This document shows positions 1-64,000 of a stretch of 64,000 bases of DNA, one piece after another. The notes under the pieces are model-generated. The model saw only the letters and a list, made by a program, of their open reading frames with translations, ran no database searches and had not been told where the DNA came from. The position numbers were made by a program, and so were the translations under genes. Source of the stretch: Pseudomonas sp. BN411 (GTDB lineage Bacteria; Pseudomonadota; Gammaproteobacteria; Pseudomonadales; Pseudomonadaceae); NCBI RefSeq assembly GCF_029871235.1, contig NZ_SSOM01000065.1, forward strand, positions 1 through 64,000, written 5' to 3'. How positions within the stretch are numbered: position 1 is the first letter of the stretch; the number at the start of each line of letters is the position of its first letter.

Positions 1-677
1 TTCGGCAGCGCCTTGAACTGTTCGTACGTCAGGCCCAGGGCGTTGCCCGAGCAGGTCAGGGCCACGGTCCACATGCCGGCGCTGCGGCCTTCGAGGATGC
101 CCGGCCAGGTGTCGTCCACCTTCACGCAGGCGGCGACGTCGTCGATGCCGAGGGCGATCACGTTGGCCAGAGACTGGGCCGGGTACGGACGGCCGTTGGG
201 CACTTCGTCGGTCGCCACCACGTGGTCCGGCGTGTAGCCGTTCTCGCGGGCCAGTTCCACCACCTTGGCCATCACCACCGCCGGGTAGCCGGAGCAGGTA
301 CCGATCTTCAGGCCCTTGCCGCGCAGGGTGGCGATGGCGTCGAGGGCGCCGGGGATCAGGGCCGAGTGCAGGCCGATCTTCTCGATCTGCAGCGGCATGA
401 AGCGTTCGTAGATGGCGGTGACGTCATCGTCCGTCGGCAGGCGGCCGAAGGCAGCGCGGTAGCGTTCGCCGATCGCCGGCACGTCGCAGAGGGTGCGGAT
501 GTGGTCCCACTTGCCCATGCCCATCGGGCCGCGGGCTTCTTCCAGGGAGACGGCGACGCCGAACTCACCGAAGGCCTCGACGAAGATCTGGGTCGGCGCG
601 AAGGAACCGAAGTCGACGACGGTACCGGCCCAGTCGAGGATTGCGGCTTTCAGTTGGGTGGGTTGCTTGTAATGCAT
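1..677 (-). CDS. phnX: Phosphonoacetaldehyde hydrolase (phosphonatase), 3' part missing
   Basis: HAD-superfamily enzyme that splits phosphonoacetaldehyde, the product of PhnW, into acetaldehyde and phosphate in the cytoplasm. About 225 codons are visible and the gene runs off the left edge; the family is about 270-280 residues, so roughly 50 C-terminal residues are missing. The HAD nucleophile motif DWAGT (Asp15) and the segment MGMGKWDH with the Schiff-base lysine (Lys56) are both present, which is diagnostic for PhnX against other HAD enzymes. The start is the ATG at 677, 39 bases downstream of the carrier gene stop, so it is probably the last gene of a phnW-carrier-phnX operon. Confidence 0.93.
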
Positions 678-716
678 GGTGAGGACTCCAGCGGATTGCA
701 GGTTGAGTAAGGGAAT

Positions 717-2045
717 TCAGGTTCTGGCCCCGGCGATTGCCGGTTGACCGTTGGCCGGGAGGTTTTCCGGCGCTTTCAGGGTTTGCGGGCGGCTGTTCCA
801 GAAGGGCACCAGCATCAGGCTGGCCAGCAGCGCCGCGGCGGTGAACACCAGGAAGACGGTGTTGGTGTCGAAGTAGCCCGGCAGCAGGCCGCCGAGGATG
901 GCGCCGACCGAGCCGCAGCCGTTGACGAAGCCCGCGGCGGTACCGGCGGCTTCTTGGGTGCCGAAGTCGATGGCGGCGGAGCTGCTGATCATCGAATCCG
1001 GTCCGTAGAGGGTCATGCCCATCATGAACAGCAGGCCGACCACCAGGTACAGGCTGCCGCTCTGCATGGCCGGGACGAACAGCGCCAGGCAGACGGTGAG
1101 GGCGATCAGGCTGAACACGCAGGCCGGCATGCGGCGGGCGCCGAAGAGCTTGTCCGAGGCGATGCCGATGAGGATCGGACCCACCAGACCGGCCAGCTCG
1201 AAGGCAGTGGGAACGATGGCCGACGCGACCTTGCCGATGGCGGGCATGCGTTCGTAGACGATCACCGGGCCCCACAGGAGGATGGCGTAGCGGGCGGGCT
1301 TGAGCAGGAAGTAGGCCAGGCCCAGGACCAGCACGGTGCGGTTCTTGACCACCTTGCGCAGTGCATTCCAGTGGCTTTCACGCGGACCGCTGCTGGCAGT
1401 TTCCACTTCAACCGGGGCGTGGCCCACGTCTTCCGGCTTGTTGCGCTGCAGGAAGAAGAACAGCACGGCAACGGTGCCAACCACCAGGGCGGAGGAAATG
1501 AACGCCATGCGCCAGTCCTGGAACACGTCGTAGGCCCACCAGCCAGCGAAGGGCGTGGCCACCAGTCCGCCGAAGGCGTAGCAGGTGCTCCAGTAACCCA
1601 GCACACGGCCACGTTCGCGGGTGGCGAAGAAACTGCCGATGTTCTTGCACAGCCCCGACCAACCGGTGGACTGGGCCAGGCCCTGGACCACCATGCAGGT
1701 GGCGAAGATCGGCAAGGTGGCGAAGGTGCCCATGACGACGGCCACCAGGGCCGAAATCACCAGGCCGCCGAGCACCACGACACGTGGGCCGAAACGGTCG
1801 GCGAAGATGCCCCAGGTGAACTGGCCTACGGCGTAGGCGGCGAGGTAGAGGGCGTCGAGGTTGGCCATCGCGGCCTTGTCGAGGTCGAAGCTCGGGTCTT
1901 CGCCGATGCCGAGCTTGGCGACGGAGAAGGCTTTCCGGGTGAAGTAGAAGGCGGCGTAGGCCAGCCAGGTGATGAGGAATATCTGGACACGCCAGCGCTG
2001 GAGGGATTTCCAGCCGCTGTGCAAGGCGCCTGCGTTGTTGTTCAT
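717..2045 (-). CDS. MFS carrier of the organophosphate:phosphate antiporter type, probable 2-aminoethylphosphonate importer
   Basis: A 442-residue, strongly hydrophobic protein with about twelve predicted membrane segments. The N-terminal segment AYAAFYFTRK (residues about 29-38) and the overall pattern resemble the GlpT/UhpT/UhpC group of organophosphate antiporters. It lies between phnW and phnX on the same strand, so an inner-membrane role in uptake of 2-aminoethylphosphonate or a related phosphonate is the natural inference. The substrate is not readable from the sequence. A 296-base gap with strong secondary structure separates it from phnW, so its expression may be uncoupled from phnW or attenuated. 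Confidence 0.85.
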   Translation of the reverse strand: MNNNAGALHSGWKSLQRWRVQIFLITWLAYAAFYFTRKAFSVAKLGIGEDPSFDLDKAAMANLDALYLAAYAVGQFTWGIFADRFGPRVVVLGGLVISALVAVVMGTFATLPIFATCMVVQGLAQSTGWSGLCKNIGSFFATRERGRVLGYWSTCYAFGGLVATPFAGWWAYDVFQDWRMAFISSALVVGTVAVLFFFLQRNKPEDVGHAPVEVETASSGPRESHWNALRKVVKNRTVLVLGLAYFLLKPARYAILLWGPVIVYERMPAIGKVASAIVPTAFELAGLVGPILIGIASDKLFGARRMPACVFSLIALTVCLALFVPAMQSGSLYLVVGLLFMMGMTLYGPDSMISSSAAIDFGTQEAAGTAAGFVNGCGSVGAILGGLLPGYFDTNTVFLVFTAAALLASLMLVPFWNSRPQTLKAPENLPANGQPAIAGART

Positions 2046-2242
2046 GGTTTTCTGACCCCGTGTGGGTATGCCGGACAGTGCAAATAGGGAGGTTGTTGTT
2101 GTTTTGCTGCTGGGCTGTCTAAACGCACGACCTTGGTCAGATGGCAGCGGTCGTGGCGTCAGGCTGGTGAATGAGATTCGGCGTTGGTCTTGGCTCCTGC
2201 CCGGCGTGGCCGAGCGGTCGGTCTACTACGGAAATGTTTCAG

Positions 2243-2307
2243 AAAAAGGTCACCGCACCACGGCCCCGCTACCCGCAGCGGGAACCGTCTCAGGACGGTG
2301 GGTGACC
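2243..2307 (-). terminator. Branched, terminator-like RNA structure after phnW
   Basis: Read on the minus strand, an outer 7-bp stem (GGTCACC at 2307-2301 with GGTGACC at 2254-2248) encloses two perfect 6-bp hairpins: ACCGTC/GACGGT with a 4-base loop (2284-2299) and CCCGCT/AGCGGG with a 6-base loop (2265-2282). Five U residues follow directly (2247-2243). The U-run after a stable stem argues for a rho-independent terminator or attenuator. The multi-branched core is unusual for a plain terminator. Confidence 0.55.
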
Positions 2308-2316
2308 GGAATGGGG

Positions 2317-2336
2317 CTGCCTGTCGACTCAGGCAG
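2317..2336 (-). terminator. Hairpin directly after the phnW stop codon
   Basis: A perfect 7-bp stem (CTGCCTG/CAGGCAG, 6-base loop) starts 5 bases beyond the phnW stop codon. It has no U-run of its own, so it is more likely a 3'-end stabiliser or part of the larger structure downstream than a terminator alone. Confidence 0.45.
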
Positions 2337-2341
2337 ACCGT

Positions 2342-3499
2342 TTACTTCATGTCCACGCCCATCGCTTCCAGCGAGTCGGTGATGGCGCGCAGCAGTTGGC
2401 GGACGATGTGCTCGTCGATCTGCCCGATGCAGCCGATGCGGAAGCTCTCGGCGACGGTCAGCTTGCCGGGGTAGATGATGAAGTTGCGGGCCTTCAGTTC
2501 CTCGTAGAAGCGCTTGAACTCGAAGTTCGGGTGCTCCGGGCTGAAGAAGGTGGTGATGATCGGCGACAGCCACTGGTCTTCCAGCAGGGTCTTGAAACCG
2601 ATCTCGCGCATGCCGGCGACCAGTACGTCGCGGTTGCGGCTGTAGCGTGCCAGGCGGCCCGGTACGCCACCCTCGGCGGCGTGCTGTTCCAGCGCCGTGC
2701 GGAAGGCGACCACGCTGTGGGTCGGCGGGGTGAAGCGCCACTGGCCGGTGCGCTCCATGTAGAGCCACTGCTCGTAGATATCCAGGGCCAGGGAGTGGGC
2801 GCGGCCCTTGGCTGCTTCCAGCACCGAGCGACGGATGATCACGAAGCCGAAGCCTGGGATGCCTTCGATGCATTTGTTGGCGGAAGACACCAGCACGTCG
2901 AAGGCGATTTCATTCACGGTCAGCGGTACGGCGCCGAAGGAGCTCATGGCGTCGACGATCAGGCTCTTGCCGTGGGCCTTCACCACGTCGGCGATTTCGC
3001 GCAGCGGGTTGAGGATGCCGGAGCTGGTTTCGCAGTGGACCAGGAAGACGTTGGTCACGTCCGGGTGGGCCTTCAGCAGGGCGTCGACTTCATCCGGTTG
3101 CGGCGGCAGGTAGTCGCCCTTGTCCAGGGTGATGTAGGCGCGGCCGAGGTAGTCCAGGGTCTTGGCGGCGCGCTGGCCGTAGGCACCGTTCATCAGGATC
3201 AGGCACTTGCCGTCGCGGGGGATGGCGGTGGCGAGGGCGGCTTCCACCGAGAAGCTGCCGCTGCCTTGCAGGGGAACGCAGGCGAAGCTGTCGTCTTGCA
3301 CGCCGGCCATCGACAGCAGTTCCTGGCGCACTTCGGCGGTCACCAGGTTGAAGGCGCCATCCCACGAGCCCCAGTCACGCAGCATGGCTTCCTTGGTGGC
3401 CTTGGAGGTGGTCAGCGGGCCGGGTGTCAGCAGGTAGGGCTCGCCGAGGGCGGGGGTCGCCAGCGGTTGGGTGTTGGTGGGGAATTCGGCTTTGGTCAT
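2342..3499 (-). CDS. phnW: 2-aminoethylphosphonate--pyruvate transaminase
   Basis: A 385-residue class V aminotransferase that moves the amino group of 2-aminoethylphosphonate to pyruvate, giving phosphonoacetaldehyde and alanine. It has the PLP aspartate in [10 protein letters not shown] (Asp183), the PLP lysine in [14 protein letters not shown] (Lys209) and the N-terminal LLTPGPLTT typical of PhnW. It begins the phosphonate gene set and faces a LysR gene across a short AT-rich region, an arrangement that usually means control by that regulator. The product is the substrate of PhnX in the same cluster. The start at 3499 gives about 15 residues more than the shortest family members. Confidence 0.95.
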
Positions 3500-3594
3500 G
3501 GTCGTCTCCAGCGTTGTTCTGGTGAGGGCGCGTTGCGATGGAGAGATAAAACCAATTCCCTAGAAATAAAAAAAATCGATTTATAGTATTTCAA

Positions 3595-3613
3595 AAATAA
3601 GTTGAGCTTATTT
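3595..3613. promoter_or_regulatory. Perfect inverted repeat in the phnW-LysR divergent region, candidate operator
   Basis: AAATAAG and CTTATTT (7 bp) flank a 5-base spacer, immediately upstream of the ribosome-binding site of the LysR gene (GAGGAGCAGG, then ATG at 3630). An AT-rich dyad of this kind in a LysR-target intergenic region fits an autoregulatory site. A second, looser dyad (GAAATA at 3563-3568, TATTTC at 3587-3592) lies nearer phnW. Confidence 0.45.
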
Positions 3614-3629
3614 ATCGAGGAGCAGGCGA

Positions 3630-4502
3630 ATGGCGGTTTCCCAGGCACAGCTGAAGGCCTTCCACGCCGTGGCGGTGCACGGCAACTTCACCCGCGCGGC
3701 GGAGGCGCTTTTCCTCAGCCAGCCGGCGGTTTCCGACCAGGTGCGCAAGCTGGAGGAGCGCTTCGGCATCCTGCTGTTCCACCGCAACAAGCGCTCGGTG
3801 CAACTGACCGACCTTGGCGAGCGTTTGCTGACCATCACCCAGCGGCTGTTCGCGGCGGAGTCCGAAGCGCAGGAGCTGTTGTCCACTTCGCGCGCCCTGG
3901 AGACTGGCAGCCTGACCCTGGCGGTGGACTCGCCGGTGCACCTGCTGGGGCATATCGCGCGCTTCTGCGAGCGCTATCCGGGCATTCGCGTCAGCCTGGT
4001 CACCGGCAACAGCGACGAGTGCCTGCGCCGGTTGCAGGAGTACAAGGCGGACTTCGCGCTGCTGGGGCGCGTGGTGGAGGACGACAGCCTGATCACCCAT
4101 GTACTCAGCGCCGACCCGCTGGTGGCCTTCGTGGCACATTCGCACCCCTGGGCGGCGCGTGAGTCGATCGTCCTCGCCGACCTGGAGGACATGCCGATGG
4201 TGCTGCGCGAGCGCGGTTCCATGACCCGGCAGATACTCGAAGAGGAGATGCGCCGCGCTGGCATCGCCATCCGTCCGGCCATCGAGGTAGAAGGCCGCGA
4301 GGCCACCTTCGAGATGGTCGCCGCGGGCCTTGGCGTCGGCCTGGTGTCTGCGGCCGAGGTGGGCGCCAGCGCCAACGTCCATGTGCTACCGATCCGCGAT
4401 TGCCTGCAGCGCATGACGGAGACGCTGGTGTGCCTGCGGGAGCAGGGTTCGCGGCGCATCATCGAGACCTTTTTCGCCATTGTGAGGTCGAACGGCGGCT
4501 AG
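3630..4502 (+). CDS. LysR-family regulator of the phosphonate cluster
   Basis: A 290-residue LysR-type regulator. Residues about 1-60 form the winged helix-turn-helix (the stretch from LKAFHAVAVHGNFTRAAEAL to QPAVSDQVRKLEERFG is a standard LysR N-terminus); the rest is the co-inducer-binding domain. It is divergent from phnW with 130 bases between the starts, so it probably controls phnW and the carrier/phnX in response to 2-aminoethylphosphonate or a breakdown product. The ATG at 3630 has a good ribosome-binding site (GAGGAG). The inducer is an inference from position only. Confidence 0.85.
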   Translation: MAVSQAQLKAFHAVAVHGNFTRAAEALFLSQPAVSDQVRKLEERFGILLFHRNKRSVQLTDLGERLLTITQRLFAAESEAQELLSTSRALETGSLTLAVDSPVHLLGHIARFCERYPGIRVSLVTGNSDECLRRLQEYKADFALLGRVVEDDSLITHVLSADPLVAFVAHSHPWAARESIVLADLEDMPMVLRERGSMTRQILEEEMRRAGIAIRPAIEVEGREATFEMVAAGLGVGLVSAAEVGASANVHVLPIRDCLQRMTETLVCLREQGSRRIIETFFAIVRSNGG

Positions 4503-4520
4503 CCGGTTCGCTTCATCCTT

Positions 4521-4613
4521 GTAGGGGCGAATTCATTCGCCAAGGACCGCGTAGCGGTCCCTAGGTCGTGCATGGCAGGCCGTTGGCCTGTTGGCGAATG
4601 AATTCGCCCCTAC
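4521..4613. repeat. REP-like long inverted repeat, type A
   Basis: Two 23-base arms (4521-4543 and 4591-4613) are exact reverse complements with core GGGGCGAATTCATTCGCC. They flank a 47-base centre that itself holds small palindromes (GGACCGCGTAGCGGTCC, CAGGCCGTTGGCCTG). This is the architecture of Pseudomonas REP/BIME-type extragenic repeats. A diverged copy is at 54130-54269. Confidence 0.8.
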
Positions 4614-4702
4614 ACCAGTCTTCTGGGGCTGCCGGGGAGGCCGCTGTGCTAACCTGCGACAAGTTTTTTCCGGGCCGGGGCGGCCCGTTTCAGAGGTCAT
4701 CC

Positions 4703-6055
4703 ATGCATATCCATATCCTCGGCATCTGCGGCACCTTCATGGGTTCGCTGGCGGTGCTGGCCAAGGAACTTGGCCACCGTGTCACCGGCTCCGACGCCAA
4801 CGTCTACCCGCCCATGAGCACCCAGTTGGAGGCCCAGGGCATCGAGTTGATGCAGGGGTACGAACCGGCCCATCTGGAGCCCGCTCCGGATCTCGTGGTG
4901 GTCGGCAACGCGCTGTCCCGTGGTAACCCTGCTGTGGAATACGTGCTGAACAAGGGCCTGCCCTATGTCTCCGGCCCGCAGTGGCTGGCCGATCATGTGC
5001 TGCAAGGCCGTTGGGTGCTGGCAGTGGCCGGTACCCACGGCAAGACCACCACCACCAGCATGCTGGCCTGGGTGCTGGAGCATGCCGGCATGAGCCCGGG
5101 CTTCCTGATCGGCGGCGTTCCGCAGAACTTCGGTGTGTCGGCCCGTCTGGGCGGCACGCCTTTCTTCGTGGTGGAGGCCGACGAGTACGACAGCGCCTTC
5201 TTCGACAAGCGCTCCAAGTTCGTCCACTACCGCCCGCGCACTGCCATCCTCAATAACCTCGAGTTCGATCACGCGGATATCTTCCCCGACCTCGCCGCCA
5301 TCGAGCGCCAGTTCCACCATCTGGTGCGGACCATCCCCGGCGAGGGGCTGGTCATCCACCCGACCTCCGAAATCGCCCTCAAGCGCGTGCTGGACATGGG
5401 CTGCTGGACCCCGGTGCAGACCACCGGCGAAGGCGGTCAATGGCAGGCGCGCCTGCTGGCCGAAGACGGCTCGCATTTCGAAGTGCTGTTCGAAGGCCAG
5501 GTCGCCGGCACCGTCGACTGGGAGCTGACCGGCCAGCACAACGTCGCCAACGCCCTGGCCACCCTGGCTGCCGCCCGCCATGTGGGCGTGGTGCCGGAAC
5601 TGGGCGTCGCCGCGCTGTCCGCCTTCAAGAGCGTCAAGCGGCGCATGGAGAAGGTGGCTGAAGTGAACGGCGTGACCATATACGATGACTTCGCCCACCA
5701 TCCCACCGCCATCGCCACCACCCTCGACGGCCTGCGCAAGCGCGTGGGCGATGCCTCGGTGATCGCGGTGATCGAACCGCGCTCCAACTCCATGAAGCTC
5801 GGTGCCCACCGTGACGGCCTGCCGGACTCGGTGAAGCTGGCAGACCAGGTGTTCTGGTACGCACCGCCGAATCTTGGCTGGGATCTGGCGGCCACAGTCG
5901 CCGGCTCCACTGTGCCGACCCAGGTGTGCGAATCCCTGGAGTCCATCATCGAGGGGGTGAAGGCCATCGCCGCGCCCGGCACCCAGGTGGTGATCATGAG
6001 CAATGGCGGTTTCGGCGGCCTGCACGGCAAGCTGGCCTCGGCCCTGGCGGAGTGA
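4703..6055 (+). CDS. mpl: UDP-N-acetylmuramate:L-alanyl-gamma-D-glutamyl-meso-diaminopimelate ligase
   Basis: A 450-residue Mur-ligase family enzyme that re-attaches recycled murein tripeptide to UDP-MurNAc, feeding peptidoglycan recycling. It begins [17 protein letters not shown] (nucleotide-fold Gly-rich start), has the ATP-binding loop GTHGKTTTT near residue 112, and the Mur-family segments [21 protein letters not shown] and [10 protein letters not shown]. The chosen ATG at 4703 starts exactly at the conserved MHIHILG. An in-frame upstream extension to 4568 would read through the REP-like repeat and is rejected. ubiX follows 4 bases after the stop. Confidence 0.95.
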
Positions 6056-6059
6056 GGCC

Positions 6060-6689
6060 ATGAACGGACCGTCCCGCATCACCCTGGCGATGACTGGCGC
6101 ATCCGGCGCCCAGTACGGCTTGCGCCTGCTGGACTGCCTGATCCAGGAAGACCGCGAAGTGCACTTCCTGATTTCCAAGGCGGCGCAGTTGGTAATGGCC
6201 ACGGAAACCGACGTCACCCTGCCGGCCAAGCCCCAGGCCATGCAGGCCTTCCTCAGCGAATACACCGGCGCCGCGCCGGGACAGATTCGCTGCTACGGCA
6301 AGGAAGACTGGATGTCCCCGGTGGCGTCCGGCTCGGGCGCGCCGGCGGCCATGGTGGTGGTGCCCTGTTCCACCGGCACGCTTTCGGCCATCGCCACCGG
6401 CGCCTGCAACAACCTGATCGAGCGCGCTGCCGACGTGACCCTGAAGGAGCGCCGCCAGCTGATTCTGGTGCCGCGCGAGGCGCCGTACTCCAGCATCCAC
6501 CTGGAGAACATGCTCAAGCTGTCCAACCTGGGCGCGGTGATCGTGCCGGCCTCGCCGGGCTTCTATCACCAGCCGCAGACCATCGATGACCTGGTGGACT
6601 TCGTGGTCGCGCGCATCCTCAACCTGCTGGATATCCCCCAGGACATGCTGCCGCGCTGGGGCGAACACCATCAGGGCGTCGATGACTAA
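6060..6689 (+). CDS. ubiX: Flavin prenyltransferase UbiX
   Basis: A 209-residue UbiX/Pad1 protein that joins a dimethylallyl group to FMN to make the prenylated-FMN cofactor for the UbiD decarboxylase of ubiquinone synthesis. Visible signatures are [18 protein letters not shown] at the start, [27 protein letters not shown] in the middle and [28 protein letters not shown] near the end. It is translationally close to mpl upstream, and its last codons overlap the start of the next gene by 8 bases, suggesting coupled translation. Confidence 0.95.
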
Positions 6690-6972
6690 GCGTCTCTCGC
6701 TGGCCGTGCTGGCGCTGGCCCTGCTGCAGGGCTGCGCCAGTGTCGGCACCCTCAACGCTGCCAAGCCCGGGGCGCCGATCATCTATTCCGGCACCCGCCT
6801 GGACTGGTATTCGCTCAATGGCGGCTGTTGCCCGACGGACCGTTTCGGCGTCGAGCCGCCGGCCTATCCGGCCCTGGACCTGCCGGCCAGCGCCCTGATG
6901 GACACGCTGCTGTTGCCGTTCGCGGTGGCGGCGGAGATGGGTGTGAGCCTGGGGGTAACGGGCGGGTATTGA
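6682..6972 (+). CDS. Small YceK/YidQ-like lipoprotein
   Basis: A 96-residue protein with a lipoprotein signal peptide (lipobox LLQGC, acylated Cys near residue 18). The mature part contains [18 protein letters not shown] and ends with a hydrophobic segment ([25 protein letters not shown]), the layout of the YceK/YidQ family of unknown function. It starts inside the end of ubiX (8-base overlap). The envelope location is well supported; the role is not known. Confidence 0.75.
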
Positions 6973-6989
6973 ACCGGTCCGGGAGCCTT

Positions 6990-7153
6990 GTAGGAGCTAG
7001 CTAGCTTGCTAGTTAGTAGGATGTGGTGGAGCGAAGCGATACCCATCGGCTCTACAGAACAGCATGGGTATCGCAGGCTCAACCCATCCTACGTTGCTGT
7101 AGGAGCTAGCTTGCTAGCGAAAAGGGGCTATTCGCTGGCAAGCCAGCTCCTAC
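6990..7153. repeat. Cluster of REP-like inverted repeats, type C
   Basis: Nested inverted repeats between two convergent genes. GTAGGAGCTAGC-type arms occur at 6990 and 7099 and meet a reverse-complement arm ending at 7153. Inside lies a second pair, GTAGGATG at 7017 and CATCCTAC at 7085-7092, with GATACCCAT and ATGGGTATC as inner arms. These resemble the TAGGAGC-type extragenic repeats common in Pseudomonas. The element fills most of the gap and holds no gene. Confidence 0.65.
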
Positions 7154-7179
7154 AGGGCACTGCAGCTACTTGCGACACT

Positions 7180-7647
7180 TCAAGCGGGCTCCTGGCAGAC
7201 ATCCACCCACTTCGCTTCCACCAGCTCAGCCATGTAGTCCGGGGCGATGCGTACGGCGCTGTGCACGGCGCCGGCCGCCGGCACCACTTCATCGAATGCC
7301 TGCAGGGAACGGTCGCAGTAGACCGGCAGCGGGGTTGCCAGCCCGAACGGGCAGACGCCGCCCACTGGGTGACTGGTCAGGGACTCCACCGTCTCGGCAT
7401 CCAGCATCTTGGCCTTGGCGCCGAAGGTTTCCTTGAACTTGCGGTTGTCGATCCGCGCGTCGCCACGGGCCACCACCAGCACGGCGTCCTCACCGACGCG
7501 GAAGGCCAGGGTCTTGGCGATGCGGCCAGGCTCGACGCCATGGGCTTCAGCGGCCAGTGCCACGGTGGCGGTGCTGGTATGCAGTTCGATGATGTCGATT
7601 TCCGGCGCCTTCCCGGCAAAGAAGGCGCGGACCGATTCAAGGCTCAT
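7180..7647 (-). CDS. YbaK/EbsC-family aminoacyl-tRNA deacylase-like protein
   Basis: A 155-residue protein of the YbaK/ProX editing-domain fold, which hydrolyses mischarged aminoacyl-tRNAs in trans. It shows the family pattern IAKTLAFRVGEDAVLVVARGDARIDNRKFKE with the conserved lysine after IA, then HPVGGVCPFGL and the C-terminal GAVHSAVRIAP. The start at 7647 (MSLESVRAFF) matches the beginning of the domain; an upstream extension to 7761 is not needed. The tRNA specificity cannot be told from sequence. Confidence 0.85.
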   Translation of the reverse strand: MSLESVRAFFAGKAPEIDIIELHTSTATVALAAEAHGVEPGRIAKTLAFRVGEDAVLVVARGDARIDNRKFKETFGAKAKMLDAETVESLTSHPVGGVCPFGLATPLPVYCDRSLQAFDEVVPAAGAVHSAVRIAPDYMAELVEAKWVDVCQEPA

Positions 7648-7711
7648 GGGCGATCTCTTCTGGTAAAGGTACGAATCCTTGTGCAGGCGCAGGGCCGGCG
7701 TCAATCCAGAT

Positions 7712-8353
7712 TCAGCGGCCCAGGCGGCGCAGGTCGTCCGACTCGATAATGCGAATGCCATCTTCCTCTTCCAGCGCCAGTCGCCAGAGCGCGCGGGCCA
7801 GGGTGCAGACGTCGATGCCCCGGTACTTGCCCGGCAGCCAGCGCATGAAGGCGGCAGCGAGGCGTTCGCCGAAGCGGAACTCGCTGCGCGGCCCCATCAG
7901 CAGGGAGGGGCGGGCGATGGTCAGCTGCGGCCAGTCCATGGCTTTCAGGGCTTCTTCCATCTCGCCCTTCACCTTGTTGTAGAAGATCGGCGACGCCTGG
8001 CTGGCGCCAAGAGCACTGATCACGATGAAGTGCCGTGCCCCCAGTTCGCGGGCGCGCCGGGCAGCGGCCAGGACCAGGTCCAGGTCGACGGCGCGGAAGG
8101 CTTCCTGGGAGCCGGCCTGGCGGATGGTGCTGCCCAGGCAGCAGAAGGCGACATCTATCCGGCCTTCCAGTTGCGGCAGCATTTCGACCAGGGGGCCGAC
8201 GGGATTTTGCAGGTGCGGGTGCTCGGCCAGAGGGCGACGGGTCGGCGCCAGGACCCTGGCGACGGTGGGTTCGTTGAGCAGGCGGTCGAGCAGGTGCTCG
8301 CCGGTCAGTCCAGTGGCGCCGGCGAGCAGTATGTGCTGGGGCGTCAGATGCAT
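7712..8353 (-). CDS. NAD(P)-binding atypical short-chain dehydrogenase-like protein
   Basis: A 213-residue single-domain Rossmann protein. The start [20 protein letters not shown] carries the GxTGxxG nucleotide-binding motif. [17 protein letters not shown] and [12 protein letters not shown] are typical of the atypical SDR group related to NmrA and HTATIP2/TIP30. No catalytic Tyr-x-x-x-Lys pair stands out, so it may bind nucleotide without being a dehydrogenase. The ATG at 8353 is preferred over an upstream start at 8374. It lies 28 bases after the MORN-C13 gene and may be co-transcribed with it. Confidence 0.8.
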
Positions 8354-8381
8354 ATTGTGTCTCCGCTGATACACGCTGAGC

Positions 8382-10109
8382 TTAGTGGTTGCGCGCGGTT
8401 TTGTCGGCGTTCGCGCTGCTCTGCGCGGTCAGGGCCTGCTCCGCCTGGTGTTCCCGCAGCGCACGCCAGCGGGCGGTGACGGCCTTTGGCGCCCAGATCT
8501 GCGGTTCCGACGCTTCGAAATCGTCGGCTTTCTCTCGCTCGGCGACTTTCTCCTGGGCGATGCCGAAGGCGCGTTCCAGGTCATCGGTCTCGCTGAAGGC
8601 GTCGGCGAACAGGGCGCGACCGAAGTAGGTGAAGTCGTTCTCTTCGGAGCAACCGAAGGACACGCGATCGGAGCGGGCGGCGGTCATGATCAGGGTCTTC
8701 TCATCCTTCAGGGGTGGAATGAAACCACCGGAGTAACAGGCGGAAATCACCAGCACCTTGTACCTGTCCTTGAGGGGCGCGAGCAGGCTCGCGAATTCCT
8801 GTGCCGGCAGGTGGCCCAGTTGCAGGCCGGGTTGCTCCAGGGCCAGTTCGTGGGTTGGCGAGCCGTGGCTGGTGAGGTAGATGAACACCAGGTCTTCTGG
8901 ACCGCTGCGCCGGGCAACCGCCTGGATGGCCCGGGCAAGGCTTTCGCGGGTGGCCAGGGGGCGGTCGGCCATGTGCTCGCGGTGGTTGACCAGGGTGATC
9001 TGGCCGTGGGCGCCGAAGCGTTCGGCCAGGAGCTTGGAAACATAGTCTGCTTCGCGCAGGAACACGCTCTGGCGTCCGTCGCCGGCGAGGCTGATGGAGT
9101 AGAGCTCCACGTCCGGGGTGGAGGCCGGTACGGCGTCGATGGCCTGTTGGAGCAGGTCGCCCTGGGCCAGCAGGCCAATTTCCAGGGGATCGGGCAGGGC
9201 CTTGCCCTGTTCGTCACGAATGCGTGTGCCGTCCTGCCAGACGCCTCCTTCATGCTTGCCGTCCACCAGCGTCAGCTTGCCGGTGCCGCTGTAGAGGCCG
9301 TCGTTGAAGTGCCCCTGGTAGCGGCTGCCGTCGGCCAGGGATAGCTTGCCTTCACCCTGGTAGCGCCAGTGCTTGAAGTGGCCCTGGTAATGACTGCCGT
9401 CGGCGCCGATGAATTCGCCTTCGCCAACCAGATTGCCTTCCTTGAACCGGCCGCTCCAGACATCGCCGTCGCCACTGCTGAAACGGCCCTTGCCATCGAA
9501 CAGGCTGTCCTTGAACTCGCCGATGTAGTGGGAGCCGTCTTCGCCCTGATAGGCGCCCTGGCCCTGGAGTTGGCCGCGCTTGAATCTTCCGCTGAAGCGG
9601 TTGCCGGCCTCGTCGGTGCGGACCCCTTCGCCGTCCGGCGTGCCGGCACTGAAGAGGCCCTGATAATTGCTGCCATCGGGCCACTCAAGGCTTCCGAAGC
9701 CCTGGTACTTGTCATTGCGGAACTGACCGCGATAGGTGACGTCGCCCTGGCGCAGGGTGCCTTCGCCATCGAACTGGTTATGGGCGAAGCCGCCCTCGTA
9801 GGTGGTGCCATTGCCGTAGGCGAGGCGTCCCTGGCCGTGGAACAGGCCGGCCTTGAATTCGCCGCTGTAGACCAGGCCATTGGGGCCGTGCCATTCGCCC
9901 TGGCCATCCGGTTGGCCATCCTTGAACTGACCTTCGAACCAGGTGCCGTTGTTGTAGTCCAGGCGCCCCGGACCTTGCAGCAGGCCGTCGACCAGATCGC
10001 CGCGATAGCGGGAGCCGTCCGGCAGGCGAGCGTCTGGCGGGGTCAGGGGTTCTCCTTCGCCGCAGGCCGCAAGAAGCAGTGCGAGCGTGAGGGGCAGAAG
10101 CGGCTTCAT
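8382..10109 (-). CDS. Lipoprotein with about eleven MORN repeats and a C13 (legumain/caspase-fold) cysteine protease domain
   Basis: A 575-residue protein. It starts with a lipoprotein signal peptide ([16 protein letters not shown], acylated Cys16). Residues about 32-300 hold some eleven MORN-type units of 20-24 residues (YRGDL, FEGQF, YSGEF, YEGGF, YRGQF, YQGLF, FSGRF, YIGEF, WSGRF, YQGHF twice). The C-terminal third is a C13-like peptidase: a His in [13 protein letters not shown] (about His415) and a Cys in [12 protein letters not shown] (about Cys458) form the expected dyad, preceded by [18 protein letters not shown]. It is probably a membrane-anchored periplasmic protease; the substrate is unknown. 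The start at 10109 is set by the signal peptide. Confidence 0.88.
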
Positions 10110-10149
10110 CGGGTGTCCTTTTCCTTGCATCTGCCCTTCAGTTTGGCGC

Positions 10150-10177
10150 AAAAAAGCCCGCTGCTGCGGGCTTTTTT
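10150..10177. terminator. Bidirectional rho-independent terminator
   Basis: A perfect stem GCCCGC/GCGGGC with a 4-base loop is flanked by six A residues on one side and six T residues on the other, so it can work in both directions. It sits between the MaoC gene and the MORN-C13 gene, and so ends the MaoC transcript and separates the two genes. Confidence 0.9.
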
Positions 10178-10193
10178 GTGGCCTGGCTACGGC

Positions 10194-10649
10194 TTAGACG
10201 AAGCAGAGGCTCAGGGATTCGGCGATGTAGGCGGGCTTCTGCTGGCCTTCGATTTCCAGGGTGCAGAGGGCCTTGATCAGCCATTGGCCGGGGTTCTTCT
10301 CGTTGACGTCGATGACCTTCACGGCCAGGCGCACGCGGGAATCCACCTTCACCGGCTGGATGAAGCGCACGCTGTCGAGGCCGTAGTTGACGACCATCTT
10401 CGCGCCTTCAGGCAGAACCAGCAGGCCGTCGATCAGTTTCGGAATCAGCGACAGGCTGAGGAAGCCGTGGGCGATGGTGGAACCGAAGGGGGTCTGCTTG
10501 GCGCGCTCAGGGTCGACGTGGATGAACTGGTGGTCTTCGGTGCATTCGGCGAACTGGTTGATGCGGTTCTGGTCGATGCTGATCCAGTCCGAGTGGCCCA
10601 ATTCCTTGCCAACGTAATTCTTCAGTTCCGCTACTGGTACGTACGCCAT
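10194..10649 (-). CDS. MaoC-family (R)-specific enoyl-CoA hydratase
   Basis: A 151-residue single hot-dog-fold protein. The hydratase-2 motif is present: CTEDHQFIHVDPERAKQTPFGSTIAHGFLSLSL contains the Asp and His of the active site and the conserved Pro-Phe-Gly. Such proteins add water to trans-2-enoyl-CoA to give (R)-3-hydroxyacyl-CoA, either for polyhydroxyalkanoate supply or in side branches of beta-oxidation. It has its own terminator downstream and a 216-base gap upstream, so it is probably a single-gene unit. Confidence 0.88.
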   Translation of the reverse strand: MAYVPVAELKNYVGKELGHSDWISIDQNRINQFAECTEDHQFIHVDPERAKQTPFGSTIAHGFLSLSLIPKLIDGLLVLPEGAKMVVNYGLDSVRFIQPVKVDSRVRLAVKVIDVNEKNPGQWLIKALCTLEIEGQQKPAYIAESLSLCFV

Positions 10650-10805
10650 ACGTCATCCTCCGTGGATGCAGTGTTGTAATTTTTCTGGTCCGGGGGGCTT
10701 GGCCCCTCGTTTGCGTGCCCGGCGTAGATCAACACGCCGGAGGAGGACGGTCAAGACGGCATGCCCCCTGCGAATGGCGGGTTATAGCGCGGCGGCGGGC
10801 AAGCC

Positions 10806-10811
10806 TATAAT
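10806..10811 (+). promoter_or_regulatory. Candidate -10 element upstream of the lrgA-like gene
   Basis: TATAAT preceded by GCC lies 55 bases before the ATG at 10866. No good -35 hexamer is seen at the right distance, so this is a weak promoter call. Confidence 0.35.
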
Positions 10812-10865
10812 GCCCCCCGTCCCGGCCGAGGCTCGCCTGGCCGGACCTGACCCGTGGAGAACCTC

Positions 10866-11228
10866 ATGCTGTTGCGCGGACTGACCTGGCTGGTGCTGTT
10901 CCAGCTGATCGGTAGCGGGCTCAATGCCCTGTTCCTGTCCATGCTGCCCGGGCCCATCATCGGCCTGGTGCTGCTCTTCCTCTATCTGCTGGTGCACGGC
11001 GAAGTGAGCGAGCCGCTGAGCCTGGCCGCCAGCAGCCTGCTGCGCTACCTGCCGCTGCTGCTGGTGCCGCCAGCGGTAGGTGTGATGGTCTACGCCCAGG
11101 CCATCTGGGCGGACTTCTGGGCCATTGTCGGGGCGCTGGTGCTGTCCCTGCTGACCGCTTTCCTTTTCTGTGGCTGGCTGATGCAGAAGCTCATCGATCG
11201 TCAGGCGCGCCGCAAGGAGGATGCATGA
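10866..11228 (+). CDS. CidA/LrgA-family holin-like membrane protein
   Basis: A 120-residue protein with four hydrophobic segments. The pattern LLRGLTWLVLFQLIGSGLNALF followed by LPGPIIGLVLLFLYL is the CidA/LrgA signature (the Pro-Gly-Pro-x-Ile-Gly stretch). These small membrane proteins act with an LrgB-type partner in export or murein-hydrolase control. The ATG at 10866 is preceded by GGAG; a GTG at 10854 is an alternative start. Its last four bases overlap the LrgB-type gene. Confidence 0.88.
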   Translation: MLLRGLTWLVLFQLIGSGLNALFLSMLPGPIIGLVLLFLYLLVHGEVSEPLSLAASSLLRYLPLLLVPPAVGVMVYAQAIWADFWAIVGALVLSLLTAFLFCGWLMQKLIDRQARRKEDA

Positions 11229-11941
11229 ACCTCGACTGGCAAGCCGCCGTGCAGGCGATGGTGCATCACCCTCTGTTCGGCTTCGGCGTGACCCTGGCGG
11301 CCTACCAGTTGGCCCTGGCCGCCTACGAGAAGACCCGCTGGGTGTTCCTGCAGCCGGTGCTGCTGTCCATGTTGCTGCTGATCGGCGTATTGCTGGCGTT
11401 TGGCATCACCTACCAGGAGTACCGCCAGAGTACCCAGCTGCTGACGGTGTTCCTCGGCCCGGCGACGGTGGCGCTGGCGGTGCCGCTGTTCCTCAACCTG
11501 CGGCGGATTCGCCAACTGTTCTGGCCCACCCTGCTGACGCTGGTGTTCGGCGGGCTCTTCGCTACGCTGTCGGTAGCGGCGCTGGGCTGGTGGTTCGGCA
11601 CTGAGCACATGGTGCTGATGACCCTCTTGCCGAAGTCGGTGACCTCGCCCATCGCCATGCTGGTGGCCGAGCAGCTCGGTGGGGTGGCCGCCCTGGCGGC
11701 GGTGTTCGTGCTGATCACCGGCGTGCTCGGCGCCATACTCGGGCCTGAGCTGCTACGCCGTTGTGGTGTGCACCATCCGGCCGCCCAGGGCATGGCCCTG
11801 GGGCTCACCGCCCACGCGGTAGGTACTGCGCGGGCGTTGCAGGAAGGCGAGGAGTGCGGTGCCTTCGCCGCCCTGGCGATGAGCCTGATGGGCGTTGCCA
11901 CCGCGGTACTGCTGCCGCTCGCCGTTGCCATGATTGCCTGA
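11225..11941 (+). CDS. CidB/LrgB-family membrane protein
   Basis: A 238-residue membrane protein with seven to eight hydrophobic segments. LPKSVTSPIAMLVAEQLGG and GMALGLTAHAVGTARALQEGE are the conserved LrgB/CidB blocks. Its ATGA overlap with the LrgA-like gene indicates translational coupling; the two products are expected to work as a pair in the inner membrane. No LytTR or LysR regulator of the lrg/cid type is next to them. Confidence 0.92.
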   Translation: MNLDWQAAVQAMVHHPLFGFGVTLAAYQLALAAYEKTRWVFLQPVLLSMLLLIGVLLAFGITYQEYRQSTQLLTVFLGPATVALAVPLFLNLRRIRQLFWPTLLTLVFGGLFATLSVAALGWWFGTEHMVLMTLLPKSVTSPIAMLVAEQLGGVAALAAVFVLITGVLGAILGPELLRRCGVHHPAAQGMALGLTAHAVGTARALQEGEECGAFAALAMSLMGVATAVLLPLAVAMIA

Positions 11942-11950
11942 GGTCGATGC

Positions 11951-12541
11951 ATGAAGCTGCCGCTGTTTCCGCTCAACACCGTGTTGTTTCCGGGCTGCAC
12001 CCTGGATCTGCAGATCTTCGAGGCGCGCTACCTGGACATGATCGGACGCTGCATGAAGCAGGGCGAAGGCTTTGGTGTGGTGTGCATCCTTGAAGGCCAG
12101 GAAGTGGGCGAGGCCGCCAGCCGCTTCGCCGCCATCGGCTGTGAGGCGCTGGTCCGCGATTGGCAGCAGCGTCCCAACGGATTGCTGGGCATTCGCGTGG
12201 AGGGCGGCCGGCGCTTCCATGTGAGCAAGGCGGAAGTGCTGCGCGACCAGTTGACCCTGGCCGAAGTAGAGTGGCTGGATGATGAACCCGAGCGCCCGTT
12301 GCGCCCGGAACACGCCGACCTCGCGGCCCTGCTCAATGCCCTGGCCGAGCATCCGATGGTCCAGGGGCTGGGCATGGGTGGCGTGGTGCACGGGCAGCAG
12401 GCGCTGGCTAATCAGCTGTCCTATCTGCTGCCCTTCCATATCAAGGAAAAGATTCACCTGCTGACCCTGAGCGATCCGGACGAACGCCTGGATTTCCTCC
12501 AGGGGTTGCTGGATCAGCTGCAGGGCGAATCCATCGCCTGA
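11951..12541 (+). CDS. LON substrate-binding-domain protein (no protease domain)
   Basis: A 196-residue stand-alone LON N-terminal domain: LPLFPLNTVLFPGCTLDLQIFEARYLDMIGRCM is the typical opening, with IRVEGGRRFHV in the middle. It lacks the AAA+ and Ser-Lys protease parts of Lon. Free-standing LON-domain proteins are widespread, but their role is not established. It begins 9 bases after the LrgB-type gene and is likely in the same operon. Confidence 0.87.
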   Translation: MKLPLFPLNTVLFPGCTLDLQIFEARYLDMIGRCMKQGEGFGVVCILEGQEVGEAASRFAAIGCEALVRDWQQRPNGLLGIRVEGGRRFHVSKAEVLRDQLTLAEVEWLDDEPERPLRPEHADLAALLNALAEHPMVQGLGMGGVVHGQQALANQLSYLLPFHIKEKIHLLTLSDPDERLDFLQGLLDQLQGESIA

Positions 12542-12557
12542 TGTGGGATTCAGCAGG

Positions 12558-13874
12558 TCAGTAGCTGTAGCGCGCCAGGGCCTCGGGCAGCGCCCAGACA
12601 GCGGCACCGCCCAACAGGGCCAGGCAGGCCGGCAGTACCACCAACCAGATACGCGGCGCCATTGCAGTGAGTGGTGCGGCACGCTGCATCAGCGCCAGGC
12701 CCGCCGCTGCGATGCCACCCGCCAGCAGGGCGCCGGCGAGGATGTCGGTGGGCCAGTGCACGCCGAGGTAAACCCGCGATAGCGCGATGGCCAGGGCCGG
12801 CAGGCAAGCCAGCAGCAGCCAGGTCAGGCGCAGGCGTCCTGGCTGCCCGCGACCGGCAAGAATCCCCAGTACCAGGAAGAAGGCGAAGGCCGCCGAGCTG
12901 TGCCCGCTGGGGAAGCTGAACGTGGTCAGGGGCTCGGCGAGCACTTCTGGCCGCGCCCGCGCGAAGAGCTGCTTGAGTCCGGTATTGGCCAGCGCGGTCG
13001 CCACCAGGGTGCCGATGGCGAAGCAGGCGGGGCGCCACTGGCGCAGCAGCAACAGCAGACCGCCGAGCAGGGCGCCGGCGAGGAGCTGGGTCGTGAAGTC
13101 GCCTAGGCGGGTGACCAGCACCATCAACTGGTCGAGGCTGGCGTGGCGCTGTTCCTGAACCAGCGCCATCAGGCCCTGGTCCAGAGCCTGAAGGTGCGGC
13201 CAGCCAACCAGCAGGGCGCCCAGCGCTATCAGGCTCAGGCCTGCCGCCAACGGGTTGGCCCAGCGTTTCTCACGTAGCGTGCTGTGGACGATCAGGCCGA
13301 GCATGGCCACCACCGTCACGATCACCACCCCGGCTTCGCCCCAGAAACCTTCCGGCAGCGGCAGGCGCAAGGCAGCACCGGTGGCCCAGCCGGGTACCAG
13401 GTAGGCCACGGCCCAGCCGGCGGCGGCCAGCATGCTTACGGCGACAAAACGCGGGAAGGGCATGTCCAGCATGCCGGCGACCATCGGCAGCATGGGCCGC
13501 AGCGGGCCGATGTAGCGGCCCACCAGCAGGCTGGCGACGCCATAGCGCTGGAAGTAGTTCTCGGCGCCGCTGATCCATTCCGGGTGGTCCCGCAGCAGTG
13601 GCAGGTTGCGGATGTTCTGGTGGAAGCGACGGCCCAGGCCGTAGGAGATCATGTCGCCCAGCAGTCCGCCGGTGTAGGCCAGCAGCAGGGTTTCCCAGAG
13701 CTCCAGCGCGCCGCTGCCGGCCATCACGCCAACGGCGAACAGCAGGGCGACGCCCGGTACCACGATGCCGGCGATGGCCAGGCATTCGATGCAGGCGATC
13801 AGGAAGATGGCCAGGCCCAGCCATTCCGGATTGGCGCCGAGCCAGGCGGTGACCTGGTCGAACCATTGACTCAT
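12558..13874 (-). CDS. DedA-PAP2 fusion membrane protein
   Basis: A 438-residue fusion. Residues about 1-200 are a DedA/SNARE-associated domain (GLLGDMISYGLGRRF and the FxRFG-type ENYFQRYGVASLLVGRYIGPLRPMLPMVAG). The C-terminal part is a type 2 phosphatidate phosphatase with all three motifs: KQLFARARP, FPSGHSSAAFAFF and SRVYLGVHWPTDILAG. It therefore probably combines lipid transport and dephosphorylation, for example of undecaprenyl pyrophosphate, in the inner membrane. The start at 13874 overlaps the upstream glycosylase stop by four bases. Confidence 0.93.
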   Translation of the reverse strand: MSQWFDQVTAWLGANPEWLGLAIFLIACIECLAIAGIVVPGVALLFAVGVMAGSGALELWETLLLAYTGGLLGDMISYGLGRRFHQNIRNLPLLRDHPEWISGAENYFQRYGVASLLVGRYIGPLRPMLPMVAGMLDMPFPRFVAVSMLAAAGWAVAYLVPGWATGAALRLPLPEGFWGEAGVVIVTVVAMLGLIVHSTLREKRWANPLAAGLSLIALGALLVGWPHLQALDQGLMALVQEQRHASLDQLMVLVTRLGDFTTQLLAGALLGGLLLLLRQWRPACFAIGTLVATALANTGLKQLFARARPEVLAEPLTTFSFPSGHSSAAFAFFLVLGILAGRGQPGRLRLTWLLLACLPALAIALSRVYLGVHWPTDILAGALLAGGIAAAGLALMQRAAPLTAMAPRIWLVVLPACLALLGGAAVWALPEALARYSY

Positions 13875-14581
13875 GGGTGAATGTCCTCGATCAGCGTGAA
13901 GTCGCGTCCTTCGACTTGCCCGCGGCGCAACGGATTGCGCGTGCAGTGGCGGGCGTAGGCGGCGTCGACGAAGCGGTAGGGCAGGTGTTCGTCGCGGCCG
14001 TGGGGAATTCCCAGGCGCGCGGTCTGGATGATGGTGGCGGGGCGCTCGTCGACGTCTTCGACGAACAGGCGCTGCCAGTCGAAGCGCTGACCGTCCCAGT
14101 CGGGCACCTTGAGGCCGAGGGAGCGGCACAGCAGGGTCTGGCCAGCGCAGAGGCGTTCGGCCGGGCGCGGCCCGCCCTGGGCGTCGGGGTTGTTGCCTTG
14201 CATGGCGGCCAGCGCGTCGGTGGGGGAGATGTCGTCCACCCAGGGGTGGCCGGACTTGATCAGTACTGCGTTACCGGCCCCGTGGGCGCTGAAGTTGAGC
14301 GAGTCGCCGCCCCGGGCGTAGTACATATAGATGTGCCCACCATCGAGAAAGAGTGCGCGGCGCTTGTGGGTGTAACCGAGGGAAGCATGGCTGCCCTTGT
14401 CCACCAGGTAGTAGGCCTCGGTCTCGATGATGCGCGCGGACAGCCAGCGACCGTCGACCCGGTGGCGGATGACCTTGCCCAGCAGCTCGCGGGCCACTTG
14501 CTGGGCGTCGCGGTCGAAAAAGGCATCGGTCAGCGGGCGGGCACCAGGCCAGGGCAAACTAAGGATGGGATCGCAGGACAT
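13871..14581 (-). CDS. DNA-3-methyladenine glycosylase (AAG/MPG type)
   Basis: A 236-residue alkyladenine-DNA glycosylase of the eukaryotic AAG/MPG fold, a base-excision repair enzyme. Visible blocks are FFDRDAQQVARELLGKVI, the catalytic-glutamate segment ARIIETEAYYLVDKGSHAS, IYMYYARGGDSLNFSAHG and AVLIKSGHPW. It is somewhat longer than the bacterial average of about 200 residues. It overlaps the DedA-PAP2 gene by four bases (coupled) and is divergent from the methyltransferase gene. Confidence 0.92.
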   Translation of the reverse strand: MSCDPILSLPWPGARPLTDAFFDRDAQQVARELLGKVIRHRVDGRWLSARIIETEAYYLVDKGSHASLGYTHKRRALFLDGGHIYMYYARGGDSLNFSAHGAGNAVLIKSGHPWVDDISPTDALAAMQGNNPDAQGGPRPAERLCAGQTLLCRSLGLKVPDWDGQRFDWQRLFVEDVDERPATIIQTARLGIPHGRDEHLPYRFVDAAYARHCTRNPLRRGQVEGRDFTLIEDIHP

Positions 14582-14696
14582 GGGGCTGTCGCAGGGTTAC
14601 GGGTCGGAATAGGCTCGCGATTATACGGAAGCACGCTGAGCCGAAGCTGAATGCCGGCGTCGGAATCGTCACGCAAAATAACAAGAGCCCGTTGCC

Positions 14697-15542
14697 ATGT
14701 CCCGAGCCGCCCGCGTCGACAGTGCCCACATCACCCCCAGTGCGCACTACACCGGTTATGTCTGGTATCGCCACCAGCTCGCCGAGGAGCCCTTCGTCAC
14801 CCCCTTCGGACGCTTCGCCCACGGCGTGCTGGCGCCGGTCAGTTGGGGCGCGCGCGTGGCCTTTGGCCTGGATGTGGAGCGCTTCCTGCTGCAGCGCCAC
14901 CTGCTGATCGACGCCCTGTTACGCGAGGCCATCGAACAGCGCGGGGTGCGCCAGGTGGTGGAAATCGCTTGCGGCCTGTCGCCTCGGGGGCGGCGTTTCT
15001 GTTCCCGTTACCCGCAATTGCGCTACCTGGAAGCCGACCTGCCGCCCATGGCCGCGCGCAAGCGGCTGCTGCTGCATGAAGAGGGCTGGCTGAATGCGCG
15101 GCATCAGGTTCGTCCTGTGGATATCCTCGCCGAGCAGTGCACGAACGACCTGCAGGCACTGTTCTCCGGGCTGGACCGGGAAGAGCCGGTGCTGGTGATC
15201 ACCGAAGGGCTGGTGAACTACTTCGAGCTACCGGTAATAGAAGGCTTCTGGGCTCGCCTTGCGGCGCAATTGCGCCAATTCCCGTCCGCCACCTACCTCA
15301 CTGATCTCTATCCCGACCTGCGCGAGCACCCGCGCTACCGGCAATTGCGCTGGGGCATTGACCTCGTGGGCCGATTGACCCGTGGCCGCTATTACCTGCA
15401 CTACCGGGGCGACGACGCCATTGTCGCGGGCTTCGAAGGTTGCGGCTTCGGCGAAGTCCGGGTGCATGACCCGAAGGAGTTGGAGGCAGCGCCGGCGGAT
15501 GCCTGGCCGGCGCTGGTGCGGGTGGTGGAGGGGAGGATCTGA
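14697..15542 (+). CDS. Class I SAM-dependent methyltransferase, LCMT-like
   Basis: A 281-residue protein of the leucine carboxyl-methyltransferase/PpmA-like family. The SAM-binding motif I appears as VVEIACGLSPRGRRF (about residues 81-95), and YLEADLPPMAARKRLLL and VLVITEGLVNYFELP correspond to later SAM-fold motifs. The family in bacteria often acts on small molecules or polyketides; the substrate here is unknown. It stands alone on the plus strand between two minus-strand genes. Confidence 0.83.
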   Translation: MSRAARVDSAHITPSAHYTGYVWYRHQLAEEPFVTPFGRFAHGVLAPVSWGARVAFGLDVERFLLQRHLLIDALLREAIEQRGVRQVVEIACGLSPRGRRFCSRYPQLRYLEADLPPMAARKRLLLHEEGWLNARHQVRPVDILAEQCTNDLQALFSGLDREEPVLVITEGLVNYFELPVIEGFWARLAAQLRQFPSATYLTDLYPDLREHPRYRQLRWGIDLVGRLTRGRYYLHYRGDDAIVAGFEGCGFGEVRVHDPKELEAAPADAWPALVRVVEGRI

Positions 15543-15583
15543 GGCGTCAATCAGGGGCGACCCCACAAAAGAAGCGCGCCGCG

Positions 15584-16813
15584 TCAGGCGCAGGACAGAG
15601 CGCGGGTTTCCGTCTGGACCACCTGCGCCGCCAGCGCCTCACTGGCCGCCGCGTCGGTATGGGGGAAGACCAGCGCCAGGCTGTCGCCGTCGTGGCGCAG
15701 CGCGAGTACATCCAGTGCTGGCAAGTCGCCTGCCTGTAGGCGCCAGCCTCGGGATGGCAGGTCGGCCGGCAGCGCGCCCTGCACCAGGCCGCCGAAGAAT
15801 CCCAGTTCGCTGACATCCACCGACCATTCGCCCGCTTCAGCGTGCAGCAGCCGGCCTCGTCGGTTCAGCGGGGCCACGCGCGGTTCCTGGCGCCGCTCCA
15901 GGCGGTCCAGGCGATTGCGTGCCAGACGCGTGGCACCGGGGCTGGCCAGGGGCAGGGCGGTGCCCTGGAGGAAGGGCCGATAGAAGCTGGCGCAGGCTTC
16001 GCGCTGCTCGAACTGGGCCAGGTGATCGCCGTTGTGGATAAGCGCGCAATCGGCATCGGCACAGGCGGCGGCGAAGCCCGCGTGCTCCCAGGGCTGGGTG
16101 AAATGGTCGTATTCGCCGGCCAGGACCAGGGTCGGGCAGGTCGGATGACGGGTGAATCCCGGGAAGTCGAGCAAGCGGCGGCTATTTTGCAGGTATCGCT
16201 CGACTTCTTGCGGGGAAAGTCGCTGCATCTGTCGCAGAAGTGCCTTGCGAAAGATCAGCGAGACGCCGGTTTCGTCCAGGCGCAGGGGATTGATCAGTCC
16301 GGTCAGGGCGCCCTGGGCGAAGCGCAGGACCTGGCCCTCAGCCAGCAGGTCCAGGCCTTCCTCCAGCATGCGCCGGGCGCCGGGGCGGCCGAAGGCGGTG
16401 ATCCCGGCCAGCAGCAGGCGTGCGCAGCGCTGCGGGTGGCGTACGGCGAACAGGGCCGCCAGGGCCGAGCCGTAGGACAGGCCGATGGGCATCAACGGTG
16501 GCAGGCGGAACTCTTCGGCGAACGCGGCGATCAGGTCGGCCAGCTGTTCGAGCGAGAGCTCAGGCGCCAGTTGCAGGTTTGCGCCCTGGCTTGGCAGGTC
16601 GAGGAGGATCACCGGGTGGTGGGGCAGCAGTTCCTGCACCTCCGCGCCGAATGAGCGAAAGCTCTGGAAGGCACCACCTAGCATCAGGACCGGCTCGCGA
16701 TTGTCCTCGGCGTGTCGGGAGAATGCCTGGTAATGCAGGGTCCAGGCGCCGAGCTGGACGACGCGGGGCGCATCGTTCAGGTGCTGTGGGGCGAAGTCGG
16801 TCTGGTAACGCAT
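15584..16813 (-). CDS. Alpha/beta hydrolase with a C-terminal PilZ-like domain
   Basis: A 409-residue protein. Residues about 40-285 are an alpha/beta hydrolase: nucleophile elbow GLSYGS (Ser113), acid in GEYDHFT (Asp236), His in NGDHLAQF (His264). The last 100 residues are not hydrolase. They contain RQEPR (Arg308-Arg312) and, 21 residues on, DVSELG (Asp333, Ser335, Gly338), matching the RxxxR and (D/N)xSxxG motifs of PilZ c-di-GMP receptors. The inference is a hydrolase whose activity or location responds to c-di-GMP. The ATG at 16813 has GGAG upstream; extending the frame to 16888 is not needed. Confidence 0.82.
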   Translation of the reverse strand: MRYQTDFAPQHLNDAPRVVQLGAWTLHYQAFSRHAEDNREPVLMLGGAFQSFRSFGAEVQELLPHHPVILLDLPSQGANLQLAPELSLEQLADLIAAFAEEFRLPPLMPIGLSYGSALAALFAVRHPQRCARLLLAGITAFGRPGARRMLEEGLDLLAEGQVLRFAQGALTGLINPLRLDETGVSLIFRKALLRQMQRLSPQEVERYLQNSRRLLDFPGFTRHPTCPTLVLAGEYDHFTQPWEHAGFAAACADADCALIHNGDHLAQFEQREACASFYRPFLQGTALPLASPGATRLARNRLDRLERRQEPRVAPLNRRGRLLHAEAGEWSVDVSELGFFGGLVQGALPADLPSRGWRLQAGDLPALDVLALRHDGDSLALVFPHTDAAASEALAAQVVQTETRALSCA

Positions 16814-16870
16814 GGCGGGTTCTCCGGCGCCTGGGCGCTTCTTGTTCTTCTGCGACGACTGCAATTTGAA

Positions 16871-16899
16871 GGTAAACAGCGCGGCCACTTTTGTTTACC
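16871..16899. promoter_or_regulatory. Inverted repeat between the hydrolase-PilZ gene and proA
   Basis: GGTAAACA (16871-16878) and TGTTTACC (16892-16899) are perfect 8-bp arms with a 13-base spacer, 58 bases upstream of the hydrolase start. The spacing fits two half-sites bound on successive helix turns. No regulator gene is adjacent. Confidence 0.4.
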
Positions 16900-17045
16900 C
16901 AACCTTCGGGCGGGCGCTCGGGGCGGGTGTCACCGTCCCCGCTGCGGCCCGCCTGGGACTAGGCCCGTGCCGTTACCGGCGGCGCCTGTGGAATGGGCTG
17001 TCTACCATCCGCCCGGCGCCGCTGGGCGCGGACGAGCGCGGTCGC

Positions 17046-17051
17046 TATAAT
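17046..17051 (+). promoter_or_regulatory. Candidate -10 element upstream of proA
   Basis: A consensus TATAAT lies 32 bases before the proA ATG. A recognisable -35 hexamer is absent, so confidence is limited. Confidence 0.4.
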
Positions 17052-17083
17052 CAGCCGCTTTCCCTTCGCCAGAACACGAGACC

Positions 17084-18349
17084 ATGACCGAGTCCGTTCT
17101 CGATTACATGACCCGCCTTGGCCGCGCCGCTCGCGCCGCCTCGCGCGTGGCCGCCCGTGCCAGCACCGCGCAGAAGAACCGCGCCCTGCTGGCTGCCGCC
17201 GATGCCCTGGACGCAGCTCGTGCCGAGCTGACCGCCGCCAACGAGCAGGACCTGGCCAATGGCCGGGCCAATGGCCTGGAGCCAGCCATGCTCGATCGCC
17301 TGGCGCTGACCCCAGCGCGCATCGACGACATGATCGAGGGCCTGCGTCAGGTCGCCACCCTGCCGGACCCCATCGGCGAAATCCGCGACATGCGCTACCT
17401 GCCGTCCGGTATCCAGGTGGGCAAGATGCGCGTGCCGCTGGGCGTGATCGGCATCATCTACGAGTCGCGGCCGAACGTGACCATCGATGCAGCCAGCCTC
17501 TGCCTGAAATCCGGCAACGCCACCATCCTGCGTGGCGGTTCCGAGGCTATTCATTCCAATCAGGCCATCGCCGCCTGCATCCAGAAGGGCCTGTCCGACG
17601 CCGGCCTGCCCAGCGAACTGGTGCAAGTGGTGGAAACCACCGACCGCGCCGCCGTGGGTGCGCTGATCAGCATGCCGGAGTATGTGGACGTGATCGTCCC
17701 GCGCGGTGGCAAGGGCCTGATCGAACGCATCAGCCGCGAAGCCAAGGTGCCGGTGATCAAGCACCTGGACGGCATCTGCCACGTCTATATCGACGTCGCC
17801 GCCGATCTGGACAAGGCGATCCGCGTGGCAGACAACGCCAAGACACAGCGTTACGCGCCCTGCAACACCATGGAAACCCTGCTGGTGCACGAGGGCATTG
17901 CCGCTCGTGTACTGCCGCCGCTGGCCGCCATCTACCGCGACAAGGGCGTAGAACTGCGCGGCGACGCCGCTACCCGTGCCCTGCTGGGCGCCGATGTGCT
18001 GGAGGCGACCGAAGAAGACTGGCGCACCGAGTACAACGCGCCGATCCTCTCGATCCGCATCGTCGACGGCCTGGAACAGGCCATCGAGCACATCAACGCC
18101 TACGGCTCGCAGCACACCGACGCCATCATCACCGAGAACTTCAGTGATGCGCGGCGTTTCCTCACCGAAGTGGATTCCGCCTCGGTGATGGTCAATGCCT
18201 CGACCCGCTTCGCCGATGGCTTTGAATACGGCCTTGGGGCGGAGATCGGCATTTCCACCGACAAGCTGCACGCCCGCGGCCCAGTCGGTCTGGAAGGCCT
18301 GACCAGCGAGAAGTACGTGGTCTTCGGCGACGGTCACGTACGTACCTGA
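17084..18349 (+). CDS. proA: Glutamate-5-semialdehyde dehydrogenase (gamma-glutamyl phosphate reductase)
   Basis: A 421-residue NADPH-dependent enzyme of proline biosynthesis that reduces gamma-glutamyl phosphate. The aldehyde-dehydrogenase fold is shown by [18 protein letters not shown] and [14 protein letters not shown], and the catalytic cysteine is in [45 protein letters not shown] is the usual ProA end. It heads a tightly packed run: its last stop base is the first base of nadD (TGATG). Confidence 0.97.
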
Positions 18350-18993
18350 TGGGCAAGCGCATCGGCCTCTTCGGCGGCACCTTCGATCCCGTGCATATCG
18401 GCCACTTGCGAGGTGCCCTCGAGGTGGCCGAGCAGTTCGGCTTCGATGAGCTGCGCCTGATCCCCAGCGCGCGCCCGCCGCACCGCGAAACCCCGCGGGT
18501 TTCGGCGGCTCAGCGTCTGGAAATGGTGCAACTGGCGGTGGCCGGAGTTGCGCCGCTGATGGTGGACGATCGCGAACTCAAGCGCGAGCGGCCGTCCTGG
18601 ACCATCGAAACGCTGGAGTCCCTGCGGACCGAGCTGGATGCCGATGACCAGTTGTTCCTGCTGGTCGGCTGGGACGCTTTCTGCGGCCTGCCGAGCTGGC
18701 ACCGCTGGAGCGAGCTGCTGGACCATTGCCACATCCTGGTCCTGCAGCGTCCGGATGCCGACAGCGAGGCACCGGAAGACCTGCGCGATCTGTTGGCGGC
18801 GCGCAGCGCGGTCGATCCGCAATCGCTGCAGGGGCCGTCCGGGCAGATTGCTTTCGTCTGGCAGACGCCCCTGGCGATTTCCGCCACCCAGATCCGCCAA
18901 TTGCTGGGGGAGGGGCGCTCGGTGCGCTTTCTCGTGCCCGATGCCGTATTGGCCTATATCCATGCGCACGATCTGTACCGTGCGCCGAACTGA
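18349..18993 (+). CDS. nadD: Nicotinate-nucleotide adenylyltransferase
   Basis: A 214-residue nucleotidyltransferase that adenylates nicotinate mononucleotide in NAD synthesis. It has the [14 protein letters not shown] nucleotide-binding block at the N-terminus and [10 protein letters not shown] (ISxTxxR motif) near the C-terminus. The start codon shares its A with the proA stop. The downstream ribosomal silencing factor gene follows after 22 bases, a neighbourhood widely conserved in bacteria. Confidence 0.97.
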
Positions 18994-19015
18994 TTCACTG
19001 AGGTAGTTGAACCCG

Positions 19016-19369
19016 ATGCAAAACGAAGAACTCGTCAAGGTCGCCATCGCGGCCCTGGAAGACCTGAAAGGTCAGGAAATCACCACCATCGACGTACGTG
19101 GCAAGACCAGCATCACCGATTTCATGGTGATCGCCAGCGGCACCTCCAGCCGTCACGTCAAGTCCCTGGCCGAGAACGTTCTGGAAAAGACCAAGGAACA
19201 AGGCGTGCGCGCCCTGGGCAGCGAAGGCCTGGACGGTGGCGAGTGGGCCCTGCTGGACCTGGGCGATGTGGTGGTGCATGTGATGCAGGTCGCCACCCGC
19301 CAGTTCTATGACCTGGAGCGCCTGTGGCAAGGCGCCGAGCAGAGCCGCGCGCACCACAGCCACGAGTAA
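19016..19369 (+). CDS. rsfS: Ribosomal silencing factor RsfS (Iojap family)
   Basis: A 117-residue RsfS/Iojap protein that binds ribosomal protein uL14 on the 50S subunit and blocks subunit joining. The family pattern [30 protein letters not shown] is followed by [18 protein letters not shown]. The ATG at 19016 has GAGG about 12 bases upstream; a TTG at 19007 would add three residues and is too close to that site. It belongs to the nadD-rsfS-rlmH group. Confidence 0.95.
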
Positions 19370-19381
19370 GCGGGGCTTCCC

Positions 19382-19849
19382 TTGCGTCTACGTCTGATCG
19401 CCGTTGGCACTCGGATGCCGCGTTGGGTGGAAGAGGGCTGGCACGAGTACGTCAAGCGCCTGCCTTCCGAGCTCAGCCTGGAACTGGTGGAAATTCCCCT
19501 GACCACGCGCGGCAAGAACGCCGACGTGGCGCGGATGATCCGCCAGGAGGGCGAGGCCATGCTGGCCAAGGTCCAGCCGGGGGAACGCATCGTCACCCTG
19601 GAAGTCCAAGGTCGGCCCTGGAGCACCGAGCAACTGGCGGCCGAACTGGACCGCTGGCGCCTGGATTCGCGCACCGTCAACCTCATGGTCGGTGGCCCGG
19701 AAGGGCTGGCGCCGGAGGTCTGTGCCCGTAGCGAGCAGCGCTGGTCGCTGTCGCCTCTGACGCTGCCACACCCGTTGGTCCGCATCCTCATTGGCGAACA
19801 GATCTACCGCGCCTGGACGGTGTTGTCCGGCCACCCCTACCACAAGTAA
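19382..19849 (+). CDS. rlmH: 23S rRNA pseudouridine1915 N3-methyltransferase
   Basis: A 155-residue SPOUT-class methyltransferase acting on the A-site pseudouridine of helix 69 in 23S rRNA. The deep trefoil-knot SAM site is seen as [14 protein letters not shown], and the end [32 protein letters not shown] is the RlmH C-terminus. The start codon is TTG (19382): it gives the family length of 155 residues and the usual N-terminus [13 protein letters not shown], and no ATG in this frame would keep that conserved start. Confidence 0.96.
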
Positions 19850-19858
19850 GCCCCGTCC

Positions 19859-21757
19859 ATGCCGCAACCGATTCGCCTCAAAGATCACGAGAAGGACGCC
19901 CGTCTGGTACGCCGGCGCGTGATCGTGGGCGCGGCAGCGGTGTTGATGCTGACCTGCGTGCTGATCGCCCGCCTCTATTACCTGCAGGTGATCCAGTACG
20001 ACTACCACTCGACCCTGTCCGAGAACAATCGCGTCCATGTGCAGCCGATTCCGCCCACCCGAGGGCTGATCTTTGACCGCAATGGCGTGATCATTGCCGA
20101 CAACCGGCCCAGCTTCAGCCTGAGCGTGACCCGCGAGCGCGCCGGCGACTGGGAGCAGACCCTCGATGTGATAGTCGAAGTGCTGCAGCTGACTCCCGAT
20201 GATCGTGCGTTGTTCGAAAAACGCATGAAACAGGGGCGGCGCCCGTTCGAGCCAGTGCCCATCCTCTTCGAGCTGACCGAGGAGCAGATCGCCCGCATCG
20301 CGGTGAACCAGTTCCGCCTGCCCGGCGTCGAGGTGGTGGCACAGCTGGTGCGGCACTATCCGCAGGGCGCGCATTTCGCCCATTCCGTGGGTTATGTCGG
20401 CCGGATCAACGAGAAGGAACTCAAGCAGCTCGATCCGGTTAACTACAGCGGCACCCATCACATCGGCAAGACCGGTATCGAGCGCTTCTACGAAGACCAG
20501 TTGCACGGCGAGGTGGGTTACGAGGAAGTCGAGACCAACGCCCGTGGCCGCGTATTGCGTGTGCTCAAACGTACCGACCCGAAACCCGGCAAGGATCTGG
20601 TGCTGACCCTCGACGTGCGCTTGCAGGAGGCCGCCGAACAGGCCCTGGCCGGCCGTCGTGGTGCCATCGTCGCTATCGAGCCGTCCAGCGGTGATGTGCT
20701 GGCCATGGTCAGTCAGCCGAGCTTCGACCCCAACCCCTTCGTTACCGGCATCAGCTTCAAGGCCTATGCCGAGCTGCGCGATTCCATCGACCGGCCGCTG
20801 TACAACCGCGTATTGCGCGGCCTGTATCCGCCGGGTTCGACCATCAAACCGATGGTGGCCGTGTCCGGCCTGGATTCCGGTGTGGTGACGCCGGCCTCGC
20901 GGGTCTTCGATCCCGGCTTCTACCAACTACCCAATTACGATCACAAGTACCGCAACTGGAACCGTTCCGGTGACGGCTGGGTGAACATGGAAACCGCGAT
21001 CATGCGGTCAAATGACACCTACTTCTACGATCTTGCCCACAAGATGGGCATTGATCGTCTTCATGACTACATGAGCCGCTTCGGCTTCGGTCAGCGCGTG
21101 GCCCTGGACATGTTCGAGGAGTCCTCCGGACTGATGCCGTCTCGCGAGTGGAAGCGCGCGCGCTACCGTCAGGCCTGGTTCCCGGGGGAAACGCTGATCC
21201 TCGGTATCGGCCAGGGCTACATGCAGGCCACCCCGCTGCAACTCGCCCAGGCGGTTGCGCTCATGGCCAACCGTGGCAAGTGGATTCGCCCGCACCTGGC
21301 CAAGACCATCGAAGGCCAGCCGCCGCTGGACCCGAACCCGATGCCGGACATCGTCCTGCGTGACCCGAAATACTGGGATGCGGGCCGTAACGGCATGGAG
21401 CAGGTGGTCCACGGTGCCCGGGGTACGGCGCACAAGGTCGGTGCGAGCTCCGTCTACCGTATCGCCGGCAAGTCCGGTACCGCCCAGGTGGTGGCCATCA
21501 AGCAGGGCGAGAAGTACGACCGCTCAAAAGTGCAGGAGCGCCACCGTGACCATGCCCTGTTCGTCGCCTTCGCCCCGGCGGAAGACCCGAAGATCGCCGT
21601 AGCGGTGATGGTGGAGAACGGCGAATCCGGTTCGGGCGTTGCCGCGCCGGTGGTCAAGCAGGTCATGGATGCCTGGCTGCTCGGTGAAGACGGCCAGCTG
21701 AAACCCGAGTTCCGACCGCCGCAGCCGCTGGCGGAACAGCAGAGCGCCAATCGATGA
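19859..21757 (+). CDS. mrdA: Penicillin-binding protein 2 (elongasome transpeptidase)
   Basis: A 632-residue class B penicillin-binding protein that cross-links lateral-wall peptidoglycan. It has a short cytoplasmic N-terminus, one membrane segment at residues about 21-42 and a pedestal domain. The transpeptidase domain shows SxxK in PPGSTIKPM (Ser about 327), SND in MRSNDTYFYDL and KSGT in AGKSGTAQV. The name pbpA is also used in Pseudomonas. It overlaps rodA by four bases (ATGA), consistent with production of the PBP2-RodA pair in equal amounts. Confidence 0.97.
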   Translation: MPQPIRLKDHEKDARLVRRRVIVGAAAVLMLTCVLIARLYYLQVIQYDYHSTLSENNRVHVQPIPPTRGLIFDRNGVIIADNRPSFSLSVTRERAGDWEQTLDVIVEVLQLTPDDRALFEKRMKQGRRPFEPVPILFELTEEQIARIAVNQFRLPGVEVVAQLVRHYPQGAHFAHSVGYVGRINEKELKQLDPVNYSGTHHIGKTGIERFYEDQLHGEVGYEEVETNARGRVLRVLKRTDPKPGKDLVLTLDVRLQEAAEQALAGRRGAIVAIEPSSGDVLAMVSQPSFDPNPFVTGISFKAYAELRDSIDRPLYNRVLRGLYPPGSTIKPMVAVSGLDSGVVTPASRVFDPGFYQLPNYDHKYRNWNRSGDGWVNMETAIMRSNDTYFYDLAHKMGIDRLHDYMSRFGFGQRVALDMFEESSGLMPSREWKRARYRQAWFPGETLILGIGQGYMQATPLQLAQAVALMANRGKWIRPHLAKTIEGQPPLDPNPMPDIVLRDPKYWDAGRNGMEQVVHGARGTAHKVGASSVYRIAGKSGTAQVVAIKQGEKYDRSKVQERHRDHALFVAFAPAEDPKIAVAVMVENGESGSGVAAPVVKQVMDAWLLGEDGQLKPEFRPPQPLAEQQSANR

Positions 21758-22899
21758 ACAGCAACTTCGACCGCACCATCTCCCAGGAGGACGTGCTCAA
21801 GCGCCGCGCCACGCTGCTGCAGCGCTTGCACATCGACGGCTGGCTGCTGCTGATCATCCTGATGCTGGCCGCCGGCAGCCTGTTCGTCCTTTATTCGGCG
21901 AGCGGCAAGCACTGGGACCTGCTGATGAAGCAGGCCAGCTCCTTCGGTCTGGGCATCGGCGCTATGATCGTCATCGCCCAGTTCGAGCCGCGCTTCATGG
22001 CGCGCTGGGTGCCGCTCGCCTACGTGGTCGGGGTGGCGTTGCTGATGGTCGTGGAGATCATGGGTCACACGGCCATGGGCGCGACCCGCTGGATCAATAT
22101 TCCCGGGGTGATCCGCTTCCAGCCCTCGGAGTTCATGAAAATCATCATGCCGGCGACCATCGCCTGGTACCTGTCGCGGCACAACCTGCCGCCGAAACTC
22201 AAGCACATCGCCATCAGCCTGGTGCTGATCCTCGTGCCCTTCGTGCTGATCCTGAAGCAGCCCGACCTCGGCACCGCGCTGCTGATCCTGGCCTCCGGCG
22301 CCTTCGTGCTGTTCATGGCCGGCCTGCAATGGCGCTGGATCCTCGGTGCGGTGGCGGCCGTCGTGCCCGTGGCGGTAGCCATGTGGTACTTCGTGCTGCA
22401 CGACTACCAAAAGCAGCGGGTTCTGACCTTCCTCGACCCGGAAAGCGACCCGCTGGGCACGGGCTGGAACATCATCCAGTCCAAGGCGGCCATCGGTTCG
22501 GGCGGGGTGTTCGGCAAGGGCTGGCTGCTGGGCACTCAGTCGCACCTGGATTTTTTGCCCGAAAGCCACACGGACTTTATCATTGCGGTCCTCGGCGAAG
22601 AGTTCGGCCTGGTGGGCGCCTGCCTGCTGCTGTTGGTCTACCTGCTCCTGATCGGCCGCGGCCTGGTGATTACCGCCCAGGCCCAGACCCTGTTCGGCAA
22701 GCTGCTGGCGGGCAGTCTGACCATGACCTTCTTCGTGTACGTGTTCGTCAATATCGGCATGGTCAGTGGACTCTTGCCGGTCGTGGGGGTGCCCCTGCCC
22801 TTCATTAGTTACGGCGGAACCCATCTGGTGACGCTGCTGTCTGGGTTTGGGGTGTTGATGGCGATCCATACCCATCGCAAGTGGATCGCCCAGGTTTGA
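21754..22899 (+). CDS. mrdB: SEDS peptidoglycan polymerase RodA
   Basis: A 381-residue SEDS-family glycosyltransferase, the lipid II polymerase partner of PBP2; rodA is the common name. There are about ten membrane segments. Conserved stretches include GATRWINIPGVIRFQPSEFMKI, LKQPDLGTALLILASG, FLPESHTDFIIAVLGEEFG and LPFISYGGTHLV at the C-terminus. Coupled to mrdA upstream, followed by the SltB1 gene after 14 bases. Confidence 0.97.
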   Translation: MNSNFDRTISQEDVLKRRATLLQRLHIDGWLLLIILMLAAGSLFVLYSASGKHWDLLMKQASSFGLGIGAMIVIAQFEPRFMARWVPLAYVVGVALLMVVEIMGHTAMGATRWINIPGVIRFQPSEFMKIIMPATIAWYLSRHNLPPKLKHIAISLVLILVPFVLILKQPDLGTALLILASGAFVLFMAGLQWRWILGAVAAVVPVAVAMWYFVLHDYQKQRVLTFLDPESDPLGTGWNIIQSKAAIGSGGVFGKGWLLGTQSHLDFLPESHTDFIIAVLGEEFGLVGACLLLLVYLLLIGRGLVITAQAQTLFGKLLAGSLTMTFFVYVFVNIGMVSGLLPVVGVPLPFISYGGTHLVTLLSGFGVLMAIHTHRKWIAQV

Positions 22900-22913
22900 A
22901 ACGAGTGAGAGAT

Positions 22914-23924
22914 TTGAAAGCACTGCGCACTTGGATGCGGTTGGGTGCCTCTGGGGCTGCCCTGGTCGGACTGCTGGGAGCAGCCGCACCGGCGCTGTCG
23001 GGGGATTACGAGGGATCGCCGCAGGTGGCCGAATTCGTCGCCGAGATGACCCGCGACTACGGCTTCGCCGGCGAGCAATTGGTGGATCTGTTCCGTGAGG
23101 TGGAGCGCAAGCAGTCCATTCTCGACGCCATCTCCCGCCCCGCCGAGCGGGTCAAGCCGTGGAAGGAATACCGGCCGATCTTCATCACGCCGGCACGCAT
23201 CCAGAAAGGCGTGACCTTCTGGAACCAGCACGCCGATGCACTGGCCCGCGCCGAGAAAGAGTACGGCGTACCGGCCCAGGTGATCGTCGCGATCATCGGT
23301 GTCGAGACCTTCTACGGCGGCAATACCGGCAACTTCCGTGTGATCGATGCCCTGTCCACCCTGGGCTTCGATTACCCGCCGCGTGCCGACTTCTTCCGCA
23401 AGCAGCTCAAGGAATTCCTCCTGCTGGCCCGTGAGGAGCAGGTCGATCCGCTGATGCTCAAGGGCTCCTATGCCGGCGCCATGGGCCTGCCGCAGTTCAT
23501 GCCGAGCAGCTTCCGCGCCTATGCGGTGGATTTTGACGGCGACGGCCACATCGACATCTGGAGTAACCCGGTGGATGCCATCGGCAGCGTCGCCAGCTAC
23601 TTCAAGCGCCACGGCTGGGTGCATGGCGCCCCGGTGGTCAGCCGTGCCCAGGTTCGCGGTGAACGAATCGACGAAGGGTTGACCCAGGGACTGGACCCGG
23701 TGAAGAACGTCGGCGATCTTAGGACGCTGGGCTGGGCAAGCGGTGATGCACTGCGCGATGATGTGCCGGTTACGGCCTTCAGGCTGGAGGGTGATGAGGG
23801 GGCGGAGTACTGGATGGGACTGCCGAACTTCTACGTCATTACCCGCTACAATCGCAGCGCGATGTACGCCATGGCCGTGCATCAGCTTTCCGAACTGCTG
23901 GTCAACGCAAGGGGCGGGCGTTAA
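22914..23924 (+). CDS. sltB1: Lytic transglycosylase of the MltB/SltB1 family
   Basis: A 336-residue periplasmic family-3 lytic transglycosylase that cuts the glycan strand to 1,6-anhydro ends. The catalytic Glu lies in VAIIGVETFYGGNTG, and SYAGAMGLPQFMPSSFRAYAVDFDGDGHIDIWSNP is typical of the family. The N-terminus is a signal peptide ending around APALSG; the absence of a lipobox points to the soluble form. I chose the TTG at 22914 because GAGTGAGAG precedes it; the ATG at 22935 is an alternative. Located between rodA and rlpA, it is part of the lateral-wall and septal remodelling set. Confidence 0.92.
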   Translation: MKALRTWMRLGASGAALVGLLGAAAPALSGDYEGSPQVAEFVAEMTRDYGFAGEQLVDLFREVERKQSILDAISRPAERVKPWKEYRPIFITPARIQKGVTFWNQHADALARAEKEYGVPAQVIVAIIGVETFYGGNTGNFRVIDALSTLGFDYPPRADFFRKQLKEFLLLAREEQVDPLMLKGSYAGAMGLPQFMPSSFRAYAVDFDGDGHIDIWSNPVDAIGSVASYFKRHGWVHGAPVVSRAQVRGERIDEGLTQGLDPVKNVGDLRTLGWASGDALRDDVPVTAFRLEGDEGAEYWMGLPNFYVITRYNRSAMYAMAVHQLSELLVNARGGR

Positions 23925-23927
23925 CCG

Positions 23928-24932
23928 ATGCCACAACCGATAAGAGTCGCCGTCTACGGCGCCGTAGCATTGTTGCTGGCCAGCTGCTCGAGCAGCCGCG
24001 CGCCGGAACCGATCCAGCCCGGCGGGCCGATCTCAGGCCCCGGCGACTACTCGCGTCCGCACAGGGACGGGGCTCCCTGGTGGGATGTCGACGTCTCGCG
24101 CATTCCCGATGCCGTACCCATGCCGCACTACGGCTCGGTGAAAGCCAACCCCTACACCGTGCTGGGCAAGACCTACTACCCGATGAACGATGCGCGCCGT
24201 TACCAGGCGGTGGGCACCGCGTCCTGGTATGGCACCAAGTTCCACGGCCAGGCTACCGCCAACGGCGAGGCCTATGACCTCTACGGCATGACCGCCGCGC
24301 ACAAGACCTTGCCGCTGCCGAGCTACGTCCGGGTGACCAACCTGGACAACGGCCGTAGCGTGATCCTGCGGGTCAACGACCGTGGCCCGTTCTATTCCGA
24401 CCGTATCATCGACCTCTCCTTCGCCGCGGCGAAGAAGCTCGGCTATGCCGAGTCCGGCACCGCCCGGGTCAAGGTCGAGGGTATCGATCCCCATGAGTGG
24501 TGGGCGGCCCAGGGCCGTCCGGTGCCCATGGTCCTGGCGCAGCCGAAGATGGCCGCCCAGCCGCAACCCAAGCCCCAGCCAGTCGCCCAGGTGGCCAGCG
24601 CGCCGATCGAGCAGTACACCCCGCCGCCGCAGCAACATGCCGCCGCCGTGCTGCCTGTGCAGATCGACGCAAAAAAAAACGATTCACTCGCAGCGTCTGG
24701 CCTGTATCTCCAGGTGGGCGCCTTCGCCAATCCGGACGCTGCGGAACTCCTCAAGGCCAAGCTGAGCGAGACGGTGACTGCCCCGGTCTTCATCAGCTCG
24801 GTCGTGCGCAACCAGCAGATACTGCACCGGGTACGCCTGGGGCCGATCGGAACTCAGGGTGAAGCCCAGCAGGTGCAGAACTCGGTTCGCCTGGCCAATC
24901 TCGGCCAACCCACCCTCGTGAAGCCGGACTGA
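23928..24932 (+). CDS. rlpA: Endolytic transglycosylase RlpA with SPOR domain
   Basis: A 334-residue outer-membrane lipoprotein (lipobox LLLASC near residue 19). The double-psi beta-barrel domain is seen in GTASWYGTKFHGQATANGE and VILRVNDRGPF, with the catalytic Asp and His regions present. A Pro/Gln-rich linker (residues about 205-235) leads to a C-terminal SPOR domain (LYLQVGAFANPDAAELLKAKL to the end) that binds denuded septal glycan. In P. aeruginosa RlpA cuts stem-peptide-free glycan and helps daughter-cell separation. It starts three bases after sltB1. Confidence 0.96.
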   Translation: MPQPIRVAVYGAVALLLASCSSSRAPEPIQPGGPISGPGDYSRPHRDGAPWWDVDVSRIPDAVPMPHYGSVKANPYTVLGKTYYPMNDARRYQAVGTASWYGTKFHGQATANGEAYDLYGMTAAHKTLPLPSYVRVTNLDNGRSVILRVNDRGPFYSDRIIDLSFAAAKKLGYAESGTARVKVEGIDPHEWWAAQGRPVPMVLAQPKMAAQPQPKPQPVAQVASAPIEQYTPPPQQHAAAVLPVQIDAKKNDSLAASGLYLQVGAFANPDAAELLKAKLSETVTAPVFISSVVRNQQILHRVRLGPIGTQGEAQQVQNSVRLANLGQPTLVKPD

Positions 24933-24988
24933 CGGCTTCGTTTTTGCCCGCAAGGGCCTGTTAGACCATTAGTTACATAGAGAGACGG

Positions 24989-26152
24989 ATGAACATCTTC
25001 AGCTTCGCCAAACGCCTTCTACTGCCCGCAGCCCTGCTCATCGTCGCGCCGGTCTCCATGGCGGCCCAGCAGATCATCCCGTCGCCGCCGCAACTGGCCG
25101 CCAAGTCCTATGTGCTGATGGACGCCCAGAGCGGCCAGGTGCTGGTGGAAAACAACGGCGATCAGCGCCTGCCTCCGGCAAGTCTGACCAAGCTGATGAC
25201 CGCCTACATCGCCACCCTGGAAATCCGCAAGGGCCAGATCGGCGAGACCGATCCGGTGACCATCAGTGAGCACGCCTGGCGTACCGGCGGTTCGCGCATG
25301 TTCGTCCAGGTCAACACCCAGGTGGTCCTGAGCGACCTGCTGCACGGCATCATCATCCAGTCCGGCAACGACGCCAGCGTAGCGGTGGCCGAGCACATCG
25401 CCGGCAGCGAAGACGCCTTCGCCGACATGATGAACACCACTGCCGAGAAACTGGGCATGACCGGCAGCCACTTCATGAACGCCACTGGCCTGCCCAACCC
25501 GGAGCACTACTCCACCGCTCACGACATGGCGACCCTGGCACGCGCGATCATCTACGAAGATCCGACCCACTACGCCATCTACTCCCAGAAGGAATTCTTC
25601 TGGAACAACATCAAGCAGCCCAACCGCAACCTGCTGCTGTGGCGCGACAAGACCGTCGACGGCCTGAAGACCGGCCACACCGACGAGGCCGGCTACTGCC
25701 TGGTAGCTTCTGCTGTGCGTGACAACATGCGCCTGATCGCCGTGGTATTCGGCACCAACAGCGAACAGGCCCGCGCCGCCGAAACCCAGAAGCTGCTGAC
25801 CTACGGCTTCCGCTTCTTCGAAACCCAGACCTTCTACCAGAAGGGCGCGGAGCTGGCCAAAGCCCAGGTTTGGAAGGGCTCGGCCCGTGAGATCAAGGCT
25901 GGCCTCGGCCAGGACCTGACCATGACCCTGCCGAAGGGCCAGATCAAGAAGCTGCAGGCCAACATGACCTTGAATCCGCAGCTGATCGCCCCCATCAAGC
26001 AAGGCGACGTGATCGGCAAGGTGGAAGTCAAGCTGGAAGACCAGGTAGTCCACAGCGCCGACCTGATCGCCCTGGAGACCGTTGAGGAAGGTGGCTTCTT
26101 CCGCCGCCTGTGGGATAGCATCCGACTGTTCTTCTTCGGCCTGTTCAACTGA
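24989..26152 (+). CDS. dacC: D-alanyl-D-alanine carboxypeptidase, PBP5/6 type
   Basis: A 387-residue class C low-molecular-weight penicillin-binding protein that removes the terminal D-Ala from wall peptides. It has a signal peptide ending near AAQQ, then SLTK (Ser65), SGN (Ser125) and KTG (Lys227). The C-terminal domain ends in an amphipathic helix (FFRRLWDSIRLFFFGLFN) that anchors it to the inner membrane. The name dacC follows Pseudomonas usage; dacA is equally possible. A GC-rich imperfect hairpin follows the stop but lacks a U-run, so ybeD and lipB may be co-transcribed. Confidence 0.93.
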   Translation: MNIFSFAKRLLLPAALLIVAPVSMAAQQIIPSPPQLAAKSYVLMDAQSGQVLVENNGDQRLPPASLTKLMTAYIATLEIRKGQIGETDPVTISEHAWRTGGSRMFVQVNTQVVLSDLLHGIIIQSGNDASVAVAEHIAGSEDAFADMMNTTAEKLGMTGSHFMNATGLPNPEHYSTAHDMATLARAIIYEDPTHYAIYSQKEFFWNNIKQPNRNLLLWRDKTVDGLKTGHTDEAGYCLVASAVRDNMRLIAVVFGTNSEQARAAETQKLLTYGFRFFETQTFYQKGAELAKAQVWKGSAREIKAGLGQDLTMTLPKGQIKKLQANMTLNPQLIAPIKQGDVIGKVEVKLEDQVVHSADLIALETVEEGGFFRRLWDSIRLFFFGLFN

Positions 26153-26226
26153 CCTTCTGAGCCGATGCCTCGCGCCTTGCCTGGGCGCGGGGCGTCCGCC
26201 TCGCGGATCACGAGTCCGCCGCTGCC

Positions 26227-26508
26227 ATGACTGATACTCCTGACGTACAACCCCCGAAAATCGAATTCCCCTGCGAGCGCTACCCGATCAAGGTGATCGG
26301 CGATTCCTTCGATGGTTTCGCCGACCTGGTGATCGAAATCATCCAGCGCCACGCTCCCGATCTCGACGCCAGCACCCTGGTAGTGCGCGACAGCCGCAAC
26401 GGCCGCTTCCTTTCGGTCCAAGTGCTGATTACCGCTACCGGCGTCGACCAGTTGCAGGCCATCCATGTGGACCTGCGCGCTACTGGCCGCGTGCACATGG
26501 TGCTCTAG
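26227..26508 (+). CDS. ybeD: YbeD/DUF493-family protein
   Basis: A 93-residue protein of the YbeD family: [33 protein letters not shown] is the characteristic N-terminal half, and the fold is ACT-like. The role is unknown, but it lies between dacA-type genes and lipB in many gammaproteobacteria, as here. Its stop codon shares one base with the lipB start. Confidence 0.93.
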
Positions 26509-27134
26509 TGGCACCTGCCGAGCTCATCGTGCGCCATCTGGGGTTGGTGGATTACCTGCCGACCCTTGAGGCGATGCGCCGCCTGACCGTCGAGCGCGAC
26601 GAAAGGACCCCAGACGAAATCTGGTTGCTGCAGCATCCCCGGGTGTTCACCCAGGGCCAGGCCGGCAAGGCCGAGCATCTGCTGGCGCCGGGGGACATCC
26701 CGGTGATCCAGGTGGAGCGCGGCGGCCAGGTGACCTACCACGGCCCCGGCCAACTGGTGGCCTATCTCATGCTGGATCTGCGCCGCCTCGGATTGGGCGT
26801 GCGCGATCTGGTCACGGCCATGGAGCAAAGCCTGGTCGATGTGATGGCCACCTATGGTGTCGAGGCCGCGCCCAAGGCAGATGCTCCCGGTGTCTATGTC
26901 GATGGCGACAAGATCGCCTCGCTGGGACTGCGGGTCAGCCGCGGCTGCTCCTTCCACGGCCTGGCACTCAATGTGGACATGGACATGTCGCCCTTCTGGC
27001 GGATCAATCCCTGCGGCTACGCCGGGCTGAAGATGGTTCAGCTCAAGGATCTGATCGAGACACCGCCTCAGCTCGATGAGGTGGCGCAGCGCCTGGAGCA
27101 GGCTCTGCGTCAGCGGCTGGGCTACACGCAGTAA
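26508..27134 (+). CDS. lipB: Octanoyl-[ACP]:protein N-octanoyltransferase
   Basis: A 208-residue enzyme that transfers octanoate from acyl carrier protein to lipoyl domains, the first step of lipoate synthesis. The conserved blocks are [47 protein letters not shown], the lysine in [24 protein letters not shown] and the Cys in [14 protein letters not shown]. The start is GTG at 26508, overlapping the ybeD stop by one base; the nearest ATG (26573) would remove conserved sequence. It converges on lipA, which encodes the next step. Confidence 0.96.
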
Positions 27135-27155
27135 AGAGACGATCCGGAAAAACGA

Positions 27156-27190
27156 CGGCCCCCTCTCCCATCGGGAGAGGGGGCCGTTTT
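27156..27190. terminator. Strong terminator between lipB and lipA
   Basis: A perfect 14-bp GC-rich stem (27156-27169 with 27173-27186) with a 3-base loop is followed by TTTTG TTT on the plus strand. It ends lipB transcription; the minus side (lipA) has fewer U residues but may still stop there. Confidence 0.88.
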
Positions 27191-27268
27191 GTTTAGTCAG
27201 ATCGCGTCTGGTTGCCCGCTGCAATCACCCCAGCCCTCTCCCTCGGGAGCGGGCTGGGCAATTCCTGC

Positions 27269-28321
27269 TCAACCCAGGTTGAGTGTCGGAATGATGCTCG
27301 AGTCGACGGGCTGTCCCGGTACCGGAACCGGTGCGGCCAGGCCCAGGTTGTTCTTCTCGAACACGCGGTCGGCCCTGTAGCTGGAGCGCACCAGCGGACC
27401 GGCTGCCACTTCCATGAAGCCTTTCTCAAGGCCGATATCGCGGAAGCGGTTGAATTCCTCCGGGCTGACCCAGCGCTTCACCGGCAGGTGGTTGCGGGTG
27501 GGCTGCAAGTACTGGCCGAGGGTGAGGATATCGACACCAATAGCGCGTAGATCGTCCATGGTTTCGATGATTTCCTCGTCAGTCTCGCCCAGGCCCAGCA
27601 TCAGGCTGGTCTTGGTCAGGACGGCCGGGCGGTGGCGCTTGGCGTGCTCCAGTACGCGCAGGGTCTTCTCATAGCCTGCGCGCGGGTCGCGTACGACATG
27701 GGTCAGGCGCTTGACCGTCTCGACGTTCTGCGCGAACACCTCAAGGCCGGAGTCCACTACCCGTTCGATGGCTGCGTGGTCGCCGTTGAAGTCGGGCGTC
27801 AGGGCTTCCACGACTACCTGGGGAGTGTTCTCCTTGATGGCGCGCACGCAAGCGGCGTAGTGGCTGGCACCGCCATCGTCCAGGTCGTCGCGATCGACGG
27901 AGGTCAGCACGATATAGCGCAGAGCCATGAGCTCGACCGACTTGGCGGTGTTCTGCGGCTCTTCCAGATCCAGCCAACCGTTGGGGTTGCCGGTGTCCAC
28001 GGCGCAGAAGCGGCAGGCGCGGGTGCACACCGAGCCCATCAGCATGATGGTGGCGGTGCCGTTGGACCAGCACTCACCCATGTTCGGGCAGTGGGATTCC
28101 TGGCACACGGTGCTCAGGCGATGTTCGCCGACGTTGCGCTTGACCGCATCGAAGCGGCTGCCGCCCGGTGCCTTGACCCGCAGCCACTTGGGCTTGGGCT
28201 CGAACACCTGGGGTTCGGCAGAATTGCGGCGCTTCTGGCCATCCTTGATCGCGGTGATGCCCTGCGCAGTACGGAACTTTTCGCCGCTGGCGACGTGTTT
28301 GGACGAGTCGATATCGGACAT
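27269..28321 (-). CDS. lipA: Lipoyl synthase
   Basis: A 350-residue radical-SAM enzyme that inserts two sulfurs into protein-bound octanoate. The auxiliary cluster cysteines lie in [12 protein letters not shown] and the radical-SAM CxxxCxxC in [33 protein letters not shown] and [15 protein letters not shown] are family blocks; the RSSY motif near the C-terminus ([11 protein letters not shown]) is also present. The N-terminal 50 residues are variable, so the start at 28321 is likely but not certain. Functionally paired with lipB across the convergent terminator. Confidence 0.97.
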
Positions 28322-28460
28322 CGGAAATCTGGCTCCGCTGGTGGCTCCGTTGGCTGCCGCAGGGGCAAAAAGGGGTGGCGCAGTTTATCACAAAGGCGTT
28401 TGCACGAACCGGCGGCCGTCTGGAGGCGTGAGCCTGGGACGACCGCCGTGCAGGCGGGAC

Positions 28461-29741
28461 TCAGCGTCCTTCACGCAACTGCTCGAGCAGCTTCACATTG
28501 GGGTAGCCGTCTGCTGGCCAGCCGAGGCGCTGTTGATAACCACGGATCGCCTTGCGGGTGTTGGCACCGATGATGCCGTCCGCCGTACCCGGGTTGTAGC
28601 CGGCCGCTGTCAGGGACTCCTGCAGCTCAACCCGCTCGGTACGGCTCAGCGGGCGCTCGTCGCGTGGCCAGCTTCCGGTGAGCTGGCCACCGCCGTCGAA
28701 GCGTTCGCCCAGCAGGCTGACCGCCAGGGCGTAGGACGAGGAGTTGTTGTACTTGAGGATGGCGCGGAAGTTATCCAGCACCAGGAACGCCGGGCCGCGA
28801 TGGCCGGCCGGCAGCAGCAGGGACGCGGAGTCGTTGGCGAGGCTCGCGGCCTGAGGCCCGGCTTGCACGCCCATGGCCTGCCACTGAGCTACGGATTTGC
28901 GGATATCCCCGTCGGCATGGGCATAGTCGAAGCCGTCGGGCAGCTGGACCTGGATTGCTGCAGGTTGTCCCTTGCGCCAGCCGGAGGCCTGCAGGTAGTG
29001 GGCGGCCGAAGCCAGCGCGTCGGCTGAGGAGTTCCAGATGTCGCGGCGGCCGTCGCCGTCGAAGTCCACTGCGTGGGTGTTGTAGGTGGTGGGGATGAAC
29101 TGGGTCTGGCCCATCGCACCGGCCCAGGAACCGAGCATGCTGCCCGGCTGGATGTCGCCGTGCTGGAGGATCTGCAGGGCGGCCAGCAATTGCGCGTGGG
29201 CGAATTCGGGGCGTCGGCCTTCGTAGGCCAGGGTGGCCAGGGAGCGGATAACCGATTTGTCGCCCATGAACTGGCCGAAGCTGCTTTCCATGCCCCAGAT
29301 GGCCACCAGGGGCTCACGGTCCACACCGAAGCGCTGCTCGATGGCGTCCAGGGTTGTCGCGTTTTCCCCGATCAGGGCCTGGCCCTTGCGCACCCGGTAG
29401 GGCGAGATGGCGCCTTCCAGGTATTCCCACACCGGTCGGGTGAATTCGGGCTGGCTGCGATCAGCGGTGATCACGCTGGCGTCGGGCGTTACGCCGGCGA
29501 AGGCTTGGTCGAAGAGGCTGGCGTCTATGCCTTGGGCCAGGGCCTCGCGGCGGAAACCGTCGCGCCACGCGCTGAAGCTGATGGTGGGCATCTGCACAGG
29601 AATCTGCGCGGGCGTTGCAGCGGGTTTACTGGCGGGCTGGGTCGCCTGAGGCAGGGGCGCGGTGGAGGGTTTCTGCGCAGGAGCGTCGGCGCAGGAGCTG
29701 AGCAGGGTGAGGGCGGAGGCCACGGCCAGGCTGCGGAACAT
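28461..29741 (-). CDS. sltB3: Lytic murein transglycosylase with C-terminal peptidoglycan-binding domain
   Basis: A 426-residue lipoprotein (lipobox LLSSC near residue 15 from this start). Residues about 60-340 are a family-3 lytic transglycosylase with the catalytic Glu in AIWGMESSFGQFMG and GSWAGAMGQTQFIPTTYNTHAVDFDGDGRRDIW. The final 60 residues (LQESLTAAGYNPGTADGIIGANTRKAIRGYQQRLG) form a PG_binding_1 domain. The domain order and position match my memory of P. aeruginosa SltB3. The ATG at 29741 gives a normal signal peptide; the ATG at 29768 would add nine residues. Confidence 0.9.
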   Translation of the reverse strand: MFRSLAVASALTLLSSCADAPAQKPSTAPLPQATQPASKPAATPAQIPVQMPTISFSAWRDGFRREALAQGIDASLFDQAFAGVTPDASVITADRSQPEFTRPVWEYLEGAISPYRVRKGQALIGENATTLDAIEQRFGVDREPLVAIWGMESSFGQFMGDKSVIRSLATLAYEGRRPEFAHAQLLAALQILQHGDIQPGSMLGSWAGAMGQTQFIPTTYNTHAVDFDGDGRRDIWNSSADALASAAHYLQASGWRKGQPAAIQVQLPDGFDYAHADGDIRKSVAQWQAMGVQAGPQAASLANDSASLLLPAGHRGPAFLVLDNFRAILKYNNSSSYALAVSLLGERFDGGGQLTGSWPRDERPLSRTERVELQESLTAAGYNPGTADGIIGANTRKAIRGYQQRLGWPADGYPNVKLLEQLREGR

Positions 29742-29823
29742 CGGGCCGGGGGCGGGGGCATCGAACATACGCGAGTCTCGAGGCAGACGAATCGAGTCGC
29801 GACCTTAACACGTTCGAGCCTTT

Positions 29824-29982
29824 TCACGCCGCCATAAGCGACGAAGCCTCCCAATCGTGGGAGGCTTCGCGGCGGTAACTTCCTTTGCCTTTCTGGGGCT
29901 TCTCCTGGCGGCAGCGGAAGAGGGGTTGGGCTACCAGGGATTTGGCGCGGTTGGGCGCGCCTTGTTTGTGTTTCTTGGCCAT
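29824..29982 (-). CDS. arfA: Alternative ribosome-rescue factor A
   Basis: A 52-residue protein starting MAKKHKQGAPNRAKSLVAQ, containing PLFRCRQEKPQKGKGSYRRE and ending in EASHDWEASSLMAA. The PLFRxRxExxxKGKGSY core is the ArfA signature. ArfA recruits release factor 2 to ribosomes stalled on messages lacking a stop codon, as back-up for tmRNA. The last 15 codons contain a perfect 11-12 bp hairpin (29843-29868), the known device by which arfA mRNA becomes a non-stop message and the full-length protein is kept unstable. It lies between sltB3 and holA on the same strand. Confidence 0.93.
   Translation of the reverse strand: MAKKHKQGAPNRAKSLVAQPLFRCRQEKPQKGKGSYRREASHDWEASSLMAA
29843..29868 (-). 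promoter_or_regulatory. In-frame hairpin in arfA
   Basis: GAAGCCTCCCA and TGGGAGGCTTC are perfect complements with a 4-base loop (extendable by one C-G pair), placed inside the coding region 17 bases before the stop codon. In enteric arfA such a hairpin is an RNase III site or terminator that truncates the message; the same use is inferred here. Confidence 0.8.
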
Positions 29983-30054
29983 GGCCGATCCTCGATTGGC
30001 GCCCGCACCAGCGCGGGCGGGCGCATCATCGGCTTGTGCTCAGAAATTGTCCAG

Positions 30055-31092
30055 TTATTCGGCGGACAACGGCAGGCGCTGGCCGGCCAGCAGCAGGGCA
30101 AGGCGTGCGAGGCCATTCCAGGGATCGCCCGGAGCCTGGCCCTTGATTTGCGCGTCGATGCGCTGGGCATCCTGCAGCAACTGGTTCCAGCGCGACGCCG
30201 GATGGCGTTGCAGCGCGCGAGTAACCAGCGGACGACGCTTGTCCCAGACCGGCGGGCGGGCTGCGGCAAAGGCCTTTTCCAGTGGCACGCCCTGGCTGTA
30301 CTGCTGGGCCAGGCCGGCCAGCAGGCGCAGTTCCCTTGCCAGTGCCCAGAGGATCACCGGCGGTTCCACGCCTTCGCCGCGCAGGCCTTCCAGGGTGCGC
30401 AGGGTGTGGGCGGGTTCACCGTTGAGGGCGGCGTCGATCAGGCCGAAAACGTCGAAGCGGGCGCTGTCGGCCACCGCTGCCTGGACGGTCGCGGCATCCA
30501 CCTGACCACCTTCGGCCAGCAGCTTGAGCTTCTCGATCTCCTGGGCGGCGGCCAACAGGTTGCCTTCGACCCGGGCGGCGATCAGGTCCACCGCTTCCTG
30601 GTTGGCGGCCAGGCCAGCCTGGGACAGGCGCTGGCGAATCCATTGCGGCAGGTTGTGGGACTCGATGGGCCAGATCTGGATGAACTGTGCATCCGCCCCA
30701 TCGATCAGTGCCTTGGCCCACTTGGTTTTCTGGGTGCTGCCGTCGAGCTTGGGCAGGCTCAGCAGCAGTACTGTGTCTTCAGGCGGGCGGGAGAGGTATT
30801 CGAGCAGCGCGGCAGCGCCCTTGTCCCCCGGCTTTCCAGAAGGCAGGCGCACTTCCAGCAGACGCTTCTCGGCGAACAGCGACAAGCTCGCGCCGGCTTC
30901 CAGCAGCAGGCCCCAATCGAAGTTGGTTTCGGCGTTGAACACCTGGCGCTCGCTGAAATCCCGCGCGCGGGCGCTGGCACGAATGGCGTCGCAGGCTTCC
31001 TGGCAGAGCAGAGGCTCGTCGCCACTGACGACGTAGACCGGTGCCAGAGGTCCCTGCAGGTGTTTACCCAGTTGTGCGGGGTTGAGTTTCAT
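30055..31092 (-). CDS. holA: DNA polymerase III subunit delta
   Basis: A 345-residue clamp-loader subunit that opens the beta sliding clamp. MKLNPAQLGKHLQGPLAPVYVVSGDEPLLCQEACDAIR, NFDWGLLLEAGASLSLFAEKRLLEVRLPSGKPGDKG and the C-terminal ALLAQ-type helical region fit HolA. It is 39 bases downstream of lptE, in the leuS-lptE-holA operon found in many gammaproteobacteria. Confidence 0.94.
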   Translation of the reverse strand: MKLNPAQLGKHLQGPLAPVYVVSGDEPLLCQEACDAIRASARARDFSERQVFNAETNFDWGLLLEAGASLSLFAEKRLLEVRLPSGKPGDKGAAALLEYLSRPPEDTVLLLSLPKLDGSTQKTKWAKALIDGADAQFIQIWPIESHNLPQWIRQRLSQAGLAANQEAVDLIAARVEGNLLAAAQEIEKLKLLAEGGQVDAATVQAAVADSARFDVFGLIDAALNGEPAHTLRTLEGLRGEGVEPPVILWALARELRLLAGLAQQYSQGVPLEKAFAAARPPVWDKRRPLVTRALQRHPASRWNQLLQDAQRIDAQIKGQAPGDPWNGLARLALLLAGQRLPLSAE

Positions 31093-31131
31093 AGGCGGAA
31101 ATGACTGGGGCCGCTGTGCGGCCCCGAGTGC

Positions 31132-31740
31132 TTACTGGATGGGCAGTTGCAGCGGCGACTGCTGCGGTTGCTGGGCCTTCTCGGCCTGGCGCGCGGCTTC
31201 CAGCGCTTCGGCTTCGGCCTTGGCCTTGGCTTCGGCGGTCTGTTGCAGCTGGTCGAGCTGGGCCGGGGTGATCAGCTGCAGGCGCATGATCATCTGCTGG
31301 ACCATTTCCTGACGCATCTCCTGGCGCAGCTGGGCCGCTTCCTGGTCGGAGCCGATCAGGTTGTTGCTGTCATGCACGTAGTACTTCTGCACGCTCAGCT
31401 TGTCGTTCATCAACATCAGGTTGTTGTTGCCGCGGATTTCGTACTGCAGGGTCTGGGTCAGCTCGTACTCGGCGCTGCGCGCACCAGTGGTATAGCTGGC
31501 AGTGCGCTGGGTTTCGTCTTCGCGGGCCAGGACCAGCGTGTAAGGCGCGCCGGCATGGACGTTCACGCCATTGTCCACCAGGGCCTGGCGGACGGATTTG
31601 ACGGTCTGGCCGTACAGGTTACGGGCAGTCACGTCCATTTCGGTCAGGGCGAACTTGGCTTCGCCGGTGCCGCGCAGGTGAAAACCGCACGCGCTCAGCA
31701 GCACGGTGAGGCCCAGGACCAGCAGATTCCGTTTCATCAT
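31132..31740 (-). CDS. lptE: LPS-assembly lipoprotein LptE
   Basis: A 202-residue outer-membrane lipoprotein (lipobox LLSAC, then GFHLRG, the usual mature start of LptE). It plugs the LptD barrel in the lipopolysaccharide insertion complex. The C-terminal 70 residues are rich in Gln, Ala and Glu ([18 protein letters not shown] onward), a likely coiled or low-complexity tail. A second ATG at 31737 gives the same protein less one residue. It lies between leuS and holA. Confidence 0.94.
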
Positions 31741-31800
31741 TTCTTGCTTTCCCCTTGCAAACAGTCCGGCGCCACTCCCGGAGGAGGGCGCCGGCTTCGA

Positions 31801-34578
<2,778 letters not shown>

Positions 34579-34676
34579 CTATCCCGCCACCGTTTGTCGC
34601 AGGCACCTTGCAGCAGGGAAGCGAACGCTAAGCTTTTCATAAGCAACGCAAGCGTTTACGTGGTTCGAGGTGTTGG

Positions 34677-35114
34677 ATGGGTGAGTTGCGGCGGACGGAT
34701 TCAGGGAACGGGCTTTACGAGCGGTTATTGCATCGGCTGGCCCTGGCGCTGGATGAAGCGGATACGGCGGTTCGCTTGCGCGACGAGGAGCCGCTCGAAT
34801 TGGAGCTCAAGGGATTGACCCCTGCCGAGATGGAGTTGATTCGCGCCTATCTGGACCGCGATACGCGCTGGCTGCGGGGTTGGCACGCTGCCGCCGAGGA
34901 ACTGGCCGCCATCGAGGCGCTGCCCCGGCGCTCGCTTCGTGGCGAAAGCGGCCCACCCAAGACCTTCGCCCTCAAGCCCAAGCCCACGTTCAAGCGCCGT
35001 CCGCAGCTTTGCTGCGCCATGTGCGGGACACCGGCCATCTGGCAACGCGGCCAGGGTGTGCAGGCGTGCATGTCTTGTGGTTCTCAGCTTTTCCGCACGT
35101 CGAATCCCCGCTAG
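34677..35114 (+). CDS. YbeL/DUF1451-like zinc-ribbon protein
   Basis: A 145-residue protein. The N-terminal two-thirds are helical (LYERLLHRLALALDEADTAVRL, WHAAAEELAAIE), and the C-terminus has a four-cysteine zinc ribbon (CAMCGTP 14 residues CMSCGSQ). The E. coli relative YbeL also lies beside leuS. Function unknown; a nucleic-acid or protein-binding role is only a guess from the zinc ribbon. It is divergent from leuS across a 254-base gap without a clear repeat. Confidence 0.78.
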   Translation: MGELRRTDSGNGLYERLLHRLALALDEADTAVRLRDEEPLELELKGLTPAEMELIRAYLDRDTRWLRGWHAAAEELAAIEALPRRSLRGESGPPKTFALKPKPTFKRRPQLCCAMCGTPAIWQRGQGVQACMSCGSQLFRTSNPR

Positions 35115-35138
35115 GCTCCGGGCACCCTGGAGGTGCCC

Positions 35139-35900
35139 ATGCCGATTCGCTACATCATCAAACAATTCCTGCTGCCGCCTGGCGGCCTGCTGCTGTTGCT
35201 CCTGCTCGGGTGGTGGCTGCGCCGGCGCATGCCGCGATTGTCCGCAACCTGCTTCGTGGCCGGGCTCGGTGGCCTGTGGTTGATGAGCCTGCCCATCGTC
35301 GTCGAATGGTCGGCCAAGGTGCTGGAGCGCGAGCCGCCCCTGGCCGAAGCCGAGTGGACGCAACTGGCCGGGCGGGTGGACGTGATCGTGGTGCTGGGCG
35401 GAGGCCGGGACCGTGATGATCCAGCCTGGGGGGCGGATCAGCCTTCCACTATGGCCCTGGAGCGGCTTCGCTATGCCGCACGCCTGGCGCGTGCCAGCGG
35501 CCTGCCGCTGCTGACCAGTGGCGGCCTGCACTTTGGTGAGCCTCCGTCCGAGGCGAAGATCATGGCCGATACGCTCAAGCGCGATTTCGGCGTGGACGTG
35601 CGCTGGCAGGAAGGGGAGAGCCGAACCACCTGGGAAAACGCCACCTTCAGTGCGAAGTTGCTCGAGCCGGCAGGCGTCCGTCGCGTGCTGCTGGTGACCC
35701 AGGCGTCCCACATGCCTCGGGCCCGCTGGTGTTTCGAGCGGGCCGGATTCGAGGTGGTGGCGGCTCCCATGGGCTATCTCGGCGTACCCAATGGCCGGCC
35801 GGCGGGCGGCTGGTTGCCGGAGGCCAAGGCGGTTTGGCAGAGCGGGATGCTGCTCAATGAAGCGATCGGCCTGGTGGCCTATCCGTTGGCGTATGACTGA
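35139..35900 (+). CDS. YdcF/ElyC-family membrane protein (DUF218)
   Basis: A 253-residue protein with two N-terminal membrane segments (residues about 12-35 and 40-58) and a DUF218 domain: DVIVVLGGGRDRD, SGLPLLTSGG, EGESRTTWENATFSAKLL and VLLVTQASHMPRARWCFERAGFEVV. Relatives such as ElyC and SanA affect envelope integrity and undecaprenyl-phosphate use. The start at 35139 follows GGAGGTG; a GTG at 35133 is inside that ribosome-binding site. Confidence 0.85.
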   Translation: MPIRYIIKQFLLPPGGLLLLLLLGWWLRRRMPRLSATCFVAGLGGLWLMSLPIVVEWSAKVLEREPPLAEAEWTQLAGRVDVIVVLGGGRDRDDPAWGADQPSTMALERLRYAARLARASGLPLLTSGGLHFGEPPSEAKIMADTLKRDFGVDVRWQEGESRTTWENATFSAKLLEPAGVRRVLLVTQASHMPRARWCFERAGFEVVAAPMGYLGVPNGRPAGGWLPEAKAVWQSGMLLNEAIGLVAYPLAYD

Positions 35901-35909
35901 ACGTTTCCT

Positions 35910-35958
35910 GTAGGAGCGAGCTTGCTCGCGATCATTTCACGAGCAAGCTCGCTCCTAC
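35910..35958. repeat. REP-like inverted repeat, type B
   Basis: Two perfect 18-base arms (35910-35927 and 35941-35958, core TAGGAGCGAGCTTGCTC) with a 13-base centre, filling the gap between two convergent genes. This is the classic Pseudomonas TAGGAGCGAGCTTGCTCGCGA extragenic repeat in paired form. It may also limit read-through between the two genes. Confidence 0.85.
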
Positions 35959-35965
35959 ACGGGGC

Positions 35966-37486
35966 TTACACCGTCTTGGCGATTCGGCTGGCCATCAGCG
36001 CCCAGGCGAAGAGCAATCCGCAGAGGATTACCAGCGGCCAGGCACGCCACTGCAGGTAGGGCGTCAGGCCCTGCATGGGCAGCACTTCGCCGTAGAGCAC
36101 GCCCTGCTGGAATTGCGGGATGCCCTCGGTGATTTGGCCGAACGGGTCGATCAGCACAGTCACGCCGTTATTGGTGGCGCGAATCATCCAGCGACCGGCT
36201 TCCAGGGCGCGCATCTGCGCCATCTGCAGGTGCTGCAGCGGGCCGATGGATGTGCCGAACCAGGTGTCGTTGCTCACCGTCAGGAGGATGTCGCTCTGGG
36301 CGGCCAGGCTGGCGGCGAACTCGGGGTAGACCACCTCGTAGCAGATGTATGGGGCGATGCGGTAACCCTTGGCCATCAGCGGGCCCTGGTCGGAACCACC
36401 GCGGGCGAAGTCGGACATGGGCAGGTCGAAGAAGGCGATCAGCCCGCGCAGCACTTCCTGTAGCGGCACGTACTCGCCGAAGGGCACCAGTTTTTGCTTG
36501 AGGTAGGTGCCTTCGCCTTGGCCGACCACGGTGATGCCGTTGTAGTAGCGCTTCTCGCCGCGCTCATTGTTCTGCCGGATCGGCACGCCGGTAATCAGCG
36601 CGGACTGGCGATCATTGGCGAAGCGGTTCATCACGCCGAGGTAGCCGTCGACGAACTCCTTGAGCACCGGCACGGCAGTTTCCGGCCAGACGATCAGGTC
36701 AGCCTTCTGCGCGGTGAAGGTCATGTCGCGATAAAGCGCGAGCTGGGCGTTGAGCTGCTCCGGGTCCCACTTCAGATTCTGGTGGACGTTGCCTTGCATG
36801 GCCGCGACTTTCAGTGGCGCGCCGGCGGGCTGGGTCCAGGCGTGGCCCTTGAGTGCCAGGCCGATGGCCCAGGGGGCGATCAGCAGGACGACGCCGGCGC
36901 CGAGGAAGGCTGGGCGACTACGCAGGCGTGCGAGGTTCACCAGCAGGGCGGCGGTGAGCGCCAGGGCGAAGGACACCAGCCAGACGCCGCCCACTGGTGC
37001 CAGTCCAGCCAGGGGGCCGTCGAGCTGGCTGTAGCCGGCGTAGAGCCAGGGGAAGCCGGTGAGGAACCAGCCGCGGAACGCCTCCTGGGCGAGCCACAGT
37101 GCGGCGAAGGCCAGGGTGTCGGCCAGGGCTGCTTCGCTGCGGCGTATCCAGCGCGCCCAGACCAGTGCGGGCAAGGCGAAGAACAACGCCACGCCGGCAC
37201 TGAAACCGACGGTGAGGAAGGCGGCCAGGGGCACTGATGCCGCGCCGTAGTCGTGGATGCTGACGTAGATCCAGCTGGTGCCGGTCAGGAACAGGCCGAG
37301 GCCGTACCACCAGCCGCGCCAGAACGCGGCCTTGGGCGCCAGGTCGCGCAGGCCCAGGTAGAAGAGGGCGAGGGACAGCAGTTCCAGGGGCCAGAAATCG
37401 AAGGGGGCGAAGGCCAGGGGCGTCAGGGCGCCGGCGGCCAGGGCCAGCAGGTTGCCCGGCCAGCCGGGGCGGGTGATCCAGTTCAT
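35966..37486 (-). CDS. lnt: Apolipoprotein N-acyltransferase
   Basis: A 506-residue inner-membrane enzyme that adds the third acyl chain to lipoproteins. About six to eight membrane segments precede a nitrilase-fold domain with the Glu in LIVWPETAVPVL, the Lys in LKQKLVPFGEYVPL and the Cys in APYICYEVVYPE. The ATG at 37486 starts at MNWITRPGWPGNLLALAAGALTPLAFAPFDFWPLELL, the family start; the longer frame to 37795 is rejected. It is the last gene of the miaB-phoH-ybeY-corC-lnt run. Confidence 0.96.
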   Translation of the reverse strand: MNWITRPGWPGNLLALAAGALTPLAFAPFDFWPLELLSLALFYLGLRDLAPKAAFWRGWWYGLGLFLTGTSWIYVSIHDYGAASVPLAAFLTVGFSAGVALFFALPALVWARWIRRSEAALADTLAFAALWLAQEAFRGWFLTGFPWLYAGYSQLDGPLAGLAPVGGVWLVSFALALTAALLVNLARLRSRPAFLGAGVVLLIAPWAIGLALKGHAWTQPAGAPLKVAAMQGNVHQNLKWDPEQLNAQLALYRDMTFTAQKADLIVWPETAVPVLKEFVDGYLGVMNRFANDRQSALITGVPIRQNNERGEKRYYNGITVVGQGEGTYLKQKLVPFGEYVPLQEVLRGLIAFFDLPMSDFARGGSDQGPLMAKGYRIAPYICYEVVYPEFAASLAAQSDILLTVSNDTWFGTSIGPLQHLQMAQMRALEAGRWMIRATNNGVTVLIDPFGQITEGIPQFQQGVLYGEVLPMQGLTPYLQWRAWPLVILCGLLFAWALMASRIAKTV

Positions 37487-37601
37487 GCTCGGTCCTTGGG
37501 CGGATAGGGAGCTGGAGTAGCGTGCGAGGCGAGCCTTTTGTTGCCCGCTCGGGGCGCGATTATCCACGGGCGCCCCTCCGCTGGGGAGGGGCGCGCGGCC
37601 A

Positions 37602-38441
37602 TCAATGGGATAGCGGAGAGAGACGCAGCAGGTGGATGCGGCGGCTGTCGGCATTGAGCACGCGGAAGCGGAACTCGCCGATCTGAGTAGTCTCGTTGCG
37701 CTTGGGCAGGTGGCCGAAGGCACCCATGACCAGGCCGCCGACGGTGTCGAACTCGTCCTCGGAGAAGTCAGTCTCGAAGAACTCGTTGAAGGCATCCACG
37801 GGGGTCAGCGCCTTGACGATGAAGTCGCCGCTGGGGAGCGGCTTGATATAGCTGTCTTCCTCGACATCGTGCTCGTCCTCGATGTCGCCGACGATCTGCT
37901 CCAGCACGTCCTCGATGGTCACCAGACCAGCTACGCCGCCGTATTCGTCTATGACCACGGCCATGTGGTTGTGGTTGGCGCGGAACTCGCGCAGCAGCAC
38001 GTTGAGGCGCTTGGACTCGGGCACGAAGGTGGCAGGGCGCAGCAGGTCCTTGATGTTGAACGGCTGGGCGCTGTCATGGAGGATCAGCGGCAGCAGGTCC
38101 TTGGCCAGGAGAATGCCCATGACGTCGTCGAGGCTTTCGCCGATGACCGGATAGCGGGAGTGGGCGGCGTCGATGATCGCCGGGAGGAACTCCTTCGGCG
38201 TCTGGGTGGCCTTGATGCTGATCATTTGCGAGCGCGGCACCATGATGTCGCGTACTTGCAGGTCGGCGACCTGGATCGCACCTTCGACGATCGACAGTGC
38301 TTCGCTGTCGAGCAGCTTGTTCTGGTGGGCTTCGCGCAGCAGCTCAAGGAGCTCCTGGCGGCTTTTCGGCTCATGGGCAAAGGCCTGGGTCAGCTTTTCC
38401 AGCCAGGACCTGTGCCCGTTGCTCGATCGATCTTCGCTCAT
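37602..38441 (-). CDS. corC: CorC/YbeX-family CBS-domain protein
   Basis: A 279-residue cytoplasmic protein with two CBS domains (VRDIMVPRSQMISIKATQTPKEFLPAI and LLREFRANHNHMAVVIDEYGGVAGLVTIEDVLEQIVGDI) and a C-terminal CorC_HlyC domain. It is linked to magnesium/cobalt resistance and, as YbeX, to ribosome metabolism in enterics. It starts 21 bases after ybeY, in the conserved phoH-ybeY-corC-lnt order. Confidence 0.95.
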   Translation of the reverse strand: MSEDRSSNGHRSWLEKLTQAFAHEPKSRQELLELLREAHQNKLLDSEALSIVEGAIQVADLQVRDIMVPRSQMISIKATQTPKEFLPAIIDAAHSRYPVIGESLDDVMGILLAKDLLPLILHDSAQPFNIKDLLRPATFVPESKRLNVLLREFRANHNHMAVVIDEYGGVAGLVTIEDVLEQIVGDIEDEHDVEEDSYIKPLPSGDFIVKALTPVDAFNEFFETDFSEDEFDTVGGLVMGAFGHLPKRNETTQIGEFRFRVLNADSRRIHLLRLSPLSH

Positions 38442-38462
38442 ATGTCCTTTGCTCGGTGCCTC

Positions 38463-38927
38463 TTATTGGTCTTCGTCGTCACGGTAAGGGTCGGGGTGGC
38501 CAAGTTCAGCCAGCAATTCCCGTTCCAGGGCTTCCATTTCCTCGGCTTCCTCATCCTCGATGTGGTCGTAGCCGAGCAGGTGCAAACAACCGTGGATCAC
38601 CAGGTGCGCCCAGTGCGCCTCCAGGGCCTTGCCCTGTTCGACGGCTTCCCGTTCTACCACCGGTGCGCAGATCACCAGGTCGCCGAGCAGCGGGATGTCC
38701 AGCAGCTCGTCCGGCACGTCCGCGGGGAAGGAGAGCACGTTGGTAGCGTAGTCCTTGTGTCGCCAGGTGCGGTTCAGTTCGCGCCCTTCGGGCTCGTCCA
38801 CCAGTCGGATGGTCAGCTCGGAGTCGGCGCTACGCTGGCGCAGGGCCAGTTCGCACCAGCGACGGAAGTCCGCCTCGCTCGGCAGGCCCAGGGCCGTGCT
38901 GGCGAGTTGCAGGTCAAGTTCAAGCAT
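38463..38927 (-). CDS. ybeY: Endoribonuclease YbeY
   Basis: A 154-residue zinc-dependent RNase needed for 16S rRNA 3'-end maturation and 70S quality control. The metal motif [11 protein letters not shown] (HxxxHxxxxxH) is intact. NTWRH-type sequence ([18 protein letters not shown]) is also present. It overlaps the phoH-like gene by 8 bases. Confidence 0.97.
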
Positions 38928-39936
38928 TGTCGTCTATGGCGCCTGGATCGTTGTCGGCGGGCTTCGCCTTCGGCTGCTGCTGTTGGCTGTCGAAGCGGTC
39001 GTAGGCTTCGACTATGCGCTGGACCAGCGGGTGGCGCACCACGTCATGGGACTTGAAGTGGGTGAAGCTGATGCCCGGTACGTCGCGCAGTACGTCGATC
39101 ACGTGGGTCAGGCCCGAACGGGTGCCGCGCGGCAGGTCGATCTGGGTGATGTCACCGGTGATGACGGCAGTGGAGCCGAAGCCGATACGGGTCAGGAACA
39201 TCTTCATCTGCTCGACGGTAGTGTTCTGACTTTCGTCGAGAATGATGAAGCTGTTGTTAAGGGTGCGACCGCGCATGTAGGCGAGCGGGGCGACCTCGAT
39301 CACCTGCTTCTCGATGAGCTTGGCTACGTGGTCGAAGCCGAGCATCTCGTAGAGCGCGTCGTAGAGCGGGCGCAGGTAGGGGTCGATCTTCTGGGACAGG
39401 TCGCCCGGGAGGAAGCCGAGCTTCTCGCCGGCTTCGACCGCCGGGCGCACCAGCAGAATGCGGCGCACCTGCTCGCGCTCCAGGGCGTCCACGGCGCAGG
39501 CCACCGCCAGGTAGGTCTTGCCAGTGCCCGCCGGGCCGATACCGAAGTTGATGTCGTGGTCGAGGATCGACTTCACATAGCGCTGCTGGTTGGCGCCGCG
39601 CGGGCGAATGTTGCCCTTGCGAGTGCGCAGGCTGACCGCTTCGGCCTTGGGGTTGACCTCGTCCATGCCGGTTTCACGCAGGAACAGGTGAACCATGTCC
39701 GGCGACAACTCGCTGGCTTCGGTTTCGCGGTAGAGGCGGTGCAGGAGGTTTTCCGTGGTGCGGGTGCGTTGCGGGTCGCCGACCAGTTCGAACTGGTTGC
39801 CACGGTTGCGGATCTCGATGCCCATGCGCTGTTCGATCAGGCGAAGGTGCTCGTCGAATTGGCCGCACAGATTGGCGAAGCGGCGGGCTTCAAAGGGTTC
39901 CAGGGTGAAGCGGTGAAGATCCAGTGAGGCGTTCAA
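38920..39936 (-). CDS. ybeZ: PhoH-like ATPase (YbeZ)
   Basis: A 338-residue PhoH-family ATPase. Walker A is [12 protein letters not shown] and Walker B is [32 protein letters not shown] and [12 protein letters not shown] are conserved family blocks. YbeZ acts with YbeY in ribosome metabolism. The overlap with ybeY supports a joint role. The final 20 residues ([17 protein letters not shown]) are low-complexity. Confidence 0.95.
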
Positions 39937-39992
39937 TGTCGTGTGTTCGCCCTTGGGCGGAAAGGAAGGGATGACAGAAAGAATAACTCCGA

Positions 39993-40018
39993 GGGCCCGC
40001 CTGGAAAAGCACGGGCCC
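39993..40018 (-). terminator. Hairpin between miaB and ybeZ, possible weak terminator
   Basis: GGGCCCG and CGGGCCC (7 bp, 12-base loop) lie just after the miaB stop. The minus-strand sequence beyond is CTCGGAGTTATTCTTTCT, U-rich but interrupted. It may reduce rather than stop read-through into ybeZ. Confidence 0.4.
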
Positions 40019-40027
40019 GGAGGTTTG

Positions 40028-41368
40028 TCAGTGCAGGGCCCCTTCGATCAGGGTGCCGCGCAGCGAGTGGGGCAGGGCGTCGTCGATGTGCACGTCGACG
40101 AACTGGCCGATCAACTGCGGGTTGGCGCTGCGGAAGTTGACGATGCGGTTGTTCTCGGTACGGCCCTGGAGCATGCCCGGGTCCTTCTTGGAGAAGTCGC
40201 TGACGAGGATGCGCTGGACGCTGCCGACCATTCGTCGGCTGATCTCGAAGCCCTGCTGGTGGATGCGGCCCTGGAGGATCTGCAGGCGCTGCTTCTTCAC
40301 CTCTTCCGGGGTGTCATCCACCAGGTCGGCCGCCGGGGTGCCGGGACGCGAGCTGTAGATGAAGGAGAAGGAGAAGTCGAAGCCGACGTCTTCCACCAGT
40401 TTCATGGTGGCCTCGAAGTCCTTGTCGGTTTCGCCGGGGAAACCAACGATGAAGTCCGAGCTGATGCAGATATCCGGCACAGCGGCCTTCAGCTTGCGGA
40501 TGCGCGACTTGTATTCGAGCGCGGTGTGGTTGCGCTTCATGGCCGCGAGGATGCGGTCGGAGCCGGCCTGCACCGGCAGGTGGACGAACTTCACCAGTTC
40601 CGGCACTTCAGCGTGGGCCTGGATCAGTGCGTCGGAGAATTCCAGCGGGTGCGAGGTGGTGTAGCGGATGCGGTCGATGCCATCGACGGCGGCGACCACC
40701 CGGATCAGCTCGGCGAAATCGGCGATGCGGCCGTCATGGGTCTGGCCACGGTAACCGTTCACGTTCTGGCCCAGCAGGGTCACTTCGCGGACGCCGTTTT
40801 CGGCCAGGTGGATGACTTCGGCCAGGACGTCGTCGAACGGGCGGCTGACTTCTTCGCCGCGGGTGTAGGGCACGACGCAGAAGGTGCAGTACTTGCTGCA
40901 GCCTTCCATCACCGAGACGAAGGCGCTGGGGCCGTCGACGCGCGGCTCGGGCAGGCGGTCGAACTTCTCGATCTCGGGGAAGCTGATGTCCACCTGGGGT
41001 TTGCGGGTGGCGCGGGCGGCGTCGATCATTTCCGGCAGGCGGTGCAGGGTCTGAGGACCGAACACCACGTCCACGTACGGCGCGCGCTCACGGATGGCGG
41101 CACCTTCCTGGCTGGCCACGCAACCACCGACGCCGATCACCAGCTGCGGGTTCTGCTGCTTCAGCTCGCGCCAGCGGCCAAGTTGCGAAAACACCTTCTC
41201 CTGCGCCTTCTCGCGGATCGAGCAGGTATTGAGCAGGATCACGTCGGCTTCTTCTGCGCGATCGGTGACCTCAAGTGCCTGATGTTCGCCGAGCAGGTCG
41301 ACCATGCGCGAGCTGTCGTACTCGTTCATCTGGCAGCCGTGGGTTTCGATATAGAGCTTCTTGGCCAT
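40028..41368 (-). CDS. miaB: tRNA-2-methylthio-N6-dimethylallyladenosine synthase
   Basis: A 446-residue methylthiotransferase that adds the ms2 group to i6A37 of tRNAs. The N-terminal cluster cysteines are in [22 protein letters not shown] and [11 protein letters not shown], and the radical-SAM motif is [20 protein letters not shown] domain ends the protein. The start at 41368 ([13 protein letters not shown]) is the family start. It leads the miaB-ybeZ-ybeY-corC-lnt cluster. Confidence 0.97.
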
Positions 41369-41504
41369 GCACTTAGGAATCAGGTGGTTCGAAGAACCGC
41401 GCATTATAGTCGCCATCCCCCGGTGTTCCTAGCGCCGACTGCTTGGCGGCTATGCTATGATTTGCGCCCTTCGAAATTCCCCCCAGACGGCCCGTCAATT
41501 CCCC

Positions 41505-41828
41505 ATGAGCAAGTCCGACCCCATCTACAAGGTGATCTTCCTGAACCAGGGCCAGGTGTACGAGATGTACGCCAAGCAGATCTACCAGAGCGATCTGTGG
41601 GGCTTCCTGGAAGTGGAAGAGTTCGTCTTCGGCGAGCGCACCCAAGTGGTGGTCGATCCCAGCGAAGAGAAGCTCAAGGCCCAGTTCGAAGGCGTGGTGC
41701 GCAGTTTCCTGCCGATGCATTCGATCATCCGCATCGACGAAGTGGAGCGTCTGGGCACGCCGAAGATCAGCGAAGCCAAGGGCGGCGGTAACGTGATGCC
41801 CTTCCCGCTGCCGATGCCCGAGAAGTAA
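41505..41828 (+). CDS. DUF1820-family protein
   Basis: A 107-residue protein starting MSKSDPIYKVIFLNQGQVYEMYAKQ, with DLWGFLEVEEFVFGE and FLPMHSIIRIDEVERLGTPKI, which fits DUF1820, a conserved protein of Pseudomonas and relatives without known function. The upstream TGCTATGAT at about 41451-41459 looks like an extended -10 element, so the gene probably has its own promoter, divergent from miaB. It ends 22 bases before the convergent Sel1-repeat gene. Confidence 0.85.
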   Translation: MSKSDPIYKVIFLNQGQVYEMYAKQIYQSDLWGFLEVEEFVFGERTQVVVDPSEEKLKAQFEGVVRSFLPMHSIIRIDEVERLGTPKISEAKGGGNVMPFPLPMPEK

Positions 41829-41850
41829 GGCCGGTTGGAAGCCTCTGCCG

Positions 41851-42399
41851 TCAGGGCAGGGGCGAGAAGGGCGAGCCGCCGTCGGCGGCCTGCAGTTCCA
41901 GCAGGTAGTTGCGGAAGATCTGGCCCAGCACCTGGGTGGCGATTTCCAGCTCATCACTACGCATTTGCGCAGCTACCAGGTCGGCGCTGTCCATCGCTTC
42001 GTCCGAACCGTTCACCGCAGCCATTTTCAGCACGATGTAGGCCTGCACATTGTTGGCCGGTACGCCTTCGCCCCGGAAGAACATGTTGCCCAGGCGCAAT
42101 TGGGCCTGGGCATGACCTTTCAGGGAGGCTTGCTCGAACCATTGCAGGGCCTGGGCCAGGTCGCGCGGGGTGCGTTTGCCGTCGTAGTAGAACTCGCCGA
42201 GCTCGTACTGGGCTTCGGCGTCGCCGCCCTTGGCGGCCTGTTGGCAGGCGGAAACGGCTTCCGAGAGGTTTTCCGGCAGGCTGTTCAGGTTGCAGCGGCC
42301 GGTTGCAGGGATCAGCAAGGAGTTGCCGCCGGCATTGGCCAGCAGTGGCAGGAAAAGCAACAGGCTGCCCAGGATCAGGGTTCGGCCGGTGCGGTTCAT
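41851..42399 (-). CDS. Secreted Sel1-like repeat protein
   Basis: A 182-residue protein with a signal peptide (LILGSLLLFLPLLANAGG, cleavage near residue 22) and two Sel1/TPR-like units: GDAEAQYELGEFYYDGKRTPRDLAQALQWFEQAS and GHAQAQLRLGNMFFRGEGVPANNVQAYIVLKMAA. Such repeats bind protein partners. The location is periplasmic by the signal peptide. The ATG at 42399 is preferred to an upstream GTG at 42408. Confidence 0.8.
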   Translation of the reverse strand: MNRTGRTLILGSLLLFLPLLANAGGNSLLIPATGRCNLNSLPENLSEAVSACQQAAKGGDAEAQYELGEFYYDGKRTPRDLAQALQWFEQASLKGHAQAQLRLGNMFFRGEGVPANNVQAYIVLKMAAVNGSDEAMDSADLVAAQMRSDELEIATQVLGQIFRNYLLELQAADGGSPFSPLP

Positions 42400-42492
42400 G
42401 GGGATCACAGCGCCTCGGAAGCAATGCGGGCATCATGCCCGGCCGGCGAGAAACGCGCCGACCGTCACATTATGAAATAAGCCGGGGCGATC

Positions 42493-43140
42493 TTACAAAG
42501 CCTTTACTTTGTTTGCGTTCGGCTCGGTGCCGTGAAGGTGCAGGAGCAGCCAGGTCATCAGCGGGTAGGCGGGGGTGAGCAGGGCGTGGAACAGGTCGAC
42601 GCGGCGCAAAGGGCCGATAGAACCATCGGTTCCCACCACCAGTCCGGCAACGAGGAACAGGCCGATGATCGCCAGGGCCGCCAGCAGCGGCAGGGGCTGC
42701 TCCGGCAGCCTGCCCAGGCCTGCCAGCAGGATCAGCAGGAAGGCGGCGAGACTCAGCAGCAGCCGGTGCTCGGTCGTCACGCCAAAGCGCCGCGCCAGTT
42801 CGAAGAACACACACAAACCAATCACCAGACGGCCCCAGCCGGCGCGGCTCCAGGTCGTGCCACGGGCGAAGGCGAAAATGGCCAGGGCGACCAGCGGTAG
42901 GGCAAGGAAGGTCCCGGCCTGGCTGAGCAGGTTGTGGATTTCGCGCCAGGAAGGATCGAGGGAGAAGCGCACCACCCCGCACAGGGCTGCCGCCGCCGGG
43001 ATCAGCAGCCCGAGCAGGGCGCAGAACCAGGCCGGCCGCTCCGTTTCGGCGAACGCCTTGCCCGCCCGGACCAGCGCAAAGGCGCTGACCAGGCAGGCGA
43101 GGGCGAGGATGCCGTCGGAGAGGGCGGTGCTGTATTGCAT
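42493..43140 (-). CDS. Integral membrane protein of unknown function
   Basis: A 215-residue protein with about seven hydrophobic segments beginning [24 protein letters not shown] do not recognise an enzymatic motif; charged residues in the stretch FSLDPSWREIHNLLSQAG and the loop RRVDLFHAL could be functional. Its start overlaps the hemL stop by one base, so it is co-transcribed with hemL-thiE-thiD, although no link to haem or thiamine is visible. Confidence 0.8.
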   Translation of the reverse strand: MQYSTALSDGILALACLVSAFALVRAGKAFAETERPAWFCALLGLLIPAAAALCGVVRFSLDPSWREIHNLLSQAGTFLALPLVALAIFAFARGTTWSRAGWGRLVIGLCVFFELARRFGVTTEHRLLLSLAAFLLILLAGLGRLPEQPLPLLAALAIIGLFLVAGLVVGTDGSIGPLRRVDLFHALLTPAYPLMTWLLLHLHGTEPNANKVKAL

Positions 43141-44429
43141 CAAGCCTGTTTGAGCTTGGCGAAGGCGCGCTCGGCTGCATCCAGGGTGATCACCAGCTCC
43201 TTGTCGCCGTGGGCGATGGAGGTGAAGCCAGCCTCGTAGGCGCTCGGCGCTAGGTACACGCCGCCTTCCAGCATCAGGTGGAAGAAGCGCTTGAAGCGCT
43301 CGGCATCGCTGGCCATCACGTCCTGGAAGGTGACGATGTCGTCCGCGCCGCTGAAGTACAGACCGAACATGCCGCCCGCCTGGGTGGTGACGAAAGGAAT
43401 GCCAGCGGCATCGGCGCGCTGCTGCAGGCCGTCGAGCATGCGGGTGGTGTAGTCGGTCAGCTCGGCGTGGAAGCCCGGGCGGCTGATCAGCTTCAGGGTG
43501 GTCAGGCCAGCGGCCATCGCCAGCGGGTTACCGGACAGGGTGCCCGCTTGGTAGACCGGGCCCAGCGGGGCGATGTGCGACATGATCTCGCGCTTGCCAC
43601 CGAAGCAGCCGACCGGCATGCCGCCGCCGATGATCTTGCCGAAGGTGGAAAGGTCGGGGGTGATGCTGTAGTAAGCCTGGGCGCCGCCGAGGGCTACGCG
43701 GAAACCGGTCATCACTTCGTCGAAGATCAGCACCACGCCGTGCTTGTCACACAGGCTGCGCAGGCCTTCGAGGAAGCCTGGAGCCGGCGGTACGCAGTTC
43801 ATGTTGCCGGCCACCGGCTCGACGATGATGCAGGCGACTTCGTTGCCCACGTCGGCCAGGGTCTTCTCCACGGCGTCGATGTCGTTGAACGGCAGGGTCA
43901 GGGTGTGCTGGGCGAAGGCCGCCGGCACGCCCGGGGAGCTGGGTACGCCCAGGGTCAGGGCGCCAGAACCGGCTTTCACCAGCAGGGAGTCGGAGTGGCC
44001 GTGGTAGCAGCCTTCGAATTTGATGATGCTGTCGCGGCCGGTGTAGCCACGGGCCAGGCGGATGGCGCTCATGGTGGCTTCGGTGCCGGAGCTGACCATG
44101 CGCACCATCTCCATGGACGGCACCAGGGAGCAGACCAGGTCGGCCATTTCCACTTCCAGCGCGGTCGGTGCGCCGTAGGACAGGCCGTGGTCCAGTTGCT
44201 TGCGCACCGCGTCCAGCACGTCCGGATGGCTGTGGCCGAGGATCATCGGACCCCAGGAGCCCACGTAGTCCACGTAGCGCTTGTCGTCCTCGTCCGTCAC
44301 GTAGGCGCCTTCCGCGTGTTTGAAGAACAGCGGGGTGCCGCCGACGCTCTTGAAGGCGCGGACCGGCGAGTTGACGCCACCGGGGATGTGTTTCTGGGCG
44401 TTGGCGAACAGAGTTTCGGAACGGGACAT
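43140..44429 (-). CDS. hemL: Glutamate-1-semialdehyde 2,1-aminomutase
   Basis: A 429-residue class III aminotransferase-fold enzyme that makes 5-aminolevulinate in the C5 haem pathway. Visible blocks: [44 protein letters not shown] and the PLP lysine in [14 protein letters not shown]. The ATG at 44429 ([13 protein letters not shown]) is the family start; a TTG at 44447 would extend it by six residues. It lies 30 bases after thiE. Confidence 0.97.
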
Positions 44430-44459
44430 GGCAGGTCTCTCTTTCAAGCGAATTCGGGG

Positions 44460-45089
44460 TCAGGCGGCGTCGAACAGGGCGCTGAAGGCTCGGGCGCGGC
44501 GTTCTACCTCGGCGGCCGAGTCGGCGCCGAACAGGGCATGGATCACCGCCACCATGCTGGCGCCACGGGCGATCAGCTCCGGGGCGTTTTCCAGGGTCAC
44601 GCCGCCAATGGCGACGATCGGCGACTGGAAGCGCTGTTTGGCCTGCTCCAGCAGGTCCAGGGTGGCGGCGGGTGCGCCCGGCTTGGTTTGGGAATTGTAG
44701 AAGCGGCCGAAGGCGATATAACTGGCGCCTTCCTTGATTGCCGCGGCAGCCAGGTCGAGGCTGGCGTGGCAGGTGCCACCGATGATGGCCTGGCGGCCGA
44801 GCAGGGCGCGTGCGGCAGCCAGGGAGCCGTCGCCCTGGCCCAGGTGCAGGCCGACGCCGAGGCGCGCGGCCAGTTCGGCGTCATCGTTGATGATCAGTTG
44901 GGCGCCATAACGGGTGCACAACTCACCAAGGGCTTCGGCTTCGCGCAGGCGTCGAGCCTCGTCGCTGGACTTGTCGCGGTACTGCAGCAGCTTGGCGCCG
45001 CCCTTCAGGGCCGCTTCGACGTAGGGCAGCAACTTGCCGCCGGCCAGCAACTGGCTATCGGTAATGGCATAGAGGCCGCGCAGTTTCAT
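44460..45089 (-). CDS. thiE: Thiamine-phosphate synthase
   Basis: A 209-residue TIM-barrel enzyme joining hydroxymethylpyrimidine pyrophosphate and thiazole phosphate. Conserved are [68 protein letters not shown] and [25 protein letters not shown]. It overlaps thiD by four bases, so the two enzymes feeding each other are co-translated. Confidence 0.96.
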
Positions 45090-45883
45090 TGGCAGAAGTC
45101 CAGCGGCAGGCGGCGCGGCACGTATTGGCCGTGACCGGGTTGTTCGGCGTCGCGCAGGGTGCGCCAGGTGTAGTCGAGGGCGCTACGCACCGCGCTGGAT
45201 AGCTCTTCGCCCAAGGCGAGGCGGCCGGCAAGGGCGCTGGCCAGGGTGCAGCCCGAACCGTGGTAGCTACCGGGCAGCCGCTGGCAGGTGTAGGTGAAGC
45301 GCCCGCCGTCCTGGGTGTACAGGCGGTTGTGCACCTCGGTCTCGTCGCCGTGGCCGCCGGTGATCAGCAGGTTGCGGCAGAAGGGCAGGAGCTTTTCCGC
45401 GCACTCGTCCGGGGTGCCTTCCGGCAGTTCGGCGAGGATGCGTGCTTCCGGCAGGTTCGGGGTGGCGATGGCGGCTACCGGGAGCAGGCGCTCACGGATT
45501 GCGTAACCCACTTCATCCTTGCCCAGGGCACCGCCGCCGCCGGCGCGCAGTACCGGGTCGCAGACCAGCGGTATGCCCGGCAGGGACTGCATTATCTCCA
45601 GCACGGTTTCGACCATCTGCACCGATCCGAGCATGCCCAGCTTGACGGCGGCCACCGGCAAGTCAGCGATCACGGCATTGGCCTGAGCCAGCACCCATTC
45701 GCGATCGAGGACGCGGAAGTCGGAAACGTTGACGGTATCCTGCACGGTCAGGGCGGTCACTGCCGGGGCGGCGTGGCAACCTTGTGCGATCAGGGCTTCG
45801 ATATCCGCCTGGAGGCCGGCGCCACCACTGGGGTCGTGGCCGGAAAGGCAGAGGACTACGGGGCGAGAGTTGGTCGTTTTCAT
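45086..45883 (-). CDS. thiD: Hydroxymethylpyrimidine/phosphomethylpyrimidine kinase
   Basis: A 265-residue ribokinase-fold kinase that phosphorylates the thiamine pyrimidine precursor. [22 protein letters not shown] is the substrate-binding start, and the anion-hole motif is [21 protein letters not shown]. The ATG at 45883 begins just before this block; a 6-codon extension is not needed. It is divergent from ladS over 252 bases in which I see no TPP riboswitch. Confidence 0.95.
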
Positions 45884-46135
45884 GGTCGGCGAGCTTACCA
45901 CTAATCACCTCGCCGGGCCGCACCGGCGGCGCTATGCCTCAGGGGTGCTGGAAGTGGCGTCGAAAGATGGGCTGTAATGCCCGGAATAGAGCCATCCTGG
46001 CGTGATGGCAATGTGCAGCTTTCAGCCGCCTTGCGCTGTGCTAGAGTGCACTTTTCGAACAACCTGGCTCTGCATGGCGCGTCGGATAAGGAGGTGGGGC
46101 TCCGGGACGCGGTCAAGAGGCCATTGCGGGGCTGC

Positions 46136-48532
46136 ATGCGTATCCTCCTTTTCCTAACCCTTTGCCTGCTCGCGGGCCTGGCCAATGCCGTGGAGTTCGA
46201 CGAGCAGTTGCGCAGCCTTTCGCTGGGCCAGCACATGGACGTATTCGAAGACGTTCGTGGCGATGCCGAGATCGACGACATCACCTCTCCCGCCCTGGAC
46301 AGCAGCTTCCGCCGTAATGAAAAGCCCGTGCTCAATGCCGGCTATTCGCGCTCGGTCTTCTGGCTGCGCGTCGATCTGGACTACCGTCCGCGTAACCTCG
46401 GTGGACAGCAGGACTGGCTGCTGGAGCTGGCTTACCCGCCTCTGGATCACCTCGACCTCTACCTGCCCGATGGCCAGGGCGGCTTCCGACTCGCCCAGCG
46501 CACGGGAGATTCGCTGCCCTTCGACAGCCGGCAGATCAAACAGAACAACTATGTCTTCAGCGTCGACCTGCAACCCAACCAGCCCACTCGCATCTACCTG
46601 CGCATGCAGAGCGAGGGTTCGATACAGGCACCGCTGACCCTCTGGTCGCCCCGAGCCTTCCTCGAGGAGCAGCCGGAACGTGTCTACGTGCTCGGCATCA
46701 TCTATGGCGTGCTGCTGGTGATGCTGGTCTACAACCTGTTCATCTATCTCAGCGTCCGCGACACCAGCTACCTCTATTACATCCTCTATATAGGCTCGTT
46801 CGGGCTGTACCAGATTTCGGTCAACGGCGCCGGAATCCAGTACCTCTGGCCGGACAACCCCTGGTGGGCCAACGCGGCGACGCCCTTCCTGATCGGGTCG
46901 GCGGCGTTGTTCGGCTGCCAGTTCGCGCGCAGCTTCCTGCATACGGCCGACCACAGCCCCTGGGTCGACCGCGCCCTGCTCGGCCTGATGGCCCTGGGCG
47001 GGCTGGCGATGGTCCTGGCGCTGACCGCCAGCTACGGCCTGGCCCTGCGCCTGGCCACCTCGCTGGCGCTGATCTTCACCGTGGTGATCTTTTCCGCCGG
47101 CGTGCTGGCCTGGCTGCGCGGCATGCGTGTGGCGCGCTACTTCATCATCGCCTGGAGCGCGTTCCTCCTCGGCGGCGCCATCAACACCCTGATGGTGCTG
47201 GGCTATCTGCCGAATATCTTCTTCACGATGTACGCCAGCCAGATCGGCTCGGCGCTGGAAGTGGGGCTGCTGTCCCTGGCCCTGGCCGACCGCATCAACG
47301 CCATGAAGGAAGAGCGCGCGCGAATCCTCCAGGATGCCGGACGCAAGCTGGAAGCGCTCAACCAGGAACTGGCCAACAGCAACCGCCTGAAGGACGAGTT
47401 CCTCGCCACCGTCACCCACGAGCTGCGCACCCCGATGAATGGTGTCATCGGCTCGCTGGAACTGATGCAGACCCTGCCGCTGCACGAAGAACTGGAGCAG
47501 TACCAGCGCACGGCGTCCGGCTCGGCGCGGGACATGATGCGGCTGGTCAACGACATCCTCGCGATGACCGAACTGCAGGCCGGCAAGCTTTATCCGCGAC
47601 GGGAGCCGTTCAGTCTTCGTGGCCTGGCGGACAGCCTGCGGGTGCAGTACGGCCCGCGCGCGGAGGAGAAAGGGCTGGCTTTCGATCTGGAGCTCGACCA
47701 TCACCTGCCGGATACCCTGGAGGGTGACGCTGGCAAGCTGGCCCAGACCCTGGGCTACCTGCTGGACAACGCCATCAAGTTCACCAGCCGCGGCAGCGTC
47801 GGCGTGAAGATCAGCGGCCAGGAACCCGTCGATGGCAACCTGGCGCTGCGCATCGAGGTTACGGACACCGGCATCGGCTTTTCCGCCCCGCCGGACGGGC
47901 TGATCTATCGGCGCTTCTATCAGCTCGACGGTTCCATGACCCGCGAGTACGGCGGCCTCGGTATCGGGCTCGCCCTCAGCCAGCAACTGGTCGCGCTGCT
48001 CGGCGGCAAGCTTTCCCACCAGTCCCAGCCTGGCCGTGGCAGCACCTTTATCCTGGAGCTGGATGTTTCCTTGCCGGCCCAGGCCCAGGTCGTGCCCATG
48101 CGCCGCCCCGGCGGCCAGCCCCTTCGTCGACCGGAGCAGTGCACCGTGCTGGTGGTGGAAGACAACGCGATCAACCAGCTGGTGACACGCGGCATGCTGC
48201 TCAAGCTTGGCTACCGCGTGCGTACGGCTGACAACGGCGCCGAAGCGCTGGAGCAGATTCGCCGCGAGCCCATCGATGCCGTGCTGCTGGACTGCCAGAT
48301 GCCGGTGATGGACGGTTTCGCCACCTGCCGTGCCCTGCGTGCCATGCCCGGTTGCGCCGACCTGCCGGTGCTGGCCATCACCGCCCACAGCCACAGCGGC
48401 GACCGCGAACGTTGCCTGGCTGCGGGCATGAGCGACTACATGGCCAAGCCGGTGAAGTTCGAAGAACTGCGCGCCTTGCTCCACGACTGGCTGCTATGCA
48501 AACCGGTCGAGTCCATCCGCTCAGTAACCTGA
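46136..48532 (+). CDS. ladS: Hybrid sensor histidine kinase LadS
   Basis: A 798-residue membrane kinase. A signal peptide (to about residue 18) precedes a 7TMR-DISMED2 sensor domain (RSVFWLRVDLDYRP to LYLRMQSEGS), then seven membrane segments at about residues 185-390 (7TMR-DISM). The kinase core follows with His428 in VTHELRTPMNG and ATP-site boxes including TDTGIGFS and YGGLGIGLALSQQLV. The end is a receiver domain with Asp719 in VLLDCQMPVMDGF. Length and domains fit LadS, which in P. aeruginosa promotes the Gac/Rsm switch to biofilm growth. The ATG at 46136 is set by the signal peptide. Confidence 0.95.
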   Translation: MRILLFLTLCLLAGLANAVEFDEQLRSLSLGQHMDVFEDVRGDAEIDDITSPALDSSFRRNEKPVLNAGYSRSVFWLRVDLDYRPRNLGGQQDWLLELAYPPLDHLDLYLPDGQGGFRLAQRTGDSLPFDSRQIKQNNYVFSVDLQPNQPTRIYLRMQSEGSIQAPLTLWSPRAFLEEQPERVYVLGIIYGVLLVMLVYNLFIYLSVRDTSYLYYILYIGSFGLYQISVNGAGIQYLWPDNPWWANAATPFLIGSAALFGCQFARSFLHTADHSPWVDRALLGLMALGGLAMVLALTASYGLALRLATSLALIFTVVIFSAGVLAWLRGMRVARYFIIAWSAFLLGGAINTLMVLGYLPNIFFTMYASQIGSALEVGLLSLALADRINAMKEERARILQDAGRKLEALNQELANSNRLKDEFLATVTHELRTPMNGVIGSLELMQTLPLHEELEQYQRTASGSARDMMRLVNDILAMTELQAGKLYPRREPFSLRGLADSLRVQYGPRAEEKGLAFDLELDHHLPDTLEGDAGKLAQTLGYLLDNAIKFTSRGSVGVKISGQEPVDGNLALRIEVTDTGIGFSAPPDGLIYRRFYQLDGSMTREYGGLGIGLALSQQLVALLGGKLSHQSQPGRGSTFILELDVSLPAQAQVVPMRRPGGQPLRRPEQCTVLVVEDNAINQLVTRGMLLKLGYRVRTADNGAEALEQIRREPIDAVLLDCQMPVMDGFATCRALRAMPGCADLPVLAITAHSHSGDRERCLAAGMSDYMAKPVKFEELRALLHDWLLCKPVESIRSVT

Positions 48533-48612
48533 ACGCCTCCCGCGCAGCTGGTTCGCCGCTGATCCGCGACGCAAATGCCATCAGGCGCGGCATATATCCC
48601 GCTTTCTGCAAG

Positions 48613-48656
48613 GTCTGAATCCTGATTCACTGAATGAAGTGAATCAGGATTCAGAC
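48613..48656. promoter_or_regulatory. Perfect 19-bp inverted repeat at the TetR gene start, operator
   Basis: GTCTGAATCCTGATTCACT (48613-48631) and its exact reverse complement (48638-48656) flank a 6-base spacer, ending one base before the ATG at 48658. Each arm contains its own palindrome TGAATC-NN-GATTCA, so the element holds two palindromic boxes 24 bases apart. It covers the ribosome-binding site region (AGGAT) as well as the likely promoter end. Autorepression by the TetR protein is strongly implied. Confidence 0.85.
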
Positions 48657-48657
48657 C

Positions 48658-49305
48658 ATGGCCTACCGCACCACCGCTTCCCGAATCGACCGTGACCAGG
48701 CGCTACGCAGCCGCATCCTGGCCTGCGCCCATGCGCGGGTGGTGGAGGGTGGGTTCGCGGCGCTGACCATGCAGGCCCTGGCCGAGGACGCCGGTATCGC
48801 CACCGGCAGCCTGTACCGCCACTTCGGCAACAAGGGCGAGTTGGCGGCGGAGGTCTTCGCCCGCGCCAGCCAGTTGGAAGTGGACAGCCTGGCCGAGGTG
48901 CTGCGTGGTGAAGGTTCCGCCGCTGAACGCCTGGCTCGCGGCTTGCGCCAGTTCGCCGCGCGCGCCTGGCATAGCCGGCGGCTGGCATTCGCCCTGATCG
49001 CCGAACCGGTGGACCCTGAAGTCGACGAGCAGCGCCTGCTCTACCGCGAAGCCTACGCCGAACTGTTCTGCCGCCTGCTGGAGGACGGCCGCGCCCGTGG
49101 CGAATTCCAGGTCCACTCGATTTCCCTGACCGCAGCCTGCCTGGTCGGCGCCATCGCCGAATCCCTGGTGGGGCCGCTGTCGCCCCCGGCCCGCGCCCTG
49201 CGTGAGGCCGGTCAAGGGCCGGACGACCTCGAAACCGTCTGCGCCAACCTCACTACTTTCTGCCTGCGCGCCCTGGGCGCCAGCCGACCTGCCCTGGAGA
49301 CCTGA
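48658..49305 (+). CDS. TetR-family regulator
   Basis: A 215-residue TetR-type repressor. Residues about 15-65 form the DNA-binding domain (RILACAHARVVEGGFAALTMQALAEDAGIATGSLYRHFGNKGELAAEVF); the remainder is a ligand-binding helical domain. Its target is presumably the dyad directly upstream. The acyl-CoA dehydrogenase gene starts one base after its stop, so both share the operator. By analogy with similar pairs the ligand may be an acyl-CoA, but this is inference. Confidence 0.93.
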   Translation: MAYRTTASRIDRDQALRSRILACAHARVVEGGFAALTMQALAEDAGIATGSLYRHFGNKGELAAEVFARASQLEVDSLAEVLRGEGSAAERLARGLRQFAARAWHSRRLAFALIAEPVDPEVDEQRLLYREAYAELFCRLLEDGRARGEFQVHSISLTAACLVGAIAESLVGPLSPPARALREAGQGPDDLETVCANLTTFCLRALGASRPALET

Positions 49306-49306
49306 G

Positions 49307-50956
49307 ATGAGCCTGCACGAGTTCGCCGAAACCCATGAAGTCATCAACCAGGTGCCGCCATTGGATGGCGCCAACCTCTATCGCGTCGACCTGCCGCTGC
49401 AGGAGTGGGTGCGCCGTTACCAGGGCGGCTGGGCCGAAGGCCGCCTGGACAGCTACGGTGCGCTGGCTGGCGGGCCGCTGATGGCGGCAGGCTTCCTCGC
49501 CAATGAGAACAAACCGGTGTTCAAGAGCCATGACCGATATGGGCACCGCATCGACCTGGTGGAGTTCCACCCGGCGTACCACGAGCTGATGCGCGCCTCC
49601 ATCGAGAACGGCATCCCGTCCATGCCCTGGACCGATCCGCGCGCCGGTGCCCAGGTGGCCCGCGCCGGCCTCAGCTACCTGCACAGCCAGGCCGAAGCCG
49701 GTACCGGCTGCCCGCTGACCATGACCTTCGCCAGCGTGCCGGCCCTGCGCCTGCAGCCGGATATCGCCGAGAAATGGCTGCCGAAGATCCTTTCCACCGA
49801 GTACGACCCGCGCAACCTGCCCATGGAGCAGAAGACCGGCCTGACCATCGGCATGGCCATGACCGAGAAGCAGGGCGGCACCGACGTGCGCGCCAACACC
49901 ACCCGCGCCCATCCGGTGGGTGTTCCGGGGCCGGGGCAGGCCTACGAACTGGTCGGCCATAAATGGTTCTGCTCGGCGCCCATGTGCGACGCCTTCCTCA
50001 CGCTGGCCTACACCGACAAGGGCCTTTCCTGCTTCCTGCTGCCGCGCCACCGCCCGGATGGCAGCCGCAACGAGTTCTATATCCAGCGCCTGAAGAACAA
50101 GCTGGGCAACTGGTCCAACGCCTCCAGCGAGGTGGAGTACCGCGGCGCCCTGGCCTGGATGGTGGGCGAGGAGGGGCGTGGCGTACCGACCATCATCGAG
50201 ATGGTTGCGCTCACCCGCTTCGATTGCATGATCGGCTCCAGCGCGCTGATGCGTCAGGCGTTGACCCAGGCCGCTCACCACTGTGCCTATCGCAAGGTCG
50301 GCGGGCGTGTGCTGGCCGAGCAACCGCTGATGCAGAACGTGCTGGCCGACCTGGCCCTGGAAAGCGAAGCCGCGCTGGCGCTGACCATGCGCATGGGCCG
50401 CGCGCTGGACAACGCCCACGACGAGCAGGAAGACAAGTTCGCCCGTCTGGTCACCGCCGTCGGCAAGTACTGGATCTGCAAGCGCGCCCCCGCAATGATC
50501 AACGAGGCCGCCGAGTGCCTGGGCGGTGCCGGTTATGTCGAAGACACCATTCTCCCGCGCCTCTACCGCGAGGCGCCGGTGAACTCCACCTGGGAAGGTT
50601 CAGGCAACGTGCAGTGCCTGGACGTTCTGCGGGCCCTGTCCAAGGAACCGGGCGTGCTGGATGTCCTCTTCGCCGAGCTGGGGGATGGCCATGGCGATGC
50701 ACGTCTGGCGTCCTTCATCGGCAACCTGAAGAAAGGCTTTGCCGACACCGCCGACATCCAGTTCCGCGCCCGTCAGCTCACCGAAGACGTGGCTGTGGCG
50801 CTGCAGGCCAAGCTGCTTTTGGAGGCCGGCAACGCTACTGTTTCCGACGCCTTCATCGACAGTCGCCTGGCCGGTCATGGCCGTGTCTACGGCACCCTGC
50901 CGCGTGGCGCGGATGCCGAGGCGCTGTTGGCGCGCAGCACCCCGCACCTGGCCTGA
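49307..50956 (+). CDS. Acyl-CoA dehydrogenase of the AidB-like subgroup
   Basis: A 549-residue flavoprotein, longer than ordinary acyl-CoA dehydrogenases (about 380-400) and close to AidB (541). TIGMAMTEKQGGTDVRANTTRA is the FAD-contact block. EMVALTRFDCMIGSSALMRQALTQAAHHCAYRKVGG and AECLGGAGYVEDTILPRLYREAPVNSTWEGSGNV fit the AidB group. AidB itself is linked to the adaptive response to alkylation, but many relatives are of unknown substrate. It starts one base after the TetR gene. Confidence 0.9.
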   Translation: MSLHEFAETHEVINQVPPLDGANLYRVDLPLQEWVRRYQGGWAEGRLDSYGALAGGPLMAAGFLANENKPVFKSHDRYGHRIDLVEFHPAYHELMRASIENGIPSMPWTDPRAGAQVARAGLSYLHSQAEAGTGCPLTMTFASVPALRLQPDIAEKWLPKILSTEYDPRNLPMEQKTGLTIGMAMTEKQGGTDVRANTTRAHPVGVPGPGQAYELVGHKWFCSAPMCDAFLTLAYTDKGLSCFLLPRHRPDGSRNEFYIQRLKNKLGNWSNASSEVEYRGALAWMVGEEGRGVPTIIEMVALTRFDCMIGSSALMRQALTQAAHHCAYRKVGGRVLAEQPLMQNVLADLALESEAALALTMRMGRALDNAHDEQEDKFARLVTAVGKYWICKRAPAMINEAAECLGGAGYVEDTILPRLYREAPVNSTWEGSGNVQCLDVLRALSKEPGVLDVLFAELGDGHGDARLASFIGNLKKGFADTADIQFRARQLTEDVAVALQAKLLLEAGNATVSDAFIDSRLAGHGRVYGTLPRGADAEALLARSTPHLA

Positions 50957-51000
50957 GAGCCTTGCTGCGTTGAAAGCAGGCTCTGTGAACGGGCTCTGCG

Positions 51001-52155
51001 TCAGGCGGCGCGGGTGACGTAGCGGCGACCACTGGTCAGCGCGGTCACCACGAACAGGGCTGCTGCCAGGCACAACGCCAGCGGCAGCCCGTTCGGGCCG
51101 AGCCCCATCAGCGCACCGCTGAACAGCGGGCCGACCAGGCTGCCAATGCCCCAGAGCATGCCCACGCAGGCATTGGCGGTGACCAGGTCCTGGCCGCTGA
51201 AACGTTCTCCGATCAGCACCAGGGCCAGGGTATAGACGCCGCCCGCCACCGCGCCGAGCATCACCAGCGCCGGCCAGAGCAAGCCGGGAACCTCCATCAG
51301 CCAGGGCAGCGCCACGCCGATGGCCAGTGCAGCCACGCCGCAGCACAGGTGCAGGCGGCTGCGCTCGGTCCGGTCGGAAAGCCAGCCCAGCGGCACCTGG
51401 CAGACCATGTCTCCCAGCAGAATCACCGTGACCATGAAGGCGGCGATGCCCACGCCGTAACCGTGGGCGCTGGCGTACACGGGAAACAGCGACAGCACCA
51501 CCGCATCGAAGAAGGCAAAGAACAGCACGCCGGTGCAGAGCGCCGGGGCGACCCGCAGGAAGCCGGCCAGGGAAAAGGTTCGCACGTCATCCTCGGCGGC
51601 CTGCGCCCAGTCGTTCGGCAGGCTGTGCCAGACGAGTGCCAGGGCCGCCAGATTGGCCAGAGTCACGATCATCACCAGCCATGGGCCCTGGGTGCCGATC
51701 AGGCCGATCAGCGCCGGGCCACCCAATTGGCAGCCGGTGAAGCAGGCGGCGTAGAACGCCACCACCTGACCGCGCTTGTTCTCATCGCACAGTTCATTGA
51801 CCCAGGATTCGCCGAGGATCACCGCCACCCCCATGCCGACACCCAGCACCAGGCGCGCCAGGGCCAGCAGGGTTCGCGATTCCGGCAGCCACTCCAGGGC
51901 GCTGGCGCTGAGGGTGCAGAGGACGAAACAGGCGAGATAAAGGGCTCGGCCGGAGAAGCGTCGGCACAACGGATGGACCAGGAAGGCGGCGAGGATCATG
52001 CCAGCCGCCGGCATGGCGCTGAGGACGCCGATTTCCAGCGTGGAGGCGCCGGCGTCCAGCAGGCGCAGGGAAACCAGCGGCAGGGTGGCGCCCATGCCGA
52101 GGCCAATGACCGACACGGCGAAGATCAGGACGCCCAGCAACCAACGATTGTTCAT
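51001..52155 (-). CDS. MFS transporter (YcaD-like)
   Basis: A 384-residue protein with twelve hydrophobic segments. It begins MNNRWLLGVLIFAVSVIGLGMGATLPLVSLRLLDAGAS; GESWVNELCDENKRGQVVAFYAACFTGCQLGGPALIGL and PLGWLSDRTERSRL are MFS-typical loop regions resembling the YcaD/UPF group. It is likely an exporter or solute carrier; the substrate is not readable. It converges on the acyl-CoA dehydrogenase with 44 bases between, and has its own promoter region upstream. Confidence 0.85.
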   Translation of the reverse strand: MNNRWLLGVLIFAVSVIGLGMGATLPLVSLRLLDAGASTLEIGVLSAMPAAGMILAAFLVHPLCRRFSGRALYLACFVLCTLSASALEWLPESRTLLALARLVLGVGMGVAVILGESWVNELCDENKRGQVVAFYAACFTGCQLGGPALIGLIGTQGPWLVMIVTLANLAALALVWHSLPNDWAQAAEDDVRTFSLAGFLRVAPALCTGVLFFAFFDAVVLSLFPVYASAHGYGVGIAAFMVTVILLGDMVCQVPLGWLSDRTERSRLHLCCGVAALAIGVALPWLMEVPGLLWPALVMLGAVAGGVYTLALVLIGERFSGQDLVTANACVGMLWGIGSLVGPLFSGALMGLGPNGLPLALCLAAALFVVTALTSGRRYVTRAA

Positions 52156-52638
52156 TCTCGACTCCTGCCCGAATTGAACGGCCCGGGCCTGGCCAGAAAG
52201 CAAGGAAGACACCCGCGTGCGGACGGGGCGTCAGGGGATTCAGCGAAGGACGAGCCGCAGGAAACGACTCAGGCGCGGAGGGCGGGAGGCGAGAAGGTGA
52301 AGGCGAAGAGCACGCTGCGGCGGCGCTTGAGTTTCGCGTCACGCGGCCAGGTGCGCGCCGACAGCGCCGGATCGGGCTGGACGGGACGGAGCTGGGGGAC
52401 GGGCGGGAACATCAAGTGAGCTTCGGTAGACAACGCGAGGGCGCGCAGTCTAAGTAGCCCGTCGCTCCCGGTCAACGCGGGACGGACGTGCTGCCGGCCG
52501 TCGTTGCGGCTCTATCTGGCACCTGGCCATAGGGGAAAAGCGCCTCAGTCCGCTCGGGACAATGGTTGAAACCGAGGCTGGCTGACTTTCACATCCATGG
52601 AGCAAGATAGGGCCGAGTTCCCTGCCAGGAAGCAGACC
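52156..52638. other. Divergent MFS-amn intergenic region
   Basis: A 483-base gap. It contains a possible short minus-strand reading frame (52269-52412) and otherwise no repeat, terminator or tRNA that I can recognise. The first 110 bases belong to the leader of the MFS gene. The last 100 before amn are less GC-rich and probably hold the amn promoter. Confidence 0.5.
52269..52412 (-). CDS. Possible 47-residue basic small protein upstream of the MFS gene
   Basis: An ATG-started frame of 48 codons, ending in ALRA. The middle is strongly basic (RDAKLKRRRS) and is followed by the hydrophobic stretch VLFAFTFSPP. It is on the same strand as the MFS gene, 113 bases upstream of it. No good ribosome-binding site precedes it. 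It might be a leader peptide or a chance frame in GC-rich DNA. Confidence 0.3.
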   Translation of the reverse strand: MFPPVPQLRPVQPDPALSARTWPRDAKLKRRRSVLFAFTFSPPALRA

Positions 52639-54114
52639 GTGAGCAGCCCGTCGTTCAATGAATTCATCGTCGCCGCCACCGCCGAAGAGGCCGTTACCCG
52701 CCTCTCGGCCTACTACCATCGCGCTACCGATGCGCTGAGTCAGGCACTGAAGCGCTATCTCAAGGAACGAACCTTGCCCAGCGCCGCCGAGCGCGAACTG
52801 TTCCGCTATCCCGAACTGCGTGTCACCTACCACTGCCAGGGCGAGGTGCCGAGCACCGTGCGCGCCTACGCCAAGGTGCAGGTGCCCGGCACCTACAGCG
52901 TCACCGTGACCCAGCCGGAAGACTTCCGTGGCTACCTGCTGGACCAGTTGGGACCCCTCATGGAGGATTTCACCGTCACCGTCGAGGTGGGGGTGAGCCA
53001 GCAGAACATTCCCTATCCCTACGTGGTCGAGCAGGGCGATGAACTGGCCGGTTCCGGCGTCACCGCCGCCGAGCTGGCGCGGGTCTTCCCCAGCACCGAC
53101 CTGTCCGCCGCCAGCGATGGCGTGGCCGATGGCCTGCACGACTGGGACAATTTCGATCACATGCCGTTGGCGCTGTTCGATGCGGCGCGGGTGGATTTCT
53201 CCCTGCGCCGCCTGGTGCATTACACCGGCAGTGACTGGCGCCACGTGCAGCCGTGGATCCTGCTGACCAACTATCACCGTTACGTCGACCAGTTCATCCG
53301 CTACGGCATCGACCTGCTGCATGAAGACTCGCGCTACGTGCGTATGGTGCTGCCGGGCAACGTCGTGGTGGAGCGCGGCATGGACGAGGGCGAGATGCAG
53401 GCCATCGTCGACGGCGTGGTCTGGCACCGCTACCAGATGCCGGCCTACCACCTGATCGCCGCCAACGGCCACGGCGTCACCCTGGTGAACATCGGTGTCG
53501 GCCCGTCCAATGCAAAGAACATCACCGATCACCTGGCCGTGCTGCGCCCGCACTGCTGGCTGATGATTGGCCACTGTGGCGGACTGCGGCAGTCGCAGAC
53601 TATCGGCGACTACGTGCTGGCCCACGCCTACATGCGCCGCGACGGCATCCTCGACCGGGTGCTACCGCCGAACATTCCCTTGCCGGCGTTGGCCGAAGTG
53701 CAGCAGGCGCTGCAGGAAGCCGCCGCCCAGGTCACCGGCGAGCGTGGCGAAGACCTCAAGCGCCGCCTGCGTACCGGCACCGTGCTCACCTACGACGACC
53801 GCAACTGGGAACTGCGCTGGGCCCAGGAGCGACCGCTGATCAACCTGTCGCGGGCGGTGGCGGTGGACATGGAAAGCGGCACCGTGGCCGCCCAGGGCTA
53901 CCGCTTGCGGGTTCCCTACGGCACCTTGCTGTGCGTTTCCGACAAGCCTCTGCACAGCGAGATCAAGCTGCCCGGCTCGGCCAGTGCCTTCTACCAGCGC
54001 GCCGTCAGCCAGCACCTGCGCATCGGCATCGCCGCCCTGGACCTGCTGCGTTCCCAGCTCAACGCATTGCACTCGCGCAAGCTGCGCAGCTTCGACGAGC
54101 CGCCGTTCCGCTGA
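52639..54114 (+). CDS. amn: AMP nucleosidase
   Basis: A 491-residue enzyme that splits AMP into adenine and ribose 5-phosphate. The N-terminal regulatory part runs to about residue 180, then the phosphorylase-like catalytic domain (GHGVTLVNIGVGPSNAKNITDHLAVLRPHCWLMIGHCGGLRQSQTIGDYVLAHAYMRRDGI, AVDMESGTVAAQGYRLRVPYGTLLCVSDKPLH). I chose the GTG at 52639 because AGGAAG lies 8 bases upstream; the ATG at 52597 adds 14 residues without a ribosome-binding site. It is a single-gene unit. Confidence 0.93.
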   Translation: MSSPSFNEFIVAATAEEAVTRLSAYYHRATDALSQALKRYLKERTLPSAAERELFRYPELRVTYHCQGEVPSTVRAYAKVQVPGTYSVTVTQPEDFRGYLLDQLGPLMEDFTVTVEVGVSQQNIPYPYVVEQGDELAGSGVTAAELARVFPSTDLSAASDGVADGLHDWDNFDHMPLALFDAARVDFSLRRLVHYTGSDWRHVQPWILLTNYHRYVDQFIRYGIDLLHEDSRYVRMVLPGNVVVERGMDEGEMQAIVDGVVWHRYQMPAYHLIAANGHGVTLVNIGVGPSNAKNITDHLAVLRPHCWLMIGHCGGLRQSQTIGDYVLAHAYMRRDGILDRVLPPNIPLPALAEVQQALQEAAAQVTGERGEDLKRRLRTGTVLTYDDRNWELRWAQERPLINLSRAVAVDMESGTVAAQGYRLRVPYGTLLCVSDKPLHSEIKLPGSASAFYQRAVSQHLRIGIAALDLLRSQLNALHSRKLRSFDEPPFR

Positions 54115-54129
54115 TCGTGCGAGCTTCAT

Positions 54130-54269
54130 GTGGGGGCGAATTCATTCGCCAAGGGCAGCGCGGCTGCCCCGTAGGTTGGTCCGAGCCCCGCGAGGCCCAA
54201 CGATCGTCGTCTACCCGCGGCCTCGAAGGGCAGGCCTTCGGCCTGCCTGGCGATTGAAATCGCCCCCAC
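54130..54269. repeat. REP-like inverted repeat, type A (diverged)
   Basis: The left arm at 54130-54150 carries GGGGGCGAATTCATTCGCC and the right arm at 54249-54269 is its imperfect reverse complement. Further small palindromes (GGGCAGCGCGGCTGCCC, GGCAGGCCTTCGGCCTGCC) lie within. It is a diverged relative of the element at 4521-4613 and fills the gap between amn and the next convergent gene. Confidence 0.7.
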
Positions 54270-54323
54270 AAGGAATCGCGCCCGGGATGGACCCAGGCGG
54301 CATGCCGGACCTCGATTGGTTCG

Positions 54324-55370
54324 CTACCGCGTCATCGGCGGAATCACCCACTGATACCCCGGCGTCGGCACGCGGAAATCGTCCGCATCCACCTGCCAGT
54401 CCGTCAGCGCCTTGGCCAGGTCGCGGGGCGGGGCGAACTGGCCTTCGTCGGTGAGGTTGAAGGTGCCGAAATGGATGGCCAGGCTGTGCGCGGATTCCAG
54501 TTGCTTGTGGGCCTGGACCGCATCGTCCGGGTTCATGTGGTTGTCGCGCATGAACCAGCGCGGCGCGTAGGCACCGATGGGTAGCGCGGCGAAACGCATG
54601 GGGCCGAAGCGCTCGCGGATCAGACGGAACTCCGGCCCCAGGCCGGTATCGCCGGGAAACAGGAAGGGGCCGTCCGGCGACTCGATCACGAAGCCCATCC
54701 ACAAGGTTTCGTTGGTGTCGCTGCGGGTTCTTGCCGACCAATGCTGCACCGGTACTGAGTGCAGCTTCAGGCCGCCTTCCAGTGGCAGCTCCTGCCACCA
54801 GTCCAGCTCGACGACGTTCTTGAAGCCGGTTTCGCGGATCAGCATGGCATTGCCCAGCCCGCTGACCACCCTGGCCAGCGGAAAGCGCTCGGCCAGGCCG
54901 CGCAGGCTTTCCAGGTCCAGGTGGTCGTAGTGGTTGTGGCTGACCAGGATCAGGTCGATGGGGGGCAACTGGTCCAGTTCCAGGCCCGGCGGATGATGGC
55001 GCCGGGGGCCGACAAAACTGAACGGACTGACCCGCTGCGACCAGACCGGGTCGGTGACGATGTTCAGCCCCCGATGCTGGATCAGCAGGCTGGCGTGATT
55101 GATGTAGGTGATCCGCAGTTCGTCGCCTTCCACGCGTGTGGGCACCTCGGGTGGGGCGGCCGGGCCAGGCTGGTCGAGCCAGTCCGCCTGTTTCTCGCGG
55201 CTGAACTGCCAGCGCAGGAAGGAACGCAGGTCCTTGTGCGGCTTGGGTTCAATGTTGCGAAAGCGGCGGCCGTCGAAATTGTCCGAGGCCGGGCCCCGGT
55301 AGGGCGCGCGGTACTGACCGGCGAGGGTCATCAGGTTGATCAGCCAGGTGGGGCGCAGGGCACGCGACAT
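54324..55370 (-). CDS. Metallo-beta-lactamase-fold hydrolase, NAPE-PLD/UlaG-like
   Basis: A 348-residue protein with the metal motif [15 protein letters not shown] (HxHxDH) and an upstream [47 protein letters not shown], plus [12 protein letters not shown] and [31 protein letters not shown]. The overall order matches the N-acyl-phosphatidylethanolamine phospholipase D-like group (also called RomA/outer-membrane-related in some annotations). No signal peptide. The substrate is unknown; an acyl-lipid or ester is possible. Confidence 0.85.
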
Positions 55371-55448
55371 GGTGCATTCTCTTGCGGCTGGGAGGCAGTC
55401 AACCTAGCATGCCTCTCCCATTCCCATACCGCCAACCCGTTTCCAGGC

Positions 55449-56081
55449 ATGTCGCGCCCAACTCGCCCCGTCCGTCCCGCTTCCCGCCGCCCCGGTCCCG
55501 CCGCGCCACGCCGAGTGGCCAAGGCGCCGCCGGCCGAACCGCGCCTGCTGCTGTTCAACAAGCCCTTCGACGTCCTGACCCAGTTCAGCGATGGCGAGGG
55601 CCGCGCGACCCTCAAGGACTACATCCCCATTCCCGGTATCTATCCCGCCGGCCGCCTGGATCGCGACAGTGAAGGCCTGCTGCTGCTGACCAACGATGGC
55701 CGCCTGCAGGCGCGCATCGCCGACCCGAAGCACAAGCTGCCGAAAACCTATTGGGTGCAGGTGGAGGGGGAGCCCAGCGAAGAACAGCTCAAGCAGCTGC
55801 GTGAAGGCGTGGAACTGAACGACGGCCCGACCCTGCCGGCCGAGGCGCGGCAGATCGAAGAGCCGGTGCTGTGGGAGCGCAATCCGCCGGTGCGTTTTCG
55901 CAAGAGCGTGCCGACGGCTTGGCTGGAACTGGTGATCCGCGAAGGTCGCAACCGCCAGGTGCGACGCATGACGGCAGCGGTAGGGCTGCCGACGTTACGT
56001 CTGGTGCGGGTGCGTATCGGTCCCTGGAGCCTCGATGGGCTGGGGTTGGGAGAGTACCGCGAAGTGCCCGCTCAACTCTGA
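55449..56081 (+). CDS. rluE: 23S rRNA pseudouridine synthase of the RluE type
   Basis: A 210-residue RsuA/RluB-family pseudouridine synthase. The active-site block is [17 protein letters not shown] (Asp in RLDRDSEG), with [13 protein letters not shown] and [29 protein letters not shown] following. There is no S4 domain in front, only a basic Pro/Arg-rich tail of about 30 residues, which fits RluE (U2457) rather than RluB. The ATG at 55449 starts this tail. Confidence 0.9.
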
Positions 56082-56127
56082 GCGGCAGGTTGAGCCCGCC
56101 TTGGCTGGCGGGCTCAGGAAAAGGGCC

Positions 56128-56331
56128 TTAGAAGCCTTCGAGGCCGCCGATTACCAGCGTCTTGATGACGAAGCCCAGCACGCCCAGGCCCAGGGCGAGG
56201 AACAGGATCATGGTGCCGAAGCGACCCGCCTTGGACTTCTTGGCCAGGTCCCAGACGATGAAGGCCATGAAGGCCACCAGGCCGGCGATCATCGCCGTCA
56301 TCATCAACTCTTCGAATTTCTCCGGGCTCAT
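56128..56331 (-). CDS. DUF2788 small membrane protein
   Basis: A 67-residue protein with two membrane segments (TAMIAGLVAFMAFIVWDLA and GTMILFLALGLGVLGFVIKTLV) joined by the basic loop KKSKAGRF. This pattern fits DUF2788, found widely in Pseudomonas without known function. It converges on rluE with a 46-base gap. Confidence 0.85.
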   Translation of the reverse strand: MSPEKFEELMMTAMIAGLVAFMAFIVWDLAKKSKAGRFGTMILFLALGLGVLGFVIKTLVIGGLEGF

Positions 56332-56509
56332 CTCGCACCTCGTGGAATGAATACAGGCTGCACCCGCACGGCCGAAGGGCCGGGAGGAAAGCGGGGCGGT
56401 GCGCTTGTGATTCCGTGAGCCGGAGGGCTCTTTATATGAGGCGGGGCCACGCGGGGGTACAGCAAAGCGCGGCGATTATACGCCAAGCGAATCGCCGCGC
56501 GAGGGCCAT
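56332..56509. other. Lrp-DUF2788 intergenic region
   Basis: A 178-base gap between two minus-strand genes. It holds a perfect 11-bp hairpin just after the Lrp-type gene (56467-56500) and a likely promoter for the DUF2788 gene (CATATAAAG around 56432-56440 read on the minus strand). No other gene is seen. Confidence 0.5.
56467..56500 (-). terminator. Hairpin terminator after the Lrp-type gene
   Basis: GCGCGGCGATT and AATCGCCGCGC pair perfectly with a 12-base loop, 9 bases beyond the Lrp-type stop codon. On the minus strand it is followed by TTTGCTG, a short U-run. Confidence 0.55.
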
Positions 56510-56989
56510 TCAGCCGCGCAGATGGCCCAGGGGCAGCTCGGTGCTGCTCAGCACCTGGTTGAGCACGAAGCTCGAACGCACGCTGGTCACCCCCTCGATG
56601 CGCGTCAACTGACCCAGCAGGAACTGCTGGTAGTGATCCATGTCCGGTACCACCACCTTCAACTGGTAGTCAGCCTCCATGCCGGTCACCAGGCTGCACT
56701 CCAGCACTTCGGGGCACTGGCGGATCACTTCCTGGAAGTGCTCGAAGCGCTCCGGCGTGTGCCGGTCCATGCCGATCAGCACGTAGGCGGTGAGACTGAG
56801 GCCCAGCTTCTTGCGATCCAGCAGGGCGACCTGGCGGACGATGTAGCCGTCATCTTCCAGTTGCTTGACCCGCCGTGAGCAGGGCGAGGGCGACAGTCCG
56901 ATGCGTTCGGCCAGCTCCTGGTTGGAGATGCGCGCATCGCGCTGCAATTCGGCAAGGATCTTGAGGTCGTAGCGATCGAGTTTTTCCAT
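56510..56989 (-). CDS. Lrp/AsnC-family regulator
   Basis: A 159-residue feast-famine regulator. Residues 1-60 carry the helix-turn-helix (LDRYDLKILAELQRDARISNQELAERIGLSPSPCSRRVKQLEDDGYI) and the rest the RAM ligand domain (MEADYQLKVVVPDMDHYQQFLLGQLTRIEGVTSVRSSFVL). The Pro-rich SPSPCSRRVKQLE helix is like Lrp and BkdR. The region upstream has two inverted-oriented similar sites (57013-57030 and 57067-57081) and so the gene is probably autoregulated. Its target metabolism is not indicated by neighbours. Confidence 0.92.
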   Translation of the reverse strand: MEKLDRYDLKILAELQRDARISNQELAERIGLSPSPCSRRVKQLEDDGYIVRQVALLDRKKLGLSLTAYVLIGMDRHTPERFEHFQEVIRQCPEVLECSLVTGMEADYQLKVVVPDMDHYQQFLLGQLTRIEGVTSVRSSFVLNQVLSSTELPLGHLRG

Positions 56990-57012
56990 TGCAGCGGCCG
57001 TTGTTTGGTTTG

Positions 57013-57081
57013 ATTGCTGTAAATATTGCTACTTTGGAGATTAATTGCGCAAGTGGCCCTGTGGTGAGCAATATTCGCAAT
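57013..57081. promoter_or_regulatory. Pair of inverted similar sites upstream of the Lrp-type gene
   Basis: ATTGCTGTAAATATTGCT at 57013-57030 and AGCAATATTCGCAAT at 57067-57081 are near-reverse complements of one another, about 50 bases apart. Lrp-family proteins bind such AT-centred dyads in repeated arrays, so these are likely autoregulatory sites. Confidence 0.5.
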
Positions 57082-57275
57082 CATTCGTCGCGCAGCAAGA
57101 CGTAAGATTTCTCTCAGTTTCACGGCCCGGACAGCAAGTCCACCCGACCCGCCCAATCAGGTGCGTCGGCGCCTCCGATCCAACCGGTTCGAGCAGGCCC
57201 CCGGGTCCGCACTGCCCAACCAGGCAGGCGATGAAAGCGGCGACAAAATCGCCAGCACAGGACGAATTTCCCGAA

Positions 57276-57307
57276 GGGGGGCCCGCAGTATGGGGCCTCC
57301 CTTTTTT
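57276..57307 (+). terminator. Orphan rho-independent terminator
   Basis: GGGGGGCCC pairs with GGGCCTCCC (9 bp, one G-U) around an 8-base loop, followed by six T residues. It points along the plus strand, yet the only genes near are on the minus strand. Confidence 0.8.
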
Positions 57308-57326
57308 ATTGCGCGCGGATTGCGGG

Positions 57327-57746
57327 TCAGATCAGCGCTGCCAGCTTCAGCAGCCACCAGGCGAGGATCGCCAGCTGCACGAAGAACCCGGCGAACCGTA
57401 GCCAAACGAACAGCGCGCTGGTGCTGATCAGGTGCGCGATGCTCTGGAACAGGCGCGCGCCCAGCAGCAGGCCGGCCAGCGGATCGGTGATCGCGGTCTG
57501 CCCGGCGGCGATGGCGTAGAGCAGGACCGCCGCTTGCATCGGCAGGTTCTCCAGGGTGTTGGCATAGGCGCGCACCAGGCGCTTGCCGAAGGCGCTGGGG
57601 GTGTTGCTGCCGTCAGCGGCGAAGGCATTGACCTTCATCCGCCCGGCCATCACCAGCAGGCCGCGCTGGTTCACCAGCAGAAACACCAGCAGCAGACTCC
57701 AGGCCGCCAGCCCGAGCAGGGCCGCGGCAGAAGGGGACAGGGGCAT
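57327..57746 (-). CDS. MAPEG-family membrane protein
   Basis: A 139-residue protein with four membrane segments. NTLENLPMQAAVLLYAIAAGQT and LLGARLFQSIAHLISTSALFVWLRFAGFFVQL fit the MAPEG superfamily (membrane-associated proteins in eicosanoid and glutathione metabolism). In bacteria these may be glutathione-dependent or simply structural; the function is not known. The gap to the CDF transporter gene upstream is 59 bases. Confidence 0.85.
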   Translation of the reverse strand: MPLSPSAAALLGLAAWSLLLVFLLVNQRGLLVMAGRMKVNAFAADGSNTPSAFGKRLVRAYANTLENLPMQAAVLLYAIAAGQTAITDPLAGLLLGARLFQSIAHLISTSALFVWLRFAGFFVQLAILAWWLLKLAALI

Positions 57747-57805
57747 TGCGGACTCCTCGTTCTTGTTATGGAACGAGCGAGTCTAGAAGTTTTAGAGCAA
57801 TTGCT

Positions 57806-58693
57806 CTAGTCGTGTTTCACCACTTCGCTCGGGTCCGCATGGACCAGCACTTCAGCGCGGGGATAGTGGCTGGTGATCGCCTGTTCAGCCTGCTCGCAGA
57901 GCGCGTGGGCGCGGGACAGCGTCAGCTCCCCTGGCAGTTCCAGGTGCAGTTGCACATACCAGTGATTGCCGGAAATCCGCGTGCGCAGGTCATGGGCGCC
58001 GAGCACGCCGGGTACCTCGCAGGCCAGGCGGTGCATGTCGGCGCTGATCGCCGGCGACAGTTCCTCGTCCATCAGCACCGAGATCGATTCCCGCGCGATG
58101 CCGATGGCGCTCCAGAGGATGTAGCCGGCGATGCCCAGGCCGAACAGTCCGTCGGCCTGCTGCCAACCCAGGCTGGCCAGCACCAGGGCGAGGAGGATGC
58201 CGCTGTTGAGCAACAGGTCGGAACGGTAGTGCAGCGAATCGGCGCGGATGGCGGTTGAGCCGGTGGCGCGGATCACCCGGCGCTGCAGCATCAGCAGACC
58301 GGCGGTGAGTGCCAGCGACAGCAGCATCACGCCGATGCCCAGCATCTCTGCTTCCAGCGGTTGCGGATCGTTCAGGCGCTCGTAGGCCTGGGCTGCCACC
58401 AGCACGGCGCTGACGCTGATGAACAGCGCCTGGGCCAGGCCCGCCAGGGCTTCGGCCTTGCCGTGGCCGTAGCGGTGGTCGTCGTCCGCCGGCTTCAACG
58501 CGTAGCGCACCGCCAGCAGGTTGAGCAGGGAGGCTGCGCTGTCCATCAGCGAATCGGTCAGGCCGGCCAGCAGGCTGACCGAGCCGCTCATGGCCCAGGC
58601 GATGGCCTTGGCGATGACCAGGGTGATGGCGACGGCGAGGGAGGCGCGGGTGGCCAGGCGCAGCAGTTGCGCATGCTGGCGGGGTAAGGTCAT
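57806..58693 (-). CDS. Cation diffusion facilitator (FieF-like)
   Basis: A 295-residue efflux protein with six membrane segments. The metal site residues are in LTDSLMDSAASLLNLLAVRY and in the transmembrane pair IRADSLHYRSDLLLN. DDHRYGHGKAEALAGLAQ precedes the third segment, and the C-terminal cytoplasmic domain (HDLRTRISGNHWYVQLHLELPGELTLSRAHALCEQAE) is present. The set DxxxD and HxxxD fits zinc or iron export as in FieF. The start at 58693 (MTLPRQHAQLLRLATRASLAVAI) is preferred. Confidence 0.92.
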   Translation of the reverse strand: MTLPRQHAQLLRLATRASLAVAITLVIAKAIAWAMSGSVSLLAGLTDSLMDSAASLLNLLAVRYALKPADDDHRYGHGKAEALAGLAQALFISVSAVLVAAQAYERLNDPQPLEAEMLGIGVMLLSLALTAGLLMLQRRVIRATGSTAIRADSLHYRSDLLLNSGILLALVLASLGWQQADGLFGLGIAGYILWSAIGIARESISVLMDEELSPAISADMHRLACEVPGVLGAHDLRTRISGNHWYVQLHLELPGELTLSRAHALCEQAEQAITSHYPRAEVLVHADPSEVVKHD

Positions 58694-58873
58694 GCCGGCT
58701 CCGGCTTGAAGTGGATGAGGTCCATGGCCTAGATCGTGGCGCAAGCCTGGCCGGGGCGATAGCTGCTGTGCAGGCTGCCGAAGAGCAGCCTGCACGAGGC
58801 GCGGTACGCCGCATCAGCTACCTGTCGCAGGCTCTCCGACAGGCGCTGGACGCGCCGCGCCAGCGGGTCCACC

Positions 58874-59293
58874 TCAGGCAGCCGGGTGCAGGCCGAAGGC
58901 GGCCAGTTGCTGCAGGTTGCCGCTGCGCTGGAGCAGTTGCGGGTTGTCCAGCGGCAGGTCGTGGCCGGTTTCGCGGGCGATGATCGACTTCAGGCGAATC
59001 GGGTCCACCTTGCCGTCGGCGCCGATGGCTTCCCGCAGCTTCTCGGGGTCGACCTGGGCGTGCTGGTCGGCGGGCAGGTAGATGGCGCCGGTGGCGAAGT
59101 CGACCGCGAAGGCGATCAGGCCGGGAATCACATAGAAGAGAATGCCGATGGCGTCCATGGCCGCGATGGCCGGGTCGATCTTGCCCTCGATCTGGCCGCG
59201 GCGGTCCGGGTAGAACAGCGTGCCGCAGGCGGTGAGCTGGGTAGTGAGGGCAGCGGCGACGACACCGCCGATCCAACGGGAAGCAATGCGCAT
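58874..59293 (-). CDS. Small lipoprotein of unknown function
   Basis: A 139-residue lipoprotein: signal peptide to a lipobox LTACG (Cys near residue 23). The mature part has a hydrophobic segment (MDAIGILFYVIPGLIAFAVDFATGAIYLP) similar in layout to the YceK/YidQ family, then a hydrophilic tail (PEKLREAIGADGKVDPIRLKSIIARETGHDLPLD). No enzymatic motif is recognised. It is divergent from hrpB. Confidence 0.75.
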   Translation of the reverse strand: MRIASRWIGGVVAAALTTQLTACGTLFYPDRRGQIEGKIDPAIAAMDAIGILFYVIPGLIAFAVDFATGAIYLPADQHAQVDPEKLREAIGADGKVDPIRLKSIIARETGHDLPLDNPQLLQRSGNLQQLAAFGLHPAA

Positions 59294-59420
59294 AAGCGTC
59301 TCCTGGTCGAAATTTCGCAACTATAGCAAGCCGGCTATTTCAAAACTGCTCGGTGTATCTAAGACCCCGGCAAGGAACTGGCAGTTCGCCGGTATACTTT
59401 GGCGCCTGCCTGGAGTACCC

Positions 59421-61943
59421 ATGAATCCGCTACCCATCGATGCCGTCCTGCCCGACTTGCGGGCCGCCCTGCTATCCCGCCACGAAGCCGTACTGGAAGC
59501 GCCGCCTGGCGCCGGCAAGACCACCCGCGTGCCCCTGGCACTGCTGGGCGAGCCGTGGCTGGCCGGGCAGAGCATCCTGATGCTGGAGCCGCGCCGCCTG
59601 GCCGCCCGCGCCGCCGCCGAACGCCTGGCCAGCGAGCTGGGCGAGGCCGTGGGCGAAACCGTTGGCTACCGCATCCGCCTGGAGTCGAAGGTCGGTCCGC
59701 GCACCCGCATCGAAGTGGTGACCGAGGGCATCCTCGCCCGCCGCTTGCAGGAGGACCCGGCACTGGAAGGCGTCGGCCTGGTGATCTTCGACGAGTTCCA
59801 CGAGCGTAGCCTGGACGCCGACCTCGCCCTGGCCCTGTGCCTCAATGGCCGCGCGCTGCTGCGCGACGAACCGCCGCTGAAGGTGCTGCTGATGTCCGCC
59901 ACCCTGGAAGGCGAGCGCTTGTCGCGCCTGCTGGCGGAGGCGCCCGTGGTGCGCAGCGAAGGTCGCATGTTTCCGGTGGAGCAGCGTTGGGGGCGACCGA
60001 GTCAGGTGGGGGAGGCGCTCGAACCCAAGGTGGTGCAGATCGTGCTCCAGGCCCTGGCGGACGAACCCGGCAGCTTGCTGGTGTTCCTTCCGGGACAGGC
60101 TGAGATTCGTCGCGTTGCCGAGCAGTTGGCCGAGCGCCTTGATGGCCAGCCCGAGATCCTGCTCTGCCCGCTCCATGGCGAGCTGGACCTGACCGCCCAG
60201 CGCGCGGCCATCGAGCCGGCACCCACGGGCAAACGCAAGGTGGTGCTGGCCACCAACATCGCTGAAACCAGCCTGACCATCGATGGCGTTCGCGTGGTGG
60301 TGGACGCCGGCCTGGAACGGGTACCGCGCTTCGACCCGGCCAGCGGCATGACCCGCCTGGACACCCAGCGCATTTCCCGCGCCTCCGCGACCCAACGCGC
60401 CGGCCGGGCCGGCCGTCTGCAACCGGGCGCCTGCTACCGGCTCTGGTCCGAGGCCCAGCACGAGCAACTGGCGGCCCACGGCAGCGCGGAAATCCTTCAG
60501 GCCGACCTCGCCGGCCTGGCGCTGCAATTGGCGCGCTGGGGCGTCGGCGATCCCAACGAGCTGGCCTGGCTCGACCCGCCCCCCGCCGCTGCGTACGCCC
60601 AAGGCCGCGACCTGCTGCAGCGGCTCGGTGCCCTGGCCGAAGACGGCAGCCTGACCCGCCATGGCCAGGCGATGGCCGAACTGCCGGCGCACCCGCGCAT
60701 TGCGCACCTGTTGCTGCGTGGACACTCCCTGGGGCTTGGCAATCTCGCGTGCGACCTCGCCGCCCTGCTGGGTGAGCGTGACATCCTGCGCGGCGGCGGC
60801 GCCGACCTGCACAGCCGCCTGGCACTGCTGGCGGGTGAAGACAAGGCCGCACGTGGTGCTCGTGGTGGTGTACAGCGCGCCCGTCAGTTGGCGCGGCAGT
60901 TCCGCTCCTACCTGCGTGGTCCGGCCAGCGAGCCGGTGGCCGATCCGGATCACCCGCGCTGGCTTGGCTGCCTGCTGGCCTTCGCCTACCCGGACCGTAT
61001 CGCCCAGCAACGCCGCGCGGGCGGTGCCGACTACCGCCTGGCCAACGGCCGTGCAGCGACCTTCGGTGAACCGGACGCACTGATGAAGGAGCCCTGGCTG
61101 GTGATCGCCGACCTCGGCAGCCGCCAGGGCCAACGGGAGGAGCGCATCTATCTCGCCGCCGACCTCGATCCGGCGCTGTTCGAGGGGCCACTCGCCGAAC
61201 AGGTGAGCCGCCACGACCTGCTGGACTGGGACGAGCGCGAAGGCGTGCTGCGCGCCGAGCGGCAGGTGAAAGTGGGTGAGCTGGTGCTGGCCCGCGAAGC
61301 CTTGGTCGAGCTGGATGATGAGGCGCGCTCGCGGGCGCTGCTGGGCCTGGTGCGACGCAAGGGACTGGAGCTGTTGCCGTGGAATCCCGAACTGCGCCAA
61401 TGGCAGGCGCGGGTGGCGCTGCTGCGCCGGCTGGACCTGGCCGACAAGGGCGCCAGCGAATGGCCGGATCTCTCTGACGCGGCCCTGCTGGCCAGCCTGG
61501 AAGACTGGTTGCAGCCCTGGCTGGGTAAGGTCAGCCGGCTCAGCCACTTCGCCAACCTCGACCTCGCCGGCATCCTCCAGGGACTGCTGCCCTGGCCACT
61601 GCCGCAGCGGCTCGACGAACTGGCGCCGCGTACGCTGGAAGTCCCATCCGGGTCCCGCATCCGCCTGGACTACAGCGACGAGATGCCGGTGCTCGCCGTG
61701 CGCCTTCAGGAGCTGTTCGGCCTGGCCGATACGCCGCGCATTGCCGGTGGCCGGCAGGGCGTCAAGTTGCACCTGCTGTCCCCGGCCCAGCGCCCGGTGC
61801 AGGTTACCCAGGACTTGGCGAGCTTCTGGCGTAATACCTATGCGGATGTGAAGAAGGATCTGAAGGGGCGCTACCCCAAGCACTATTGGCCGGAGGATCC
61901 GCTAGTAGCCGAGCCGACCGCGCGGGCCAAGCCTAGGAAGTAG
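59421..61943 (+). CDS. hrpB: ATP-dependent helicase HrpB
   Basis: An 840-residue DEAH-box helicase. Walker A is APPGAGKTTRVPLALL, the DEAH box reads DEFH (VIFDEFHERSLDADLALAL), with SATLEG as motif III and RAGRAGR-type sequence (ATQRAGRAGRLQPGACYRLW) as motif VI. The C-terminal HrpB-specific domain is complete. The role in bacteria is poorly defined; HrpA relatives act on stalled ribosomes and mRNA. The ATG at 59421 follows TGGAG and starts MNPLPIDAVLPDL. Confidence 0.96.
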   Translation: MNPLPIDAVLPDLRAALLSRHEAVLEAPPGAGKTTRVPLALLGEPWLAGQSILMLEPRRLAARAAAERLASELGEAVGETVGYRIRLESKVGPRTRIEVVTEGILARRLQEDPALEGVGLVIFDEFHERSLDADLALALCLNGRALLRDEPPLKVLLMSATLEGERLSRLLAEAPVVRSEGRMFPVEQRWGRPSQVGEALEPKVVQIVLQALADEPGSLLVFLPGQAEIRRVAEQLAERLDGQPEILLCPLHGELDLTAQRAAIEPAPTGKRKVVLATNIAETSLTIDGVRVVVDAGLERVPRFDPASGMTRLDTQRISRASATQRAGRAGRLQPGACYRLWSEAQHEQLAAHGSAEILQADLAGLALQLARWGVGDPNELAWLDPPPAAAYAQGRDLLQRLGALAEDGSLTRHGQAMAELPAHPRIAHLLLRGHSLGLGNLACDLAALLGERDILRGGGADLHSRLALLAGEDKAARGARGGVQRARQLARQFRSYLRGPASEPVADPDHPRWLGCLLAFAYPDRIAQQRRAGGADYRLANGRAATFGEPDALMKEPWLVIADLGSRQGQREERIYLAADLDPALFEGPLAEQVSRHDLLDWDEREGVLRAERQVKVGELVLAREALVELDDEARSRALLGLVRRKGLELLPWNPELRQWQARVALLRRLDLADKGASEWPDLSDAALLASLEDWLQPWLGKVSRLSHFANLDLAGILQGLLPWPLPQRLDELAPRTLEVPSGSRIRLDYSDEMPVLAVRLQELFGLADTPRIAGGRQGVKLHLLSPAQRPVQVTQDLASFWRNTYADVKKDLKGRYPKHYWPEDPLVAEPTARAKPRK

Positions 61944-62051
61944 GAGAGCCCTACTGGGTAGGGAATCCAGTCGTAGGGTGCGCCATGCGCACCGATTGCG
62001 GAATCAGCCCGACCCTACCAGTTCGAAATCGCCCCAATGGAGTCTGCGGAC

Positions 62052-63137
62052 TCAATGCCCCGACGGCAGGAAGAAGCGCGCCGTCAGCGGCAGGTGATCG
62101 GAGATGCGCAGGGTGTCGCCCTGGCGCACCCGCGCTTCGATGCGGGTCAGGCTGGGGCTGTGGAAAACGTAGTCCAGGGTGCGGTCAGGCCCCTTCACCC
62201 GAGGGTCGTTGGGGTAGTGGGTGAACCATTGCGCCTGCTGGGCACCACTGGCTTCCTCGACGCTGGGAATCATCGGGTAGCGGCTCCAGAGTGCCTTCAG
62301 TTCGCTGTCGCGGGTATAGCGGCTGCGCTGGGGGGCGGACAGTCGCTCGTACTGGCCGGGCGGCAACTGGTTGAAGTCGCCGGCCAGGATCCAGGGCAGG
62401 CCTTCGCTCTGAAGCTGGTCGAGCAGGCCGCGGGTCATGGCCACCTGGCGCTTGAGGGTTTCCGGGTCGTCCTCCAGGGCATCCAGGTGCGTGTTGACGG
62501 CGGCCAGGCGCCCGCCGTCGCGAATCGGCAGGTAGCTCACCAGCAGTGCGCGCTTCTTGTCGAACTGGCGGCTGAGCGGATCGTTTGCCTCCAACGGCAG
62601 CTGCAAGCGTTCGGCACTCTCGATGCGGAAGCGGCTGAGGGTCGCGAGTTTCAGGCCAACGCTGCCGAGGATATGGGGATCGGGCACGAAGGCGGCCTTC
62701 CAGTAGAAGGCCTGGCTGGCGCAGGGGTAGACGTCGGCCAGGCGTTCCTGGAGCAGGGCCAACTGGTCCTGGTAGTCGGTGGCGCGGGCGCCTTCGTGCA
62801 GTTCCTGGAGATTGACGATGTCCGGTTGTTCCTCGCGAATCACCCGCACCACCTCGTCCAGGCTATAGGCCAGGTCTTCCGCCGTGGGGCGTTCGTCCGG
62901 GCCTTCGCCATCAGGCAGATCGTAATAGAAGACGTAGCGTTTGCCGGCCAGGTACTGGAGGTTCCAGGTCATGACCTTCAGGGCCTGGCCCGGCTGCAGT
63001 TGCGGCGCTTCGGCCTGACAGGCCAGCACGGCCGGTTCGCGCTCTGCGGGATGCCAGGTCAGCGCATAGATCAGGGCCACCAGGCCAACGGCGAGGACCG
63101 ACAGGCTGAGCAGGGCGAAACGCAGGACTCGGGGCAT
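62052..63137 (-). CDS. Endonuclease/exonuclease/phosphatase-family protein, membrane-anchored
   Basis: A 361-residue protein with one N-terminal hydrophobic segment (RFALLSLSVLAVGLVALIYALTW) and an EEP catalytic domain: VMTWNLQYLAGKRYVFYY, the Glu of VNLQELHEGARATDYQ, NTHLDALEDD, ILAGDFNQLPPGQY and ISDHLPLTARF. All metal and catalytic residues (Asn, Glu, Asp-x-Asn, Ser-Asp-His) are present. The substrate could be a nucleotide, DNA or sphingomyelin-like lipid. The anchor suggests periplasmic action. A frame to 63200 exists but lacks a ribosome-binding site. Confidence 0.87.
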   Translation of the reverse strand: MPRVLRFALLSLSVLAVGLVALIYALTWHPAEREPAVLACQAEAPQLQPGQALKVMTWNLQYLAGKRYVFYYDLPDGEGPDERPTAEDLAYSLDEVVRVIREEQPDIVNLQELHEGARATDYQDQLALLQERLADVYPCASQAFYWKAAFVPDPHILGSVGLKLATLSRFRIESAERLQLPLEANDPLSRQFDKKRALLVSYLPIRDGGRLAAVNTHLDALEDDPETLKRQVAMTRGLLDQLQSEGLPWILAGDFNQLPPGQYERLSAPQRSRYTRDSELKALWSRYPMIPSVEEASGAQQAQWFTHYPNDPRVKGPDRTLDYVFHSPSLTRIEARVRQGDTLRISDHLPLTARFFLPSGH

Positions 63138-63225
63138 CGGCAAAGGCAGGCATCTATGCTGGAAGAGGGCGAGCATACCCGAGCCGCCGCCGCGGCCCAA
63201 GCCAGGCGCGCCCGGGAGGAATGCC

Positions 63226-63474
63226 GTGGACAGCGAAGTGCGAATCGCCCAGCGGGGGCCGTTCGAAGTGGAGGTGGTGGCCGGCCGGGATTACTTCTGG
63301 TGCCGTTGCGGTCGTAGCCAGCAGCAGCCGTTTTGCGATGGATCTCATAAAGGAACCGGCCTGGCGCCCCTCAAATTCCATGCAGATGTCAGCGAAACCC
63401 TGTATTTCTGTGGCTGCAAACATAGCCACTCGCCACCGCTCTGCGATGGCACCCATAACCAACTGCAAGACTGA
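63226..63474 (+). CDS. Dual-CDGSH iron-sulfur protein
   Basis: An 82-residue protein with two CDGSH-type [2Fe-2S] motifs: CRCGRSQQQPFCDGSH and CGCKHSHSPPLCDGTH. Each has the three Cys and one His that hold the labile cluster of the mitoNEET family; bacterial two-motif proteins form their own class. The start is GTG at 63226 with GGAGGA five bases upstream. The role (electron transfer or cluster donor) is not established. Confidence 0.9.
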   Translation: MDSEVRIAQRGPFEVEVVAGRDYFWCRCGRSQQQPFCDGSHKGTGLAPLKFHADVSETLYFCGCKHSHSPPLCDGTHNQLQD

Positions 63475-63487
63475 TCCGGGAGCCTGC

Positions 63488-64000
63488 ATGCGGCTGGGTG
63501 TAGTCCTCTGGTCAATCCTGGCCTCACATTTCAATTCGGGACGCCTCTGGCTGGCGGGTTTGCTGCTGTTGCCCCGCCTGGTGGTTGCGGACGATGCGCC
63601 GCCCTTGCGGGTAATGACCGATTTCTGGCCGCCCTTTCGTATCGCCGGTGAAGGAGGGCAGCTGCGCGGTCTGGACATGGACCTGCTGGCGGAACTGGAG
63701 CGCCGTACCGGCCTGCGCTTCGAGGTGCAGCGGGCGCCCTGGTCGCGAGGGCTCGCCGCATTGGAGCGGGGCTCGGCCGACCTGATGACGGGCCTTGCCC
63801 GGACCCCCGAGCGCGAACGCTTTATCGACTTCCTGGAACGCCCTTATTTCACCTGCGCGCCCCGCTTCTACAGCCTGCCGGCGCTGGCCCAGAAGGTCAG
63901 CGGCTATTCGCAGCTGGGCCAGTACGACATCGGTTTCGTGCGGGGCTCGGCCTACTTCGAACCCTTCGATTCCGATCAGGACTTGCGCAAGGTCGGGGTC
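63488..64000 (+). CDS. Periplasmic substrate-binding protein (SBP_bac_3 type), 3' end missing
   Basis: 171 codons are visible and the gene runs off the right edge. A signal peptide (hydrophobic LWLAGLLLLPRLVVADDAP, cleavage near residue 35) is followed by PPLRVMTDFWPPFRI, LRGLDMDLLAELERRTGLRFEVQRAPWSRGLAALERGSADLMTGLARTPERERFIDFLERPYF, the usual start of a family 3 solute-binding protein. Such proteins bind amino acids for ABC import, or act as sensors. No transporter genes are visible in the window. The start at 63488 overlaps a region with no clear ribosome-binding site and is less certain. Confidence 0.82.
   Translation, partial: MRLGVVLWSILASHFNSGRLWLAGLLLLPRLVVADDAPPLRVMTDFWPPFRIAGEGGQLRGLDMDLLAELERRTGLRFEVQRAPWSRGLAALERGSADLMTGLARTPERERFIDFLERPYFTCAPRFYSLPALAQKVSGYSQLGQYDIGFVRGSAYFEPFDSDQDLRKVGV

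Follow-up and report, generated by a model that had tools for sequence, protein, structure and literature searches.

The question raised by this locus is whether an alpha/beta hydrolase encoded in the window (the whole stretch of 64,000 nucleotides that was analysed) ends in a PilZ domain, as the first-pass annotation claimed from two short motifs, and if so whether that domain would be able to sense c-di-GMP. That annotation gave positions 15584-16813 without a strand; on the minus strand these translate as one open frame of 409 amino acids with an ATG start and no internal stop, and all 29 rows of alignment A1 share M1. The gene and its domains are laid out as follows.

15584..16813, minus strand: open reading frame of 409 aa with full-length orthologues, alpha/beta hydrolase plus C-terminal PilZ-fold domain (stop codon 15584-15586)
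15959..16765, minus strand: alpha/beta hydrolase domain, residues 17-285
16475..16477, minus strand: Ser113, the nucleophile, in GLSYG
16106..16108, minus strand: Asp236 of the triad, in GEYDHF
16022..16024, minus strand: His264 of the triad, in GDHLAQFE
15590..15910, minus strand: PilZ-fold domain, residues 302-408 (RxxxR loop, six strands, C-terminal helix)

The hydrolase half was as expected. The proposed triad of Ser113, Asp236 and His264 is invariant in 57/57 own-family rows and 18/18 rows from other families, and the domain has the fold, GxSxG elbow and Ser-Asp-His triad of Abhydrolase_1. The 57 rows are the distinct ones among 67 (the window, L009-L045 and L047-L075, with L076-L081 excluded), and they include Atopomonas L045, two MAGs with no finer title than Gammaproteobacteria (L037, L040) and L042, which matches from residue 64 onward and was used in no other alignment. 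The 18 rows (alignments A2 and A3) come from the 24 loci L082-L105, leaving out L087, L088 and L096 (near kept rows), L101 (an unread residue), L103 (truncated) and L105, a tail-less relative of 282 aa. Motifs were read in the fetched loci, which represent part of the 47 own-family genomes with the gene.

Sequence searches gave no sign of PilZ in the tail. Pfam and NCBIfam scans of the whole protein and of the tail did not find it, Pfam scans of 34 family members as single sequences found it in 0/34 at E up to 1, a genome-wide PF07238 search listed 10 other places with the hydrolase tail not among them, and a search of PDB sequences with the tail profile gave no match up to E 10. The database scans favour the view that this is an ordinary alpha/beta hydrolase whose tail is a different small barrel resembling PilZ by chance, and these negatives alone would reject PilZ. 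They are overturned by profile-profile comparison and fold search. Homology to the PilZ superfamily (PF07238 and relatives) was found by hhalign, with a probability of 94.3 and a score of 47.1, the highest score among 200 shuffles being 15.7; the PilZ alignment A4 holds 13 domains hand-picked from motif-pattern output on 36 fetched PilZ loci, a choice that favours canonical domains. When the full-length model was searched with Foldseek and VIA-align, hydrolase-fold entries were the only ones among the 50 matches listed, because one domain fills the list, and the tail was therefore folded alone. PilZ structures occupy the top of the search with that tail model. Its predicted strands (319-324, 328-337, 341-345, 357-361, 367-375 and 378-382) form a six-stranded beta-barrel followed by a helix (388-408), matching the PilZ fold, which is the structural comparison that the first-pass annotation had proposed as its check. 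A chance resemblance is thus contradicted by the prediction and by the shuffle-controlled profile comparison, and we give it almost no weight; the Pfam failure is taken as a detection limit. By computation, the protein is an alpha/beta-fold serine hydrolase with a C-terminal PilZ-fold domain.

Whether this domain has the residues of a c-di-GMP receptor is a separate matter, which depends on three overlapping or neighbouring stretches.

15878..15892, minus strand: RQEPR, residues 308-312, the RxxxR motif
15800..15817, minus strand: DVSELG, residues 333-338, the second motif of the first-pass annotation, out of register
15791..15808, minus strand: ELGFFG, residues 336-341, where the second PilZ motif actually lies, with the form ExGxxG

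RQEPR starts at residue 308 as claimed and lies in the loop before strand 1, where canonical receptors have RxxxR, and the motif is kept in nearly all orthologues (R308 in 57/57 and R312 in 56/57 own-family rows, both in 18/18 rows from other families). The letters DVSELG are also present from residue 333, 21 positions after R312 (20 residues lie between the two motifs), but reading them as the second PilZ motif fails. Position 333 is Asp in 9/57 own-family rows and position 335 is Ser in 22/57, and both lie inside strand 2; D333 and S335 were rejected as the PilZ Asp and Ser on these grounds, and the equivalents are E336, G338 and G341. The window's E336-L-G338-F-F-G341 aligns under D-I-N-F-F-G, D-V-S-F-F-G or N-I-N-F-A-G of the other families, and hhalign arrives at the identical register when only the own-family rows are compared with PilZ. 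In the model, E336 is predicted to end strand 2, G338 to lie in the turn and G341 to open strand 3. Conservation across orthologues, on which the original proposal was made to depend, is therefore divided: the arginines are kept and the Asp/Ser pair is lost. The letters RQEPR and DVSELG by themselves are suggestive, not decisive, because RxxxR with [DN]xSxxG 15-30 residues after it turned up in 113 of 20000 shuffled versions of the 124-residue tail.

Since ExGxxG stands at the strand 2-3 turn in place of [D/N]xSxxG, the tail is not filed as a canonical PilZ receptor. The changed site is nearly fixed in its own family (E310 57/57, E336 56/57, G338 55/57, G341 57/57), and the P. aeruginosa PA7 orthologue (L038) has both RxxxR and ExGxxG. 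All 18 rows from other families have D or N at position 336 and G at 341, with N (15 rows) or S (3 rows) at 338, so that [DN]x[SN]xxG is found in 18/18 and the exact Ser in 3/18. In a 34-row tree built from the hydrolase domain, in which two long branches (L102 and L104) are of unsure placement, ExGxxG is one change with support 99/93, and Atopomonas falls just outside it. In PilZ domains, according to PMC7288161, the contacts to phosphate and base come from the Arg residues and those to base and ribose from Asp, Ser and Gly. Given the motif pattern of the other families, the tree and these residue roles, the ancestor had much the appearance of a c-di-GMP receptor; half of the site was later altered in the Pseudomonas lineage and thereafter stayed nearly fixed.

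The same change can be read as decay. The Pseudomonas tail would then be no c-di-GMP binder, only a protein-protein or dimerisation module like some non-canonical PilZ domains, and the hydrolase would be constitutively active. Replacement of Asp/Asn and Ser/Asn by Glu and Gly may abolish c-di-GMP binding, and further departures exist in ExAxxG (L035), AxGxxG (L081 of genome G042) and the Atopomonas QxNxxG with RxxxH (L045), of which L045 and L035 are inside the 57-row count and L081 is outside. The tail also diverges faster than the enzyme domain, with PA7 at 45% and 72% identity to the window, respectively. There is precedent in the consulted text of PMC10333796, where PilZ itself does not bind c-di-GMP and non-canonical domains can lack binding. 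PilZ domains fused to enzymes are described there as affecting catalytic activity. However, R308, E310, R312, E336, G338 and G341 are nearly fixed in the own family, which is unusual for an idle site and speaks for a working but altered one, without implying the identity of the ligand. We consider a degenerate tail a serious possibility, though somewhat doubtful, and for the Pseudomonas members we rate c-di-GMP binding at roughly an even chance, or slightly below.

The gene neighbourhood provides information about the age of the fusion and about a possible partner. The relevant neighbours are the following.

17084..18349, plus strand: proA (named by eye), divergent neighbour and syntenic marker kept in other families
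14697..15542, plus strand: methyltransferase of the LCM family (PF04072, Pfam E 3.6e-14), the convergent neighbour and the hydrolase's phylogenetic companion

We take the names at this locus in PAO1 to be PA4008/PA4009. A full-length hydrolase-PilZ orthologue was found in 47/198 Pseudomonadaceae genomes. A class-wide search with a cut-off of E 1e-15 matched 6/369 genomes, of which two (the window's genome and G231) belong to the window's own order; this suggests a fusion mostly restricted to the order, within a search that could miss weaker members. The hydrolase is divergent from proA in 70/73 own-family loci (L009-L081, which overlap, some genomes being repeated and the window's own being present twice), and the other three have less than 200 bases of upstream sequence. 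The same arrangement was seen in 13/23 other-family loci, one of the remainder being without upstream sequence. Genes matching window positions 18349-21754 (by eye nadD, rsfS, rlmH and mrdA) follow proA in 7/8 other-family loci fetched at length, and in the eighth the contig ends. Because of this proA-side synteny across families, the hydrolase-proA unit is old and mostly inherited vertically.

The methyltransferase lies downstream of the hydrolase in the opposite orientation in 71/73 own-family loci; of the other two, one has 299 bases of sequence and one lacks the gene within 3 kb. Full-length matches to the two genes occur in the identical 47/198 Pseudomonadaceae genomes, so an LCM methyltransferase is encoded with an esterase-fold enzyme, as in reversible methylation pairs. 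Genome G086 has no hydrolase and a methyltransferase remnant of 48 residues; in this genome of the same genus (L170, G086:C12:91500-103000), proA and a DedA-like gene are in place with the remnant between them. In the window, beyond the methyltransferase and a glycosylase-like gene, positions 12558-14129 (minus strand) hold an open reading frame that by eye resembles a fusion of DedA with a PAP2 phosphatase, perhaps PA4011 in PAO1.

Outside the family the association is looser. The methyltransferase is within 0.5 kb of the hydrolase in 6/23 other-family loci, at 40-46% identity. Among 280 genomes of other families, 17 have both genes, six have the hydrolase without a methyltransferase match and 22 have the methyltransferase without a full hydrolase match (Fisher p 4.6e-12, relatedness ignored). 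Four of the genomes with the hydrolase and no methyltransferase (G254, G257, G313 and G335) are assemblies that are 74-89% complete. The link could partly reflect loss of neighbours in one piece, as in G086. Separated pairs weigh more because adjacent genes can be lost jointly, and in family f38 (8/8 genomes) and in G412 both genes are kept on different contigs or far apart, with no hydrolase in about 10 kb around the methyltransferase. The pairing is real, not obligatory.

Several other neighbours of the methyltransferase were recorded. In 8/8 f38 genomes (L159, L160, L161, L165, L171-L174) it is tail-to-tail with two tandem genes resembling a GGDEF pair. As a sign of active c-di-GMP synthesis this was dropped, since the one pair scanned with Pfam and read (L160) has no GG[DE]EF-like pattern. 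In 5/5 f20 loci (L155, L164, L183, L184 and L185) the methyltransferase is directly behind a xanthine/uracil permease-family gene on the same strand (assigned by Pfam for two loci and BLAST for three), and no hydrolase match was found in these five loci. A second alpha/beta hydrolase beside the methyltransferase was seen in one genome, G224 (L154, 3734-4888); it was dropped as a partner because BLAST with the L154 protein did not find it in ten other f28 methyltransferase loci.

The convergent position of the methyltransferase could also mean that the tail is its docking site, in the manner of MapZ on CheR1, with c-di-GMP controlling a hydrolase-methyltransferase complex. The best matches to the tail include, level with other PilZ domains, chains of MapZ-CheR1 complexes (5xly, and 5y4r under the bare title 'a methyltransferase complex'). 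However, four other families have the hydrolase-PilZ without a methyltransferase match, and LCM and CheR are different methyltransferase families. Such docking would be a quite improbable arrangement.

The reading we prefer is a serine hydrolase with a regulatory PilZ tail that would sense a ligand and alter the hydrolase, acting on an ester tied to the methyltransferase. As a whole it has, in our judgement, an even chance of being correct. Within it, the tail most likely gates the hydrolase upon binding of a ligand at the RxxxR loop, as judged from the sequences. For members with [DN]x[SN]xxG, c-di-GMP is the first candidate ligand: the ancestral form would have sensed it with that motif, and the Pseudomonas form would bind c-di-GMP or a related ligand differently through ExGxxG. 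Binding would affect how the hydrolase site is reached or how active it is. Because of the methyltransferase companionship, the hydrolase may act on an ester in the methyltransferase pathway; the natural substrate would be related to the methyltransferase product, perhaps a methyl ester, and the two enzymes would act on one small molecule or protein carboxylate. A more specific version is a reversible methyl-ester cycle gated by c-di-GMP, in which the LCM-family transferase would esterify a protein or metabolite carboxylate and the PilZ-hydrolase would remove the ester upon c-di-GMP binding or release. Such a cycle is unlikely. If true, it would add a third kind of regulated methylation switch to CheR/CheB and LCMT-1/PME-1, its sensor in Pseudomonas having been retuned to ExGxxG.

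The view of the first-pass annotation that the P. aeruginosa relative is missing from common PilZ lists agrees with the one full list consulted. Two passages count eight PilZ proteins in P. aeruginosa, that of PMC10912698 naming five and that of PMC2170427 naming none, and one of these counts came from a Pfam search. The full list, in PMC12564702, gives ten effectors, none of them as a hydrolase. Among the titles, abstract openings and passages covered in the open-licence literature (subscription journals being outside the scope), no description of a PilZ-alpha/beta-hydrolase fusion was found. With a PilZ-fold enzyme that Pfam misses sitting next to proA across several families of the order, such totals can be underestimates, and second-messenger control may extend to a hydrolase. 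A real hidden PilZ domain was found for a partly wrong reason; it belongs to an enzyme-PilZ fusion that is by motif no canonical receptor, with the methyltransferase as a promising candidate partner whose exact co-occurrence in the family is the first functional lead. The natural series DxSxxG, DxNxxG, NxNxxG, QxNxxG and ExGxxG in one protein family makes directly testable how much loss of the second motif PilZ binding tolerates.

The closest known systems each share some of these features. The esterases and enol-lactonases of the alpha/beta-hydrolase fold (4q3l MGS-M2, 2xua, 4uhc, 3om8, and RhlA 8ik2) share the hydrolase domain, triad and nucleophile elbow, whereas their alignments to the model, among the best 50 VIA-align rows, reach residue 289 only and no title names a PilZ tail. 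The P. aeruginosa c-di-GMP receptors MapZ/PA4608 and PA0012 share the order of RxxxR loop, six strands and C-terminal helix and are among the top Foldseek and VIA-align matches to the tail at 17-30% identity, but here the tail is fused to an enzyme and its second motif is ExGxxG, not [DN]xSxxG. The cellulose synthase BcsA, chains of which are also among the tail's fold matches, likewise has PilZ C-terminal to a catalytic domain; BcsA is a membrane glycosyltransferase whereas this protein is a serine hydrolase, and the likeness is one of domain layout. LCMT-1/PME-1 and CheR/CheB are methyl-esterification pairs, each combining a carboxyl methyltransferase with an esterase, a combination seen here as a pairing of genes, and CheB is regulated by a receiver domain rather than by PilZ.
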